In this document: positions 1-64,000 of the stretch, one piece after another
Layout: every line of letters begins with the position of its first letter
Numbering within the stretch: the stretch's first letter is position 1
Assembly (NCBI GenBank): GCA_946415705.1
Contig: CAMKTN010000009.1
Span: 1-64,000, forward strand
Length of the DNA stretch: 64,000 nucleotides
From: an uncultured Prevotellaceae bacterium
GTDB taxonomy: Bacteria > Bacteroidota > Bacteroidia > Bacteroidales > Bacteroidaceae
Reading direction: 5' to 3'
Position numbers and translations under genes: made by a program
The notes under the pieces: model-generated
The model's input: the letters and a program-made list of their open reading frames with translations, nothing else
Told to the model about the DNA's origin: nothing
The model's database searches: none

Positions 1-53
1 AGAATACATGCCTGTCACGCATGGGGTCACGAGTTCGAGCCTCGTACGCACCG
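1..53 (+). tRNA. tRNA-Asp (GTC), 3' portion, truncated by window start
   Basis: Anticodon loop CTGTCAC, T-arm ACGAG-TTCGAGC-CTCGT, acceptor 3' strand ACGCACC + G. Confidence 0.85.
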
Positions 54-65
54 CACAATAAAAGA

Positions 66-91
66 AGGAGTCCTGTGGGACTCCTTTTTTG
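66..91. terminator. Rho-independent (bidirectional) terminator between tRNA and uvrB
   Basis: AAGGAGTCC-TGT-GGGACTCCTTTTTT hairpin plus T tract. Confidence 0.8.
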
Positions 92-93
92 TT

Positions 94-2127
94 TTAGGCT
101 GGTTCCTCGAGTTGTGCCATGAGGGAGAGCATCTGGTCGCGCAACTGGGCGGCGGTGATGAAGTCGAGCTTCTTGGCGGCCTCCTGCATCTGACGGCGGA
201 GCTGGTCGATGCGCTTGCGCAGCTGGTCGGGTGTGAGGTATTCGACCTCCGCCTCTGCCGCCATGGGCAACGGCTGCTCCGGCTCCACATAGGCGCGGCG
301 GTCATGCAATAAGGTAGATTCATGGTTGGCGGCCACAAGGTCTGTCATCGTGCGGTCCTTGCGAATCTGCGTGGGCGTGATGCCATGTTCCTCATTATAA
401 CGGAGTTGCTTCTCGCGTCGGCGGTTGGTCTCGTCGATGGTGAGTTGCATGGACTCTGTGATGCTGTCGCCGTACATGATGGCCTTTCCATGAACGTTAC
501 GCGCCGCACGCCCTACGGTCTGCGTGAGTGAGCGATGGCTGCGCAGGAAGCCTTCCTTGTCCGCATCGAGGATGGCCACGAGCGACACCTCGGGCAGGTC
601 GAGGCCCTCGCGCAACAAGTTGACACCCACGAGGACATCGAACTTACCTGCGCGCAGGTCGTCCATGATCTGCACACGCTCCAGCGTATCTACATCGCTG
701 TGGATATAGCGCGCCTGCACGCCGTGGTTCATCAAGTATTCCGTCAGCTCCTCGGCCATTCGCTTGGTGAGCGTCGTGACCAATGTGCGCTCATCCACCT
801 CTATACGTTGCTCGATTTCCTCCATAAGGTCATCCACCTGGTTGGCCGTGGGTCGCACCTCGATGACGGGATCCAAAAGCCCCGTAGGTCGTATCACCTG
901 CTCCACGATAATGCCCTCGCTCTTAGCCAATTCATAATCTGCGGGCGTGGCAGAGACGTAGATGGTCTGGGGCGTTAGTGCCTCGAACTCCTCGAACTTC
1001 AACGGACGGTTGTCCAAGGCCGCCGGCAAGCGGAAGCCATACTCTACGAGGTTCGTCTTGCGGGCACGGTCGCCGCCATACATCGCCGAGATCTGCGGCA
1101 CGCTGACATGGCTCTCGTCGATGACCATGAGGAAGTCCTCGGGGAAGAAATCCAGGAGGCAATAAGGCCTCGTTCCCGGCGGGCGTCCGTCGAAATAGCG
1201 GCTGTAATTCTCGATGCCGGAGCAGTGGCCCAACTCACGTATCATCTCCATATCGTAGGTGACACGTTCATAGAGTCGCTTGGATTCCAGCTTCTTACCA
1301 ATCTCATCGAAGTACTGCACGCGCGCCGCGAGGTCGTCCTCAATCTGATGGATGGCCGCATTCGTCTGCTCCTTGGTCGTCATGAACAGATTCGCTGGGT
1401 ATATCTTATATTCCTGGAACTCACCGACACGCGTCATCGCAACGGCATCCACCTCTTCGATGCTGTCGATCTCATCGTCCCAGAAGGTGATGCGCAAGAG
1501 GTTGTCGGAGTAGGCCAGGAAGACATCCACGGTGTCGCCCTTGACACGATATTCGCCTCGCGCGAGGCTGACATCGTTGCGCGTGTACAGCGAGTCGTTG
1601 AGGCGTCGCAGGAGAGCGTTGCGGTCGAGGATCTGCCCCCGATGCAGCTCGATGACATTCTCATAGAAGGCGGCAGGATTTCCCATGCCGTAAATACAAG
1701 ATACAGAGCTCACAACGATCACATCACAACGACCTGAGAGGAGCGCCGACGTGGCCGCAAGGCGCAGCTTGTCAATCTCGTCGTTGATGGCCAGATCCTT
1801 CTCTATATAGGTGTCCGTGGAAGGGATATACGCCTCGGGCTGGTAGTAGTCGTAGTAGCTGACATAATACTCCACGGCGTTATGGGGAAAGAACGCCTTC
1901 ATCTCGCCATAGAGCTGTGCGGCAAGCGTCTTGTTGTGTGAGAGGATGAGGGTGGGCTTGCCCACGTTCTGGATGACGTTGGCGATGGTGAAGGTCTTAC
2001 CCGAGCCCGTCACGCCCAGCAACGTCTGCGCCGGCAGCCCGTCGAGGACGCCCTGCGTGAGCTGTGCGATGGCCTCGGGCTGGTCGCCTGTAGGCTGGTA
2101 TTTCGATATCAGTTCGTACTTGGGCAT
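94..2127 (-). CDS. uvrB: Excinuclease ABC subunit B
   Basis: 677 aa; Walker A GVTGSGKTFT, YYDYYQPEAYIP, C-terminal UVR motif. Confidence 0.98.
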   Translation of the reverse strand: MPKYELISKYQPTGDQPEAIAQLTQGVLDGLPAQTLLGVTGSGKTFTIANVIQNVGKPTLILSHNKTLAAQLYGEMKAFFPHNAVEYYVSYYDYYQPEAYIPSTDTYIEKDLAINDEIDKLRLAATSALLSGRCDVIVVSSVSCIYGMGNPAAFYENVIELHRGQILDRNALLRRLNDSLYTRNDVSLARGEYRVKGDTVDVFLAYSDNLLRITFWDDEIDSIEEVDAVAMTRVGEFQEYKIYPANLFMTTKEQTNAAIHQIEDDLAARVQYFDEIGKKLESKRLYERVTYDMEMIRELGHCSGIENYSRYFDGRPPGTRPYCLLDFFPEDFLMVIDESHVSVPQISAMYGGDRARKTNLVEYGFRLPAALDNRPLKFEEFEALTPQTIYVSATPADYELAKSEGIIVEQVIRPTGLLDPVIEVRPTANQVDDLMEEIEQRIEVDERTLVTTLTKRMAEELTEYLMNHGVQARYIHSDVDTLERVQIMDDLRAGKFDVLVGVNLLREGLDLPEVSLVAILDADKEGFLRSHRSLTQTVGRAARNVHGKAIMYGDSITESMQLTIDETNRRREKQLRYNEEHGITPTQIRKDRTMTDLVAANHESTLLHDRRAYVEPEQPLPMAAEAEVEYLTPDQLRKRIDQLRRQMQEAAKKLDFITAAQLRDQMLSLMAQLEEPA

Positions 2128-2139
2128 AGCGGTGCGACG

Positions 2140-3225
2140 TCACCATCTGATAGGCTTGATGCCAGTGGGAATACTCTGGAAGGCAGCATAGCGCTGCGCG
2201 ATGTTCTGTGTGATGGACGGAGCGTATAAGGTGAACTCATATCTGTGATAATTTTTCTTACCCATAATCCATGTTACTGGATAGAATCCAAAGTCCTCCA
2301 CGATGTAATTATCAACAAACATAATATTACGGTCCATATCCTTACGTACTGTCACTGGTCTATCTGGATCCACCCTTTGTACCCACGATATCTCGGCAGG
2401 TGTGTCATCTATTTTCCAATTAACAGGATTGATAGCACAGGCCACTGGTTCCTGAATAATCGGCCATATCGATCGCTCGTCACCCACCGATGAGAAACAA
2501 CATGTGACACCTACATCAGAAGCTCCTGTAGCAGGCACTATATTCGGCGATAGCAGATCCTCTTCGGTTATCTTATACCCTATTACATAAGCTGCCACTA
2601 GACGCTTCATGTGCGACGGCTGTAACTCTTTCAACATTTCCACGGTAGCCTTACCACCTTGGCTATATCCCGCGATGATGAAGGGGCGCCCGTTATTGAA
2701 ATGTTCCAAGTAATAATTGAAGGCCCGCTTGATATCCTGAAAGGCATAGGGGAAGCGCGAGGCCAGCGTGCTCTCGCTGGCAAAGCTCTGCAAGGTGACC
2801 TGACGATAATAGAAGCTATAGAGATTTGCCGTAATGCCAAAAACCGGCACAGCCTTATCAAAATCAGGAGAAAAGGCCTTACGCTGGTTCTCGTCATAGA
2901 CATTCATGTGCCCGTAAGTCTTCCAGCCCGAGATATAGTCTGTGATCACCTCGGTGGGGCAGGTGTAGAAGACGTCCAAATCCGTCTTGCCCAGCATCGC
3001 CTCCTGTATAAACCACATGTCGGGGTCGGAGTAATCCGGCTCCGGCGGCAGGTTGACGGCATTCAGGTCCAGCGGTTCCAGCTCCAGCGTATCCGGCACA
3101 TAGACATCCTCCTCTACATCACCGCCGTCGCCCAACGGGAGCAGCTCCTGTCCATCGTCGGAAGAACATGCCACGACGCCCAGCAGAAGGAACAACCATA
3201 ACAGGCTTAAAGAGACTTTTCGCAT
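2140..3225 (-). CDS. DUF3089-like alpha/beta hydrolase lipoprotein
   Basis: Lipoprotein signal peptide LLLGVVACSS from internal Met; GYSQGG nucleophile elbow. Confidence 0.7.
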   Translation of the reverse strand: MRKVSLSLLWLFLLLGVVACSSDDGQELLPLGDGGDVEEDVYVPDTLELEPLDLNAVNLPPEPDYSDPDMWFIQEAMLGKTDLDVFYTCPTEVITDYISGWKTYGHMNVYDENQRKAFSPDFDKAVPVFGITANLYSFYYRQVTLQSFASESTLASRFPYAFQDIKRAFNYYLEHFNNGRPFIIAGYSQGGKATVEMLKELQPSHMKRLVAAYVIGYKITEEDLLSPNIVPATGASDVGVTCCFSSVGDERSIWPIIQEPVACAINPVNWKIDDTPAEISWVQRVDPDRPVTVRKDMDRNIMFVDNYIVEDFGFYPVTWIMGKKNYHRYEFTLYAPSITQNIAQRYAAFQSIPTGIKPIRW

Positions 3226-3316
3226 AGCGTAATCGTTGATTTTCGGCGCAAAGTTACGAAAAAAGGCTGAACAAAATGCAATAGTTGCCACTTTTTATAT
3301 AAAAAGTCTGTTCTCT

Positions 3317-3348
3317 TTTGGTCAAGTCAGCAGAAAACTCTACCTTTG
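3317..3348 (+). promoter_or_regulatory. Bacteroidetes-type promoter for bamD
   Basis: TTTG-N20-TACCTTTG upstream of the start at 3369. Confidence 0.65.
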
Positions 3349-3368
3349 CAGCCGTTTAAGCACAATTC

Positions 3369-4211
3369 ATGAAGAAAATCATCACTCTCCTGCTCTCTGC
3401 CCTCGTGGTACTTGCCAGTTGCGGCGAATACAACAAGGTGGCCAAGTATGGAGACCCGGAATATAAATATGAGGTAGCCAAATCGTGCTACGCGCGCGGC
3501 AAATACACCCAAGCCTACGATCTCCTCAACAGCGTTGTCATCAACTTCAAGGGGTCGGCGTATGGCGAGGAGTGTCTGTATCTGATGGCGATGAGCGCCT
3601 TCAAGGGCCGCGACTACGACCTGTCATCGGCGGCCTTCAAGAAATACTATCAGAGCTACCCCCGTGGCACCTACGTGGAGGAAGCCCGCTACCACAGCGG
3701 CCTCGCGCTCTACGAGAGCATCCCCGACGTCCGCCTGGACCAGACTGCCACCTATCAGGCCATTGCCGAGCTGCAGAACTTCCTGGACTACTACCCCTAC
3801 ACCCGTCTCAAGGAGCAGACGCAGGACATGCTGCAACGCCTGCAGGACCACCTCATCGAGAAGGAGCAGCGCTCGGCACAGCTATACTACGACCTGGGTT
3901 CCTATATCGGCAACAGCACCAGCGGCGGCTCGAACTACGAGGCCTGCATCGTGACCGCGGAGAATGCGCTGCGCGACTATCCCTACGCCTCTGCTGAGCG
4001 TCGCGAGAAATTCATGATTCTCATCCTGCGCTCACGCTTTCATCTGGCCAACAAGAGCGTGGAGGAAAAGCGCATCGACCGCTTCCGCCAGACCATCGAC
4101 GAGTACTACGGCTTTATCAACGAGTTCCCCGAATCCAAATACAAGAAGGAGGCCGACGGCTACTTCGCCAAGTGCCAGAAAGCCATCAAGGGACTGCCGA
4201 TAGAGGATTAA
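3369..4211 (+). CDS. bamD: Outer membrane protein assembly factor BamD
   Basis: Lipoprotein with TPR-like repeats, ...YAVAKSCYARGKYTQAYDLL-type sequence. Confidence 0.9.
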   Translation: MKKIITLLLSALVVLASCGEYNKVAKYGDPEYKYEVAKSCYARGKYTQAYDLLNSVVINFKGSAYGEECLYLMAMSAFKGRDYDLSSAAFKKYYQSYPRGTYVEEARYHSGLALYESIPDVRLDQTATYQAIAELQNFLDYYPYTRLKEQTQDMLQRLQDHLIEKEQRSAQLYYDLGSYIGNSTSGGSNYEACIVTAENALRDYPYASAERREKFMILILRSRFHLANKSVEEKRIDRFRQTIDEYYGFINEFPESKYKKEADGYFAKCQKAIKGLPIED

Positions 4212-4298
4212 AGCCCCCTGTGGTCCCCAAGGGGGACAATGGAAAATTGAGAATTGAAAATTGTAAATTGTAAAATCGTAAAATTGTAAAATATAAAG

Positions 4299-4637
4299 AT
4301 GGATTACAAGAAAACAAACGCACCCACTAACACCGTGACACAGAACATCATGGAGCTCTGTGAGGACACGGAAAACATCTACGAGAGCGTGGCTATCATC
4401 GCCAAGCGCGCCAACCAGATCAGCGCCGACATGAAGACCGAGCTGTCGAAGAAGCTCCAGGAGTTTGCTTCCAACAACGATAACCTCGACGAGGTCTTTG
4501 AGAACCGCGAGCAGATTGAGATTAGCCGCTACTACGAGAAGCTGCCCAAACCCACCCTCATCGCCACACAGGAATTCCGCGAGGGTAAGATCTACTTCCG
4601 CAATCCGGCCAAGGAGGCCGACGTGGACGACCTATGA
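4299..4637 (+). CDS. DNA-directed RNA polymerase omega/Rpb6-like subunit
   Basis: MDYKKTNAPTNTVTQ..YESVAIIAKRANQI, typical Bacteroidetes omega subunit. Confidence 0.85.
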   Translation: MDYKKTNAPTNTVTQNIMELCEDTENIYESVAIIAKRANQISADMKTELSKKLQEFASNNDNLDEVFENREQIEISRYYEKLPKPTLIATQEFREGKIYFRNPAKEADVDDL

Positions 4638-5155
4638 TCCAGCGCATCCAAACTGTCTATCTCGCACTGGCAGCCCTTCTCTGCATCGCCTGCCTCTGCT
4701 TGCCTGTCGCCCGCTTCACGGACCAGGCCGGCGAGGAGTGTGCCACGATGTACAACCTGTGGATCCACGTGCCGGCACCCATCGGGGCTACCATCACGAC
4801 GATGGCCTCCGACACTCCCGTCCTGGCCGCAGAGGCTGAAGGCGAACACGTCTTCACGCCGTGGGCTCTGTTTGCCCTGCTGGTGCTGACGACGACCGCT
4901 GAAATCCTGTGCATCTTCTTCTATCGCCAACGTCTGGCGCAATCACGTCTGGCACTCCTCTGCAGCATCCTCCTCATTGGGTGGTATGTGCTCTACTGTG
5001 CCTTCGCCATCGTGATTCCCGGCGACACCGGCACCCATTTCCTGCCGACCCCGTGGGCCGCTTTCCCTGCCATCGCCTGCATCCTCTGCTACCTGGCCTT
5101 CCGTGCCATCCTGAAAGACGAGATGCTGGTGCGATCCCTGGACCGCCTGCGCTAA
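4634..5155 (+). CDS. DUF4293 family membrane protein
   Basis: MIQRIQTVYLALAALL, 4 TM segments, follows omega subunit. Confidence 0.8.
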   Translation: MIQRIQTVYLALAALLCIACLCLPVARFTDQAGEECATMYNLWIHVPAPIGATITTMASDTPVLAAEAEGEHVFTPWALFALLVLTTTAEILCIFFYRQRLAQSRLALLCSILLIGWYVLYCAFAIVIPGDTGTHFLPTPWAAFPAIACILCYLAFRAILKDEMLVRSLDRLR

Positions 5156-5181
5156 ACGCATCCCTTCAAAAGAACATCCCC

Positions 5182-6330
5182 ATGATCAGAAGCATCCTCA
5201 CCACACTCCTCACCCTCGTGCTCATCACCTCCAGCGCCTTCGCGCAACACCTGGTCACACAGCGCCAAGTGCGCATGGGCGTCGTGCTGCCGCTGAAGGA
5301 AAAGAGTGCCCGTGGAGCCAAGATGGTGGAGTTCTATCAGGGAATGCTCATGGCCGTCGATAGCCTCAAGCGCGAAGGCCTCTCCGTGGATGTCCAGACC
5401 CTGCACTCAGGCGCTACCGCCTCCGAGATGGACATGCTGCTCTCATCCCACTCCCTCAGCGACTGCGACATCGTCTTCGGCCCCTTGGACGCCGCACAGC
5501 TGCCCGCACTCGCCGACTACTGCGACCTCCACGACACGCACCTCGTGGTGCCCTTCACCACGCTGGCCACACAGCTCACAGGCCACCCGCGCCAGTACCT
5601 CATCAATGCCCCACGCCCGCGCGTGCAGGAAGAAGCCGTGTGGTACATACAGAGCCAGTTCGCCGACTACAACATCATCCTCGTGGAGACCAACGAGGCC
5701 AACGAGGAAGGCACCGCCCTCGTGGAGCTGCTGCGCAAGAACCTCAACAAGGATGCCTACTACCTGCGCGTCCTCAACATCGAAGGCGACGACATGGCCT
5801 TCCTGCAAGCCTTCAACCCCACGCGCAAGAACCTCATCATCCCCAACTCCTCCTCCCTGAAAGCCTTCAACAAGCTCACCACCAAGCTGAAGGACTTCCA
5901 GCAGCAGCACGCCCACTACGAGATGGCCCTCTTCGGCTACCCCGCCTGGCAGACCTACACACAGCAGCTGCTCTCCGACTTCTACCAGATGAACACCTAC
6001 GTCTATACCTCCTTCTACCGCAACCCCCTGTCGCGCCGCTGCGAGGCCATAGACCGCCAGTTCATGCAGTGGTTCCACACACCCATGAGCCCCACCTACC
6101 CGCGCTATGCACTCATGGGCTTCGACCTCGCCTACTATTTCCTGCGAGGCATCTACATCTTCGGGCGCGCCGACCTGGAGGAATCCCTCAACACCGTACC
6201 CGCCGACCCCTACCAGCACCCGCTCCACTTTGAGAGTCAGCGCGAGGGCGACGGCTACATCAACACCTTCGTGGAACTTATCCACTACTCCCCCACCCAG
6301 ACCATCGAACTCATCAACCGCAACCGCTGA
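5182..6330 (+). CDS. Type 1 periplasmic-binding-fold secreted protein
   Basis: Signal peptide then MGVVLPLKEKSARGAKMVEFYQGMLMAVDSL; start chosen at the internal Met after the DUF4293 stop. Confidence 0.75.
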   Translation: MIRSILTTLLTLVLITSSAFAQHLVTQRQVRMGVVLPLKEKSARGAKMVEFYQGMLMAVDSLKREGLSVDVQTLHSGATASEMDMLLSSHSLSDCDIVFGPLDAAQLPALADYCDLHDTHLVVPFTTLATQLTGHPRQYLINAPRPRVQEEAVWYIQSQFADYNIILVETNEANEEGTALVELLRKNLNKDAYYLRVLNIEGDDMAFLQAFNPTRKNLIIPNSSSLKAFNKLTTKLKDFQQQHAHYEMALFGYPAWQTYTQQLLSDFYQMNTYVYTSFYRNPLSRRCEAIDRQFMQWFHTPMSPTYPRYALMGFDLAYYFLRGIYIFGRADLEESLNTVPADPYQHPLHFESQREGDGYINTFVELIHYSPTQTIELINRNR

Positions 6331-7067
6331 TGAAGCCCGCCAGCCTCCTCCTGCTCCTTGCCGTTCTGCTCTGTGCGCCACTACAGGCGCAGGTGGGCGA
6401 ACACCGCAACGACCTCACCATAGGCCTCAACGGCGGCTACCTCCTCAACCGCACCTCCTTCAATCCCACTATCAAGAAAGTGTTTAAAGGCGGCGAGACC
6501 TTCGGCGTCACCGTGCGCTACACCTGCGAGAAATACTTCGCCGCCATCTGCGCCATACAAGCCGAAATCAACTACGCCAACATGGGCTGGAAGGAAGACA
6601 TCGACCCCGAACTCAGCAGCGACACCTACTACCGCGACATGCGCTATATCCAGCTGCCTATCTTCGCGCGCCTCAGCTGGGGTCGCGAGCGCAAAGGCTT
6701 CCTCTTCGGTTTCCTCATAGGCCCCCAGCTCGGCTACTGCTTCAGCGAGACCGAACACTATAGCGACCCTTGGGCCGGCACGCCGCGACCCAACAACGTC
6801 ACCCAGCAGTACGGCAAAACCGTCGAGCGCCGCTTCGAGTACGGCATCTCCGGCGGCCTCTCCTTCGAGATAGGCACCAAACACGCAGGCCGCTTCATGC
6901 TCGAAGGCTACTACTTCTACGGCCTCAGCGACATCTTCAATAACAGCAAGAAAGACCCCTTCGGTCGTTCCGCCAACGGCGCCATCATCGTCAAAGCCGC
7001 CTACCTCTACGACATCATCCGCACCAAGGACATCGTCGAGAAACCCCGCAAGCGTAAGCGCAAATAA
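6330..7067 (+). CDS. PorT-family outer-membrane beta-barrel protein
   Basis: Signal peptide, beta-barrel pattern; TGATG overlap with previous gene. Confidence 0.75.
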   Translation: MKPASLLLLLAVLLCAPLQAQVGEHRNDLTIGLNGGYLLNRTSFNPTIKKVFKGGETFGVTVRYTCEKYFAAICAIQAEINYANMGWKEDIDPELSSDTYYRDMRYIQLPIFARLSWGRERKGFLFGFLIGPQLGYCFSETEHYSDPWAGTPRPNNVTQQYGKTVERRFEYGISGGLSFEIGTKHAGRFMLEGYYFYGLSDIFNNSKKDPFGRSANGAIIVKAAYLYDIIRTKDIVEKPRKRKRK

Positions 7068-7108
7068 CCCCAAGTTCTTCCACCGAGTCCCACTAATGGG
7101 ACACGCCC

Positions 7109-7196
7109 GAAGACCTATATCTTCACGCCTGAAGACCTATATCTTTAATCCAAAAGTCCTACGTCTTCAAGCCATAAGATCTACGTCTTCTCCTTG
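7109..7196. repeat. Four degenerate copies of a GAAGA-N6-TCTTC dyad at 22-bp period
   Basis: Copies start at 7109, 7131, 7153 and 7175. Confidence 0.8.
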
Positions 7197-7301
7197 TTCC
7201 ATCGCGACCGAACGATAACGACGCCTCCCTACAGCCATCACGACGCATCGTGACAGCCCTAATGACGCATCCTTCCATTCACTCGTCCTTATAAAGAAAA
7301 A

Positions 7302-7417
7302 GTTTTGCGAAAAACCCTACGAGCCCTACGCAGCTCGCCATCCCCCTGCCATAGACCCGCAAGCTCTCAAAGCAGATTCACCTACCCGCGTGCGTAGGGC
7401 TCATAGGGTTTTCAGCA
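7302..7417. repeat. Long imperfect inverted repeat
   Basis: AAAACCCTACGAGCCCTACGCA (7311-7332) versus TGCGTAGGGCTCATAGGGTTTT (7391-7412), extended by TTTTGC/GCAAAA. Confidence 0.8.
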
Positions 7418-7524
7418 AAAATAATTCTGTGGTTAGAGCTTCTATTTCAGAGATGACAGCGATTTTGGGTACCTTCATCATTTTATGTTTAAATAATTGA
7501 TTCGCAGAAAGATACGAAAGAATG

Positions 7525-7624
7525 AACCTACATCAATCCTACATGATCCTTCATGGCACCATCATAGTAATCCGTCGTAACGCTTCCAAGACCATGCAGG
7601 TATCATGCAGGTTCCATGTAGGTT
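7525..7624. repeat. Imperfect inverted repeat with CCTACAT submotifs at 10-11 nt spacing
   Basis: AACCTACATCAATCCTACATGATCCTTCATGG versus CCATGCAGGTATCATGCAGGTTCCATGTAGGTT. Confidence 0.75.
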
Positions 7625-7710
7625 TAAAATTGTGCAATTCACTAATCACCAGCCAATTAAGCTCAAAATGATGAAGGTATGTCAAATTCATGAGCAGCAA
7701 GCTTCATCGC

Positions 7711-7751
7711 CTTACACAGCAGGCTGCATCGTGCGATGCAGCCTGCTGGAT
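7711..7751. repeat. 41-bp palindromic repeat, copy 1 (copy 2 at 32948-32988)
   Basis: CTTACACAGCAGGCTGCATC-GTGC-GATGCAGCCTGCTGGAT. Confidence 0.9.
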
Positions 7752-7821
7752 ATTATACGCCTAAGGTTGAGAGATGACGGCGATGATTATGTATTTTTGT
7801 TCATGACACAACCCTTTATGC

Positions 7822-8937
7822 CTAACGTTTGAATGCCTTCTTATCACCTTGCTTCACATAGATGCCCTTGCTTGGGTTGGCAGTTCGGCGACCATCTAGA
7901 CTGTACCACTCGTCATCCTGAGCTACACCGCTATTAACCTTCAGAATGTTGGTCGGCACATCCAGCATCAGGCGCTCCACGTCGGCTCCATCATAGTTAA
8001 GCCAGCAACGGTACGCCGGCACCGTAACGGGCCGCTCGGCATCCACGCGGTAGAAACCTGTCACCGTGTTTTGACGCTGTAGCACATAACCCTCGTCAAT
8101 GACCTTCTGTTCGGTCGTTCCTGTCAACACCCATTCGCTGAATTCTGTCTCATTCGTGGCGGCAACGCCCTTGAACACGTAGTTGCCAGGTTCGCCTACC
8201 ACGATGAGCGGTGTCCCAGCCTTAATGGAAGGCTGTTGAGCCAGTAGGATGTGGTTATTCACAACCCCCGTGGCTGTATAGGTCGTCAGCCCGTCCGGCA
8301 CCTCCGCATCGAAGGGCAGCACCAGGGTTTCCACACCAGATGAGGTGACGGTGTAGGGAATCGACAGCCCGTCCTGCCCACCTGTGATGGTCAACTGAAA
8401 TGAGGGCTGCGACTGGGGCACATAGCCCGTCACCGTGTTCCCCTGGTTATGGCCGAAGACAACGCCTTCCGTGGTGATGGCGTAAGTGCCGTTCATCATC
8501 TGCGGATTGGCGATGAGGTCGATGGTGAAAAGTGCGTCCATCGGGTTGCCGTCCTCATCGTCGGGGTAGAAGTCATCGTTCTGATTCGACGAGCATATAA
8601 TCTTGATGGTCGTTGCGTCGGGCATATTACAACTGATGCTATGGCTCTCGGCGGCCCGCTCAGTGAGCTCTATGCTGTTAACCCATTCGCGGCCCTTCTT
8701 CACCTGTGCCACTGTGATTCCGTCCGGCACAATGAGCGACATATTGAAGGCGGTGTAGTCGCGCTCACCATCGTTCTCATAAACCATCAGACGCGTTGAA
8801 GTCGTGCCGTCGGCCGAGATGGTGATATTGTCCATCCACACCCTCAACGCCTCTGTCTGAATGTTCTGGCCAGCTGCCTGCCCTGCAACGAGGGCCAGGC
8901 CAGCAGCCAACAATAATGTCATTCTATTCATTTTCAT
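7822..8937 (-). CDS. Secreted cohesin-like domain protein with C-terminal sorting-type tail
   Basis: Signal peptide; VWMDNITISADGTTSTRLMVYEND..FNMSLIVPDGITV; C-term WYSLDGRRTANPSKGIYVKQGDKK. Confidence 0.65.
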   Translation of the reverse strand: MKMNRMTLLLAAGLALVAGQAAGQNIQTEALRVWMDNITISADGTTSTRLMVYENDGERDYTAFNMSLIVPDGITVAQVKKGREWVNSIELTERAAESHSISCNMPDATTIKIICSSNQNDDFYPDDEDGNPMDALFTIDLIANPQMMNGTYAITTEGVVFGHNQGNTVTGYVPQSQPSFQLTITGGQDGLSIPYTVTSSGVETLVLPFDAEVPDGLTTYTATGVVNNHILLAQQPSIKAGTPLIVVGEPGNYVFKGVAATNETEFSEWVLTGTTEQKVIDEGYVLQRQNTVTGFYRVDAERPVTVPAYRCWLNYDGADVERLMLDVPTNILKVNSGVAQDDEWYSLDGRRTANPSKGIYVKQGDKKAFKR

Positions 8938-8975
8938 TTGGACATTTACATTTCATTTTCTTCTATCACAACAAA

Positions 8976-11900
8976 TCATGGTTTCAGCTTTCGAAGCCTC
9001 CTGCGAGGTGTTCGTGTCTTGATGTTGCTGCTGGTATTCAGATAGATATTCTGAATGGCCACCACGTCGAGAGAGTTGATCTCGCCATCGGCCACAACGT
9101 CCGCAGCCGCGAAGTTCAGGAACACATCGTTGCCGAGATAGTAGCTCGTGGCCAGTACCACATCGAGTGCATCCACCGTACCGTCTCCGTTGGCATCGCC
9201 TAACTTGACGGTCGAGAGTTCGAACTCAGCCTCGAAGGCCTTCTGCTCCACATTGCCTGCCGAGTCGGTGGCCAGCACGAGGAAACCATATTCGATGCCC
9301 TCGAAGACATTGACATCCACGAGCGTCTCCGTTTTATTCTCTGTTGTGGTCGCCGCCACATTCTCAGCCACCAGCTCCCACGAAGCACCCTCGCCCGCCT
9401 GCGCATAGACATTATATCTCCATAAGCCCGAGCGGTTATCTTCGCCCGCGAGCCTCAGCGTCAGCGTCTCATTATCCCTCTGAATACCGCCGAGAATAGT
9501 GCTTGTTGGTGCTATGGCATCAACGGTGTTCGTCCAAGTCGGAGTAATAATCGGTTCGTTTTGATCGAAGACAATACCTGCGCGGTTCTGGATTTCTGTT
9601 CCATCTGCAAATTGTTGCTTCAGGTTGATGTTGAAGAACACTTCACCAATACCAGATTTCCCATCATAGTTCACAGGCAGGATACCTTGCATCACATCGT
9701 CCGTCGGCTCCATCGTCATCGGGTCAAGACTCGTAATATGCCAACGGGCTATGCCCTTCTGCTCATCAAACGTGCCCTCCACCTGTGCGATGGCATTAAT
9801 CTCAGGACGCATATCAATGGTGGTCACAAAGTTCTTGTCGCCATTTAACTCTGCACTCTTCTCACCAATCTTCACTCGCGTAGGCACAAAGGTCGAGAGG
9901 TCGAACTTCGTGGCATCCAAAGTGTCCGTCACTGCAATCTCATGTGCCCCTGCTGTCGCAAACTTCGGGTCGTTTTCAAACTCTATTCTATAATACACAT
10001 CCGTCAGGCCGTCCTTCACTGCGTGACAGCCAGACTCTGCTGTGTATCCATAGATGTCGTTGGGGTCGAGGGATGCAACAGAGGAACTTTTCCCACCTTG
10101 TGGCGGATTGGGAGGACAACCAGGTTGGGGCTTAAAGAACTTCTTAACACATTTTATTGAACTAAGGAGAGATCCTATTGGAATTCCAGGAATAATAAAG
10201 TCCTGAAGAATACTTTTCATGGTTTCTCCATAATCCCCATAATTACTAATGGCTGGTCCAATTAAATTACCTATTTTCCCTCCGATACAACTTACTACAG
10301 AACCTATCAATGATCTTTCAACATTCATTGCTTGTGAATACCACTCATCAAAAGTAATATCGTCATTTAATCCACATTGGTTATATCCATAATGTTTTAA
10401 AGCTGTATTACCGAGTCCAGCAGCACAATCAACAGCATCCACTAACGCAGCAATTTCCACTTGGAGACCCAAAAGAGAAACTATGGTGGTAGCAATAGCT
10501 GCGACATCTAATCTTGATACTAATATATCTGCAAGACATTCTATACCTTCTCGAAAGCAACAATAGTTAAAGCCTTCTCCAAACAGAGACGTTTTCTTTA
10601 CATATTCTCTTCTGCTATATAAAGATTGATACGAGAGTTCTTGCCATTGTGGAGGAATTGTTACGTAAACATGTACATCTTCGGAACTTGTCAACGTTAA
10701 TGTCAATGTTTTAGTAGTATTAGGAGGAATGTTTGTAATGAAGTAATTGCTGCGAACGTAAATACTATCACCCGTATTCTCGTCAACTCCTTTAAATCTA
10801 AAAAACTGCCAATCATCAAAAATTTCGTTACTTATACTTTGAATGATTTCTCTGTCTTTTTCTGACATACCATCTACACTAACTGTTTCTGCATAAGAAA
10901 CGAGGCCTAAACCATCATATTTGATATCATGAACACTATTTTCATTCTTATTCTGAATAAAAGTGTATATAGGCACATTATACGCCGTCATATTTCCCTT
11001 GTTGGTAATCTTGATGGTGTACGTCGTTGATGTGCCACGCAAGAATGTTGACGGATAGGTAACCGTTGTTGCTAACTCAATGTCTACAGCCTCTTCCACC
11101 GTAACAAGATTAGTAAAGACCTTGTCTTCCTCTGTAAAGTGGAACTTGGCATGATAAACACCAAGAGCAGCACCTGTGAAATCGAAAGCAACTGATGTTG
11201 TCGCGTCACTTTCATGGCCAATATAGATATGCTTGATACTATCACCCCGCTCATTATACAGGTCTACAGCATAGAGGTCACGGAAACCATTACCCTCAAA
11301 AGTGATTGTGCTACAGCCACCATTGCCAACAACGGCAACATCCTGACGCAGCACAGCATACTTGTCTATATGTTCGTAGTCAATGCTGATGTCATCACCT
11401 TGTGTAGCAGTCACATCATGCAGGGCCACATAGAATGTTCCGCTTTCAGCAGCATGAAGGCCGCCCCAACTCACAGATTCAGCACCAGAAACGTTGTATA
11501 CCTCCTTGCCGGACGGGGCAAAGAGCTGCAGCGTAGCGGCATGGTCGATCTTGAAGCGCAAGCTGTCGCCCCGTTCTGCCACTACCTGATACCACTTAAT
11601 CTCGTTCTCTTCGGGCCATCTCGTGGTCTCGCGTTCCCCAGACTCTAATGTCTTGATAACATCCACCTCCTGACCTACGCTATAATCTGCATAATCTTTG
11701 GCGGCATCGGTGAAGCGCATGGCGGCGTCGTAGAAGCGCAGATGGATGGTGTTCTTGGCATAAATCACCGGTTTGCCGCTGCTCACGTCGAAATGGAACA
11801 ACGAGCTGCGCAACGGGCGCGACTCCACTGGCAGCAGCGACATCAGCTGCAAGGGGTTCACCTTCTGCGGCAGAGTGACAGTCTTTGCCATACTGAAATC

Positions 11901-12824
11901 ATCGTCATTCAGCCAGTATTGATACCGAGTGATGCCGTTTCCACCGAGGGGTACTTTCACGAAGAAACGCGTCTGCACCTTCGATATGGTACCGCGATCA
12001 TTATGAAGCAGAACAGAAATGTAATGCAAACCGTCAGACAATTCCGAAAGGTCAAGGTCGAAGTGGTAGCTGCCATTACTGCTCACGACATTGCTATTGG
12101 TATGGAAGGAGCCATTGTCAATAGAATATACGCATCGCATCTTGTTCAGTTCTTCATTTGTTGTTATACGCATAAAATAAGAACTATAGCTGCTACTCAA
12201 TGCCCCGCTTTTGGTAACGGCCTGTAGCTGTATCTGGTGAATGCCATCAGTCAAATCCTGCATGTCAAGATTCCAGTGGATAATGCCACCTTCCTGCGAC
12301 AACTTTTCTATGTGCCGTAGTTGTCCATCTACGGTGCAGATACATGTCAGCGAGTCGTTTTCTGCTATTTGGGCCGTTTTCAGGAAGTAGCAGGAAGCGG
12401 GCTTTGCAAGTCCGCCGTTTTCTTGAATGGCAATATAAGAGAATTGGTGAAAGCCATCACTTAACATAGAGGCATCCACTTCAAACAAACCATTAGGAGT
12501 TGGTGCCTCCAGCGGTGTCGTCTCATTGTCGAACCAATAATAACCTTTCTGTGAGGTTTCACTTAGCGACAATTTCATGAAATAGTTTGTTGACGGCAAC
12601 GAGATTCCACCATCTTTCTTTGCTACCACATAATGAAATGTATGTAACCCATCGGCCAAAGATGAAGCATCTATGTCGAACGAGCCTTGTACATCAGGAA
12701 GGATTGTCGGTGTGCCCTGCTGATTGTCGAACCAATAGAAACCTACATAGTCCGATGTCTGTCCTCTTGCCAAGCCATACAAGCATAGCAAGAAAATCAT
12801 TAAAACATATTTTCGCATAAGCAT
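8976..12824 (-). CDS. Large secreted multidomain protein with C-terminal dockerin-like domain
   Basis: GDANGDGTVDALDVVLATSYYLG / AADVVADGEINSLDVVAIQNIYL; N-terminal YWFDN..DGLHTF tandem repeats. Confidence 0.75.
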   Translation of the reverse strand: MLMRKYVLMIFLLCLYGLARGQTSDYVGFYWFDNQQGTPTILPDVQGSFDIDASSLADGLHTFHYVVAKKDGGISLPSTNYFMKLSLSETSQKGYYWFDNETTPLEAPTPNGLFEVDASMLSDGFHQFSYIAIQENGGLAKPASCYFLKTAQIAENDSLTCICTVDGQLRHIEKLSQEGGIIHWNLDMQDLTDGIHQIQLQAVTKSGALSSSYSSYFMRITTNEELNKMRCVYSIDNGSFHTNSNVVSSNGSYHFDLDLSELSDGLHYISVLLHNDRGTISKVQTRFFVKVPLGGNGITRYQYWLNDDDFSMAKTVTLPQKVNPLQLMSLLPVESRPLRSSLFHFDVSSGKPVIYAKNTIHLRFYDAAMRFTDAAKDYADYSVGQEVDVIKTLESGERETTRWPEENEIKWYQVVAERGDSLRFKIDHAATLQLFAPSGKEVYNVSGAESVSWGGLHAAESGTFYVALHDVTATQGDDISIDYEHIDKYAVLRQDVAVVGNGGCSTITFEGNGFRDLYAVDLYNERGDSIKHIYIGHESDATTSVAFDFTGAALGVYHAKFHFTEEDKVFTNLVTVEEAVDIELATTVTYPSTFLRGTSTTYTIKITNKGNMTAYNVPIYTFIQNKNENSVHDIKYDGLGLVSYAETVSVDGMSEKDREIIQSISNEIFDDWQFFRFKGVDENTGDSIYVRSNYFITNIPPNTTKTLTLTLTSSEDVHVYVTIPPQWQELSYQSLYSRREYVKKTSLFGEGFNYCCFREGIECLADILVSRLDVAAIATTIVSLLGLQVEIAALVDAVDCAAGLGNTALKHYGYNQCGLNDDITFDEWYSQAMNVERSLIGSVVSCIGGKIGNLIGPAISNYGDYGETMKSILQDFIIPGIPIGSLLSSIKCVKKFFKPQPGCPPNPPQGGKSSSVASLDPNDIYGYTAESGCHAVKDGLTDVYYRIEFENDPKFATAGAHEIAVTDTLDATKFDLSTFVPTRVKIGEKSAELNGDKNFVTTIDMRPEINAIAQVEGTFDEQKGIARWHITSLDPMTMEPTDDVMQGILPVNYDGKSGIGEVFFNINLKQQFADGTEIQNRAGIVFDQNEPIITPTWTNTVDAIAPTSTILGGIQRDNETLTLRLAGEDNRSGLWRYNVYAQAGEGASWELVAENVAATTTENKTETLVDVNVFEGIEYGFLVLATDSAGNVEQKAFEAEFELSTVKLGDANGDGTVDALDVVLATSYYLGNDVFLNFAAADVVADGEINSLDVVAIQNIYLNTSSNIKTRTPRRRLRKLKP

Positions 12825-12837
12825 GAATCTTTACTCA

Positions 12838-13815
12838 TTATTCTGCGGCCTTCACTTCAATATCAACGCTTAGTTTGCCGTCGGCAGTTGTTTTAGCAGC
12901 GACATTACACTTCGTAATTTGCGGACTTAGGATACGTGTTTCATATGGTAGGTTACTACCATAGATACCTATTTCTGTATCGTCTTGACCAATATATTCT
13001 GCTTTAGCTTCCTCTGTTAGTTCATAGAATGTGCCAGGAACAAAAAGGGCATCCACCTGTTCTCGGGTGAGAACTTTGTTTGTGGTTTGAGACGATAGGT
13101 CTGCAAAAGGATTATTGTTATAAGTGTTAGAAGCACAACCCGCACAATATGTAGCCATATTTGTAGATAACAGAATCGATGAAGAATTAAAGATACAGTT
13201 TTGGAAGTAGGAATTATTTATTTCACTTATACGATTAAGGATAACACAATTTGTGAACTCCATGTTGCCGTTAGAGTTTCTTGGATATGTGATAACACAA
13301 CTAATGAAACGGGCGGAAGTGTTTTGTGGAAGACTGATCATGGTCCTGATATAACAATGGATACATGTTAAATCTCTGACTATTGTGCTGTTGATATAAT
13401 AGTTGATATAACTAAATTGACACTTTTGTAACATGGCGTTGTTCAAAGTCCCATAAATGATAATGGAACTCCCATGGTAGATGCCTTCCATAGTCAGGTG
13501 TTCGCTGACGCTGTCCGGGATGTTAATGTTGAAGTCTCCAACAATCTCTGTTCGGAATGTACCTGTAGCGGCATTCTCCTCCACTCCGGCACCGCGCAAA
13601 GTAATGGCCTTGGTGATGTTGGATGCATTATATCGCCCACTTGAGAGTGTGATAATGTCCCCGTGGTTGGCTTCCTCCATCGCTTGCTGCAGCGAACTAG
13701 CTCCGTGAAATACAGAAATCTTACCATTGTGGCTCAGTGTAGCCACCAAATTACTTTGTCCATAACACATGACAGCCATCATCATGACAACCATCGTTAA
13801 GAATAACTGTTTCAT
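12838..13815 (-). CDS. Secreted right-handed beta-helix (pectin-lyase-fold) protein
   Basis: Signal peptide; SLQQAMEEANHGDIITLSSGRYNASNITKAITLRGAG. Confidence 0.7.
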   Translation of the reverse strand: MKQLFLTMVVMMMAVMCYGQSNLVATLSHNGKISVFHGASSLQQAMEEANHGDIITLSSGRYNASNITKAITLRGAGVEENAATGTFRTEIVGDFNINIPDSVSEHLTMEGIYHGSSIIIYGTLNNAMLQKCQFSYINYYINSTIVRDLTCIHCYIRTMISLPQNTSARFISCVITYPRNSNGNMEFTNCVILNRISEINNSYFQNCIFNSSSILLSTNMATYCAGCASNTYNNNPFADLSSQTTNKVLTREQVDALFVPGTFYELTEEAKAEYIGQDDTEIGIYGSNLPYETRILSPQITKCNVAAKTTADGKLSVDIEVKAAE

Positions 13816-14069
13816 TTGCTCAATTGTTTATAAGGGTTAATAATAGGTCTAACTTATGGAGAACTCCTTGCAAATCTATGAGCATAAGAAAAGCGCAGGC
13901 ATTCACCATACGCTGCTCAGGTTTAGGACGACCTATTAGGAACTATGGAAAGCCTGCGCTTAGGCGCAAGCCTCATGTTCCTAATTATTGCTCGTCACTT
14001 ACCGAGGTCCTAATTCGAGCAGCGATTGAGCAAATAAAATGTCGTGCGAGACCTCTTTCGAAGGTATGC
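13816..14069 (-). ncRNA. Structured 5' leader of unknown class upstream of the 13815-7822 gene run
   Basis: Nested stems 14017-14024/13911-13918, 14007-14013/13923-13929, 13977-13984/13936-13943, 13964-13971/13952-13959 plus small hairpin 14003-14006/13991-13994; alternative 13952-13961/13891-13900. Confidence 0.6.
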
Positions 14070-14075
14070 ACGGGG

Positions 14076-14083
14076 CAAATATA
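14076..14083 (-). promoter_or_regulatory. -7 box TATATTTG
   Basis: Matches Bacteroidetes TAnnTTTG on the minus strand just upstream of the structured leader. Confidence 0.5.
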
Positions 14084-14205
14084 GGGATAAGTCGTGAACT
14101 GACAAAAGAAAATGCACAAAAAGTGCATGGTACAACGGAATTATGGATTTATGGAAGCACGGAAAAACACAGAAAAACCTTCCCACATGAATGAGAAGGC
14201 GATAT

Positions 14206-14233
14206 AGAATCTAAGCGGACGCTTCTGTCTGTA
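14206..14233. repeat. 28-bp direct repeat copy 1
   Basis: AGAATCTAAGCGGACGCTTCTGTCTGTA, identical to 15898-15925. Confidence 0.95.
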
Positions 14234-14325
14234 GGGCCCCTCTCTAGCTCCCCCCAAGGGGGAAGGACTCAAGGGGATTAGTTTAACGTTTAGGGGTTAG
14301 GGGTTAGCGGTTAAAATGTTCAATA

Positions 14326-14643
14326 TTATACGGCTATGCCGGTTTTCATGACATCATCGTATAGCGGAGACCAGCGGTCATCTGCCATTAGAACGGGTTC
14401 TATGAGGAAACTGACCTGACGTACATCATGCCAAAGCTTCTTGGAGATTTCAAACTTTTGGTCACCATACGAGGGCACAATGACTGCGACATCGATATCA
14501 CTGTCTGGATTGGCATAGCCCTTGCTATATGAGCCAAACATCATCACTTTCGGCTCTTTCTCAAAGCGTGAACTGATGATGGATTTGTAATGTCGAACAA
14601 GGTCTAAGGCCTCGTCGCGGCTGAGAGTTCGTCTTTCATCCAT
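14326..14643 (-). CDS. MNT-type minimal nucleotidyltransferase (antitoxin of HEPN/MNT pair)
   Basis: MMFGSYSKGYANPDSDIDVAVIV, GS-X9-DxD motif. Confidence 0.85.
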   Translation of the reverse strand: MDERRTLSRDEALDLVRHYKSIISSRFEKEPKVMMFGSYSKGYANPDSDIDVAVIVPSYGDQKFEISKKLWHDVRQVSFLIEPVLMADDRWSPLYDDVMKTGIAV

Positions 14644-15011
14644 TGTAGTAGTTGTTTGGTATCGTCAATGATTGAGCGACATGACTGTTTCGTCAGTTTT
14701 CGTGAAAGGGCTTCTTTATCCTCTGGATAACGTGCCTCAATATTAAAATTGGTAATGGTGTCCAGGAAATCTTTCTGCTCTTCACTCATTTTCTCATAGA
14801 TTCCACAACCCGTTGCCAGTCGCATATGGTTGTGGGTGTATGGCGGGTCGTCACCGCGTGTTCCACACCAATAGGCTTTTAATGTTTTCTCGATAGTTTG
14901 ATGACACATAAAGGCAACATAAAGCCATCTTCCTGTGGAGTACATGGCCTCAGCTGTATCCAAATCATAGTCCGCAATATCAAGCCAATATGCTACTTTA
15001 TCGACCGGCAT
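14604..15011 (-). CDS. HEPN-domain protein (toxin of HEPN/MNT pair)
   Basis: WLDIADYDLDTAEAMYSTGRWLYVAFMCHQTIEKTLKAYW..PPYTHNHMRLA; overlaps the MNT gene by 40 bp. Confidence 0.85.
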   Translation of the reverse strand: MPVDKVAYWLDIADYDLDTAEAMYSTGRWLYVAFMCHQTIEKTLKAYWCGTRGDDPPYTHNHMRLATGCGIYEKMSEEQKDFLDTITNFNIEARYPEDKEALSRKLTKQSCRSIIDDTKQLLQWMKDELSAATRP

Positions 15012-15301
15012 AGTTCATGAGTTATTGAGGTTTTACGCCACAAAAGTAGCGATTAATCCGATTCGGGCAAAGGATTTGCACGGAAAAAACACGGGAGACG
15101 CTGAAAATCGCGGAATAGAACGGAAATACACGGAAATATTAGCTGCAAGGATGAAAAAGCAGCATTAAAATTTGGCGGAATCGCGGAAAATGTGTTCCTT
15201 TGCAGTGTCAGAATGTCGTCAGAGGGCGCGAACAGTTTGCTTTCGTAGCAATATTCAAGCTGGACCTTTCTGACCACCATAAGAGGACATAGCCCACAAG
15301 G

Positions 15302-15811
15302 TTATGTCCTCAGTTTTTCTATAACATCGTTTATGATCTGCTTGATTGTTTCCTTGTCAGGGTAAGCAAAGGCATCAGATCTTATGACAACAGCTTTCTT
15401 ATTGTGAACGACATAACACTCATCAAGGATTCCTTGACTAAAGTCTTCATGGCGACCGAAAAGTCCAGAAACAATCTTTCTAGTTTTCAAGATGCTTTCA
15501 GCCATGTGCATATCAAAATCAAGGACAACAACCTTACAACCCTGTTCCTTTGCTTTGCGAAAAGCAGATTTGATACCATTCTCACTTTCCACACCCTTTC
15601 GATCTCCTAGTTTTCCGTTGATGGTATATTCTGGATTCTTATGACCAATTGTCAGCAGGTGTTCGTTAATGATGATGTACATATCATCAAAGCAACTAAG
15701 CAACACATGTGCTACGCGGATATTGTCACTCAGCTCCGTTTGATCTGCTCTTATGCTGATTAACAGACGTTCGCCATACAATTCATCGATGATGAAGTCT
15801 TTCATTTCCAT
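15302..15811 (-). CDS. Protein resembling the CdiA C-terminal tRNA-nuclease fold (orphan)
   Basis: PEYTINGKLGDRKGVESENGIKSAFRKAKEQGCKVVVLDFD pattern. Confidence 0.45.
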   Translation of the reverse strand: MEMKDFIIDELYGERLLISIRADQTELSDNIRVAHVLLSCFDDMYIIINEHLLTIGHKNPEYTINGKLGDRKGVESENGIKSAFRKAKEQGCKVVVLDFDMHMAESILKTRKIVSGLFGRHEDFSQGILDECYVVHNKKAVVIRSDAFAYPDKETIKQIINDVIEKLRT

Positions 15812-15897
15812 TAAATGCTTAGGACTATAGTATCATAAAGAGCATCCGTACTTTTACTCTTGGTGCTTTCTTAAATTTGGCGAATTCGGAGAAAACA

Positions 15898-15925
15898 AGA
15901 ATCTAAGCGGACGCTTCTGTCTGTA
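15898..15925. repeat. 28-bp direct repeat copy 2
   Basis: AGAATCTAAGCGGACGCTTCTGTCTGTA, identical to 14206-14233. Confidence 0.95.
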
Positions 15926-16004
15926 TGTCTATCTATTATGGTTTATTTCATAAACAGTTTAAGGGGTGAATAAGGGTTAATGATTAAGGGTTAAGGGTTA
16001 ATGG

Positions 16005-16247
16005 TTATGCGACTTTCAATAGGTCAAGCACAGAGTAAACCCGTGTCATGTTCTCGAAGGTGAAATACTGATCGTCCAAAATCATCCATTTGTTGCGTTC
16101 TTTAATTGACATCTGCTGTATATCAGGGAAGAACGAGACTGGAACAATAACCTCTCGACCATCGGTCAGACGGACTGCCATCTTACCACGATGAGCTGTG
16201 AAGTTCAAATCTTTTATGCCTAAGGCAACTCCTTTAATCTTGCACAT
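16005..16247 (-). CDS. DUF2442 family protein
   Basis: LTDGREVIVPVSFFPDIQQMSIKERNKWMIL.. Confidence 0.75.
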   Translation of the reverse strand: MCKIKGVALGIKDLNFTAHRGKMAVRLTDGREVIVPVSFFPDIQQMSIKERNKWMILDDQYFTFENMTRVYSVLDLLKVA

Positions 16248-16264
16248 ATCTTTGTCCTCCTTTC

Positions 16265-16537
16265 TTATTTCTCTATATTGATTGAAATGGTCTTCTCACC
16301 ATTGAAGACTTTTGTTATCTGTTTGTTGATGGTTTCCCAATGCCGGTTGATGGCGGCAACAAGCATTTCGTTGTCTCGTGCTGATAATTCTGATTCTGCA
16401 ATCTCGACGCATCGCTCACCATTTTTCTCTATCCAGATCTTTGCGAGAGAATGCTGGTGACGCCGGCCCTTTATGAACACGTGCACATGGCGGCGGTTAT
16501 CATTCACATCTAATGAAATCGCAACCAGAATGAACAT
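16265..16537 (-). CDS. DUF4160-like protein
   Basis: MFILVAISLDVNDNRRHVHVFIKG..AKIWIE; start at internal Met. Confidence 0.65.
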   Translation of the reverse strand: MFILVAISLDVNDNRRHVHVFIKGRRHQHSLAKIWIEKNGERCVEIAESELSARDNEMLVAAINRHWETINKQITKVFNGEKTISINIEK

Positions 16538-16593
16538 TCTCAGAAAAGCCTTCCCACGGGGATGGGAAGGCAATAAGAAAGTTTCAGACTTGA

Positions 16594-20028
<3,435 letters not shown>

Positions 20029-20037
20029 AATATAAGA

Positions 20038-20150
20038 CCCACCCCCAAACCTTGCCCGTCCTCCGCAGAAGAGTTCTGCTTCGGCCACTCAGGACAGTTT
20101 GACATTCAGTCAACCTGTTATATCCCTCGTTACCCGTGTGGGAGGGGAGC
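20038..20150. repeat. Dispersed structured repeat, copy A
   Basis: Hairpins GCAGAA-GAG-TTCTGC and TTGAC-ATTCA-GTCAA inside outer CCCAC/GTGGG; homologous to 35566-35673. Confidence 0.75.
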
Positions 20151-20277
20151 GGCTAGCGCTTGGAAGTCTATAGGGTCATTCTTTATTTAAATGATTAAAA
20201 TTACAATTTTGTTTTCTCTTCTCAATCACCCCGCAGGCTCCCCCCCTCCTTTACGGGAGGGGTCGGGGGTGGGTCTC

Positions 20278-21894
20278 TTACTTCAGCACCAGGGGTGGCT
20301 CTGTGCTGCCGTTGGGGGCGCGGATGCGGAGGCTGCGGGCCAGCGTCGGAGCGATGGCTGTGGTGAGGATGGGCGTGGTGATGCGCTCGGCAGCCACCTG
20401 CGGGCCCAGTACGAAGAGGGGATAGGAATAGTAGGCGGTGCCGGGATGCACGTAGGTGGAGCCGTCGGTGGCCGTCACCTGCCAGCCGGGGCTGACGTCG
20501 ATGACGAGGTCGCCCGAACGCTCGCGGTTCCAGCCGGCGCTGATGCGCGACATCTTCTTGTCCCAAGCACCCAGCGCCAGATTGTGGGCCGTATAGACGG
20601 CACGCACACCCGACATCTGGCTCATGAAGTCCTCGCAGCGCGCCAGCACCTCGTCGAGGCGCAGCTGTCGCTGTTCCAAGAGTTTATGGTTGAGATAGAT
20701 GTGGTTACCGCAAGTGCCCTCGATGTACTGTGCCTGTCCGTAGGCAGCGCTGAGGTACATATTCAAGAGCATGGACGCGCGGTCCATGGAGAAATTGCCT
20801 GTAGCAATGCGGTAGTTCTTCTGGTCGGTCTCGCCACCGTTCACGTCGCTATAGCCGGTGGAGGAGAGCACCACGAAGGCGCCGTCCTTGCCGAAGACCT
20901 GGTCGAGGACGGCCAAAAGCTGGTAGATGACGCGGTCGAGGCGCACATAGGTGTCCTGCAACTCCGAGGGCGCCAGGCGGGCGCTGCGGTGTTCGTAGTT
21001 GCCAGCATAGAGGCCGATGGAGAGGAGGTCGGGAACGCGGTCGCGACCGAGATAGGAGCCTTCGACGCAGCGCGTGACGAACTGCAGCACCTCCTCGTTG
21101 ACCAGCGCCGACGTCTTGAACTGGCGCACACGGCTGGCATCGCTAAAGGAGTGGCTGAAGTTGGTCTCCTGACCGAAAGCGATATTTTCGAAGTAATGGA
21201 ACGCGGCCTTGCCTGTGTCGTAGATGGGCTTCCACGTCATGGAGCCGATGCGGGCGGAGAGGGGTTCCATGCGCTCATAGACCGCAGCCCACTTGGGGTA
21301 GTCGCCGTAGTAGCTGGTGCCGCACCACGAGCCGGTGTGGTCGCTGATCCAGAAGGCACCGTCGGATACGTGACCAGCCATGAGGACGGCCATATCGCGG
21401 TCGGGGGCGATGGCGTAGCTCACCGCAAACTCTCCGGTGGTGACCTCCAGCTCATCGGTGATAGTGGTAGTCATCAGATGCACGGGTGAGGAGGCATCGG
21501 TGGTCTGCAGGCCCTTGTATTTGGCATCATCCACGCAATAGACGGGCTGCAGCGTCTCGCGCGACAGCCATTTCAGCGAGGGGATGCCGTGGTCGGAGGG
21601 TGTCGTACCCGTCATCACCGTAGCCGTGGCGGAAGCCCTATCGACGGGGCTGAAGGGCTGCTGCGCATCGGTATAGTAGCGCCCCTCGGACATCAGACGC
21701 TTGAAGCCGCCATCCACATACAGCGGGGTGAAGGCCTCCAGATAGTCTGTGCGAAGCTGATCTACCAAGATATGAACCACCAGACGCGGCTGCTCTGCCG
21801 AGGCCTGGGCCTCGAGGCTGACGAGGGCCATGAGGATCGCGAGGGAGGAGAGCCAGCGGGTTTTGGAAGATGCGTTGTGTGAGAGTGGGCTCAT
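20278..21894 (-). CDS. Alkaline phosphatase / type I phosphodiesterase family protein
   Basis: LVVHILVDQLRTDYLEAFTPL..GTTPSDHGIPSLKW. Confidence 0.85.
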   Translation of the reverse strand: MSPLSHNASSKTRWLSSLAILMALVSLEAQASAEQPRLVVHILVDQLRTDYLEAFTPLYVDGGFKRLMSEGRYYTDAQQPFSPVDRASATATVMTGTTPSDHGIPSLKWLSRETLQPVYCVDDAKYKGLQTTDASSPVHLMTTTITDELEVTTGEFAVSYAIAPDRDMAVLMAGHVSDGAFWISDHTGSWCGTSYYGDYPKWAAVYERMEPLSARIGSMTWKPIYDTGKAAFHYFENIAFGQETNFSHSFSDASRVRQFKTSALVNEEVLQFVTRCVEGSYLGRDRVPDLLSIGLYAGNYEHRSARLAPSELQDTYVRLDRVIYQLLAVLDQVFGKDGAFVVLSSTGYSDVNGGETDQKNYRIATGNFSMDRASMLLNMYLSAAYGQAQYIEGTCGNHIYLNHKLLEQRQLRLDEVLARCEDFMSQMSGVRAVYTAHNLALGAWDKKMSRISAGWNRERSGDLVIDVSPGWQVTATDGSTYVHPGTAYYSYPLFVLGPQVAAERITTPILTTAIAPTLARSLRIRAPNGSTEPPLVLK

Positions 21895-21897
21895 GCG

Positions 21898-23133
21898 TTA
21901 ACGGGATAAACGGTATATGCACAGATGCACTAAGGCACGGCTTAGCAAAAGCAGTGCCAAAGGCATCGTGATGGAACTGAAATGTTGTGGAATGACGAAA
22001 GAAAGGAGCAGGAAGGCCACCAGCACAGCGGCTGCGGCGGCGTGATAGACGCAGCGCTCGCCGCGAATGTCGGCGCGCACCACGGGAATGACGAAGAAGA
22101 GCGGCAGCGGGTTCAGGAGCCACGCCTGCCAGTTGGTATCTACGGCGGGATGCTCGGAGAAGAGGGACATGAAGACGATGAGGATGCCGGCGACGCCCTG
22201 CAGCGTCAGCAATACGGCATCTACGCCCCAGACGGCACGCCGGCGGCGCACCTCCCAACATCCCAGCAGCAACGCCACGCACAACAGCCCCCAGAAGAGT
22301 TGGGCGGGGGTGAGGAAGAAGGTGGGCTCGGCAGCCATAGCCTCCTGCTGCTGGACGGCATTGGCCTCCAACGCCATGCGACGCTCCCGCACGAGCGGGG
22401 TGCAGCCCCACACGCCGCGGTCGATCATCGCGCTGTCGGCATACCACATCATATAGATAGGGGCGAACATCTCGTCGCGCTCACAAAGCAACGTATCAAC
22501 ATCGGCACCCAGCAGCAAGTCGTTGCCGACCTCGTCCCAAGGGCTGGCGGCGGTGAACTGATGCAGGAGCTGGCGGAACGTGTAGCGGGGAGCACGCGCG
22601 GGGTAACGGATAACGCCACGCACATAGGCCTCAATCATGTCGCGCGCCTTGGTAGTGCAGTTATTGCGGAAGATATTGTAGCGATAGACGCTGTTCTCCG
22701 GCTGGCAGTTGGAGAACAAGGCGGAGGTCAGTTCGGCAGCCTCGACGGGCAGCAGGTTGAGGACCTGCTCGGTGACGGAGGAGCCACGCATGCGGTACTC
22801 GTGCTCGAAGACATAGTACTCGGACACCGCACAGCGATAGTCGCACTCGCCCAGCACGAAGCGCCAGACGAAATGATCCTGTGCGAAGTCGAAGACACCG
22901 TAGTTGAAGACCACATCGTAGTTGTTCTGTGTGCTCTGTACGCGCAGAGCGGTGTGACCGTAGAGCTCATAGGACGCGAAACCCGGGGAACAGGTGAGCA
23001 GGCTGACCTGCAGGGTAGAATCCACGACCACAGCATCTGCTGCCTGCACATCCTCCGCCGACAGGCGCAAAGGGAGGCACAGACCACATACGAGCAGCAG
23101 GAAATGGACAAAGCGTCTCATAAACGGGCGCAA
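21898..23133 (-). CDS. DUF4105 family membrane protein
   Basis: LLTCSPGFASYELYGHTALRVQ..NIFRNNCTTKARDMIE. Confidence 0.8.
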   Translation of the reverse strand: MRPFMRRFVHFLLLVCGLCLPLRLSAEDVQAADAVVVDSTLQVSLLTCSPGFASYELYGHTALRVQSTQNNYDVVFNYGVFDFAQDHFVWRFVLGECDYRCAVSEYYVFEHEYRMRGSSVTEQVLNLLPVEAAELTSALFSNCQPENSVYRYNIFRNNCTTKARDMIEAYVRGVIRYPARAPRYTFRQLLHQFTAASPWDEVGNDLLLGADVDTLLCERDEMFAPIYMMWYADSAMIDRGVWGCTPLVRERRMALEANAVQQQEAMAAEPTFFLTPAQLFWGLLCVALLLGCWEVRRRRAVWGVDAVLLTLQGVAGILIVFMSLFSEHPAVDTNWQAWLLNPLPLFFVIPVVRADIRGERCVYHAAAAAVLVAFLLLSFVIPQHFSSITMPLALLLLSRALVHLCIYRLSR

Positions 23134-23265
23134 AATTAGTCATAATTTATGACTTAAGGCCTACAAAAGGCAAAATTCTTCTATCTGGAGGCTTAAATTT
23201 ACTAAAAATACGCCTCTGAATAAAGATAAATCGTAAATCGTAAATCGTAAATCGCAAATAAGTGC

Positions 23266-23273
23266 TACCTTTG
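23266..23273 (+). promoter_or_regulatory. -7 box TACCTTTG of coaX
   Basis: 8 nt before the ATG at 23282. Confidence 0.6.
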
Positions 23274-23281
23274 CAGCCGCA

Positions 23282-24022
23282 ATGAATTTGGTCATCGACA
23301 TTGGCAACACCACCAGCAAGTATTTTTGCTTCGAGGGTGACGAGTTGATCAGCAACGACCGAGAAGAGGGACACGACCTGTCCTTCCTCTCTGCTTTTTG
23401 CCAACAACGCGCCGACGCTGCCATCGTCTCCACCGTGGTGGACCTGCCTGCCGAGGCTGAGGAACGCCTGCGCGCCCTCCCCTGCCCCGTGCTGCGCTTC
23501 ACGGCCACAACGCCGATTCCGCTGCGCAACCGCTACCGCACGCCGGCCACCCTCGGCACCGACCGTTTGGCTGCGGCCGTGGGGGCATGGGCACAGCATG
23601 CGGGAAAGTCGCTGCTCGTCATCGACGCGGGCAGCTGCATCACCTTCGACTTCGTGACGGCTGGGGGTGACTACATGGGTGGCAACATCGCACCCGGGCT
23701 GCACGCCCGTCTGCAAGCCATCGGCGACTACTTCCCACGACTGCCTCTCGTGGCGGCCGAGGGCGATACGCCCGAGCTGGGCTACGACACCGAGACGGCC
23801 ATCCGCGCCGGCGTCATCCAAGGCATGCGCCACGAGATACAGGGCTATATCGCCACCTTCAGCAAGCGCTACGACGACCTGGTGGTGATGCTCACGGGCG
23901 GCGATGACATCGTCTTCGACCAAGCCGTGAAGCGCCTGATGGTCACCGACCACTACATGGTGCCACGCGGCCTCAACCACATTCTTCGCTACAACCTGCG
24001 ACTGACGAATCACACATTATGA
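23282..24022 (+). CDS. coaX: Type III pantothenate kinase
   Basis: MNLVIDIGNTTSKYF; TLGTDRLAAAVGAW; DAGSCITFD. Confidence 0.95.
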   Translation: MNLVIDIGNTTSKYFCFEGDELISNDREEGHDLSFLSAFCQQRADAAIVSTVVDLPAEAEERLRALPCPVLRFTATTPIPLRNRYRTPATLGTDRLAAAVGAWAQHAGKSLLVIDAGSCITFDFVTAGGDYMGGNIAPGLHARLQAIGDYFPRLPLVAAEGDTPELGYDTETAIRAGVIQGMRHEIQGYIATFSKRYDDLVVMLTGGDDIVFDQAVKRLMVTDHYMVPRGLNHILRYNLRLTNHTL

Positions 24023-25347
24023 AACTTAGATATACACTTCTCATCTGCTGCTTCTTAGGCATCGGGTTTGCGCAACACATCAACGCCCAATCGACGGGAT
24101 GCAACTCATCGTACTCCCGTTTCGGCTTGGGATTGCTCAGGGACCTGTCCAACAGCAACAACCGCGCGATGGGCGGCGTGGCACAGGCCCTGCGCTCCGG
24201 CAACCGCGTGAACTACCTGAATCCCGCCAGTAACTCGGCGGTCGATTCCCTCACCTTCCTCTTCGATGTTGGCATGAACCTGCAGCGCACACGCATGGTG
24301 CAGGACGGCAGTCACTTAGGCGTGAACAATACGGCCTTTGACTTCGCAATGGCCACTTTCCGCCTGCGCAGGCATTTGGGCATGACCCTGGGATTCACGC
24401 AATACTCCGACGTGGGCTACACCTTCACGAAAGAAAGCATTGTGGGCAACGACCTCACCACGGGCGAGCTCATCACCAGCCCTGCAGCCTATGCCGGACA
24501 AGGCGGCCTGCACCTGGCCTTCATGGGTGTCGGCTGGGAGCCCTTCAAGGGTTTCTCCATCGGCGCGAACATCGGCCTGCTATGGGGCACCATCAACCAC
24601 GAGATTGCCACCACGTATCTGCAGAACAATACCACCACGACCAACGACGGCGACCTTACCACGGTCTATGACGCCTCGCTGCTGACATGGAAGGCCGACG
24701 TGGGCGTGCAGTACCAGACGCTGCTCAATGCTACCAACCGCCTCACCCTCGGCGCCACCGTGGGTATCGGACATAAGATCAATCGCGAAGCCACTTACTA
24801 TAGCAGCTATTCGGCAGAAACGGTCGATGACCTCACCATTCAGTCGGTGCCGAAAGCCTACGAGCTGCCGATGACCTACAGTTTCGGTGTGGCATGGGAA
24901 CACGCAGAACGCCTGCTCATCGCTGCCGACGGCCACTTCGAGCAGTGGGGCTCCTGCACAGCGCCGTACTTCGACAAGTACGCCGGCGTCTATGCCACCT
25001 CCACGGGACACTACATGAACCGCCTGCGCTTCAACGTGGGTGCCGAGTATGTTCCGGGCCGCTACGACCGCCCCTATCAGCGACGTATGAACTACCGCTT
25101 CGGTGCCTTCTACTCCTCGCCTTACCAGAAGGTCAACGGCTACGACGGCCCCCGAGAGTTCGGCCTCACCGCCGGCTTGGGACTCCCCATCACCAACAAA
25201 ATCAACAACCGCTCGTATATCAACGTAGGTTTTCAGTGGACACACCGCTCTGCCAGCGCTGCCGAACTCATCACCGAGAACGTGATGAGCATCAACATCG
25301 GCCTCACCTTCAACGAGCGATGGTTCATGAAGTGGAAGTTCAAGTAA
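24019..25347 (+). CDS. Outer-membrane beta-barrel protein
   Basis: Signal peptide; SSYSRFGLGLLRDLSNSNNRAMGG; barrel-like strands. Confidence 0.7.
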   Translation: MKLRYTLLICCFLGIGFAQHINAQSTGCNSSYSRFGLGLLRDLSNSNNRAMGGVAQALRSGNRVNYLNPASNSAVDSLTFLFDVGMNLQRTRMVQDGSHLGVNNTAFDFAMATFRLRRHLGMTLGFTQYSDVGYTFTKESIVGNDLTTGELITSPAAYAGQGGLHLAFMGVGWEPFKGFSIGANIGLLWGTINHEIATTYLQNNTTTTNDGDLTTVYDASLLTWKADVGVQYQTLLNATNRLTLGATVGIGHKINREATYYSSYSAETVDDLTIQSVPKAYELPMTYSFGVAWEHAERLLIAADGHFEQWGSCTAPYFDKYAGVYATSTGHYMNRLRFNVGAEYVPGRYDRPYQRRMNYRFGAFYSSPYQKVNGYDGPREFGLTAGLGLPITNKINNRSYINVGFQWTHRSASAAELITENVMSINIGLTFNERWFMKWKFK

Positions 25348-25392
25348 GCACGGAAAGACGCGGAAAGTATCGGAAAGACGCGGAAAAGAAAA

Positions 25393-26073
25393 GTGAAAAA
25401 TAAGGATTCCCATAAGCCCCATAAGCCTCATAAGGCCCATAAGCCCTATGAGCCCCATAGGGCCCATTTTTCACTTTTCATTCTTTCCTTTTTCATTTTC
25501 CTCTCCTGCAGCGGCCACCACGAGCATATCGCGCCAGCCGTCAACGAACAGGATTCCCTGCCGTTCATGACCTCCCACGGTATCTCCAACCTCATCTCCG
25601 ACTCGGGCATCATCAGCTACAAGATCGTTGCCGAGGACTGGAACATCTACACCACAGAACCGCAGAAATGGACATTCCTGAAGGGGCTGTTCCTTGAAAA
25701 GTTTGACACCACCTTCCATGTGGAGTGGCACGTGCAGAGCGATACGGCCTACTGCCACGCCAACCGCACGTGGGAGCTGCGAGGACGCGTAGTGGTGCTG
25801 AACCGCGACGGCGACCTGTTTGAGACAGAGGAACTCTTCTGGGACATGGACGAGCACCAGCTGTGGAACCACATGTTCATGACCATTACCAAGCCCGGCT
25901 CCGAGCAGCAGCTGACCGGCTATAACTTCCGCTCCAACGAGGAGATGACGGACTATCACATCGACAACTCCGCCGGCTACACGCCAGCCGAAGACAGCGA
26001 CGAACCCAACAGCGAAATCAAAGAAGAACGCGCCTCGCAAGCTGACAGCCGACGCGCACTACAAGGACAATGA
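25393..26073 (+). CDS. lptC: LPS export periplasmic protein LptC
   Basis: Lipobox FLSCSG; GIISYKIVAEDWNIY..PQKWTFLKGLFLEKFD; GTG start is the only plausible in-frame start before the lipobox. Confidence 0.8.
   Translation: MKNKDSHKPHKPHKAHKPYEPHRAHFSLFILSFFIFLSCSGHHEHIAPAVNEQDSLPFMTSHGISNLISDSGIISYKIVAEDWNIYTTEPQKWTFLKGLFLEKFDTTFHVEWHVQSDTAYCHANRTWELRGRVVVLNRDGDLFETEELFWDMDEHQLWNHMFMTITKPGSEQQLTGYNFRSNEEMTDYHIDNSAGYTPAEDSDEPNSEIKEERASQADSRRALQGQ
25407..25467 (+). repeat. Nonamer tandem repeat (CATAAGCCC)n inside lptC 5' end
   Basis: CATAAGCCC CATAAGCCT CATAAGGCC CATAAGCCC TATGAGCCC CATAGGGCC CAT. Confidence 0.9.
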
Positions 26074-27350
26074 CAACAACGACACTCATTATTTATATTA
26101 TCTGCACCCTGGCCTTCTCCGCCTTCTTCTCCGGCATGGAGATTGCCTTCGTGTCCAGCAGCAAGCTGCGCTTTGAGATGGACCGCTCGCAAAGCGGATT
26201 CAGCCCACGTCTGGCGGCCACCTTCTACGAGCACCCCAACAATTTCATCTCCACGCTCCTCGTGGGCAACAACATCGCGCTGGTAGTCTATGGCATTCTC
26301 TTCGCACAACTGCTGGACACCACGATGATGACACCCCTCGGCATCACCGACGGATGGCTGTCGCTGCTCATCGAGACGGTCATCTCCACCTTCATCGTGC
26401 TCTTCACGGGCGAGTTCCTGCCGAAGTTGCTGTTTAAGTTGAATCCCAACAAGACGCTCATCTTCTTCGCGCCCATCGCCTATCTCTTCTACATCCTCCT
26501 CTACCCCATCGCCAAGTTCACCAGCGGGCTGGCAAAGCTCATCCTGCGCATCTTTGGGCTGAAGGTGACGAACAACGACACCGACACCGCCTTCACCAAG
26601 GTGGATCTCGACTATCTCATCCAATCCACCATCGACCAGACGGACAACGAGGAGGAAATCAACGACGAGGTGAAGATCTTCCAGAACGCCCTCGATTTCA
26701 GTAATTGCAAAGTCCGCGACTGCATCGTCCCACGCACGGAAATCGTGGCCGTGGATCTCAACGAGAGTCTGGCAGACCTCAAGACACTCTTCATCGAGAG
26801 TGGGTGCTCGAAAATCATTGTCTATGAAGAAGATATAGACAACATCGTGGGCTTCATACATTCCTCTGAGATGTTCCGCCTCAAAGGCAACGACAGTTGG
26901 AAGGAGCACATCCGCGAAGTGCCCATCGTGCCGGAGAGCATGAGCGCACAGAAACTGATGGAAACGCTCATGCAGCAGAAAATCTCGCTGGCCGTCGTCG
27001 TGGATGAATTCGGAGGCACCAGCGGCATCTGCACACTCGAGGACCTCGTGGAGGAAATCTTCGGAGACATCGAGGATGAACACGACCAACAGCAGTACAC
27101 CGCTAAGCAGCTGCCCTCGGGCGAGTACGAGATCTCCGCACGTCTGGAGGTGGAGAAGGCCAACGAGCTCCTCGACCTGGAGTTGCCGGAGAGCGACGAA
27201 TACCTCACCGTGGGCGGTCTCATCCTTCATCGCGTGCAACGTTTTCCGAAGCTCAACGAGGTCATCACCTTCGACAACTTCGAATTCAAGATTATCAAGA
27301 ATACAAACACCAAAATTGAGCTCGTTCGCCTGCGAATTTTGGAACATTAG
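26070..27350 (+). CDS. CNNM/CBS-domain hemolysin family protein (GldE-like)
   Basis: CNNM TM domain, CBS domains, VVDEFGGTSGICTLEDLVEEIFGDI. Confidence 0.9.
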   Translation: MTTTTLIIYIICTLAFSAFFSGMEIAFVSSSKLRFEMDRSQSGFSPRLAATFYEHPNNFISTLLVGNNIALVVYGILFAQLLDTTMMTPLGITDGWLSLLIETVISTFIVLFTGEFLPKLLFKLNPNKTLIFFAPIAYLFYILLYPIAKFTSGLAKLILRIFGLKVTNNDTDTAFTKVDLDYLIQSTIDQTDNEEEINDEVKIFQNALDFSNCKVRDCIVPRTEIVAVDLNESLADLKTLFIESGCSKIIVYEEDIDNIVGFIHSSEMFRLKGNDSWKEHIREVPIVPESMSAQKLMETLMQQKISLAVVVDEFGGTSGICTLEDLVEEIFGDIEDEHDQQQYTAKQLPSGEYEISARLEVEKANELLDLELPESDEYLTVGGLILHRVQRFPKLNEVITFDNFEFKIIKNTNTKIELVRLRILEH

Positions 27351-27476
27351 GCCCTCCTGCGCGTAACTTTAAGGTAAAAAATGCAATTTTCAAGGCAAAT
27401 GCGCGGTCATTTGCCAAAAACTTCGTACCTTCGTGCGCTTTTTGAGCAATTATAAACAAAAACATATATAAAATCT

Positions 27477-29633
27477 ATGGCAACATTACAGAAAATCAGA
27501 AGCAAAGGTGCGCTCCTCATCCTCTTCGTAGGTCTCGCACTGTTTGCTTTCATCGCCGAAGAAGGCGTACGTTCGCTGTCATCATCCCGCGCTGAAAGCC
27601 ATCAGCGTATTGGCGAGGTGTATGGCAAATCCATCAACATTCAGGAGTTCAACGACCTCGTGGATGAATACTTGGATGTCGTCAAGTTCAGTTCCGGCAA
27701 CGAGAACCTCACCGAAGAGCAGATGCAGCAGGTACGTGACCAGGTGTGGAACACCTTCGTACAGACAAGCCTCTTGGAGCACGAGTGTGCAGAACTCGGC
27801 ATCACCGTCACCGACGCTGAGATGCAGGAGATCATCAAGACCGGCCAGAACCCCATGCTGGCACAGACGCCCTTCCGCAACCAGCAGACAGGCGCCTTCG
27901 ACGTGGAGGCCCTCAACCAGTTCCTCACACAATACAAGTCCATCAAGGAACAGCCCGGTCAGCCCGCTGAAGCTGTAGAGTACTACACACAGCTCTATAA
28001 CTACTGGAAGTTCATCGAGAAGAACGTGCGCCAGCAGACGCTCGCCAACAAGTACCAGGCGCTGCTCAGCAAGCTCTTCATCGCCAACCCCACCAGCGTG
28101 CAGAACCTCTTCGACGCTCGCAACAACGAGAAGGAAGCACTCCTCGTGTCTCTCCCCTACACCGCCGTCAAGGACGAGGTGAAGGCCGACGAGAAAGAGC
28201 TCAAGGCAAAGTACGATGAGCTGAAGGATGCCTTCCGCCTGGATGAGCCCACCCGCGACATCAAGTACATCGACGTGGCCATCACCGCCAGCAAGGCAGA
28301 CCGCGACGAGATCAACAACGAGCTCCTCGAGGTGGCATCGCAGATGCAGGCCGAGGATGCCGACTACGCCAACATCATCCGCAAGAGCGGTAGCACCATC
28401 TCTTACAAGGCGCTCCCCGTGCGTCGCGCTGCCCTCCCCGGCGACATCGCCGCACAGGTGGATTCCATGAGCGTTGGCGCCCAGAAGGGTCCCTTCCTCA
28501 GCGCTGCTGACAACACCCAGAACATCGTGCGCCTCATCGCCAAGACCATGCTGCCCGACTCCGTGCAGATTCGCCAGATCGGTCTCGGCGGTATGGACGA
28601 AGCCGCTACGCAGAAGACCGCTGATAGCATCATGAACGTCCTCAACGCAGGCGTACCCTTCGACAGCATCGCCAAGAAGTACAACCAGACCGGCGAGGCT
28701 CAGTGGATCACCTCCGCACAGTATGAGAACGCCCTGCTCGACGACAACAACCTGAAGTTCATCAACGCCATCACCACGCAGGCCGCAGGCACCACGCAGC
28801 AGATCAAGCTCAGCACGGGCATGGCTATCGTGAACGTCCTCGACCGCCGCAACATGGTTGAGAAGTACCAGGTGGCCATCGTCAAGCGTCCGCTCGACTT
28901 CTCCAACGACACCTTCAACAAGACCTACAACGACTTCTCACAGTTCGTAGCCTCCAACAAGACCCCCGAGGAAATCGAGGCCAACGCCATGAAGGCCGGC
29001 TATATGGTGCAGCAGCGCCAGGACATCTACAGCAGTGAGCACAACATCGCAGGCCTCAGCGCCACACGCGAGGCTTTCCGCTGGGTCTTCAACAGCGACA
29101 CCAAGGTGGGTGAGATTTCCGAGATTTATACCTGCGGTAACAACGACCACCTCCTCGTCGTCATCCTCACCGGCAAGAACGATACCAAGTACCGCACGCT
29201 GGAGAGTGTGAAGGACTTCATCGAGGGCGAGGTCATCCGCGACAAGAAAGCCGGCATCCTGCAGGAGCAGATGGAAGGCTGCGCCGACCTCAACGCTGTG
29301 GCTAAGCTGGCAGGTGCACAGACCGACACCGTGCGCCACATTACCTTCAACGCTCCCGTCTTCGTGCCCTCCACCGGTGGCAGCGAGCCCGCACTCGCAG
29401 GCGCTGTGGCCAAGACCGCGAAGGGTGGCTTCGCCAAGGGCGTGAAAGGTAACGCCGGCGTCTATGCCTTCCAGGTCATCGCCGAGAATAAGACCGCAGC
29501 CAAGCTCGACGATGCTACCAAGCAGAACATCGCCCAGCAGCTGACCAGCAACAGCCTCCGTGCAGCTTCACGCTATATGCAGGAGCTCTTCCAGAAGGCC
29601 AACGTCAAGGACAACCGCTACCTCTTCTACTAA
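27477..29633 (+). CDS. PpiD/SurA-like peptidylprolyl isomerase
   Basis: MATLQKIRSKGALLILFVGLALFAF..; SurA_N architecture. Confidence 0.9.
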   Translation: MATLQKIRSKGALLILFVGLALFAFIAEEGVRSLSSSRAESHQRIGEVYGKSINIQEFNDLVDEYLDVVKFSSGNENLTEEQMQQVRDQVWNTFVQTSLLEHECAELGITVTDAEMQEIIKTGQNPMLAQTPFRNQQTGAFDVEALNQFLTQYKSIKEQPGQPAEAVEYYTQLYNYWKFIEKNVRQQTLANKYQALLSKLFIANPTSVQNLFDARNNEKEALLVSLPYTAVKDEVKADEKELKAKYDELKDAFRLDEPTRDIKYIDVAITASKADRDEINNELLEVASQMQAEDADYANIIRKSGSTISYKALPVRRAALPGDIAAQVDSMSVGAQKGPFLSAADNTQNIVRLIAKTMLPDSVQIRQIGLGGMDEAATQKTADSIMNVLNAGVPFDSIAKKYNQTGEAQWITSAQYENALLDDNNLKFINAITTQAAGTTQQIKLSTGMAIVNVLDRRNMVEKYQVAIVKRPLDFSNDTFNKTYNDFSQFVASNKTPEEIEANAMKAGYMVQQRQDIYSSEHNIAGLSATREAFRWVFNSDTKVGEISEIYTCGNNDHLLVVILTGKNDTKYRTLESVKDFIEGEVIRDKKAGILQEQMEGCADLNAVAKLAGAQTDTVRHITFNAPVFVPSTGGSEPALAGAVAKTAKGGFAKGVKGNAGVYAFQVIAENKTAAKLDDATKQNIAQQLTSNSLRAASRYMQELFQKANVKDNRYLFY

Positions 29634-29685
29634 GCATTTCGCACACGCGCAATATTATATATAGGTACGCGCGCATAAACGCCAT

Positions 29686-29721
29686 AAAGGGGATGTGTCA
29701 CCACCGACACTTCCCCTTTTT
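29686..29721 (+). terminator. Hairpin terminator
   Basis: AAAGGGGATGTGTC..GACACTTCCCCTTTTT. Confidence 0.75.
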
Positions 29722-29860
29722 CGTCGCCTTTTCGGGCTTTTTCACCCTGTTTTGCCCAATTTGACGTTAAATAATGCAAATCTTTTCGCGAAAAGTTTCA
29801 TCGAAGCGAAGAAAAGCCTACCTTTGCATTTGCAAAGTCAAGATAGCAAACCCGAATGCA

Positions 29861-30358
29861 ATGAAAACCCAAGTCATTCTTAAGCGACCTGTACACTTAG
29901 GCCTTGAAGCACGCCGCGAAAAAGAAGCGGTCAGACGCATGTTAACCTTCGAGCGTTTCGCACGCGATAACCAGCTGTGGGACGAGATGATGACATGCTA
30001 TACACCTGACGCCACCATCAAAGCGTCGTGGTTCGACGGCGATGCCAAAGCATTTGCCGATGCGCTGGCCGCACGCACCGATCATATCCCCTACCACATC
30101 CATGCGTGTATCGTATGGACACATGGCAACCGTGCCGTAGCCATCGTGGAAACCACCTTCCCCGTGAAGACGGAGATTGCCGGTGTCACCTTCAACCAGA
30201 CGGGTGAATCGCAGTACATCTACAAGCTCGTGCGCTACAACGGCGAGTGGTACATCAAATGCTGCACCACCATCCTTGAGGAGCTCCCCGGCAAGAGCCG
30301 CCCCGACTACCTCAAAGATCTCTACGAGGAAGCCGACAATTGGCTGCTGAACGGCTAA
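29861..30358 (+). CDS. SnoaL/NTF2-like protein
   Basis: MLTFERFARDNQLWDEMMTCYTPDATIKASWFDG; start at internal Met downstream of TACCTTTG. Confidence 0.75.
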   Translation: MKTQVILKRPVHLGLEARREKEAVRRMLTFERFARDNQLWDEMMTCYTPDATIKASWFDGDAKAFADALAARTDHIPYHIHACIVWTHGNRAVAIVETTFPVKTEIAGVTFNQTGESQYIYKLVRYNGEWYIKCCTTILEELPGKSRPDYLKDLYEEADNWLLNG

Positions 30359-30377
30359 CCCCCTATAAAAGAAATAA

Positions 30378-30410
30378 CGGGTGCAACGTTTGTTGCACCC
30401 GCTTTTCTTT
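30378..30410. terminator. Bidirectional terminator
   Basis: CGGGTGCAACGTTTGTTGCACCCG-CTTTTCTTTT. Confidence 0.8.
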
Positions 30411-31195
30411 TACAGCCCTCTGGCTTTGTAGATGAGGTCTCTGGCCTCGTTGATCTCGCGCATCTTCTTCTCGGCCGCCGCGCGGATGTCCTCGCCCAGC
30501 GAGGCAACGCGGTCGGGGTGATGCTTGACGACCAGACGCTTGTAGGCGGCACGCACCTCGTCATCGCTTGCGCTCTCGTCGATCTCCAACACTGCGTAGG
30601 CATCCTTCAGGCTCGTGCTGCCCAGTCCGAGCATGGAGTTGAGTTCCGCCTCGGAAAGACCCAGGGCTGCCGTCACCTCGCGCAACGCCGTAATCTCCTC
30701 AGGCGCTACGTGGCCGTCGGCCTTCGCCAGCATGGCCAGCAGCGAGAGCAGCTGCAGACGCTGCGACTCGCTGAGCACGCCGCGCATCTGGGCGCAGCAG
30801 TCGTTGATGGTCTGCCGGAAAGCACCCGGCTGTGTGGCATCCATCTGTTTCTGCTGCTCGAAGAGGCGCAGCAGGATGGCATTGCCCTCCTCCACTGCCG
30901 CCTCGCCGAAGTTCGCGCGCAGGAACTGGCGGATAGCCTCCATCTCGCTGTGCATCACCTTGCCGTCGGCACGGATGATATAACTTGCCAGCGTCAGCAG
31001 CGAGAACAGGAAACCGTTGCGCGTGCCTTGCGCCGTGCGGTCATAGCCGCTGCCGCCGCCCTCGCCATCACCGATCAATCCATTGTCACTCGACATCGTG
31101 TCAAACAGCGCGCCAAGCACGAAGCCCGCCAGCGCCCCGATGGGTCCGCCTGAGAGGAGCCCCAAGAAGCCCCCAATCCATTTTCCTGCTGCCAT
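30410..31195 (-). CDS. TerB/DnaJ-domain protein (DjlA-like)
   Basis: TerB-like centre and J domain DAYAVLEIDESASDDEVRAAYKRLVVKHHPDR. Confidence 0.85.
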   Translation of the reverse strand: MAAGKWIGGFLGLLSGGPIGALAGFVLGALFDTMSSDNGLIGDGEGGGSGYDRTAQGTRNGFLFSLLTLASYIIRADGKVMHSEMEAIRQFLRANFGEAAVEEGNAILLRLFEQQKQMDATQPGAFRQTINDCCAQMRGVLSESQRLQLLSLLAMLAKADGHVAPEEITALREVTAALGLSEAELNSMLGLGSTSLKDAYAVLEIDESASDDEVRAAYKRLVVKHHPDRVASLGEDIRAAAEKKMREINEARDLIYKARGL

Positions 31196-31437
31196 ATTCT
31201 TAGTTTAAAGTTGAAGGTTTAAAGTTTAAGGAGTTGCGGGGCAAAGGTAGCGATAATTTGGGAGATGAAAGCGGTTAAGCGCAGAAAAGTTGTCAAAAAT
31301 TTGGAGGAATCAACAAAAACCTCTACTTTTGCCCCCAGAAATCATTCGCAACAATCCATGCAGGCCACGCCAAGTGGCACTTACGGGATTGTTGCGTATT
31401 TTTGTATGCACGATCACGATAAGTTAAAGCGTTCACA

Positions 31438-31959
31438 ATGAACGCATTCGTTCTTTCACTTATTGTAATCGTAACTATGATGAACAGAAAAAGTTTCAGG
31501 AGGCAGAAAGTCAACTGCCTCTGCCGTTGCACACCCCAGGCGGGCATCGAGACACTCTCCACATCGCTGGTACGCCTCACCCGGCAACAAGCCTTCGACG
31601 TCGTCGCCACCTCCCGCTCCACGAGCGTCATCGCCGCCACAGCCCTGCGCGCCGGGCGCCTCTTCGAGCAACTCCACATGCCCTACGTGGCCCTCACCCT
31701 CTATCGCACAGCCATCTACCGCATCCAGCGCATCGACTATGACCGCGCCGAGGACTACTACACCTACGGCCCCCTGCCGCCCAACCCCTACTACCGTCCC
31801 TGGAGCGCCCGCATCAACGATGCCGATGCCCTCGAAATCGCCCAGCAGCTCGACGCCCTCTACCACCATCTGCACCTGCCCGGCTACGCCCACCAGTGCC
31901 GCCTTGTCAACACCTTCTACGAACGCATGTTCCGCAGCGTCTATAGCGCTTGCATGTAG
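31438..31959 (+). CDS. Hypothetical protein
   Basis: 173-aa ORF, coding-like composition, TACTTTTG box upstream; start may be 31438 or the downstream Met. Confidence 0.6.
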   Translation: MNAFVLSLIVIVTMMNRKSFRRQKVNCLCRCTPQAGIETLSTSLVRLTRQQAFDVVATSRSTSVIAATALRAGRLFEQLHMPYVALTLYRTAIYRIQRIDYDRAEDYYTYGPLPPNPYYRPWSARINDADALEIAQQLDALYHHLHLPGYAHQCRLVNTFYERMFRSVYSACM

Positions 31960-32068
31960 GCCTTCAACTGAATAGGGAATCTCCCACGGAGTTTAGGCGT
32001 TTTCCCTTTCACGGTTAAAGAAAAGGCTGTACTTTTGCAACATCAAAACCACTTAAAAGCATACGACT

Positions 32069-32671
32069 ATGAAAAAATGGTACTTCAATATCGCCCTTAT
32101 GAGCTTCACGCTGTTCATGGGCTTCAGCTTCACCAGCTGCGAAATGGATCCCGACGATAACATCGGCTACGACCTGAGAGGTCACTGGTTCGGAGACCTC
32201 GATATGTACTACGACGGCATCCCCGCTCGCGGTTCCGACATCATCTTCTACCCCGAAGGCTACGGCTACCATCGCGGCACCGGCACACAAATCGACTACT
32301 ACGGTCGCTATGGTCGTGAGCGCATCATTCATGACTTCAGCTACCAAATCAACCGAGGTGTCATCTACCTCACCTTCTACGATGAGCCCGAACTGGACTG
32401 CACCATCAGCGACTACGGCCTCAACGCCTACAAATTCTGGGGACGCATCGACGGCCGTTACTCCAGTACCAACTTCAGCCTGCGCAACTACGACAGCGAC
32501 TGGGATCGCTACGGCTACGACGGCTATGACTACGACTACGACCGCCGCTACTACGGAGGTTACTACACGAAACAGGAAATCGACCTGGAAGACCTCTCGA
32601 CGAGCCCTTCCGAACCCGACAGCACCATCTCCAAGCCCAAAGCCACACGCGGCGTAAACCAAACACTATAA
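32069..32671 (+). CDS. Hypothetical lipoprotein rich in Tyr/Asp
   Basis: Signal peptide with FTSCEMDPDD; TACTTTTG promoter box upstream. Confidence 0.75.
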   Translation: MKKWYFNIALMSFTLFMGFSFTSCEMDPDDNIGYDLRGHWFGDLDMYYDGIPARGSDIIFYPEGYGYHRGTGTQIDYYGRYGRERIIHDFSYQINRGVIYLTFYDEPELDCTISDYGLNAYKFWGRIDGRYSSTNFSLRNYDSDWDRYGYDGYDYDYDRRYYGGYYTKQEIDLEDLSTSPSEPDSTISKPKATRGVNQTL

Positions 32672-32673
32672 AA

Positions 32674-32715
32674 GCAAACGAGGCTGCACTAAGATGCAGT
32701 CTCGTTTGCTTTTGC
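32674..32715 (+). terminator. Hairpin terminator
   Basis: GCAAACGAGGCTGCA..TGCAGTCTCGTTTGCTTTT. Confidence 0.75.
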
Positions 32716-32815
32716 ACCCTTACGCCCCACGCCCTTACTCCAACACCCATCGCGCCGCACAACATCAGCCTCCGCACCAAGGTGCGTTGAGTGTCTCACC
32801 ATGGTGATCCACCCC

Positions 32816-32853
32816 GAAGAGCTAGGTCTTACGGCCGTAAGACCTAGCTCTTC
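32816..32853. repeat. Perfect 38-bp palindrome
   Basis: GAAGAGCTAGGTCTTACGGCCGTAAGACCTAGCTCTTC. Confidence 0.95.
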
Positions 32854-32882
32854 TTTTAAAGACACTACTACTCCCTCGCCTG

Positions 32883-32941
32883 ACCCTCTATAGTCCCTAC
32901 GCGCAGACACTATAGAGGGTCGGAAGAGAGACTATAGAGGG
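32883..32941. repeat. 12-bp inverted repeat plus third half-site
   Basis: ACCCTCTATAGT (32883-32894) / ACTATAGAGGGT (32909-32920) and ACTATAGAGGG at 32931. Confidence 0.9.
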
Positions 32942-32947
32942 AACACA

Positions 32948-32988
32948 CTTACACAGCAGGCTGCATCACGCGATGCAGCCTGCTGGAT
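32948..32988. repeat. 41-bp palindromic repeat, copy 2
   Basis: CTTACACAGCAGGCTGCATC-ACGC-GATGCAGCCTGCTGGAT; differs from copy 1 only in the 4-nt loop. Confidence 0.95.
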
Positions 32989-33093
32989 GAAATTTTGTGC
33001 TCTGTGCGCTTGGAGTTGAGAAAAATCGGTTTCTTTTGCGCGTGGTTGGGGATTAATGTGTACATTTGCAGGCAGAAATAAAAAGATACAGAT

Positions 33094-34308
33094 ATGAGCA
33101 GACGGAAGGAAGAGGCCCTAGCGGCGGGTGTGCAGGTGAATGAAACCAAGCACAGCATGAAACGACGTAAGCCTTGGCATGATTATCGCTGCAAAGGGAC
33201 TTATATGCTGACACTGGTGGTGGCTGAACGGCGGCCGCTGTTGGGGCGGTTGGTGGCTTCGGAAGTTGGGGTACCCGCAGCAGGGGTACCCGCAGTTGGA
33301 TTGCCCGCAGTTGAAACTGCGGGAGTGGAGGCCATTACGGAAAGAGTGGGGGCGGTTGCGACGAAAGTTGAGGCTAGGGTGGAGTTGACGAGGTTAGGGC
33401 GCGTGATACGCGATGAGGAGGTGAGGAAGATAAGCGAGATTTACAAGATGGTTGAGGTGTGGAAGCTATGCATCATGCCAGACCATATACACATGATAGT
33501 AAGGGTGAAGGAGGATATACCAGAAGGGAAGCATCTGGGCATTGTCATTAGGGGATTCAAGGCCGGGTGCTCTCGGGCGTGGTGGAGAGAGAGGGGGCCC
33601 TGCGTTCAAACGCAGGGAGTGGGGACTTTAGCTCCCGCATCGGTTTCGGCAATGGAAGTAGCTACCACTCCCGCATCAGCCACCACTCCCGCAGTATCTA
33701 CTGCGGGTAATACAGCGGGCAAAACCGCGGGGGAAGCCGCGAGCGCGGCCGGCCCTTCCCTCTTTGAAAGCGGCTATAACGATTTGATTTTGCTCGGGGA
33801 TGGGCAGCTTGATAATTGGAAGCATTACCTCGACGATAATCCACGAAGGCTGGCTATCAAACGACAACATCCTGAGTTCTTCACTACTATGCAATATGTT
33901 GACATCGCCCAGTGGCATTGTCAAGCTGTGGGGAATCGTTTCCTATTGGACATTCCCCAGAAGGTGGCGGTTATCGTGCATCGTGCTTATACCGACAAAG
34001 ACTTCGCAGAGAAAAAAGCGGAGTGGTTAGCATGTGGAGAGGCTGGCGGGGGGCTGGTGAGTGCCGCCATTGCTAGTCGCGAGAAGGAGGTGATGCGAGA
34101 GGCTATGGATAGGGGCTATCGCATCATCCTAGTTCGTGAGAATGGTTTCCCCGCCTTATACAAGCCCGCCGGGGAGTCGTTCGACGCGTGCTCGGAGGGG
34201 CGACTGCTGCAGGTCTGCCCATGGGAGTATCATATGGAGCGGCGCGTCATCTCGCGAGAGCAATGCCTGTCACTGAACAGGTTAGTGGAGTACATTGCCA
34301 GTCACTGA
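33094..34308 (+). CDS. RAYT-like (Y1/IS200-type HUH) transposase with DprA-like C-terminal extension
   Basis: YMLTLVVAERRPLLG, KLCIMPDHIHMIVRV (HUH), GYNDLILL..YLDDNPRR; C-term REKEVMREAMDRGYRIILVRENGFPALYKPAGESFDACSEGRLLQVCPW; TACATTTG box at 33060. Confidence 0.8.
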   Translation: MSRRKEEALAAGVQVNETKHSMKRRKPWHDYRCKGTYMLTLVVAERRPLLGRLVASEVGVPAAGVPAVGLPAVETAGVEAITERVGAVATKVEARVELTRLGRVIRDEEVRKISEIYKMVEVWKLCIMPDHIHMIVRVKEDIPEGKHLGIVIRGFKAGCSRAWWRERGPCVQTQGVGTLAPASVSAMEVATTPASATTPAVSTAGNTAGKTAGEAASAAGPSLFESGYNDLILLGDGQLDNWKHYLDDNPRRLAIKRQHPEFFTTMQYVDIAQWHCQAVGNRFLLDIPQKVAVIVHRAYTDKDFAEKKAEWLACGEAGGGLVSAAIASREKEVMREAMDRGYRIILVRENGFPALYKPAGESFDACSEGRLLQVCPWEYHMERRVISREQCLSLNRLVEYIASH

Positions 34309-34318
34309 CGTGTAGCTT

Positions 34319-35713
34319 CTACTTGCGGCCGTAAGAGGGATCCACTTTGATGAAGGCGGTGACAGCAAAGGTGACGAGGCAGCAGGCCATGACCCACCAG
34401 AAGAAGCCTACATAGCCCAGCGTGTCGGCCATCCAACCGGCAATCATACCAGGAATCATCATACCCAGTGCTTGCATGGCGGTGCAGATGCTGAAGACGG
34501 CGGTACTGCGCTCGCCCTGAGAGAAATAGACAAGATAGAGCATATAGGCCGTGAAGCCGAAGCCGTAGCCAAACTGCTCGATGAAGACACATGTATTGAC
34601 CACAAGCAACGAAGGTGCAACGGCAGAGGCCAGATAGACATAAACCAGATCAGGCAACGAAATGCTCAGCACCATAGGCCACAGCCAACGCTTCAACCCG
34701 TGGCGCGACACACACCAGCCACCGAGCAGACCGCCGATGGTGAGGCCGATAATACCTATCGTTCCATAGACAAAACCCACGGTTTCGGTGGAGAATGCTA
34801 AGCCGCCAGCGTCCGTGCTATCAAGCAGAAAGGGGTTGGCAATCTTCACCAATTGGCCCTCCGGGAAGCGGAAGAGGAGCATGAAGAATAGGGCGGGAAT
34901 AATGTGAGGCTTGGTGAAGAATGTCTTCAGCGCAAGCCAGAAGTCGCGGAGGATGCCTGATGGGCGACGCTCCTCCACAGCGACCTTGGGCAATGCCACT
35001 GCGTGCCAGAGCCACAGCGCCAGGAAAAGACCAGCTAAGACCAAGAAGGAGATGCTCCATGCCATAGGGATGGACTGCGAATGCTCCAGCCAACCGGCAA
35101 ACATGACCAGTAAGCCTTGACCAAAGATATTGCCAATGCGATAGAACGTAGAGCGGATGCCTACATAAAGGCTTTGGTCGTGGGTGTCCAAGCCCAAGAT
35201 ATAGAAGCCGTCGGCAGCGATGTCGTGCGTAGCACTGGCAAAGGCCAGAAGCCAGAAGAATGCCAACGAACCCTGCAACCAGTAGGCTGTGGGCAGCGTG
35301 AAGGCAATGCCTGCAAAACCAGCGCCGATGAGCAACTGCATCAACAGAACCCACCACCGCTCAGTCTTCACCGCTGCAATGAAAGGGCTCCACAGGGGTT
35401 TGATGACCCAAGGCAGATAGAGCCACGAGGTGTAGAGAGCCAAGTCGGTGTTGGAGAGGCCCATGCGTTTGTACATCGTAGTGGCAATGACCATGACTGC
35501 GACGTATGGCAAAGCCTCGGCAAGGTAGAGGGAGGGCACCCAAGCGTAGGGGCGGGAGGAAGACTCTCCCCCCTGCCTGTCCGTCCTCGGCTTAGGAGTT
35601 AAGCCTCGGTCGCTCGGGGAACTTGACATTAAGTCAACTTCCTTGTCCTTCGCTACCCTTGTAGGGAGGGGAGTAGAATGTGTTTGAGCGGTTGTATTCA
35701 TATTATTGACCAT
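34319..35713 (-). CDS. MFS transporter, AmpG-like; true start uncertain
   Basis: SLYLAEALPYVAVMVIATTMYKRMGLSNTDLALYTSWLYLPWVIKPLWSP. Confidence 0.8.
   Translation of the reverse strand: MVNNMNTTAQTHSTPLPTRVAKDKEVDLMSSSPSDRGLTPKPRTDRQGGESSSRPYAWVPSLYLAEALPYVAVMVIATTMYKRMGLSNTDLALYTSWLYLPWVIKPLWSPFIAAVKTERWWVLLMQLLIGAGFAGIAFTLPTAYWLQGSLAFFWLLAFASATHDIAADGFYILGLDTHDQSLYVGIRSTFYRIGNIFGQGLLVMFAGWLEHSQSIPMAWSISFLVLAGLFLALWLWHAVALPKVAVEERRPSGILRDFWLALKTFFTKPHIIPALFFMLLFRFPEGQLVKIANPFLLDSTDAGGLAFSTETVGFVYGTIGIIGLTIGGLLGGWCVSRHGLKRWLWPMVLSISLPDLVYVYLASAVAPSLLVVNTCVFIEQFGYGFGFTAYMLYLVYFSQGERSTAVFSICTAMQALGMMIPGMIAGWMADTLGYVGFFWWVMACCLVTFAVTAFIKVDPSYGRK
35566..35673. repeat. Dispersed structured repeat, copy B
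   Basis: Hairpins GGCTTA-GGAGT-TAAGCC and TTGAC-ATTAA-GTCAA inside outer CTCCCC/GGGGAG; homologous to 20038-20150. Confidence 0.75.
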
Positions 35714-35729
35714 TGTCCATTGTCAATTT

Positions 35730-36953
35730 TCAATTGTCCATTCCCCTCTGGGGCAGGTGGGAGAGTCTGCCGGCGATGAGGGCTGGGACGGCCATGAAGG
35801 CATCGAGGGTGAAGAAGGCTCTGAAGCCCAGATACTCCGCCAAGCCGCCGGAGATGGCCATCGGGAGGAGCATCACCAGGGCTACGGCCGGGATATAGAT
35901 GTAGTTGACGGTGCTGCTATAACGCTCGCCGGAGACGGCACGGATATAGGGAATGCACGCATTCAGCCCGAGGCCGAAGGTGAACTGAGCCACGAACGTG
36001 GCGAGGCAGAGCATCGGCAGCGTCTGCGGGGGCCAGAGGGTCATGGCGTAATACACAAAGGGCGACAGCACCAGCGTGACATGTGCGAAGGGAATGGAAG
36101 AGAAGACTTTTGTCTTGCGCTCCCACCTACTGCCGAGGCCGAGGCCAAGGGAAAAGGCGATGATACCGACCGTACCCTGCGCCATACCAATCCACTGCAG
36201 CGAGCAGCCCAGGCCTCCTTCGCTCACGGGCGCCAATAGGAAGAGGACGCGCGTGTGAAACATCAGCGCCTGCGGCAGCAACAGGAAGAACAGGCACAAC
36301 AGGGCGGCACTGCGCCAACGAGGCGCCTCGGCCTCCGCCTCACGCGGTTCATCAGTAGCAGGAACCACCTTGCGGAGCGCCCACAGCTGCCACAGCGTCA
36401 GCAACAGATAGAGGGCTGCCAGCAGATAGATGACGGTGCTCCACGACCACGCCATCGGATTGCGGTACTTGTGGAAGAACACCTCCAACGCACCCACGCT
36501 CAGTAGCGTCAGGCCGTAGGTAACGACGGTAAACGCCTGCAAGAACGTGATCTTCAGGGAATGGTAGAAGTGTTGTTCACGAGTGCTCAGCCGCTGCTCA
36601 TAGTAGGTCCGCGCTAGCAGCATGTGACAGGCACAGAGGGTACCGAGCAGAAAGAGGAGTCCGAAAAGGAGATAGGGCTGCGGCGACGGCTGTCGGACGC
36701 TGTAGGCCAGCGCGAACAACAGTGCACACATCAGCACCTCCGTGATGCGCAGTGCATGATGCACCGCTCCGCAGCGTAGTAGCCACTCGCGCAGCCACGA
36801 CTTCAGCACCCACGGCAGCGTCAGCAGCGCACACAACAGCGTGCTTTCACCCCACCCTACTCCCAGCTGCACAAACAGCAACAGTGCCACGAAGGTTATC
36901 ATGGCACTGGGGATGGCCTCAGCGGCGAGGAGGGATGGGAGCCAGCGCATCAA
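35730..36953 (-). CDS. MFS transporter
   Basis: 407 aa, ~12 hydrophobic segments. Confidence 0.75.
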
Positions 36954-38431
36954 TAAGAGCGGGCGATGAGGACGCGATACTTGGCAGGCTTGCCGCTGAC
37001 CATATCGGTGCCGGGTGTCTGCTCAAAGGCGAAGGGCACGCAACGGATGGTGGCCTGCGTGTCTTCCTTGATTTTAGCCTCGGTCTCGGCAGTGCCGTCC
37101 CAGTGGCAGAGGAAGAAGCCGCCGTCCTTGATGCGCTCCTTGAACTCCTCGTAGTTGTCACATTCGTAGATACGCTCATCGCGGTACTTGCGAGCCTTCT
37201 CGAAGATGGCTGTCTGCATCTCGTCGAGGAGGTTCTTGACAGCTGCGGCGATGCCGTCGCAGCTCACCGTCTCCTTCTCCAGCGTATCGCGGCGCATCAC
37301 CTCGATGGTGTTATTCTCGAGGTCGCGACCGCCCATGACGAGGCGCACGGGAATGCCCTTCAGCTCGTAGTCGGCGAACTTGAAGCCCGGGCGCTTCTGG
37401 TCGTTGTCATCCAGCTTCACGCTGATGCCCATCGCCTTCAGCTCGTCGGCAATGGCAGCCAACTTCTCGCGGATTGCAGCCAGCTGGTCATCGGTCTTAT
37501 AGATGGGGATGAGCACCACCTGGATGGGTGCCAATGCGGGCGGCAGCACGAGGCCGTTGTCGTCGGAGTGTGTCATGATGAGTGCACCCATCAGACGGGT
37601 GGAGACGCCCCACGACGTAGCCCACGCATATTCGAGTTCATTGTCCTTGTTGATGAACTGGACGCCGAAAGCCTTACCGAAGTTCTGACCCAGGAAGTGG
37701 CTGGTGCCGCTCTGCAGCGCCTTTCCGTCCTGCATCATCGCCTCGATGGTGTAGGTGTCGAGGGCACCGGCGAAACGCTCTGTCTCGCTCTTCACGCCCT
37801 GCATCACAGGCACTGCCATCACCTTCTCGGCGAAGTCGGCATACACCTTCAACATCTGGCGGGCACGTTCCTCAGCCTCCTCGCGGGTGGCATGGGCGGT
37901 GTGGCCCTCCTGCCACAGGAACTCGGCGGTGCGCAGGAACAGACGCGTACGCATCTCCCAACGCATCACGTTGCACCACTGGTTGACCAGCAGTGGCAGG
38001 TCGCGGTAGGAATGGATCCAGTTCTTGAACGTATTCCAGATGATGGTCTCGGAGGTAGGACGGATGATGAGTTCCTCCTCCAGCTTGGCCTCGGGATCTA
38101 CGACGACACCGTCATGTGTCTCGTTGGTCTTCAAGCGATAGTGTGTCACCACGGCACACTCCTTTGCGAAGCCCTCGACATGCTCGGCCTCGCGCGAAAG
38201 GAAGCTCTTGGGGATGAGCAGGGGGAAATAGGCGTTCTGCACACCTGTCTGCTTGAACATATCGTCCAGCGTGCGCTGCATCTTCTCCCAGATGGCGTAG
38301 CCATAAGGCTTTATCACCATGCAACCGCGCACATCGCTCTGTTCAGCGAGGTCCGCTTTTACCACCAATTCATTATACCATTGCGAGTAATTCTCGCTGC
38401 GTTTTGTTAAATCTTTTAGTTCTTTTGCCAT
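36950..38431 (-). CDS. proS: Prolyl-tRNA synthetase (archaeal/eukaryote-like type)
   Basis: [49 protein letters not shown]. Confidence 0.97.
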
Positions 38432-38646
38432 ATTTCTGATGCGACTGCGTCGCGGTTTAATGTTTCATGCTTCACATTTTAAAAGGGCTCTGTCCTTCTG
38501 TTTTCACAAATTCGGGTGCAAAGTTAGCGATTTTTTCGCGTGAAACTACAAAATCTTCCATCTTTCATCGCTCGTCTGTAATCTTTTTTGTACTTTTGCA
38601 CCCAGAAAATGATTTTTTAACTATTCATTCATTAAACACAACAATT

Positions 38647-39372
38647 ATGAAAGGATTAAAGTTTTATGCATTCGCCCTCTGCGCTGCTTTGCTGTTTCAA
38701 TCCTGTGGCATGAATAATACCACGAAGGCTGCCTTGATTGGTGGCGGTAGTGGTGCCGCTCTCGGCGCCGCTCTCGGTGGTATCCTTGCCAAGAACAACA
38801 AAGGTCAGTGGGCTGGCATTGCAGGTGCTGCAGGTGCTGTAACAGGTGCTGCCGTAGGCGCCATCATCGGCAACAAGATGGACAAAGCCGCTGATGCTGC
38901 CAAGGAACTTGAGAACGCACAGGTAGAGACCGTTACCGACGGCAATGGCCTGAAGGCTGTGAAGCTGACTTTCGACAGCGGTATCCTCTTCGACTCTGGT
39001 AAGTCCACCCTGCGTTCCGCTGCTCAGAGCACCCTCACCAACTTCGTCAACAAGGTGCTGAAGCAGAACCCCGACATGAACGTCGGCATCCTCGGTTACA
39101 CCGACAACCAGGGCTTCAAGAGCGCTAAGACAAAGGCCCAGAGCCAGGAGATGAACAAGCAGCTCTCACAGGATCGTGCACAGTCTGTATGCAACTACAT
39201 CATCGGCCAGGGCGCTGCTTCCAGCCAGATTAAGGAAGTCGTCGGCTTCGGCGAGGAGAACCCCGTTGCCAGCAACGAGACCGCTGAAGGTCGTCAGCAG
39301 AACCGCCGCGTGGAGGTTTACCTCTATGCCAGCGAGGAGATGATTAAGGCTGCTCAGCAGGCTATTCAGTAA
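38647..39372 (+). CDS. OmpA-family lipoprotein with glycine-zipper domain
   Basis: LLFQSCGMNN lipobox; GGGSGAALGAALGG; OmpA domain GYTDNQGF..RRVEVYL; start at internal Met. Confidence 0.9.
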   Translation: MKGLKFYAFALCAALLFQSCGMNNTTKAALIGGGSGAALGAALGGILAKNNKGQWAGIAGAAGAVTGAAVGAIIGNKMDKAADAAKELENAQVETVTDGNGLKAVKLTFDSGILFDSGKSTLRSAAQSTLTNFVNKVLKQNPDMNVGILGYTDNQGFKSAKTKAQSQEMNKQLSQDRAQSVCNYIIGQGAASSQIKEVVGFGEENPVASNETAEGRQQNRRVEVYLYASEEMIKAAQQAIQ

Positions 39373-39393
39373 GCATCTGACTTTTCTCCTAAT

Positions 39394-39434
39394 AAATAAA
39401 TAAGGTACGCGCGATGCGCGTACCTTATTTATTT
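39394..39434. terminator. Bidirectional terminator
   Basis: AAATAAATAAGGTACGCG-CGATG-CGCGTACCTTATTTATTT, 18-bp stem. Confidence 0.85.
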
Positions 39435-39435
39435 C

Positions 39436-40098
39436 CTATTCCTCTATGCCCTTGATGTAGGGAAGACTCCAGTGATACTTGACGGCCAGCATACGAATGC
39501 CGATGGCCACGGTGCAGGACAAGAGAGCGCAGCCCTCTGGCGTCCAGCCCCAACGCAAGAACAGGACATAGACGATACCGCCGGCCAGGCAACAGGTGGC
39601 ATAGATCTCCTTGCGGAAGATGAGCGGCACCTCGTTGATGAGGATATCACGCAGCACACCGCCGCCGGCACCCGTGATGCAGCCCAGACAGATGGCAGCC
39701 CATGTGGGGAATCCCAATGCCAGCGACTTCTCGATACCGATGACATTGAACAGCGAGAAGCCGATGCAGTCGAACAGGAACCACGTATTATTCTGTCGCA
39801 CCAGCACCTTGCGGAACACAAACACCCACAGCAAACCGAAGATGCAGGCCAGGAGATAGATGGGTTCCTCCAACCAGAAGGGTGGTTTGCCAATCATCAG
39901 GTCACGGATGGTGCCGCCGCCACAGGCTGTCGCGATGCCCACGATGAGTGCGCCGAACAAATCGAAATGCTTAGCCGAAGCCAGACGAGCGCCGGAGACA
40001 GCGCCCGCCAGCGTGCCGATGACTTCGAGGATTACAAAAGACCAGGGGATGCTCAGCATAGCTCCCATCTCCTGAAAGAAGGTTTTAATGATTTCCAT
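39436..40098 (-). CDS. Trimeric intracellular cation channel (UPF0126) family protein
   Basis: GTLAGAVSGARLASAKHFDLFGALIVGIATACGGGTIRDLMIG. Confidence 0.9.
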   Translation of the reverse strand: MEIIKTFFQEMGAMLSIPWSFVILEVIGTLAGAVSGARLASAKHFDLFGALIVGIATACGGGTIRDLMIGKPPFWLEEPIYLLACIFGLLWVFVFRKVLVRQNNTWFLFDCIGFSLFNVIGIEKSLALGFPTWAAICLGCITGAGGGVLRDILINEVPLIFRKEIYATCCLAGGIVYVLFLRWGWTPEGCALLSCTVAIGIRMLAVKYHWSLPYIKGIEE

Positions 40099-41334
40099 CT
40101 ATTTGTTATTCAATTTGAGGAATCCTGCGAGGGCATCGTAGCGAGCACCCTGTGGACGATAATAGACAAGAATGAGATATTCGTTTTCGGTCTGGTAGAA
40201 GTCACCCTCGGTAAGTAGTGTCCGCCCTACCCCGTTCACGTATTGTCGGAACTGGTAGTTATAATAGCCCTGCTTCAGCAGCACACCGCATTCATACATC
40301 CGCGCCTGCTCATCATAATGCATCTTGCACTCCGGATCGGGATTGCCATTGTTCCAGAGACCGCACACATAGACATCGCCTTCAGGCAGGCGCGGCATTT
40401 GAAGCTGGAAATGCACGAAGAGGTATTCACATTGCGTGGCATTGTCCTCGTCGCCTGTATGACGGATGATATACCCGCCGTTGACGTCTTTGTCGTAGGT
40501 GTAGTTATGTTGCGGAGCGAAAGAGAACAGCGTAGCGTGGTACTGCTCACCCACCCAAGCCATCTTATCGACATTCAAGCCGTTGAGGCGCACGTCCAGG
40601 ATTTCGAACTTATGGAACTCGGCCCCGGCATCGAAGATCAGGTCTCGTCGATGGTTCCACTCCACGCCACGGGAGTGCTGTATGTTCGGCGGCAGGTTCA
40701 CCACCGCCGTATCCCAGCGGCGGTTCTGCATCACCACGGTTTTCAGCTCACGCGTAGGATCCACGACGCGACAGCCGCCATAGCTGACAGCATACGTCAA
40801 CTGCTGATGCCGCTGCTGGAAGTCAATATCCGTGTTAGTGAGCACCTCACCCGTGATATTCATTAGGGGCTGGTACAGCGAGAAGCAAGCTTCCAGGACT
40901 GGTTCGTCGCTGGCGTCGCGCTCATCGCTATATACGCGAACGCGATAGTTGCCCGGCAACAGCAGGCGCACATCCTCGCTGGGGAACGAAAAACGATAGT
41001 GGGTGTAGAGCACCGTGGTGTTGAAGCTCGTCTCGTAGTCCTCGATGGGCAGGCCATTGAAGCCCGTCATATAATCGCTTTCGAAGATTTCCGTGTTCGG
41101 ACTCCAGTCGGCATTGCAGTACTCCACCTTGTAGATATAGCGTGTGTATTCGTGCGACAGCTCGTCGAAACAGATCTCCACGCTCGTTCCCACCTCCGCC
41201 ACAGGCGGTAGCAGCGGGTCGTCATCCACGATGACCTGCACCGTCCGCACCTGCTCCGAGAAACTACGCGTCTGCTGCGCCACCGCCCACAGCGGCAGCA
41301 AAAAGAAAGCGGTTATCAAACAATTTCTAGTCAT
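40099..41334 (-). CDS. DUF5103 (type IX secretion plug-like) protein
   Basis: Signal peptide; RTVQVIVDDDPLLPPVAEVGTSVEICFDELSHEYTRYIYKVEYCNADW. Confidence 0.75.
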   Translation of the reverse strand: MTRNCLITAFFLLPLWAVAQQTRSFSEQVRTVQVIVDDDPLLPPVAEVGTSVEICFDELSHEYTRYIYKVEYCNADWSPNTEIFESDYMTGFNGLPIEDYETSFNTTVLYTHYRFSFPSEDVRLLLPGNYRVRVYSDERDASDEPVLEACFSLYQPLMNITGEVLTNTDIDFQQRHQQLTYAVSYGGCRVVDPTRELKTVVMQNRRWDTAVVNLPPNIQHSRGVEWNHRRDLIFDAGAEFHKFEILDVRLNGLNVDKMAWVGEQYHATLFSFAPQHNYTYDKDVNGGYIIRHTGDEDNATQCEYLFVHFQLQMPRLPEGDVYVCGLWNNGNPDPECKMHYDEQARMYECGVLLKQGYYNYQFRQYVNGVGRTLLTEGDFYQTENEYLILVYYRPQGARYDALAGFLKLNNK

Positions 41335-41366
41335 CGTTATTTCGTTATTACGTTATTACGACATCC

Positions 41367-42059
41367 TCACTTCTCAATTTTCATTTGAGGGATGTATTTC
41401 ATCTGGCGCATAATCCACGTCTGCCGTTTGAGCATATAGCCCGAAGGGTTCTTACTGCTGAAGCGCAATGGGTTCGGCAACGTGGCCGCGATGAGGGCAC
41501 ACTGCGGTCGTGTCAGCTGCGCAGCCGTGCATCCGAAATGCCACTGCGCCACCGCCTCGGCACCATAGATGCCGTCCCCCATCTCGATGGAGTTGAGATA
41601 GACCTCCATAATGCGCTGCTTACTCCAAAAGACTTCTATCAGGAAGGTGAAGTAGGCCTCAAGTCCCTTGCGCACCCAAGAGTGGTCGGGCCACAAGAAC
41701 ACATTCTTGGCCGTTTGCTGGGTGATGGTGCTGGCGCCACGCTGACGTTTGCCTTTTCGGTTCTCCTCAAGGGCCTTCTCAATGGCCTCATAGTCGAAGC
41801 CGTGGTGCTCCATGAAACGTTGGTCCTCAGAAGCCATCACCGCCACAGGCATGTATATCGACATCTCCTCCAGCGGAACCCAGTGATGCCGCAAGCGCAG
41901 CGACTCACCCTTCTCCACCTGTTGCACACAGCGGATGACCATCAGCGGCGTCACAGGTACAGGCAGCCAGCGATAGACCACTACCGCTCCGATGCTAGTG
42001 GCAAAGAACAGCACCACCAGCCACTGCAACCATTTCTGTAAACGCCGTAGGAGTTTCAC
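41367..42059 (-). CDS. mtgA: Monofunctional biosynthetic peptidoglycan transglycosylase
   Basis: [51 protein letters not shown]. Confidence 0.95.
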
Positions 42060-42117
42060 CTTAAACCTTAAACGTTAAGCCTTAAACGACAAATTTTCAA
42101 TTCTCAATTCTCAATTT

Positions 42118-42384
42118 TCAACTCACCAGCCCAGCCTCGCGCCAGTCGTTCATGACCTTCTCTGCATCACGCAAAGCCGTAGCTTCATCTACGTCGTACT
42201 CTTCCGTGAGCAGATGAGCCAGCATCGGTGCATCGAAGTCCTTTCCCTCGACAGCACGCCACAGATAGGCAGCGCTCTCATTGAGGCTGATAATCTTGGA
42301 GAAATCGATATTCTCCTTACCATAGCCCATGACGATGGTCTCGCCACAGATGACTCTTAATTCAAATCCGTCTTTTATTCGCAT
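42118..42384 (-). CDS. PqqD-family (RRE-type) protein
   Basis: IISLNESAAYLWRAVEGKDFDAPMLAHLLTEEYDVDEATALRDAEKVMNDWREAGLV. Confidence 0.85.
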   Translation of the reverse strand: MRIKDGFELRVICGETIVMGYGKENIDFSKIISLNESAAYLWRAVEGKDFDAPMLAHLLTEEYDVDEATALRDAEKVMNDWREAGLVS

Positions 42385-42422
42385 AACTTTTTAAATTTGT
42401 AACTTCCTATTTAACTTCCCTT

Positions 42423-42968
42423 TCAAATAGTCGTTTTATAGATGAACAGCAGCCCGCGCCGGATTGGCAACAGGCGTCGCCAAAGTCGGATTCTGCGCTG
42501 CAGCGTAGGATCGTTGGCCAGCAACACATGGCCATTCGGACGCAGGTATTCAGTTACGACACCGCAGACATCGCTCTTCGTGCAATGCTCCGTACCTCGG
42601 ATATTACCATCCCCCATGAGTGTGATGGCATCGCCGTCAATGGCAATGATGCGATGAAGCACAAAGTGTCCTGGGCTAATTTCTGCCAGCACGGCATCAC
42701 CGACCTGCAGCTCCGTCCACGGTGCCAACTTCACGCGGTCGCGCAGATGTTCCAGGAACGGACGCATCGAGTAGCCCTTCACCGAGATGATAGCCGTCTT
42801 ACCGTCAGCAACAGCCTGGCGCACCAAAGGCAGCAACTTGTCATTGGGCATCTCAATCCGCGCCATTGCCGCCGCTTCCGCATCGGCATAGCGCCGCTGC
42901 TTAGCACATCGCCAAGGCGTCGCCACCCATCGGGCAAGGGTTTTGATGAAGTCTTTGATACGGCTCAT
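42423..42968 (-). CDS. S24/S26 (signal-peptidase-like) peptidase
   Basis: KGYSMRPFLEHLRDRVKLAPWTELQVGDAVLAEISPGHFVLHRIIAIDGD. Confidence 0.75.
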   Translation of the reverse strand: MSRIKDFIKTLARWVATPWRCAKQRRYADAEAAAMARIEMPNDKLLPLVRQAVADGKTAIISVKGYSMRPFLEHLRDRVKLAPWTELQVGDAVLAEISPGHFVLHRIIAIDGDAITLMGDGNIRGTEHCTKSDVCGVVTEYLRPNGHVLLANDPTLQRRIRLWRRLLPIRRGLLFIYKTTI

Positions 42969-43000
42969 GGGGCTTATAGGGCTTATAAGTCTTATTGGGC

Positions 43001-43891
43001 TTATTGGACCTTCACTGCCCCAAAGCACACCCTGACCGCCTCCTCATCCGGTCGGCAGCCGAGCCAGAAGATGGGCGTAAGTTCAAGGAGGTGTGAAAGG
43101 GTGTTGCAGATACTCATATACACGCGGCGATCCCATTTCATCGAGCTCACGGCCGGCAGCAGAGCGGCGAAAGCCTCGACCGTTGCCATGCGACGAATCG
43201 TATTCTCTGGCTTTTGCTCCAAACGTGTGATGGCACCTACCGGTGCCCATATATTGCGATAGCAGGGTGTCTTTCCGCTCCAAGGGGAACCGTAGATACG
43301 TGTCTCCCCATCGATGATGCGCACCACAGGATTGTCATCGTTCATCAGGTCGCAGCCCTCGATATACTTGTGCCACAACCAGGTATGTGTGCTCTTGCCC
43401 GTGCCGCTCGGGGCCGTGAAGAGGTAACCATAGCCGGCATGGCGGATGACGGAAGCATGGACGAGCAGTGTCTCCAAGGGTGCCGCCGCAAAAGCATAAG
43501 CCATCATCAGCGCATTGTTGAGTCCGAACTGATGCTGGCGCAGACTGTTCCCCGTGAGCACCGCCTGGCAATGGCGGAAGTCATCATGGGCCGTCATACA
43601 ACAGCTGAGGGCTCCGCCATCACAGTCGGGCAGACTAATCTCAAAGGCGTAGCTACCGTCCGGCTGACGATAGACACCATGATTGGCACCACCGCAGTCG
43701 AACTGCCCGATTTCTTCCCATGAGGAGAAATCCGGTGCACAGCCTTCAGCAACCTCCATATCAAAAAGCACATCGCCCTCTTCCTCGCATACGAACGGCG
43801 AGAAAGAGGGGATGAGATCCTTACTGGCCAGCGATGCGGGAAAGCGTACTTCCAGACGATGTTCCGCAACTTTATAACGGGCAACACTCAT
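43001..43891 (-). CDS. HPr kinase-like ATPase
   Basis: LLVHASVIRHAGYGYLFTAPSGTGKSTHTWLW..DDNPVVRII. Confidence 0.75.
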   Translation of the reverse strand: MSVARYKVAEHRLEVRFPASLASKDLIPSFSPFVCEEEGDVLFDMEVAEGCAPDFSSWEEIGQFDCGGANHGVYRQPDGSYAFEISLPDCDGGALSCCMTAHDDFRHCQAVLTGNSLRQHQFGLNNALMMAYAFAAAPLETLLVHASVIRHAGYGYLFTAPSGTGKSTHTWLWHKYIEGCDLMNDDNPVVRIIDGETRIYGSPWSGKTPCYRNIWAPVGAITRLEQKPENTIRRMATVEAFAALLPAVSSMKWDRRVYMSICNTLSHLLELTPIFWLGCRPDEEAVRVCFGAVKVQ

Positions 43892-44346
43892 TGGGCACTT
43901 TCCTCCATGATGATGGGACGATACTCTTCAGACTTCAGGCGGAATGCGCTGACGGGAATATTCTGAAAGCGCAAGCCGTTCTGTTTCAAGCTGCGCTTAT
44001 ACACCTTACGCCACATCCGCTGTACCTTGCGAGGTTTCTTGTCGTAGAAGATGGTGCAGATGGAATTCTTATGCCCCTGCTGCTCCATATACATCTGCAA
44101 CTGAAGGCTATAGAGCGAGCGGTCTATTAAGAACTTATGGGCAGGTTCTATCCAAGCGCTGTCAATCGTCTGGATATCCGTCATGCAAACCAAAGAATCC
44201 GTAAAGGAGATGGCGCAGCCAAACATCGCCACGCGCTGCACCTTAGGCTCTTTCCCCGTATCCTTCTCATCGGCAGCCACTGCCAGCGGCAACAGGAGAA
44301 GAATAAGAAGCAGGACCGCTTTAGCTCTTATTAATCTTATTCTCAT
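43888..44346 (-). CDS. Secreted hypothetical protein
   Basis: Signal peptide; ATGA overlap with the HPr-kinase-like gene. Confidence 0.6.
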   Translation of the reverse strand: MRIRLIRAKAVLLLILLLLPLAVAADEKDTGKEPKVQRVAMFGCAISFTDSLVCMTDIQTIDSAWIEPAHKFLIDRSLYSLQLQMYMEQQGHKNSICTIFYDKKPRKVQRMWRKVYKRSLKQNGLRFQNIPVSAFRLKSEEYRPIIMEESAQ

Positions 44347-44351
44347 AGGGC

Positions 44352-45212
44352 CTATCCTAAATACGATTTCAGCAGTTTGCTCTTCGAGTTATTGCGCAGG
44401 CGGCGGATGGCCTTCTCCTTGATTTGGCGCACACGTTCGCGGGTGAGATTGAACTTATCACCAATCTCCTCCAGCGTCATCTCCTGATGGTTGATGCCAA
44501 AGAACATCTCCACGATCTGTTTCTCGCGCTCGCTGAGCGTGCTCAAAGCGCGGTCTATCTCACGGCTGAGACTCTCGTTGACGAGACTCTTGTCAGCCAT
44601 GGGACTGTCATCGTTCACGATGACATCCAGCAGCGTATTATCCTCGCCTTCCACGAAGGGAGCATCCACGGAGATATGGCGACCGCTCACCTTCAGCGTA
44701 TCGGAGATCTTATCAACGGGGATATCCAGTTGCTCTGCCAACTCGTCGGGACTTGGACGGCGCTCGTTCTCCTGCTCAAACTTGGACAGGGCTTTCGAGA
44801 TCTTATTCAGCGAGCCGACTTGGTTCAGCGGCAGACGCACAATACGGCTCTGCTCGGCCAATGCCTGCAGGATGCTCTGGCGAATCCACCACACGGCATA
44901 GGAGATGAACTTGAAGCCACGCGTCTCATCGAACTTCTCGGCAGCCTTGATCAAACCGAGGTTGCCCTCGTTAATCAAGTCGGGGAGGCTCAGGCCTTGA
45001 TTCTGGTATTGCTTGGCAACACTCACTACGAAGCGTAGGTTGGCACGCGTCAGCTTCTCCAGCGCCACGCGGTCACCCTTACGGATGCGCTGGGCCAGTT
45101 CCACTTCTTCCTCCACGGTGATCAAGTCCTCACGACCGATTTCCTGAAGGTATTTGTCCAACGACGCACTCTCGCGGTTGGTGATACTCTTGGTGATTTT
45201 TAGTTGTCTCAT
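44352..45212 (-). CDS. rpoD: RNA polymerase primary sigma factor
   Basis: [57 protein letters not shown]. Confidence 0.97.
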
Positions 45213-45320
45213 TCCTTGTTGGTATAAGTATAAAAGAATACGCTCCCTAATAAAGCGCGCAAAATTACAATATATATAGTACACGCGCAAGAAAAATTCA
45301 AACTTTTCATCAAGGAAACA

Positions 45321-45361
45321 GCAAAAAGCGTGAAGTTTTCCTCTTTCTTCACGCTTTTTGC
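45321..45361 (-). terminator. Terminator downstream of degP
   Basis: GCAAAAAGCGTGAAG..CTTCACGCTTTTTGC, 15-bp perfect stem. Confidence 0.75.
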
Positions 45362-45421
45362 CTATTTCAGCTTCTTTGGCCTGCTTTTTGCAGCCGCCAA
45401 ACGCTAATCGTTAAACGATCA

Positions 45422-46933
45422 TCACTTTTTATCGTCAGACAAGTCTATCGCCGTAGCTACCCTGCGTCCGCTCTGCGTGATGGCACGGATCCAGAGCACG
45501 CGGTCGCTGGACTGGTTGGCGGCCTTCACGGCTTCCTCGAAGTCCTCCACGCTACGCATCTCCCGATCATTGACCTTCAGCAGGATCATACCTTTGGTGA
45601 TGCCAGCATCTTTCAGCTTACCGTTCTTGATGGCCGTCACCTCCAAGCCATAGCGCAGTGCCAGTGCCCGCTGCGTCTCTTCGCTCAGCGGCTTCAGCTG
45701 TGCACCGAACAGGTCGATATCCACCTCTTCCATCACCTCTGTGCCACCCTGTGCATTGCGCAGTGTAGCGGTCACCGTGTGCGACTTCTTGTTACGCAAG
45801 TAGTTGATTTTCACCTTGTCGCCCGGGCGGTGCTGCGACAGCGCTTCCTGCAGTTCAGCCATCTTCGTGACGGTGCGGTCGTCGATAGCGGTGATGACGT
45901 CACCCTTCTCCAAGCCAGCCTCCTCGGCGGTCGTATTGGCCTCGACACTCTCGATATAGACACCAGTGCTGGTGCCGTAATCCACCTCGTTGCCTTTCTC
46001 CTTCTCAGCATCAATCTTATTGGTGACGTCGCCGCCACGCACGCCCAGCAGAGCACGCTGTACCATACCGAACTCCTTCAAATCCTTCACCACCTTGTTC
46101 ATAATGGTCGTGGGGATGGCAAAGCCGTAGCCGGCATAGCTGCCCGTCTGGCTGTAGAGCATCGCGTTGATACCCACCAACTCGCCGCGCTCGTTGACCA
46201 GTGCGCCACCCGAGTTACCGGCATTGATAGCAGCATCTGTCTGTATGAAGCTCTCCACGCCGTTGGCGCCCAAGGAGCGGGCCTTGGCCGACACGATACC
46301 GGCTGTCACTGTGCTCGTGAGATTGAAAGGATTACCCACAGCCAGCACCCACTGACCAATCTTCAGGTCGTCGGAGTTACCGATGGTAATGGCGGGCAGG
46401 TTCTTGGCCTCCACCTTGATAAGTGCCAGATCGGTGGTTTCGTCCAGACCAATGACGCGACCCTTGTATTCTGTGTTATCGTTGAGTTTCACCAGAATCT
46501 CATCGGCACCCGCCACCACATGGTTGTTGGTCACGATGTAACCGTCGGCGGAGATGATGACACCACTGCCTGCACCTTGGCGACGCGGCTGTGTCTCAAT
46601 CTCCTGTTGACGTCCGCGACCACGGTTGCCGTAGCCGAAGAAATCACCGAAGAAATCCTCAAACGGGTCGCGCACCGTCACCGTCTGGCGCTTCGCATTC
46701 TGCGTCACCCTAATATATACCACGCTGTTCACCGACCGCTCGGCGGCTGTCGTCAGATCCACCAATCCACCGGGGGCAGCCACGACGGGTGCCGTCACCG
46801 TTGCAGGGCTATCTGCCGCCACAGCTGTGGTAGCCATAGAAATTCTGTTTGTCATGATTGCGCCTGTCATCAGGCTGCTGCTCAGCACCAGCGCTGCTGC
46901 GCCAAGCCACATCTTCGTTTTCTGTGTCAACAT
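45422..46933 (-). CDS. degP: Do-family serine endopeptidase (DegP/HtrA)
   Basis: Catalytic GNSGGALVNERGELVG, NNHVV; PDZ domains. Confidence 0.95.
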   Translation of the reverse strand: MLTQKTKMWLGAAALVLSSSLMTGAIMTNRISMATTAVAADSPATVTAPVVAAPGGLVDLTTAAERSVNSVVYIRVTQNAKRQTVTVRDPFEDFFGDFFGYGNRGRGRQQEIETQPRRQGAGSGVIISADGYIVTNNHVVAGADEILVKLNDNTEYKGRVIGLDETTDLALIKVEAKNLPAITIGNSDDLKIGQWVLAVGNPFNLTSTVTAGIVSAKARSLGANGVESFIQTDAAINAGNSGGALVNERGELVGINAMLYSQTGSYAGYGFAIPTTIMNKVVKDLKEFGMVQRALLGVRGGDVTNKIDAEKEKGNEVDYGTSTGVYIESVEANTTAEEAGLEKGDVITAIDDRTVTKMAELQEALSQHRPGDKVKINYLRNKKSHTVTATLRNAQGGTEVMEEVDIDLFGAQLKPLSEETQRALALRYGLEVTAIKNGKLKDAGITKGMILLKVNDREMRSVEDFEEAVKAANQSSDRVLWIRAITQSGRRVATAIDLSDDKK

Positions 46934-47263
46934 AGTTCTTTACAAATAACGGATTTCCTATTTCACTATTTTTTTACTATATACAGATTCCGCGTTTTCT
47001 GTTCTGTTTCCGCGTCCTTCTGCGATTTTCGGACACAAAAGTAGTGCGAAAGTTTATTATTCATGACAACTTGTCCCTGTTTTTTCCTTTCTTTTAACAC
47101 GCGACCCTGCAACTTAACAGCACTTAAGCCCCGTGACTGACAATTTTACATTTCTTTTTATAGAAAATCAGTGCAGGGCACATGTCATTCAGAAAAAAAT
47201 TCGTACCTTCGCGGCCAAATTTCATCACTCATCAATCGTCAATCATCACTCATCAATAATCAC

Positions 47264-47710
47264 ATGACTATTGCAGTAGATTTCGACGGTACCATCGTGC
47301 GCCACCGCTACCCAGCCATCGGCGAGGAAATGCCCTTCGCCATTGCCACCCTGCGTCGCCTGCAGGAGGAGCACCACCGCCTCATCCTGTGGTCGGTGCG
47401 CGAAGGCAAGCTGCTTGACGAAGCCGTAGAATGGTGCCGCCAACATGGTATCGAGTTTTATGCCATCAACAAGGAGTACCCCGAGGAGGACCAGGCGCGC
47501 AACGAACATTATTCGCGCAAGCTGAAGGTAGATCTCTTTATCGATGACCGCAACCTCGGTGGTCTGCCCGACTGGGGCACCATCTACAAGATTATCCATG
47601 AGCATAAATCGCTGGAGCAGGTGCTGATCGAAGAGCTGCAAACGGCACAGCCCCAGAAGCCGCGCCCCTGGTGGCAGCGCCTCATGGGCATGAGCTACCA
47701 CCAAACATAA
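47264..47710 (+). CDS. Small HAD-superfamily hydrolase
   Basis: MTIAVDFDGTIVRHRYPAIGEEMPFAI..DLFIDDRNLGG. Confidence 0.8.
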   Translation: MTIAVDFDGTIVRHRYPAIGEEMPFAIATLRRLQEEHHRLILWSVREGKLLDEAVEWCRQHGIEFYAINKEYPEEDQARNEHYSRKLKVDLFIDDRNLGGLPDWGTIYKIIHEHKSLEQVLIEELQTAQPQKPRPWWQRLMGMSYHQT

Positions 47711-47751
47711 ATTAAAGAACGCGCATACGCGCGAAAGCGTTCATCTATATA

Positions 47752-48174
47752 GGAAACAGTGGGGCAGCTTGCCGCTGGCCGCCGCCATTCGTGGTGTGCG
47801 ACGAGAGGAAAGTCCGGGCAACACAGGGTACTCCGCTACCTAACGGGTAGAAGTCCGCGAGGATTAGCACGTGCAGAAGAAAACAACCGCCTCCCATTGA
47901 GGTAAGGGTGAGAAGGTGGGGCAAGAGCCCACCAGATGTATGGCGACATGCATGCTGTGCACACCGGAGGTTGAAAGTTCGCGTAAACCGGCGAAGCGCC
48001 GACTGCGGTCATCCGTGACCGTAAGGGCGAGAGAGGGCGACCCGTCCGAGCCGGAGGGTAGAACGATGGAGGCGTGACGAGAGCCACGTCCTAGATCAAT
48101 GGCAGGCACTGTGGCCGCAGCCCCCAACCCCTGCTGCCACAGCACAGAACCCGGCTTACCGCTCCACTGTTTCC
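47752..48174 (+). ncRNA. rnpB: RNase P RNA (bacterial class A)
   Basis: GAGGAAAGTCCGGGC; AGAACCCGGCTTA; terminal pairing GGAAACAGTGG/CCACTGTTTCC. Confidence 0.97.
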
Positions 48175-48237
48175 TTTTTACATTGCCGCCTTCTGTTAAT
48201 TATTCTTAAACACACCCTATTTTAACAATGTATTTGC

Positions 48238-48267
48238 TTTGCGTTTGCATGAATAAGTGTAAATTTG
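48238..48267 (+). promoter_or_regulatory. Bacteroidetes-type promoter for 48363 CDS
   Basis: TTTG-N18-TAAATTTG. Confidence 0.6.
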
Positions 48268-48362
48268 TCACCAAATAGTGCGAAAGGAAAGGACTATTTT
48301 GGCCGAACAGGCCATTTAAACGCATACAATTATTTATTAACTAACTATTTATTAACTGCTTT

Positions 48363-51300
48363 ATGAAACACAAATTACTCTCTCTCTTTGCACTTGCTGG
48401 TGCAATGTTTATGAGTGCTAGTGTCTGGGCACAGTCTTGGGAAGCCCCCGTGAAGCCCGCTGATCCCGTTCGCGACCCATTCCAGGGTACATGGGTGACG
48501 CCCGTCGATGGCGGCCAATACTACATTTATAATGTAGGCGCTGCCCAGTTCATGGGTTGCGGTCGCGACTGGGGTACACGCACCATCACCACCAACGACT
48601 CCATCGCATCCCCTAGCAAACCGATTAAGCACGCTACCGACAAAGGATTTGCCATTCCTTACTCCGTCACTACAGTGCCTAATAAGGATTATCTGTATTT
48701 CAGCCCTCTCAGCACCGACATGTCAGGCTATCTGACTGGTGAGGACAATGCCTCCTGGCAGGATGGTGACACAGGGCGTGCAGGCGAATGGCAAGTGCTT
48801 CCGGTAGAAGGTCTGGAGAACACCTTTATCATGCACTGCGCCAATGTAGATCCTTACGACCCCAATGCCGTTAACGAAGATGACCCCGAAACGGAAGAGG
48901 TTGAGGGACTGGACAAGTATCGCCTATTGGGTGTCTGCGCCATTGAAACAAGTTCCTACACTTGGAACGACCTGAAAGTGGGCGGTTTCAACACGGCAGG
49001 CGAATCCCATAAGGTTAACTGGAAGTTCGTTGAAGCTACCGACCAAGTGGCACAGGACATCAGAGACTGGAGAGAAAGCTCCAAGGCCCAGTATGACGAA
49101 GATGTTAAGGCATATAATGCCGCCATGGCTATCTACAATGCCAGAGTCATGCTCTACAACACCCTGAATGAAGCCGTAGCAGCCGGTGCCGACTATACTG
49201 CCGCTTCCGCTGTCTATCAGAAAGCTGATGCCACGGAGAAAGAGCTACTTACGGCCAACACCCAGCTCCTTGTAAACGTGAAGATTGCGTCTTCTGACCT
49301 CCCCGTCGATATCACAGAAGTTCTGAAGAACCCCGACTTTGAGGTTGCCACAGCCAATGGCGTCCTGCCTCCGGGATGGGACATCACCATTACAGGTCAG
49401 AACTGCGGCCAACAAAATCGTACTGACACCAACGCTGAAACAGGCCTTTCCATCACCAACTTCATTGAGGCATGGCACCCCAGCTCCCTCGGTGACGGTG
49501 TGATTGCACAGACTGTCTTTGGTCTTCCTGCCGGTGTCTATCGTTTGGAGTGCGATGCTTCTATCTGCCACGATCCCGCCAGCGGCGATGGCACTGACAT
49601 CGTTGGTGCCGGTTTGTTCATCAAGGCTGGTAATCTGCGCGAATCCACTCCCATTGGAACCGTCCGCCTGGGTGTTGCTCACTTCGAGGTTGAGTTTGAG
49701 AACGACGGCCGCAATGAGATGCAGTTCGGTCTCTTTGCCGAGAGCACCAATGCCAACTGGCTGAGCGCCGACAACTTCCAGCTGTTCTATGTCGGCCAGT
49801 TGACAGACAACCCCAACTACAAGAACCTGCAGAAATACCTGGAAGAGGTTCAGGAGAAGTACAACACCAACATTAAGCCCTATTATCTTTGCAAAGACTC
49901 CTTGGAAGCCCTTGAGACTGCCATGACAGCTGCATCTGAGGTATCCAAGAGCGCTACAGATGAGGAGATCGACGCTGCATACGCAACTCTTGAGAAGGCC
50001 TATGCCGGTGCACTCACTTCTGTCAAGGTTTACGCGACATTGCTCCCCTACACCTCTTTGAACGAGGAAGGCAGCAAGCTGGCTTACTATGAGGACGCTA
50101 CTGCCGCTAATAAATGGGATGCGCTGAGCCAGCAATTACACAACCAACAGACGACCTTCGATAACGCCTACGAAGAAGGTACATGGTCCGACGACGAAGT
50201 GAAAACTAACATCGACGGCATCATTCCTAGCATTATCACATGGGTACAGGCTCACCCCGAAGCACTGCAGGCTGGCAACGATTTGACGCTCCTTCTCCTC
50301 AACGCAGACTTCGAGGATGGTAGGTACAACGCAGGTTGGGATGCTAAGGACGACGAGGTACAGCCTGATAACAACTATGGTACGCTGCCCGGTTGGACCA
50401 TCTCCAGCGGTAACATCACACAGATGAACCACGTTATCGAGACCTACCACCGTAAGTTCGACTTCAACCAGACCATTAAGAACATGCCCGCTGGTGTGTA
50501 TGATATCACTGTTCAGGGGTTTGTTCGTCACGACGGCGCCGCTACCGACCAGACCATCTTCTATGCTGGCGACCTTGAAGCTCAGCTGATGCTGCGTTCC
50601 GCCCAATGGAGTGAAACCCAGATCTATGATCATACCACAATGGGTGACCCCTGCGGCGGTTCGAACGACGACCAGACTATCCAGAATTCAAAGGGTGAAG
50701 ACGTCTTGGTGCCCAATGGCATGAGCGGCTTCTACTTCTGGGAAAAGGTAGAGAACGTAGGCGGTGCCGAGATGGACTACCTCAAGTGGAAGGAAGGTGA
50801 CCTCTACTACACCAACCACATCAAGGCTACCCTCAACGAGCCGGGCGACTTCACCATCGGTATGAAGAGCTTGGGCAATACCGACTGGATTATCTGGGAT
50901 AACTTCCAGATTATCTACATCGGTGATGATGCCAGTGTCTATCCTGAGATGGCAGAAGAAGACTTCAACGCGTTGACAAATGCGCTCAACAACACTGACT
51001 ATCCCACTTTGAAGGCCAAGACTGACTATGCTGAAATCGCAAAGGAGGACTACTCTGCTATCGCCACTCTTGAAGCCTACAATGCTTACAAGGCAAAAGT
51101 TGATGCCCTCATCGCTTATATCCAGGAAGGCACCAAGCTGGGCAAGGCTCTCCACGACCTGCTTTCCGAGTATGGAGAAAAAGTAAACGTTGTCACCTTC
51201 GACACAAGCGACTTCCTTTCCGGTCACTACTCTGAGTATTCCACAAACTTGGAAAATGGAACAAGCCCCGACAACGACTACCTGAGCAATGCTCCTGATG

Positions 51301-52163
51301 TACTGGCCATCGAGTGGACACAGTGCGCCGTGAAGCAGGCTGACACCGCTCTCTTCAACAACCTCGGCGATATCATCATCAATCCGAAGTACACCACTGT
51401 AGGCGGTTCATATACACTCGACGGTTGGAACATGGAGAAGGAAGAAGGAGTTACCTTTGGCAACTATCTCGCCAACGAAGGTGTTGCCGAGGTCTATAAC
51501 CCCTCTGGCGAATACAAGCACTACCAGACCATCAAGGGCCTGAGCGCAGGTTACTACCGCGTCACCGTGGATGCATACTTCCGTCCGAGCGACATGAAGC
51601 AAGCAGACGGCCGTGAGGCTTGTGTCGCGATTCCCAGCCGTGCATTCCTCTTCGCAGAAGGCGATGAGATGTTCGTGACTCCGATTAAGAACATCCTCGT
51701 AGGCCATGACAGCCAAGAAGGCGTTGGTAGCGAGAGCACATGGACTTGGGCCGATGAGTCGATTGAATACACGCCGAACAACGTTGAAGCTGCCGCTCAC
51801 TACTTCAACAATGTCATTAACTACGACGCTGAGGAGACCAATCTCAGTGGAGAAGCTGATAACCAGTCAGTCTATCGCAACGCACTCAACGCTCACGTTG
51901 GCGAAGACGGTGTCCTCACCATCGGTGTCACCAACCATGGTATTGCAGAGACCGTAACAAATGACTGGGCTTGCTTCAGCAACTGGACACTCTCCTACAT
52001 GGGTACAGAAGCTCCCGATGCCATTAAGGGTATCACCACGAAGGGCGCTACCGCTCCCACAGCCATCTTCACCATCGATGGCCGCCAGGCTTCACGCCTG
52101 CAGCGTGGCATGAACATCGTTCGTCAGGCTGACGGTTCCGTCAAGAAGGTTTTGGTTAAGTAA
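48363..52163 (+). CDS. Large secreted repeat protein with three galactose-binding-like modules and FIVAR-like linkers
   Basis: Signal peptide; repeated N(P/A)DFE..GWDI..PAGVY.. modules; C-term [44 protein letters not shown]. Confidence 0.7.
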
Positions 52164-52187
52164 GTTCACCTTACATACACTCTTCAA

Positions 52188-52221
52188 GAGGCTCGCGCTG
52201 GTGCGCGAGCCTCTTTTTTTT
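52188..52221 (+). terminator. Rho-independent terminator
   Basis: GAGGCTCGCG-CTGGTG-CGCGAGCCTCTTTTTTTT. Confidence 0.9.
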
Positions 52222-52228
52222 CGTTTCC

Positions 52229-52260
52229 TTTGGTTATTCCGAAAAAAGGCGCTACCTTTG
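52229..52260 (+). promoter_or_regulatory. Bacteroidetes-type promoter of rfbA
   Basis: TTTG-N20-TACCTTTG ending 4 nt before ATG. Confidence 0.7.
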
Positions 52261-52264
52261 CGGC

Positions 52265-53140
52265 ATGAAAGGTATTGTATTGGCCGGAGGTTCCGGCACA
52301 CGGTTATATCCGATTACGAAAGGGGTGTCAAAGCAACTGCTGCCAGTCTTTGACAAGCCCATGATCTACTACCCCATCTCGGTGCTGATGCTGGCTGGCA
52401 TCCGTGACATCCTCATCATCTCCACGCCCACCGACCTCCCCGCCTTCCGCCGCCTGCTGGGCGACGGCAGCGACTACGGCGTGCACTTCACCTATGCCGA
52501 GCAACCCTCGCCAGACGGTCTGGCACAGGCCTTCATCATCGGACGCGAGTTCATCGGCGATGACAGCGCCTGCCTGGTGTTGGGCGACAACATCTTCTAC
52601 GGTGCCGGCTTCAGTTCGATGCTGCGCGAGGCCGTGCGCACAGCCGAGGAGGATGCAAAGGCCACCGTCTTCGGTTACTGGGTCAACGACCCCGAGCGCT
52701 ATGGCGTGGCTGAGTTCGACAAGGAGGGAAACTGCCTCTCCATCGAAGAGAAGCCCGCCAAGCCCAAGAGCAACTTCGCCGTCGTGGGCCTCTACTTCTA
52801 TCCCAACAAGGTAGTAGATGTGGCCGCGACCATCAAGCCGTCGGCACGCGGCGAACTGGAGATTACTACCGTCAACCAGCGCTTTCTTGAAGATCGCGAG
52901 TTGAAGGTGCAGACGCTGGGCCGCGGGTTCGCATGGCTTGACACAGGCACCCACGACAGCCTCTCCGAAGCCTCCACGTTCATTGAGGTCATCGAGAAGC
53001 GCCAGGGGCTGAAGGTGGCCTGCCTCGAAGGCATCGCCTATCGTCGCGGCTGGATTTCCGATGAGAAGATGCGCCAACTCGCCCTGCCCATGATTAAGAA
53101 CCAATATGGGCAGTACCTGATGAGATTAATTGAAAATTGA
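52265..53140 (+). CDS. rfbA: Glucose-1-phosphate thymidylyltransferase
   Basis: [37 protein letters not shown]. Confidence 0.97.
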
Positions 53141-53232
53141 CAATTGAAAATTGAAAATTGAAAATTGCCCATTAGCCCCATTAAGGCCCATAAGACCTAT
53201 TAGCCCTATAAGCCCTATTAGCCCTATAAAAA

Positions 53233-53862
53233 ATGTCATTATTTAGTAACCTCTTTGGCCGCAAGGCGGCCGCCAACGAAACAAAGGTGGGGGGCATGGA
53301 AGACTTCATGACCCTCATTCGCGTATATCTGCAAGCCGGCATCGCCGCACAGGTGGGCATCACCAACCTGGCCGCCATGCCTGACCTGCGCGTGTTCAAA
53401 CAAACCCTGAAGGTGCCCACACAGAACAACAAGCTGGGCGTTGCCGAGAAGAAGCGCTGCGCGAAGATGCTCGGCGAAGTCTATGGCATCAGCGACACCT
53501 TCACGCAGGAGATTGACGCCAGCGTGAAGAAACGCTGCAAGAAGATGCAGGACGTGCAACCCTATCTGCTGCAGTTCCAGGGCTTCTCACAAGATCTGAT
53601 GATGCTCATGGGCAACATCATGCAATGGAAGTTCCGCCTCCCCTCCTTCATGCGCAGCGCTTTACGCACAATGACGGAAAAAGCCGTGCATGATGTGATG
53701 ACGAAGAACGACTGGAAGGACGATAACGTTCGTCGCACAGCAGCGCAAGTGCGCCACTACCAACAGGTGCTCGGTTTCTCGGAAAGTTGGATGACGGAAT
53801 TCGTTCACACCACTGTGATGTTGGCCAAGAAGGAAAAACGCGCCGACATAGATAAGGATTGA
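53233..53862 (+). CDS. Hypothetical protein
   Basis: 209-aa ORF in run with zapA/rny. Confidence 0.65.
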   Translation: MSLFSNLFGRKAAANETKVGGMEDFMTLIRVYLQAGIAAQVGITNLAAMPDLRVFKQTLKVPTQNNKLGVAEKKRCAKMLGEVYGISDTFTQEIDASVKKRCKKMQDVQPYLLQFQGFSQDLMMLMGNIMQWKFRLPSFMRSALRTMTEKAVHDVMTKNDWKDDNVRRTAAQVRHYQQVLGFSESWMTEFVHTTVMLAKKEKRADIDKD

Positions 53863-54012
53863 CAGTTGACAATGGACAATTGACAATTGACAATGGTTTA
53901 GGAGTTAAAGTTGTTTGTTTAAAGTTGAAAATTAACCAAAAACTTGCACGAACCGAAAACAAACACTATCTTTGTGGCGTTAAAGGCCAGAAAAGGCATG
54001 ATTTAAGTTCCT

Positions 54013-54330
54013 ATGACCGCAGACGAAGAGAAAACAATCAAAACTCTGGAGACCCGCGTGCGGCAGCTCATTCTGAAATTCCAACAACTGCAGGAAGACC
54101 ACAAGGAGCTGCAGGCAGACCTCGAGTCCAAAGACAATGAACTCCAAGCGGTAAAACAGAAGAACAAGCAACTGGAAACTGACTATGCCAACCTGAAGAT
54201 GGCCAAGATGCTGGAAGTGGGCGACACCGATCTCGCCGCAGCCAAGCAGCGCATCAACCATCTTGTGCGCGATGTGGATAAGTGCATCGCCTTGCTGAAG
54301 GCCATGGGGCCTGAGATGGTGGAGGGTTGA
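54013..54330 (+). CDS. Coiled-coil protein upstream of zapA
   Basis: Heptad pattern KTLETRVRQLILKFQQLQEDHKELQADLESKDNELQ. Confidence 0.65.
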   Translation: MTADEEKTIKTLETRVRQLILKFQQLQEDHKELQADLESKDNELQAVKQKNKQLETDYANLKMAKMLEVGDTDLAAAKQRINHLVRDVDKCIALLKAMGPEMVEG

Positions 54331-54364
54331 TAGTTTAAGGTTTAAAGTTTAGGATTAAGGTTTA

Positions 54365-54655
54365 ATGGAAGTCAGTGATACTTTTCAGATAACGCTCAAG
54401 CTTGGCGGCCAGAGTTTCTCCATCACCATCAACCGTGATGAGGAAATCTTCTATCGCGATGCTGAAAAACTCATTAACGGGCGCTATAGTTTCTATGCCA
54501 ACCGCTATCCCGGTCAGGCCAATACCACCTACCTTTTAATGACCATCATCGAGATTGCCGTGATGCTAAAGAAACAGGAAGCCAGCGGTAACCTCCAACC
54601 CGTAATGGCCACCCTCAACGGCCTCGTGAACGAACTGAATACAGCGCTGAAGTAA
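54365..54655 (+). CDS. zapA: Cell division protein ZapA
   Basis: FQITLKLGGQSFSITINRDEEIFYRDAEKLINGRYSFYANRYPG. Confidence 0.8.
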   Translation: MEVSDTFQITLKLGGQSFSITINRDEEIFYRDAEKLINGRYSFYANRYPGQANTTYLLMTIIEIAVMLKKQEASGNLQPVMATLNGLVNELNTALK

Positions 54656-54708
54656 ACAATGGACAATTGACAATGGACAATTGACAATTGTAAATAGCAA
54701 ATAAATTT

Positions 54709-56268
54709 ATGACAACATTTGGATTAATCATCACCATCACCTCTCTGGTCATTGCTTTAGCTGCATTGATCTATCAGTTGGTCTGGTATCGACATACTCG
54801 CCCTAACCGCATGCGTGAGTTGCACGAAGAAGCCCAGAAGAACGCTGAGGTGATTAAGCAGAAGAAGCTCCTTGAAGTCAAGGAGAAGTTCTTGAACAAG
54901 AAAGCAGAGCTGGAGAAGGAAGTGCAGCAGCGCAACCAGCAGATCCAGCAGAGTGAGAACCGACTGAAGCAGCGCGAGATCAGCCTGAACCAACGTCAGG
55001 ACGAAATCACACGCCGCAAGAACGAACAGGAGAACGAGCGCAAGCGCATGGAACAGCAGCAGTCCCTGCTCCTGAAGAAAGAGGAGGAACTCAGCCAGCG
55101 TCTGGAGAGCCTCATCACTCAAGAGCGCACGCAGCTCGAGAAGATCAGCGGTCTCACCGCCGAGGAAGCCAAGGAGCGCCTCATCGAAACACTCAAGGAC
55201 GAAGCCAAGACGGCTGCTGCCAGCTACATCAACGAGATCATGGACGACGCCAAGATGACCGCCAACAAGGAGGCCAAGCGTATCGTCATCCAGACCATCC
55301 AGCGCGTGGCCACAGAGACCGCTGTAGAGAACAGCGTGACGGTGTTCCATATCGATAACGACGACGTGAAAGGTCGCGTCATCGGTCGTGAAGGTCGTAA
55401 CATCCGCGCCCTCGAAGCCGCCACCGGCACCGAGATTGTCGTTGATGACACACCCGACTCCATCGTCATCAGTGGCTTCGACCCCGTGCGTCGTGAGATT
55501 GCCCGTCTGGCCCTGCACCAGCTCGTCGCCGACGGCCGCATCCACCCCGCCCGTATCGAAGAGGTCGTGGCCAAGGTGAAGAAGCAGGTTGATGAAGAGA
55601 TCATGGAAACGGGTAAGCGCACTGCCATCGACCTTGGCATCCATGGCCTGCACCCCGAGCTCATCCGCATCGTAGGTAAGATGAAATATCGCTCCAGCTA
55701 CGGTCAGAACCTGCTGCAGCACGCCCGCGAGACAGCCAACCTCTGCGCCGTGATGGCCAGTGAACTGGGCCTCAACGCCAAAAAGGCTAAGCGCGCAGGT
55801 CTCCTCCACGATATCGGTAAGGTACCCGATGAGGAGCCCGAACTGCCACACGCACTCTATGGTGCCAAGCTGGCTGAGAAATACAAGGAGAAGCCAGACA
55901 TCTGTAACGCCATCGGCGCCCACCACGAGGAGATGGAGATGACCTCGCTCATCGCTCCCATCGTGCTGGTCTGCGATGCTATCAGCGGTGCCCGCCCCGG
56001 TGCCCGTCGCGAGATTGCAGAGGCTTACATCAAGCGATTGAAAGACCTGGAGAACATCGCCATGAGCTATCCGGGTGTCACCAAGACGTACGCCATTCAG
56101 GCTGGTCGCGAGTTGCGCGTCATCGTGGGGGCCGACCAGATCGATGACAAACAGATTGAGACTCTCAGCACGGATATCGCCACAAAGATCCAGAACGAGA
56201 TGACCTATCCGGGTCAGGTGAAGATCACCGTCATCCGCGAAACCCGCGCCGTCAGCTACGCCAAATAA
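54709..56268 (+). CDS. rny: Ribonuclease Y
   Basis: N-terminal TM + coiled coil; [32 protein letters not shown]. Confidence 0.97.
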
Positions 56269-56269
56269 A

Positions 56270-56303
56270 ACAAATCCCCGCCAATCCGGCGGGGATTTGT
56301 TTT
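56270..56303. terminator. Bidirectional terminator
   Basis: ACAAATCCCCGCC-AATCC-GGCGGGGATTTGT. Confidence 0.85.
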
Positions 56304-57429
56304 ATTCTAGGCGGGGCTTCTTTAATTCTAATAATTCTAACAGGGCTTCGCGGCGGTGAACGATGCTATATGCGACGACGAAGAAGAGGAGGTAGAGGGC
56401 CACGTCAATGAAGAAGATCACCGTCAGCGGCACCTCGACAGCATCCAACCAGAGATTGCCGAGGATAAAGGCAACCACCATCGCGAGAATCACTATCAAA
56501 ACCTGATGCATCGTCAGTCCACAGCGCATCAGCACATGGTGGATGTGCCGCTGGTCAGCCTTAAACATCGGCTGCCCGTCCAACAGACGCGTGACCGCTA
56601 CACGCACCAGGTCGAAGACCGGTACGATGAAGAGAGAGTAAGGTATCAGGATAGGGTTCAAGTCCGTGTAGATGTCCTGCTCCGTCACCATCATATACTT
56701 CACCGCAAAATAAGAAAGCACATAACCCAGAATCAAACTGCCGGCATCACCCATGAAAATCTTTAACTGCCCCACCCTCCCGAATACATTAAAGCAGAAG
56801 AACATCATGACAGACCCCAACAAGGCCGATGAGAGCATCATGAACACAGCCATGCGCAGGTCGTAGAACAAGTAGGTGAGTGCCACTAGACAGATGATGG
56901 AGATGCCCGAAGCGAGGCCGTCGATACCGTCAATGAGGTTGATGGCATTCACGATGGTCATGATGACCAGCACCGTCAGCGGGTAAGCTACCCATAGCGG
57001 CAACGCCCCAAGGCCGAAGAGGCCATAGAGATCGTCTATCTGCAAGTTACACAAAGGCATCATCGCCGAGCCGGCAGCCAAGATAATGAACTTCAGGTTG
57101 GCCGACAAATCCAGAACGTCATCCATCACCCCCATGAGATAGACGACCGTAGCTCCCGAAATCATCAGCGCAGCCGAAATATGGAACTCAATGGTCGCAT
57201 AGGTATTGGAAAAGAACAGTAGTATGGTTATCACGCCCCCCATCGCCATCGATGGCAGGAACGCTAAGCCTCCCAGTCGCGGCACAGCTGCATGGTGTAC
57301 CTTGCGCTGGTTCGGTTGGTCGAAATACCCGAACTTCCGACAGAATGCAATAATCAGCGGGATGACAATCGCCGTGACTGCCGCCCCAATGAACAATGCG
57401 ATGAAGGAATATGACAAAAATCCAGTCAT
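56302..57429 (-). CDS. MraY/WecA-family undecaprenyl-phosphate glycosyl-1-phosphate transferase
   Basis: VVYLMGVMDDVLDLSA; NAINLIDGIDGLASG; MGDAGSLILGY. Confidence 0.9.
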   Translation of the reverse strand: MTGFLSYSFIALFIGAAVTAIVIPLIIAFCRKFGYFDQPNQRKVHHAAVPRLGGLAFLPSMAMGGVITILLFFSNTYATIEFHISAALMISGATVVYLMGVMDDVLDLSANLKFIILAAGSAMMPLCNLQIDDLYGLFGLGALPLWVAYPLTVLVIMTIVNAINLIDGIDGLASGISIICLVALTYLFYDLRMAVFMMLSSALLGSVMMFFCFNVFGRVGQLKIFMGDAGSLILGYVLSYFAVKYMMVTEQDIYTDLNPILIPYSLFIVPVFDLVRVAVTRLLDGQPMFKADQRHIHHVLMRCGLTMHQVLIVILAMVVAFILGNLWLDAVEVPLTVIFFIDVALYLLFFVVAYSIVHRREALLELLELKKPRLE

Positions 57430-57487
57430 ATATAGATGTCAAACATCTATATAACGATTTAGATTTTACATTTATTATATTTCCCCT

Positions 57488-58672
57488 CTAAAAAAACTCG
57501 TAACCACGCAGTTTTGCCTCCCAGGTATAATGATTACGAACCATTTCATAGCCTTTTTCTGCCATTTCAGCTCGCTGTTGCGGATTCTCCATCAATTCTA
57601 TACAACGCCGTGCAATGCCATCGGCATCCTCACAAATAAAACAGTTATCGCCATTTTTCAATTCAGGAATAGGCACCGCAATGAGCGATGTCAGAACTAC
57701 CGGGATCTTACACGCCATAGCCACCAGCACTTTGTTTTGGATGCCGGCTGCAATTCTGATGGGAGCCACGGCCAAGCACGAATCAGCCACAAAGCCATGA
57801 AGATCATCAACAAACCCTGTGACTGTGATGTTATTGCGCCCACCCAGTTCCTGAATTGTTTTAGGAGGATTGTTGCCTACTATATAGAAGTGGGTATCTG
57901 GTTTTTCCTTCAGTATGCGTGGAAGTATTTCGTCCGCGAAGTAGATGGCCGCATCCTGATTTTGCAACGATACCATATTGCCTATATAACAAATCTTGTT
58001 GACATCATAGTCTTTGCGTTGTACAGTCGAGAGATCGACGCCATTGGTGTGCATCGCCAATGAAGACACAGGAGCACCAAGTTTCTTCTGCAGATAATCC
58101 ACATCAGACTGCGAAACCAGGACAACCTTCCGAAAGCGTTTCACTATATCTAATTCATAGCGACCAATCAAGTGCTTCTCTATACTATACATGAAGCGCT
58201 TGAGCCAGCTTCCCTTGGCACCAGAAGCCAGGACATAGGTCTTCGACAGGGCATCGGTCATCTCCACAATGGTCTTATCCACAACCCCGACTTCATCTAT
58301 AAACGGCACCATACGCGCCAAATGAGAAATGTAGAGATCGGGGTTCTCCTTTTGAATTACTTCGCGGAAAAGCCTCAGATAACGTTTGGAATAATAATAT
58401 CCACTCTGTATGGGATATCCCTTAATGACAAATAGCGCAGAATAAAACAGTGAATCCCACTTGCTTCGACGCACCGTAAAGATTTTATCATAAACTGTTG
58501 CCCCAAGTTCCAAGTCTGGATCTGACTCGGTATAAGAAACAAGTACCAGTTGATGTCCCTGTGACCTCAAATAACGAGCTATATTATTGATTCGCAACAA
58601 ATCACCACCCGCTTCAGGCAGAGGATATCGCGGTGTAAGAATACAAATTTTCATGGGAGCATTAATTTGCAA
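57488..58672 (-). CDS. Glycosyltransferase family 4-like
   Basis: MKICILTPRYPLPEAGGDLLRINNIARYL. Confidence 0.8.
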   Translation of the reverse strand: MQINAPMKICILTPRYPLPEAGGDLLRINNIARYLRSQGHQLVLVSYTESDPDLELGATVYDKIFTVRRSKWDSLFYSALFVIKGYPIQSGYYYSKRYLRLFREVIQKENPDLYISHLARMVPFIDEVGVVDKTIVEMTDALSKTYVLASGAKGSWLKRFMYSIEKHLIGRYELDIVKRFRKVVLVSQSDVDYLQKKLGAPVSSLAMHTNGVDLSTVQRKDYDVNKICYIGNMVSLQNQDAAIYFADEILPRILKEKPDTHFYIVGNNPPKTIQELGGRNNITVTGFVDDLHGFVADSCLAVAPIRIAAGIQNKVLVAMACKIPVVLTSLIAVPIPELKNGDNCFICEDADGIARRCIELMENPQQRAEMAEKGYEMVRNHYTWEAKLRGYEFF

Positions 58673-58683
58673 ATGAATAAAAA

Positions 58684-59775
58684 CTATAAAGATTGCGGAA
58701 AGAAATCATGAATAGCTTCAATTACCGATTGAAAATCATCATCCCAAGATGTTTGCTGATTATGGAATTCTGCAATCGATACTATCATCATTTTCAAATC
58801 AATCTGTCCCTCGGCAAGTTGAGTCAATAGATGTTGAATAGATTCTACGGAATATGGATCCACTTCTAAACCAATATGATGCTGAGCAGCATAATCGCCA
58901 AGACATGTTTGATCCGCATAAATCGCAGGCACACACATCAAGAGAGACTCATGAAATTTATTGGAAATAGCGTATTTAACATTAAAATCTTTATTAGGAT
59001 AAGCAGCCCAAACGACATCTGTTTGCTCATATAAACACGCGACATCCTCATAGGCGTAATAGCCTGTGAAAGATATATTAGGAGCCCCATCTGCCAAACT
59101 CTCTAAAGGCTCTTGAGCTGGACCGTTGCCATGAAAAAAGAGATGGAAACGAGAATCTGTTCGAACAGCTTCCACCAGATTTTTGAGGATATCATAGTAT
59201 CTCAAATTGCCAATGAATGCTATTCTTATAGGATGATGCACCTCACGATTATGTGATGAAGCGACTGAGAATGTTGGTTTGTTCTCTAGCACTATTTGGT
59301 TGATTGAAGAAGGATACTGCGATGGAAAGAAACGAGATGCATGAATCGTAAGATCCACTTGCCTTATCTTTCTTTTTTCCAACGCCGAAGTCAACGCCCT
59401 AATAAACATTGGGCCCGAAGGCATATCCAAATTCTCGTAAATCAACATTTGGTTCTTTCGATCGAGTTGAGGAACCATTAACAGATTATTCCAATGCGAA
59501 GCAATAACGACATCAGGTTTCAAAATACCAATCTGTGCTCGACTAAACCGATAGAAGCCCCACATGTTAAAAAACTTACGGATTCGATTACCATAAGCAG
59601 AGGACTTTTGATATACATGATAGCCACTCTTCATGGCCGAATATGCATTACTACGATCCCATGTGATAATATGCAACTCCGCCTCATCCCCAAAGTGTTT
59701 AGTCAAGGAATCTAAAATTTTACGATTGCGGGTGTTAATGGGATAACACTCATCAATAAGTACAATCTTCAACAT
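58684..59775 (-). CDS. Glycosyltransferase-like protein
   Basis: GT-B-like pattern in glycan gene run: IGNLRYYDILKNLVEAV..FHGNGPAQEPL. Confidence 0.65.
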   Translation of the reverse strand: MLKIVLIDECYPINTRNRKILDSLTKHFGDEAELHIITWDRSNAYSAMKSGYHVYQKSSAYGNRIRKFFNMWGFYRFSRAQIGILKPDVVIASHWNNLLMVPQLDRKNQMLIYENLDMPSGPMFIRALTSALEKRKIRQVDLTIHASRFFPSQYPSSINQIVLENKPTFSVASSHNREVHHPIRIAFIGNLRYYDILKNLVEAVRTDSRFHLFFHGNGPAQEPLESLADGAPNISFTGYYAYEDVACLYEQTDVVWAAYPNKDFNVKYAISNKFHESLLMCVPAIYADQTCLGDYAAQHHIGLEVDPYSVESIQHLLTQLAEGQIDLKMMIVSIAEFHNQQTSWDDDFQSVIEAIHDFFPQSL

Positions 59776-59779
59776 TCGT

Positions 59780-60952
59780 TTAACCCTTTAATGCGTTAAC
59801 AATTCTCTCACAGGCATGGCCATCACCATATGGGTTCACGGCTCTACTCATTTTATTGTAAGTAGCCTCGTTGTCTAACAGAGTGCTCACCTCCCTCAAG
59901 ATTTTGTTATAATCGGTACCAACGAGATGAACGGTTCCACTCTCTAAGGCTTCTGGACGCTCTGTAGTATCACGCATCACCAAAACAGGCTTTCCCAGCC
60001 CTGGTGCTTCCTCTTGAATACCTCCGCTGTCGGTTAGTACTATATGCGATTTTTCCATCAAATAGACAAAACTCAAGTATTCTAACGGCTCAATAAAGAA
60101 CATATTTGAGGATATCATGCCATCAAATACCTCATGGATGGGTTTGCGAACATTCGGATTGAGATGCATCGGATAAACAAAATCTACGTCCGGATATTTT
60201 TGCGTCAAATCCTTTATAGCTCGACACATAGAAAGGAAACCCTCGCCAAAGTTTTCACGCCGATGCCCAGTGATGAGCACAAGGCGACGAGAAATCTTGC
60301 CTAAAAATGTGTGCCTTACATTTAATCTGCTAACATCATAGCCGGCATAGCTAAGGATTTTCTCTTGCTCTGCGGCAAGAATTTTATCTGTTTTTAACCT
60401 CTCCACCACCATGAGTAACGCATCAATGACAGTATTACCCGTAACTATAATCTTCGCATTATCCACATTCTCTTTTAAGAGATTCTCACGGCTTAACGCA
60501 GTAGGAGCAAAATGGTAGATGGCGATGCGGCTGGTTATCTGTCTGTTCATCTCCTCTGGCCATGGACTGTAGATATTGTTCGTACGCAAACCAGCTTCAA
60601 CATGCCCCACGGGAATCTGCTGATAGAAGGCAGCCAAGGCTGCGGCCGTAGACGTCGTGGTATCTCCATGCACCAGGACAATATCGGGCTGTGACTGCTT
60701 CAGCACATCACGCATGCCCTGCAGAACGCGGCTCGTGATATCGTACAAGTCCTGTCCCGCTTTCATGATATTCAGATCATAATCAGGCTGAATGTCGAAA
60801 ATGTGCAACACCTGATCCAACATTTCACGATGCTGACCAGTCACACAAACAAGAGTCTGGAAAAACTCACTATCCTGTTGCAATGCTTTCACCAAGGGAG
60901 CCATCTTGATGGCTTCGGGGCGCGTACCAAAAACCAAAAGTATCTTTTTCAT
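59780..60952 (-). CDS. wecB: UDP-N-acetylglucosamine 2-epimerase (non-hydrolysing)
   Basis: FGTRPEAIKMAPLV; VHGDTTTSTAAALAAF; TDSGGIQEEAP. Confidence 0.93.
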   Translation of the reverse strand: MKKILLVFGTRPEAIKMAPLVKALQQDSEFFQTLVCVTGQHREMLDQVLHIFDIQPDYDLNIMKAGQDLYDITSRVLQGMRDVLKQSQPDIVLVHGDTTTSTAAALAAFYQQIPVGHVEAGLRTNNIYSPWPEEMNRQITSRIAIYHFAPTALSRENLLKENVDNAKIIVTGNTVIDALLMVVERLKTDKILAAEQEKILSYAGYDVSRLNVRHTFLGKISRRLVLITGHRRENFGEGFLSMCRAIKDLTQKYPDVDFVYPMHLNPNVRKPIHEVFDGMISSNMFFIEPLEYLSFVYLMEKSHIVLTDSGGIQEEAPGLGKPVLVMRDTTERPEALESGTVHLVGTDYNKILREVSTLLDNEATYNKMSRAVNPYGDGHACERIVNALKG

Positions 60953-62124
60953 TTTTCATCCAAATATAATAAGGTGTCATGCAAAGCATCCAAGAACCCA
61001 TGGCCAAACTCTTGGTCTGGCTCCACATAGTTCCCTTCGCCCCATTCATTCCAGGACTTCAGAATGACAATCCGATGCTCCGGGTCTTTCGCTTTCACTA
61101 AATCCAATGCCTCCTTAAAATGTTTCTTGAAAGCCTTTGGCGTTGCACCCACATAAATACCATCCCACGACGTTGCTCGCGGACTCCGATCCCAGTTGGG
61201 CATTACGGTCGGGAATACATTCTCCCACCGGTCCTCAGGAGCAAAAAAGCCTTTCACGGTCTTGGCATAATCATAAAAGGAGTTGAAAGAGAGGCCCGTC
61301 TTTCGAAGAATGGTTTTCATGAGATCCTTATATTTTCCACCAGCCAACATTTCCCCCCTTCGTCTTCCGAACGAGTTGACCGCATCAAAACCCATATCAA
61401 GAACTGACTGGAAGATGTCCTGACTGCTCTGCAAATTGGGTAGCGTTCGTGTTCGTGTGCCATCAGGATTCTGCTTAAAAGTAAGTGTAGAATCACACAT
61501 CGCAACCAAATATAGACCCTTTAAGCCATTTTCCTCCGCCAATCGTCGCCACGTAGCAATCCATTCACGAACTCTGGTATGTGACCAAGGTTCGTAGAGA
61601 AAGAACACAGGCTTGCCATCCACGGTAATATAACGAGGATCCTTGAAGGCTGGTAGCAAGGACATGAAATGATTAATATCATCATCTTGGCCAGGATAGA
61701 CCTGCTCCATTAACATGGAGTTCGCCTGCATGTGAGATTTACGATTCCAGGTTTTATTGCTCCACGAGTGGTTGGCCCAACATAGGCAAAAGGGGAAATC
61801 AGGCTGACCACTTTCTACGACCTCCCGAAACGGCCGCTCCAACAGTTCTTTGCCCCCGAACCAATAATGATAGTAACAGAAGCCCTCAATGCCTGCCTCA
61901 CGCGCTAGCCGAGCCTGCGCTTCACGTGTCTCGGGCAAGCGGAGATCGTAGAATCCCAAATCTGCAGGGATCTTGGGTTGGACATGTCCCTTATAAAGAG
62001 GCTTGGCTTTCACGACATTAGTCCATTCCGTAAATCCCGGTCCCCACCACCGGTCGTTCTCGGGGATCGGATGAAACTGCGGCAAATATAATGCGATTAC
62101 TCTTGCCTTGGGGGATTTCTTCAT
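60949..62124 (-). CDS. WbsX-like / GH99-like glycan biosynthesis protein
   Basis: ARVIALYLPQFHPIPENDRWWGPGFTEWTNVVKA. Confidence 0.85.
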   Translation of the reverse strand: MKKSPKARVIALYLPQFHPIPENDRWWGPGFTEWTNVVKAKPLYKGHVQPKIPADLGFYDLRLPETREAQARLAREAGIEGFCYYHYWFGGKELLERPFREVVESGQPDFPFCLCWANHSWSNKTWNRKSHMQANSMLMEQVYPGQDDDINHFMSLLPAFKDPRYITVDGKPVFFLYEPWSHTRVREWIATWRRLAEENGLKGLYLVAMCDSTLTFKQNPDGTRTRTLPNLQSSQDIFQSVLDMGFDAVNSFGRRRGEMLAGGKYKDLMKTILRKTGLSFNSFYDYAKTVKGFFAPEDRWENVFPTVMPNWDRSPRATSWDGIYVGATPKAFKKHFKEALDLVKAKDPEHRIVILKSWNEWGEGNYVEPDQEFGHGFLDALHDTLLYLDEK

Positions 62125-62273
62125 ATATCTTCTGTTTTTACGCTGCAAAGATAATGTATTCTATCGGAGTGGCAAAGAAAACAGATGGTTTCCTTCTAAA
62201 ATTACTGGAATAAATGTTTTTATCACCAATGAGAAAAGTTTACCACAAGTGAGAAAAATGAAAACATGAGGCT

Positions 62274-63266
62274 TCACTTCACGACATGGAATGGCTGAAG
62301 GACGGCATCAAGAGCGCATTGCTGACATAGGGGAAGATTCTCCTGCGTTACAGGCTGCGAAGGATAGCGTTCATATTCCACCTTCGCCATAGGGGGGATG
62401 CTTGATTCGGCAGTGACGGAAAAACCATAGACGGGGGCAAATAAAGCCTGTACCCACGTGCAAGCAGCGATATAGCGTCCTATGCCAAGATCAAGATGCC
62501 AACCATCGCGAGTCAGCTGGCTTTCGCCGTTCAATGATGTATTACGTGCATTCTGAATAGCTGTGCCAACAGGGATAAGAACATCGATGCCATCGTTCCG
62601 CATCATCTGCTGCGTAGCATAGGCAATCAACAGCCAACGTTCATAGTTTGAATAGGTCGTAACACGCATATCATTATAGGACCACGCCATCTGCCACGCC
62701 AAAGTAACCTCTTTTTTTGCGCAATGGGCAAGGATAAAATCCACCATACGGCGCAACCAAGGATTGAAGCTATCGTAATTAACCGCATCTTCGGAATACT
62801 GCTGAAGTGTGATTACATCCCAGTCCTGTGCCAACAAATCAGCGAGCGTTCCACGTTCGACAAGCATCTTATGGCCCGCCTGATGTATGATATCCACTTG
62901 TTCATTTTGCTGGGTCACCGCCCACCAATGTTCTAACGAGGCTGCTGTATGAGAGATAAAATAGACAGAATAGGTAGAAGCATCCAGACCTGCAGCCTCT
63001 AACACATCACGCACGTACCAGACTGCGTCAACGGCAAAACTATTTCCAATGGCTAACACGCTCAGATGTCCCTGTCCTATGGGTAAAGGATGGTTTTGAA
63101 AATATGCTTGCGGTTTGCCGTCTTGCTGATTATTCATTTCCAAGAGCTGCTCTAGCTTGCCAATGTTCAACTCGTCAGCATCCCGACATGCACATAGGGA
63201 GAATGTACTCATGAACATCAGACGAACAAACAAGATTGTGAGTGAGGAAGGATGGAACATGGTCAT
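62274..63266 (-). CDS. DUF4886-like SGNH-fold protein
   Basis: LSVLAIGNSFAVDAVWYVRDVLEAAG; DGWHLDLGIGRYIAA. Confidence 0.7.
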   Translation of the reverse strand: MTMFHPSSLTILFVRLMFMSTFSLCACRDADELNIGKLEQLLEMNNQQDGKPQAYFQNHPLPIGQGHLSVLAIGNSFAVDAVWYVRDVLEAAGLDASTYSVYFISHTAASLEHWWAVTQQNEQVDIIHQAGHKMLVERGTLADLLAQDWDVITLQQYSEDAVNYDSFNPWLRRMVDFILAHCAKKEVTLAWQMAWSYNDMRVTTYSNYERWLLIAYATQQMMRNDGIDVLIPVGTAIQNARNTSLNGESQLTRDGWHLDLGIGRYIAACTWVQALFAPVYGFSVTAESSIPPMAKVEYERYPSQPVTQENLPLCQQCALDAVLQPFHVVK

Positions 63267-63271
63267 GAGGC

Positions 63272-63901
63272 TTAGTCTATCCGTTTCACCATGCGCGCTG
63301 GATTGCCTGCCACCAGCGTATAGGGTGGTACATCATGAGTCACAACCGCATTGGCTCCTACGATGGCACCACGACCAATGGTCACCCCCGGCATAATGCA
63401 CGCCATCTCTCCAATCCATACGCAATCCTCAATCACCACAGGGCCCTTGCTGACCAATGGCCGGAGATTCGGTGGCGTATCCAACAGCACACGTTCCGAG
63501 GCGCCGTGACTATTGTCTGTGATAAATACCTTGCGACCGATACGAACACCATTGCCTATAACCACACGGTTGATACAAGTGATGTGACCTCCGTCGCCAA
63601 AGGATGAATCGTCACCAAAAGACAACAAGGGCATGAACGTCTGTCCGCGAAATTCATCATAGACTTCCCACACGACATCCTTTCCTATATAAAGGTTACT
63701 GCCAAGATGTATGTATTTGGCACCACACAAGACAGCGAAGCCACCAAAAGTGCAATCCCTGCCACAAAAAGCGAACTCACGACGAACCCAAGAGGTGTAA
63801 AACACTCGTATTAGTTTACTTAGGGCATCTGTTGTTCGTCTATTAATGAATACATTTGTCAACGTACCCAAAGCGCTAGCTAAAGATCTCATGATTTTCA
63901 T
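63272..63901 (-). CDS. Left-handed beta-helix acyltransferase
   Basis: Hexapeptide repeats ..IGEMACIMPGVTIGRGAIVGANAVVTHDVPPYTLVAGNPARMVKRI. Confidence 0.9.
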   Translation of the reverse strand: MKIMRSLASALGTLTNVFINRRTTDALSKLIRVFYTSWVRREFAFCGRDCTFGGFAVLCGAKYIHLGSNLYIGKDVVWEVYDEFRGQTFMPLLSFGDDSSFGDGGHITCINRVVIGNGVRIGRKVFITDNSHGASERVLLDTPPNLRPLVSKGPVVIEDCVWIGEMACIMPGVTIGRGAIVGANAVVTHDVPPYTLVAGNPARMVKRID

Positions 63902-64000
63902 TCGCGATTCCTCCTTTCTGCCTTCAGGATATCTTGATAAAATTGAAACACTCGACTGACATGCGCTTCTATGCTATAGAGTTGATTAACAACATTAAAA
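63898..64000 (-). CDS. 3' end of upstream gene truncated by window edge (product unknown)
   Basis: Open frame FNVVNQLYSIEAHVSRVFQFYQDILKAERRNRE*, ATGA overlap with next gene. Confidence 0.55.
   Translation of the reverse strand, partial: FNVVNQLYSIEAHVSRVFQFYQDILKAERRNRE

Follow-up and report, generated by a model that had tools for sequence, protein, structure and literature searches.

A family of leader RNAs with two competing, covariation-supported folds ahead of exported-protein genes in Bacteroidales

The leader and its locus

The window analyzed here, a stretch of 64,000 nucleotides from an uncultured Prevotellaceae bacterium, carries on its minus strand a leader of about 250 bases that precedes genes for surface proteins. 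Two alternative sets of pairs can be drawn within it. State I consists of helices P1 (P1a and P1b), P2, and P3, with segment A paired to segment B at the apex of P3, while state II consists of three nested helices, P0, P7, and B:C. The features needed to follow both are listed below.

14107-14103, minus: TTTTG, a potential -33 element
14083-14076, minus: Bacteroidetes -7 box TATATTTG, located by string; the promoter is conserved in homologues
14071-13816, minus: leader RNA, about 250 bases, preceding surface-protein genes
14071-14044, minus: 5' hairpin GTGCATACCTTCGAAAGAGGTCTCGCAC, at the predicted transcript start
14034-14025, minus: P0 5' strand TTTGCTCAAT, near invariant, partner of GAGCAA in state II
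14024-14007, minus: P1 5' strand, in the order P1a CGCTGCTCG, conserved GAA, P1b TTAGGAC
14024-14017 with 13918-13911, minus: P1a, CGCTGCTC paired with GAGCAGCG
14013-14007 with 13929-13923, minus: P1b, TTAGGAC paired with GTCCTAA
14006-13987, minus: P2 hairpin region of state I, with CTCG...CGAG at 14006-13991
13993-13988, minus: GAGCAA, within the P2 hairpin; P0 3' strand of state II
13984-13977 with 13943-13936, minus: P3 basal helix, TTAGGAAC paired with GTTCCTAA
13971-13964, minus: segment A GCTTGCGC, the P3 apical 5' strand; its partner GCGCAGGC lies inside 13959-13944
13959-13944, minus: segment B GCGCAGGCTTTCCATA, partner of A (state I) or of C (state II)
13934-13919, minus: P7, AGGT-nGTCCTAA-ACCT, a GGY/RCC hairpin that encloses the P1b 3' strand (13929-13923) as its loop
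13918-13911, minus: P1a 3' strand GAGCAGCG, part of the covariation of helix 1
13910-13886, minus: segment C TATGGTGAATGCCTGCGC (13910-13893) and pyrimidine run TTTTCTT, proposed 3' half of a terminator
13900-13891, minus: GCCTGCGCTT, followed by TTCTT
13874-13855, minus: segment D region TTTGCAAGGAGTTCTCCATA, competing with B for C; proposed antiterminator
13854-13813, minus: start-codon region, containing the 3' strand of the P5 hairpin, ATTGAGCAAATG, and the start codon
13815-12838, minus: first downstream gene, a 325-aa exported protein with signal-peptide-like MKQLFLTMVVMMMAVMCYGQ
12824-8976, minus: second gene, 1,282 aa, signal-peptide-like start, DUF7619 and dockerin type I

The predicted minimum free energy of the window leader was −87.1 kcal/mol (z = −5.2), and none of 200 shuffled sequences folded equally well. 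The P0 5' strand TTTGCTCAAT is additionally complementary to ATTGAGCAAAT, which overlaps the start codon. No Pfam match was found for the 325-aa product of the first gene, which is separated from the second by 13 nt. Just upstream of the leader, at 14326-15011 on the minus strand, are two small adjacent open reading frames (ORFs) which we take, by eye only, to encode an MNT nucleotidyltransferase (GSYSKGYANPDSDIDVAVI) and a HEPN protein. They could represent a HEPN-MNT toxin-antitoxin-like pair, an inference made without any profile.

Family members and their shared plan

The first additional copies came from BLAST within the organism's own genome, which contains a second full copy on one contig (C29) and a partial match on another (C15); in both, the P1 stems have diverged in sequence and retained complementarity. 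Searching the genus returned matches in 29 of 101 genomes. An alignment of 22 copies, with two-sided changes in 24 of the 39 predicted pairs, provided a covariance model (R1). Applied to the organism's own genome, R1 recovered three strong copies, one of them the window leader. Across the GTDB family, copies were present in 106 of 301 genomes and 14 of 30 genera, with up to 6 per genome. Elsewhere in the order Bacteroidales the distribution was patchy (19 of 296 genomes), and R1 found zero copies among 299 other genomes of the phylum sample. The E-values of R1 are rough, and many of the sampled genomes are metagenome assemblies. An exact 27-mer from segment C also occurs in 18 contigs from Prevotella, Prevotellaceae, and Bacteroidaceae assemblies, nearly all of them metagenome assembled and many from ruminants.

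Several individual loci depart from the typical arrangement. The third own-genome copy (L010, contig C15, ~2510-2200, minus strand) lies ahead of a gene with in-frame stops at codon 7 and later, apparently a broken exported-protein gene, and the pairing of the RNA is kept. A 34-nt match on contig C11 was rejected as a copy because the core is missing; at that locus (L011, ~1240-1100, minus strand) a lipoprotein-like gene shares with the window gene about 34 nt before the ATG as well as the start of the signal peptide, which may reflect module shuffling or a leader that lacks the switch. In L002, L004, L022, L027, L029, L031, L032, and L052, an additional hairpin inserted between GAGCAA and P3 produces a four-way junction. 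Divergent, mostly AT-rich copies from other families of the order (L177 to L184 and L195; one family has several in each genome) retain P1b and GGY/RCC and differ in P0 and the 3' parts; they may form a sister subfamily.

Well-matched copies share a common order of -7 box, 5' hairpin, three-way junction (four-way in some), pyrimidine run, and ORF start. The anatomy statistics leave out the 15 weakest copies, which belong to other families of the order. Of 146 homologues, 124 carry the promoter motif TAnnTTTG 25 to 75 nt ahead of the core (median, 39 nt), compared to an expectation of about 6%. Between box and core, 99% of 125 homologues have a segment that folds below −3 kcal/mol (median z, −2.8), and the pyrimidine run is present in 121 of 146 copies. 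An ORF starts on the same strand within 130 nt in 132 of 143 copies, versus 29% at random, with the ATG at a median distance of about 61 nt and after the pyrimidine run. This fixed geometry of promoter and ORF favors an RNA leader over a DNA element.

The genes that follow the leader encode mainly exported proteins. Starts resembling a signal peptide or an N-terminal transmembrane segment were found in 119 of 133 downstream ORFs, compared to 21% of 34 control ORFs from the same loci, as judged by a simple hydrophobicity rule and not by a trained signal-peptide predictor. When 104 downstream proteins were scanned, 15 matched BspA-type leucine-rich repeats and 7 matched Big_2 domains, and most belonged to no widely shared family. 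Exceptions in the regulon include an EcoRI-type methylase and an AIPR protein.

No Rfam model matched the window leader, or its copies in 20 homologous loci, at gathering or relaxed thresholds. Matches above the gathering score were limited to a bacterial RNase P class A RNA elsewhere in the window (47756-48174, plus strand), the only Rfam match there, and a separate cobalamin riboswitch in locus L112. A search of the literature found no description of this RNA, with the caveat that it could overlap one of the thousands of unnamed candidates from human microbiomes in the supplement of Fremin and Bhatt (PMC8040213). Aside from such an overlap, the leader is a member of an RNA family, from Bacteroidales of gut and rumen, that had not been catalogued before.

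A preliminary description of the sequence had proposed a promoter (the -7 box) just upstream, secreted-protein genes downstream, and no recognizable relation to a known riboswitch class, and all three claims held. Its proposed transcript start near 14069 is supported solely by conservation of the promoter. It had also named a transposon end as an outcome that would refute it; with its fixed orientation and promoter, the element behaves otherwise.

Two competing sets of pairings

State I is supported across the family. Among 102 distinct sequences, 97.3% of cells in P1a, P1b, P2, and P3 with its apical A:B helix were paired, versus 74.0% after shuffling, and two-sided changes affected 31 of 39 pairs (954 changes, compared to 272 in shuffled data). 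Helix 1 was paired in 99.5% of cells, with two-sided change in 14 of 16 pairs, and all 7 pairs of helix 3 showed such change. P2 is nearly invariant and therefore weakly tested, and TTTGCTC competes for its GAG strand. Because the fold outperforms shuffled sequences and homologues preserve the helices through compensatory change, these helices are not attributable to chance.

State II combines TTTGCTC/GAGCAA (P0), GGY/RCC (P7), and B:C. Its cells were 96.2% paired, compared to 22 to 49% in slid controls, and two-sided change was seen in 14 of 19 pairs versus 5.0 ± 1.3 in shuffles (109 two-sided cells versus 12.5). The shuffle control leaves relatedness among copies in place, a weakness that affects the slid and negative swap controls less. 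Fitting of the alignment to state I favors that state and not state II. In an all-against-all screen of column pairs for covariation, the first 21 ranks were state I pairs, and later ranks with high complementarity included P7 (251-261), B:C (230-282 and 208-297), and P0 (3-128). Covarying variants of P0 include TAGCTC/GAGCTA, TTAACTC/GAGTTAA, and TTGTTC/GAACAA, and those of P7 include AGGT/ACCT, AGGC/GCCT, TGGC/GCCA, and AGGA/TCCT.

Swap tests compared matched partners with exchanged ones in 103 non-redundant copies. Matched partners bound better in A:B (z = −14.6), B:C (z = −8.8), C:D (z = −5.5), and P5, the hairpin before the start codon (z = −9.6). The same tests on these copies gave no signal for A:C, B:D, or C with the 3' side of P5. 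Segment B therefore has two partners (A and C), as does segment C (B and D). In the window, B:C joins GCGCAGGCTTTCCATA to TATGGTGAATGCCTGCGC through 16 pairs (−22.3 kcal/mol) followed by TTTTCTT, and C:D is worth −16.5 kcal/mol; many of the more divergent copies form C:D only weakly. Textbook terminators lack the long, interrupted loop that B:C encloses, and a terminator scan of the window did not list B:C because the scan permits loops of only 3 to 8 nt. In a nested model, state I has a stability advantage of about 13 kcal/mol, and this holds even for a sequence truncated at the U-run.

Covariation in about 100 relatives supports two folds that compete with each other, a signature of RNA gene switches, without functional data. 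Geometry alone does not fully exclude that P0 or P7 could coexist with P1 as pseudoknots.

On these points the preliminary description was largely right as to position and pairing. Every string it named is present on the minus strand where it had placed it, the three-way junction held, and its mutually exclusive alternative helix held but extends beyond the 10 bp it gave to 16 pairs. The strings of its P2 (CTCG-CGAG) are present, yet this is the weakest helix, with 3 nearly invariant consensus pairs. Covariation among homologues, whose absence it had offered as a refutation, is strong and in its favor. The label "riboswitch" remains unproven in the strict sense of a small-molecule aptamer, as conservation extends to very few of the unpaired bases.

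Interpretation and relation to known systems

Both sets of pairs, and the position of the RNA ahead of ORFs, are shown by sequence comparison. The best reading, which is likely and has no experimental evidence behind it, is that of a two-state leader RNA that acts in cis, represents a new family, and controls genes for exported and surface proteins in Bacteroidales. Termination of transcription by state II, the role of C:D as antiterminator, and a signal that shifts the balance are all inferred. Transcription would start just after the -7 box. In state I, P1, P2, and P3 would form and A would hold B, leaving C free for D and allowing RNA polymerase to read through. In state II, the 5' TTTGCTC would take GAGCAA, GGY/RCC would form P7, and the 16-bp B:C helix followed by the U-rich run would terminate transcription. 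P5, which adjoins the start codon and shares sequence with D, would compete with C:D, and translation may also be affected through P5 just before the ATG. Given the advantage of about 13 kcal/mol for state I, state II would need kinetics or a partner.

The nature of the trigger divides two accounts, neither of which we consider more likely than not. One is a metabolite riboswitch, in which the P1/P2/P3 junction binds a small molecule that chooses the fold; ligand binding is undemonstrated. A second messenger is one possibility, given the surface-protein targets and the several copies per genome. The leader meets the criteria of a 5' position on the mRNA strand at a fixed place, a phylogenetically supported structure, and mutually exclusive expression-platform structures, the last by covariation only and not by function. 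The three-way junction with its expression platform in 5' leaders, the occurrence of up to 6 copies per genome, and the invariant AA of GAA in the P1 internal loop also fit. Against it, the targets are surface proteins and not metabolic genes, and conservation at ≥90% falls on 21 positions that are paired in state II alone, compared to 8 paired in state I alone. If G285 and the U-run are set aside, just four positions, A8, U14, A28, and A29 (alignment columns), combine conservation with a lack of pairing in either state. Most metabolite aptamers are unlike such sparse unpaired conservation. A protein, RNA, or physical trigger is therefore about as likely as a metabolite. In this second account, which likewise falls short of an even chance, a protein, a trans-acting RNA, temperature, or transcription speed acts on the leader, and the invariant state II strands are a recognized or kinetically critical sequence. 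The concentration of conservation in those strands supports it, as does the strong thermodynamic preference for state I, which requires something to act for state II. The sole factor tested, an obvious candidate, is a UpxY-like NusG paralogue, and its presence is not associated with that of the RNA: there was no co-occurrence, and carriers G113, G139, G206, G240, and G323 have a single NusG match.

Other explanations fare less well. A small RNA derived from the 5' untranslated region, with B:C as its terminator, the free leader acting in trans, and some read-through, would account for the dedicated promoter, 5' hairpin, and pyrimidine run, but it is unlikely, as the constrained distance to the ORF start, the P5 pairing beside the start codon, and the different exported proteins behind copies in one genome point to cis action, and the sequences of P1 and P3 vary freely. 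A single static fold, with P0 and P7 as pseudoknots and B:C as a tertiary helix in a stability element or ribozyme, is also improbable. P0 and P7 can be drawn as pseudoknots with P1, and their strands hold most of the conserved bases; however, pairing of B with A rules out pairing with C, C must likewise choose between B and D, each of these pairings is supported, and the state II pairs are mutually nested. A leader-peptide attenuator gains no clear support. An ATG within TATGG is present in 114 of 146 copies, but the frame at the U-run is mixed, and pairing with CCATA accounts for this ATG. An origin as a transposon end, a MITE, or some other DNA element is all but excluded. Several copies per genome, a patchy distribution, and varied neighboring genes would suit such an element, but orientation relative to the ORF is fixed, as are promoter and U-run, and compensatory change occurs in two alternative folds. 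Position and orientation independent of genes, the mark of a transposon end or MITE, was not observed (a same-strand ORF lies within 130 nt in 132 of 143 copies). Searches of viral, phage, and plasmid collections gave no match to the element.

The two-state leader resembles several known systems in part. Orphan riboswitch candidates such as the three-stem aspC motif (PMC11109978) are likewise structured 5' leaders with a three-stem junction and few highly conserved nucleotides; the Bacteroidales leader differs in having a second fold supported by covariation, in its exported-protein genes, and in its Bacteroidales hosts. Attenuators of the trp type use 1:2, 2:3, 3:4 strand logic, and they share a chain of two-partner strands with one combination followed by a U-run. 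In the Bacteroidales leader, in contrast, the 2:3-like pair (B:C) precedes the U-run, and no leader peptide in a conserved frame was found among 146 copies. Comparative genomics has described other structured RNAs of Bacteroidetes, the Bacteroidales-1, Bacteroides-1, Bacteroid-trp, and Flavo-1 motifs (PMC2864571), but their Rfam models do not match the leader or its copies in 20 tested loci. Antitermination of the UpxY/LoaP type acts at leader RNAs of surface-polysaccharide or antibiotic operons, with surface structures as the targets of UpxY in Bacteroides. The two systems would have in common that a leader controls elongation, as inferred for the Bacteroidales RNA, although here the number of NusG paralogues does not follow the presence of the RNA.

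A bolder reading is that the leader is a new class of bistable RNA switch, perhaps a new riboswitch class or one that senses an unknown global signal. It would coordinate surface and secreted proteins, which form a large and rapidly changing set, throughout Bacteroidales, and it would link termination with start-codon access. This reading is compatible with the evidence, at somewhat less than even odds.

Bacteroidales are a dominant group in gut and rumen for which few regulatory RNAs are known. This leader family is common, occurs in several copies per genome, and precedes exported proteins that include BspA-type leucine-rich repeat proteins. Because both folds are supported by covariation, the family lends itself readily to in vivo studies of RNA switching, and identifying the trigger would reveal a signal that sets surface composition.

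Follow-up and report, generated by a model that had tools for sequence, protein, structure and literature searches.

The window, a 64,000-nucleotide stretch of DNA from an uncultured Prevotellaceae bacterium, contains at 33094–34308 on the forward strand a single open frame of 404 aa that combines a Y1 HUH (RAYT-like) domain, a disordered linker and a C-terminal DprA-like domain. The HUH motif MPDHIH (residues 128–133; 33475–33492, +) and the tyrosine motif YLDDNP (residues 245–250; 33826–33843, +) both carry residues that are invariant in 47 relatives, namely M128, H131 and H133 in the former and Y245, N249 and P250 in the latter. The protein therefore possesses the HUH motif and single catalytic tyrosine in YxxxNP expected of a RAYT; D130 is nearly invariant in the family. 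Two flexible segments are present: a first variable segment, partly disordered, at about residues 59–98 (33268–33387, +), and the HUH-to-Tyr linker, residues 165–221 (33586–33756, +), which is hypervariable across the family. The DprA-like domain, a predicted Rossmann fold, occupies residues 266–404 (33889–34305, +).

The RAYT/Y1 HUH core proposed in the preliminary description was upheld by these invariant residues and by the profile NF047646 (REP_Tyr_transpos), which matches the window protein at E=2e-6 and 27.7 bits, a score below the cut-off of 80 bits, and all 47 family members at E≤0.01 (best 6e-13). The C-terminal domain and the family-wide occurrence of the hairpins described below had been missed. 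In the AlphaFold2 model of the whole protein (pLDDT 82.6; below 50 at residues 61–75 and 175–216), the N-terminal part resembles IS200-type TnpA (ISDra2, IS608) and RAYT 4er8 structures, and the C-terminal part resembles Helicobacter pylori DprA and ShosA. When the C-terminal domain was modelled alone (pLDDT 95.6), all 14 of the 14 top Foldseek matches were DprA or ShosA, with a probability of 1.00 and a query TM of 0.59–0.65 for 4ljk, 5mll, 3uqz and 8zva, at an identity of 13–19% in the structural alignments. By sequence the domain falls outside Pfam DNA_processg_A (PF02481), which matched 1 of 46 family members, weakly (E 0.11). Taken together, the structural matches at the two ends indicate that the window gene product, as modelled, joins a RAYT-like HUH nuclease to a DprA-like ssDNA-binding fold. 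A sequence search of the PDB gave chance-level matches only with the single window protein and weak IS200 matches only with the family profile; a fold search of BFVD, plasmid and phage searches, and PADLOC returned no match.

Relatives of the gene are numerous, with at least 537 named. The best 80 of these at least 537 belong to Bacteroidales, mostly Prevotella/Prevotellaceae, and are largely MAGs from the rumen or other gut sources, a single isolate, Prevotellaceae bacterium MN60, being among them; the genomes compared are nearly all drafts, mostly MAGs. In a set of 248 Bacteroidota genomes, only the window's own was seen to have the full-length form; the remaining matches listed do not extend beyond about position 227 of the profile and lie in shorter open frames of about 140–270 aa. 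The shorter-frame Bacteroidota RAYTs examined have 10–26 residues beyond the tyrosine motif, against the DprA-like domain of about 140 residues in the window family.

Within the open frame, the hairpins and repeats were found where the preliminary description had placed them. Tandem half-units (GTAC-CCGCAG) in the form GGGTACCC-7-GGGTACCC lie at 33269–33291, and hairpin 1, CCCGCAGT-TGAA-ACTGCGGG, lies at 33304–33323 with a perfect 8-bp stem, a 4-nt loop and AGTGG after it, so that the first variable segment holds two half-hairpins GGGGTACCCGCAG in tandem together with hairpin 1. Hairpin 2, CCCTGCGT-TCAA-ACGCAGGG, occupies 33598–33617 and is again followed by AGTGG, and hairpin 3, CCCGCAGT-ATCT-ACTGCGGG, occupies 33688–33707 and is preceded by CCACT; judged by these flanks, hairpins 2 and 3 face inward. 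The direct repeats GGGGTACCCGCAG and CCACTCCCGCA each occur twice in the frame. Counting perfect stems of at least 8 with loops of 3–8, the frame contains four hairpins (including GGGTACCC) against a mean of 0.08 per codon-shuffled ORF; permutation of synonymous codons with the protein fixed gave a mean of 0.29, and four or more in 1 of 400 permutations. The pattern CCCGCAGTN4ACTGCGGG, allowing up to two mismatches, has two matches in the window and none in 100 shuffles, and comparable hairpins elsewhere in the window are merely scattered. In the AlphaFold2 model, hairpins 1 and 3 map in or at the disordered segments 61–75 and 175–216 and hairpin 2 maps at the linker start, which bears out the earlier proposal that REP-like hairpins are tolerated here as peptide inserts.

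In-gene hairpins are a trait of the whole family. The HUH-to-Tyr linkers, which are tandem-repeat-rich and variable in length, contain 38 perfect hairpins of at least 8 bp in 27 genes among 57 relatives, against expectations of 0.99 after codon shuffling and 1.05 after dinucleotide shuffling, and the core sequence of the same relatives, four times as much sequence, holds five in 45 kb. Stem sequence varies between subfamilies while complementarity is kept. In the best-sampled subfamily, picked by protein position only, the element reads GTNT-GTTGCnnn-NNN-nnnGCAAC-ANAC, and the inner pairs vary yet remain complementary. Of the protein-anchored cells, which were not selected for pairing, 96.2% are paired; cells altered on both sides numbered 39 against 10.4 in shuffled data (0/500 shuffles), and pairing collapses when the protein-anchored alignment is slid by a single base. 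Furthermore, 35 of 45 linker hairpins bear a GT tag at a foot, and the tagged linker pairs face inward in 8 of 10 sampled cases, as do those of the two closest homologues, L181 (61% identity) and L182 (59%). The three hairpins of the window gene have a foot of ACTC/GAGT rather than GTNN and no GT tag.

Both closest homologues carry hairpins at the two linker positions of the window gene, with several compensated pairs: hairpin 2 shares its position with their CTGGCGT-N4-ACGCCAG and hairpin 3 with their C[AT]GAGGT-N4-ACCTC[AT]G. In L182, a hairpin arm is repeated several times. Alignment to a homologue lacking the inserts, as earlier suggested, was possible with L183 (67% identity over the matched C-terminal part), which has almost no linker insert and no hairpin there, in keeping with the earlier reading; instead, a hairpin tagged GTTC follows closely after the gene.

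Pattern searches of genomes were used to assess dispersal. The same stem is found upstream, inside and downstream of the gene in L028 and L063, and inside and downstream in L026. In genome G027, the stem of the family gene has 13 dispersed copies against none in the control, located upstream of, inside and downstream of the family gene and in other genes, most of them within reading frames; the host genes, named from their translations, include valS, argS, cysS, methylmalonyl-CoA mutase and an NRPS. Hairpins of relatives lie in frame within valS, argS, rsmE and others, and valS orthologues at 93% identity have a different sequence in that ValRS loop and no hairpin. In the window's own genome, two copies of the paralogue hairpin CCTTCGGG-N4-CCCGAAGG lie in the paralogue's ORF and one lies downstream of it; four unrelated genes also contain the hairpin, translated as PSGSPEG in every one. 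Copies per genome are few, about 7–13. Since the hairpins of relatives flank the genes and are dispersed, several of them in frame in other genes, they are intragenic REPs.

The window branch differs in this respect. Relatives have flanking and dispersed hairpins, with tags that are mostly GTNT or GTNC and in a few cases GTAG, as compared with the GTAG/GTGG tags of RAYT REPs, and the hairpins of the window gene are untagged and restricted to its ORF: beyond the two ORF copies, the pattern search of its own genome gave one copy with one mismatch and one copy with two mismatches at chance level. The former, at C37:443, was considered as a REP and rejected, as it sits between two genes and is probably a terminator hairpin. 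In G111 and G149, the stem of the window gene's orthologues is again found in the orthologous genes alone. The window stems do not recur elsewhere in the genome, they lack a GTNN foot, and orthologous stems occur in their own genes only, so that there is no sign of trans mobilisation in the window branch. Genome-wide recurrence of CCCGCAGTN4ACTGCGGG, on which the preliminary description had staked its reading, was thus effectively lacking for this stem, while dispersal holds for hairpins of the family. The suggested insertion or amplification of a hairpin unit fared similarly: hairpins have multiplied within and outside genes across the family, but recent insertion in the window gene is not evident, because L181 and L182 have hairpins with compensated stems at the same two linker positions.

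Other palindromic elements were noticed alongside. Window positions 7717–7748 and 32954–32985 contain identical 14-bp stems, CAGCAGGCTGCATC/GATGCAGCCTGCTG, with differing tetraloops, and the inner 11-bp stem has 18 genome copies (up to two mismatches) against none in the control; the copies viewed often adjoin CTATAGAGGG and GTGCG...TTAAGAAA motifs, and one lies upstream of the window RAYT and another upstream of paralogue C3. A perfect hairpin with a 17-bp stem, GAAGAGCTAGGTCTTAC-GGCC, is located at 32816–32853, intergenic and upstream of the gene. Own-genome contigs C17, C27 and C47 carry variant GTTACNGTTCCCTCGGG repeats, with several of these clustered within a few kb, which may represent a further hairpin family. 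The ValRS loop preceding VVATTRPETI holds different perfect hairpins in several genomes (L228, L225, L215), the window's own included, and a recurrent element, CTCCCCCC-cac/gtg-GGGGGGAG, is found within ValRS and near family genes (L223, L230, L045, L060). In L197, a reading frame resembling the glutamate synthase small subunit contains the family's TGTTGCGAC hairpin.

Hairpins of this sort are the usual recognition targets of ssDNA-cutting transposases. The window gene probably encodes a RAYT-type Y1 HUH nuclease with a DprA-like ssDNA-binding domain, whose own REP-type hairpins ride as in-frame passengers in its two flexible segments. When the region becomes single-stranded, for instance as lagging-strand template, each hairpin would fold; the HUH domain would recognise stem and foot and nick via Tyr245, and the DprA-like domain may hold the ssDNA or pass it on. 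Over time, hairpins would have been copied to the gene flanks, to the gene's own linker and to loops of other genes, with in-frame, stop-free insertions as the only survivors. In favour of this reading stand the excess of in-gene hairpins, the covariation of stems, the foot tags and dispersal seen in relatives and the predicted folds; against it stand the untagged and undispersed hairpins of the window branch and the draft state of nearly all genomes compared. The window copy may still be active.

Other origins of the hairpins have to be weighed against this passenger reading. Cis-acting control elements of the gene's mRNA or DNA, acting for example in autorepression or mRNA stability, selected in cis and immobile, would agree with the confinement of window-branch hairpins to the gene and with the compensated stems among the window gene, L181 and L182. 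Such a role is unlikely, given that relatives carry the same stems in unrelated genes and intergenically and that the linker of L183 has no hairpins. Moreover, one-sided stem mismatches (5 T-G and 3 C-A/A-C) displayed no clear G-U wobble bias on the coding strand, and there is therefore no sign that the strand of importance is the RNA. Shared GT foot tags, inward-facing pairs, a stem common to both flanks of the gene and identical stems dispersed genome-wide, with none in the control, would all be left unexplained if the hairpins were neutral minisatellites in disordered linkers, formed and kept perfect through replication slippage together with template switching within a strand (quasipalindrome correction) and with no role for the transposase. 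That origin has the tandem-repeat-rich linkers of variable length and the repeated arm in L182 in its favour, and template switching is able to mimic compensatory change; on balance, it appears very unlikely.

Scarcely credible, and already contradicted, is the idea that protein sequence is what has been conserved and that the DNA symmetry is a by-product, which corresponds to the ancient alignable protein sequence that the preliminary description had set against its own reading. The peptide V-A-x-x-x-Q-Q-T is indeed repeated among close relatives. However, V codons in the best-sampled subfamily are nearly always GTT and A codons GCG or GCT while the loop codon is free, so that third codon positions are fixed in the way that preserves pairing. 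In addition, the peptide is wholly different between subfamilies, identical hairpin DNA is translated in another frame in other genes, and the segments are disordered in the model and nearly absent in L183.

Under the preferred reading of a nuclease carrying its own hairpins in frame, the family offers a testable case for the mechanism of REP movement and for the part that RAYTs may play in it. Over many homologous genes, the enzyme and its hairpin stem vary in concert, with the substrate located within the gene itself, and dispersed copies can be counted and dated, as conserved coding genes house many of them. The DprA-like fusion points to a second step of ssDNA handling, which RAYTs are not known to have, and the family may account for the repetitive linkers of Bacteroidales 'transposase' genes and for inserts that enzymes such as ValRS have in particular lineages. 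A bolder proposal, conceivable though rather doubtful, is that an undescribed HUH-DprA fusion class takes hairpins from its own coding sequence as substrate and spreads them, in frame, to coding loops genome-wide, possibly via DprA/RecA-style ssDNA recombination rather than classical transposition; its own variable linker and, in rumen Bacteroidales, the loops of housekeeping proteins would then diversify by one machinery.

Among known systems, RAYT/TnpAREP subclass 2.4 (Bertels group 4) has REPs in frame between HUH and Tyr, a variable linker and flanking REPs (Quentin et al. 2018, PMC6006769). The window family likewise has in-frame REP-type hairpins between HUH and Tyr, but differs in having DHxH for NH[IFV]H, mostly LFE/LFA for WQ and Y[LIM]xxNP for YIxNNP, in its GTNT/GTNC foot tags, and in its C-terminal DprA-like domain of about 140 aa, subclass 2.4 being without extension; the window gene itself has DHIH, LFE and YLDDNP in place of the NH[IFV]H/WQ/YIxNNP set. 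Bacteroidota RAYTs of ordinary length (about 190–240 aa) have in-gene hairpins in 10 of 16 cases, some with GTAG...CTAC double feet. REPINs and REPtrons comprise inverted hairpin pairs, gene-flanking and dispersed (PMC3116915, PMC6006769), and resemble the inward-tagged inverted pairs of several family members and their flanking and dispersed hairpins; unlike them, the family pair sits within the transposase coding sequence, and copies are few, with many of the dispersed ones lying within genes. Intragenic REPs and Rickettsia palindromic elements are short stop-free palindromes in frame in housekeeping genes (PMC3733652), as are the family hairpins, which in contrast also occur both in and beside the gene of a candidate mobilising enzyme. 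With DprA and ShosA the family shares the predicted C-terminal fold, from which it departs in its low sequence identity and its fusion to a HUH nuclease. In the open-access literature, no description was found of a DprA-like fusion with a RAYT, of GTNT/GTNC-tagged REPs or of such stem covariation. Whereas REPs inside RAYT genes (subclass 2.4, PMC6006769) and intragenic REPs in other bacteria (PMC3733652) are already published, the DprA-like fusion, the GTNT/GTNC tags and the positional covariation appear to be new.
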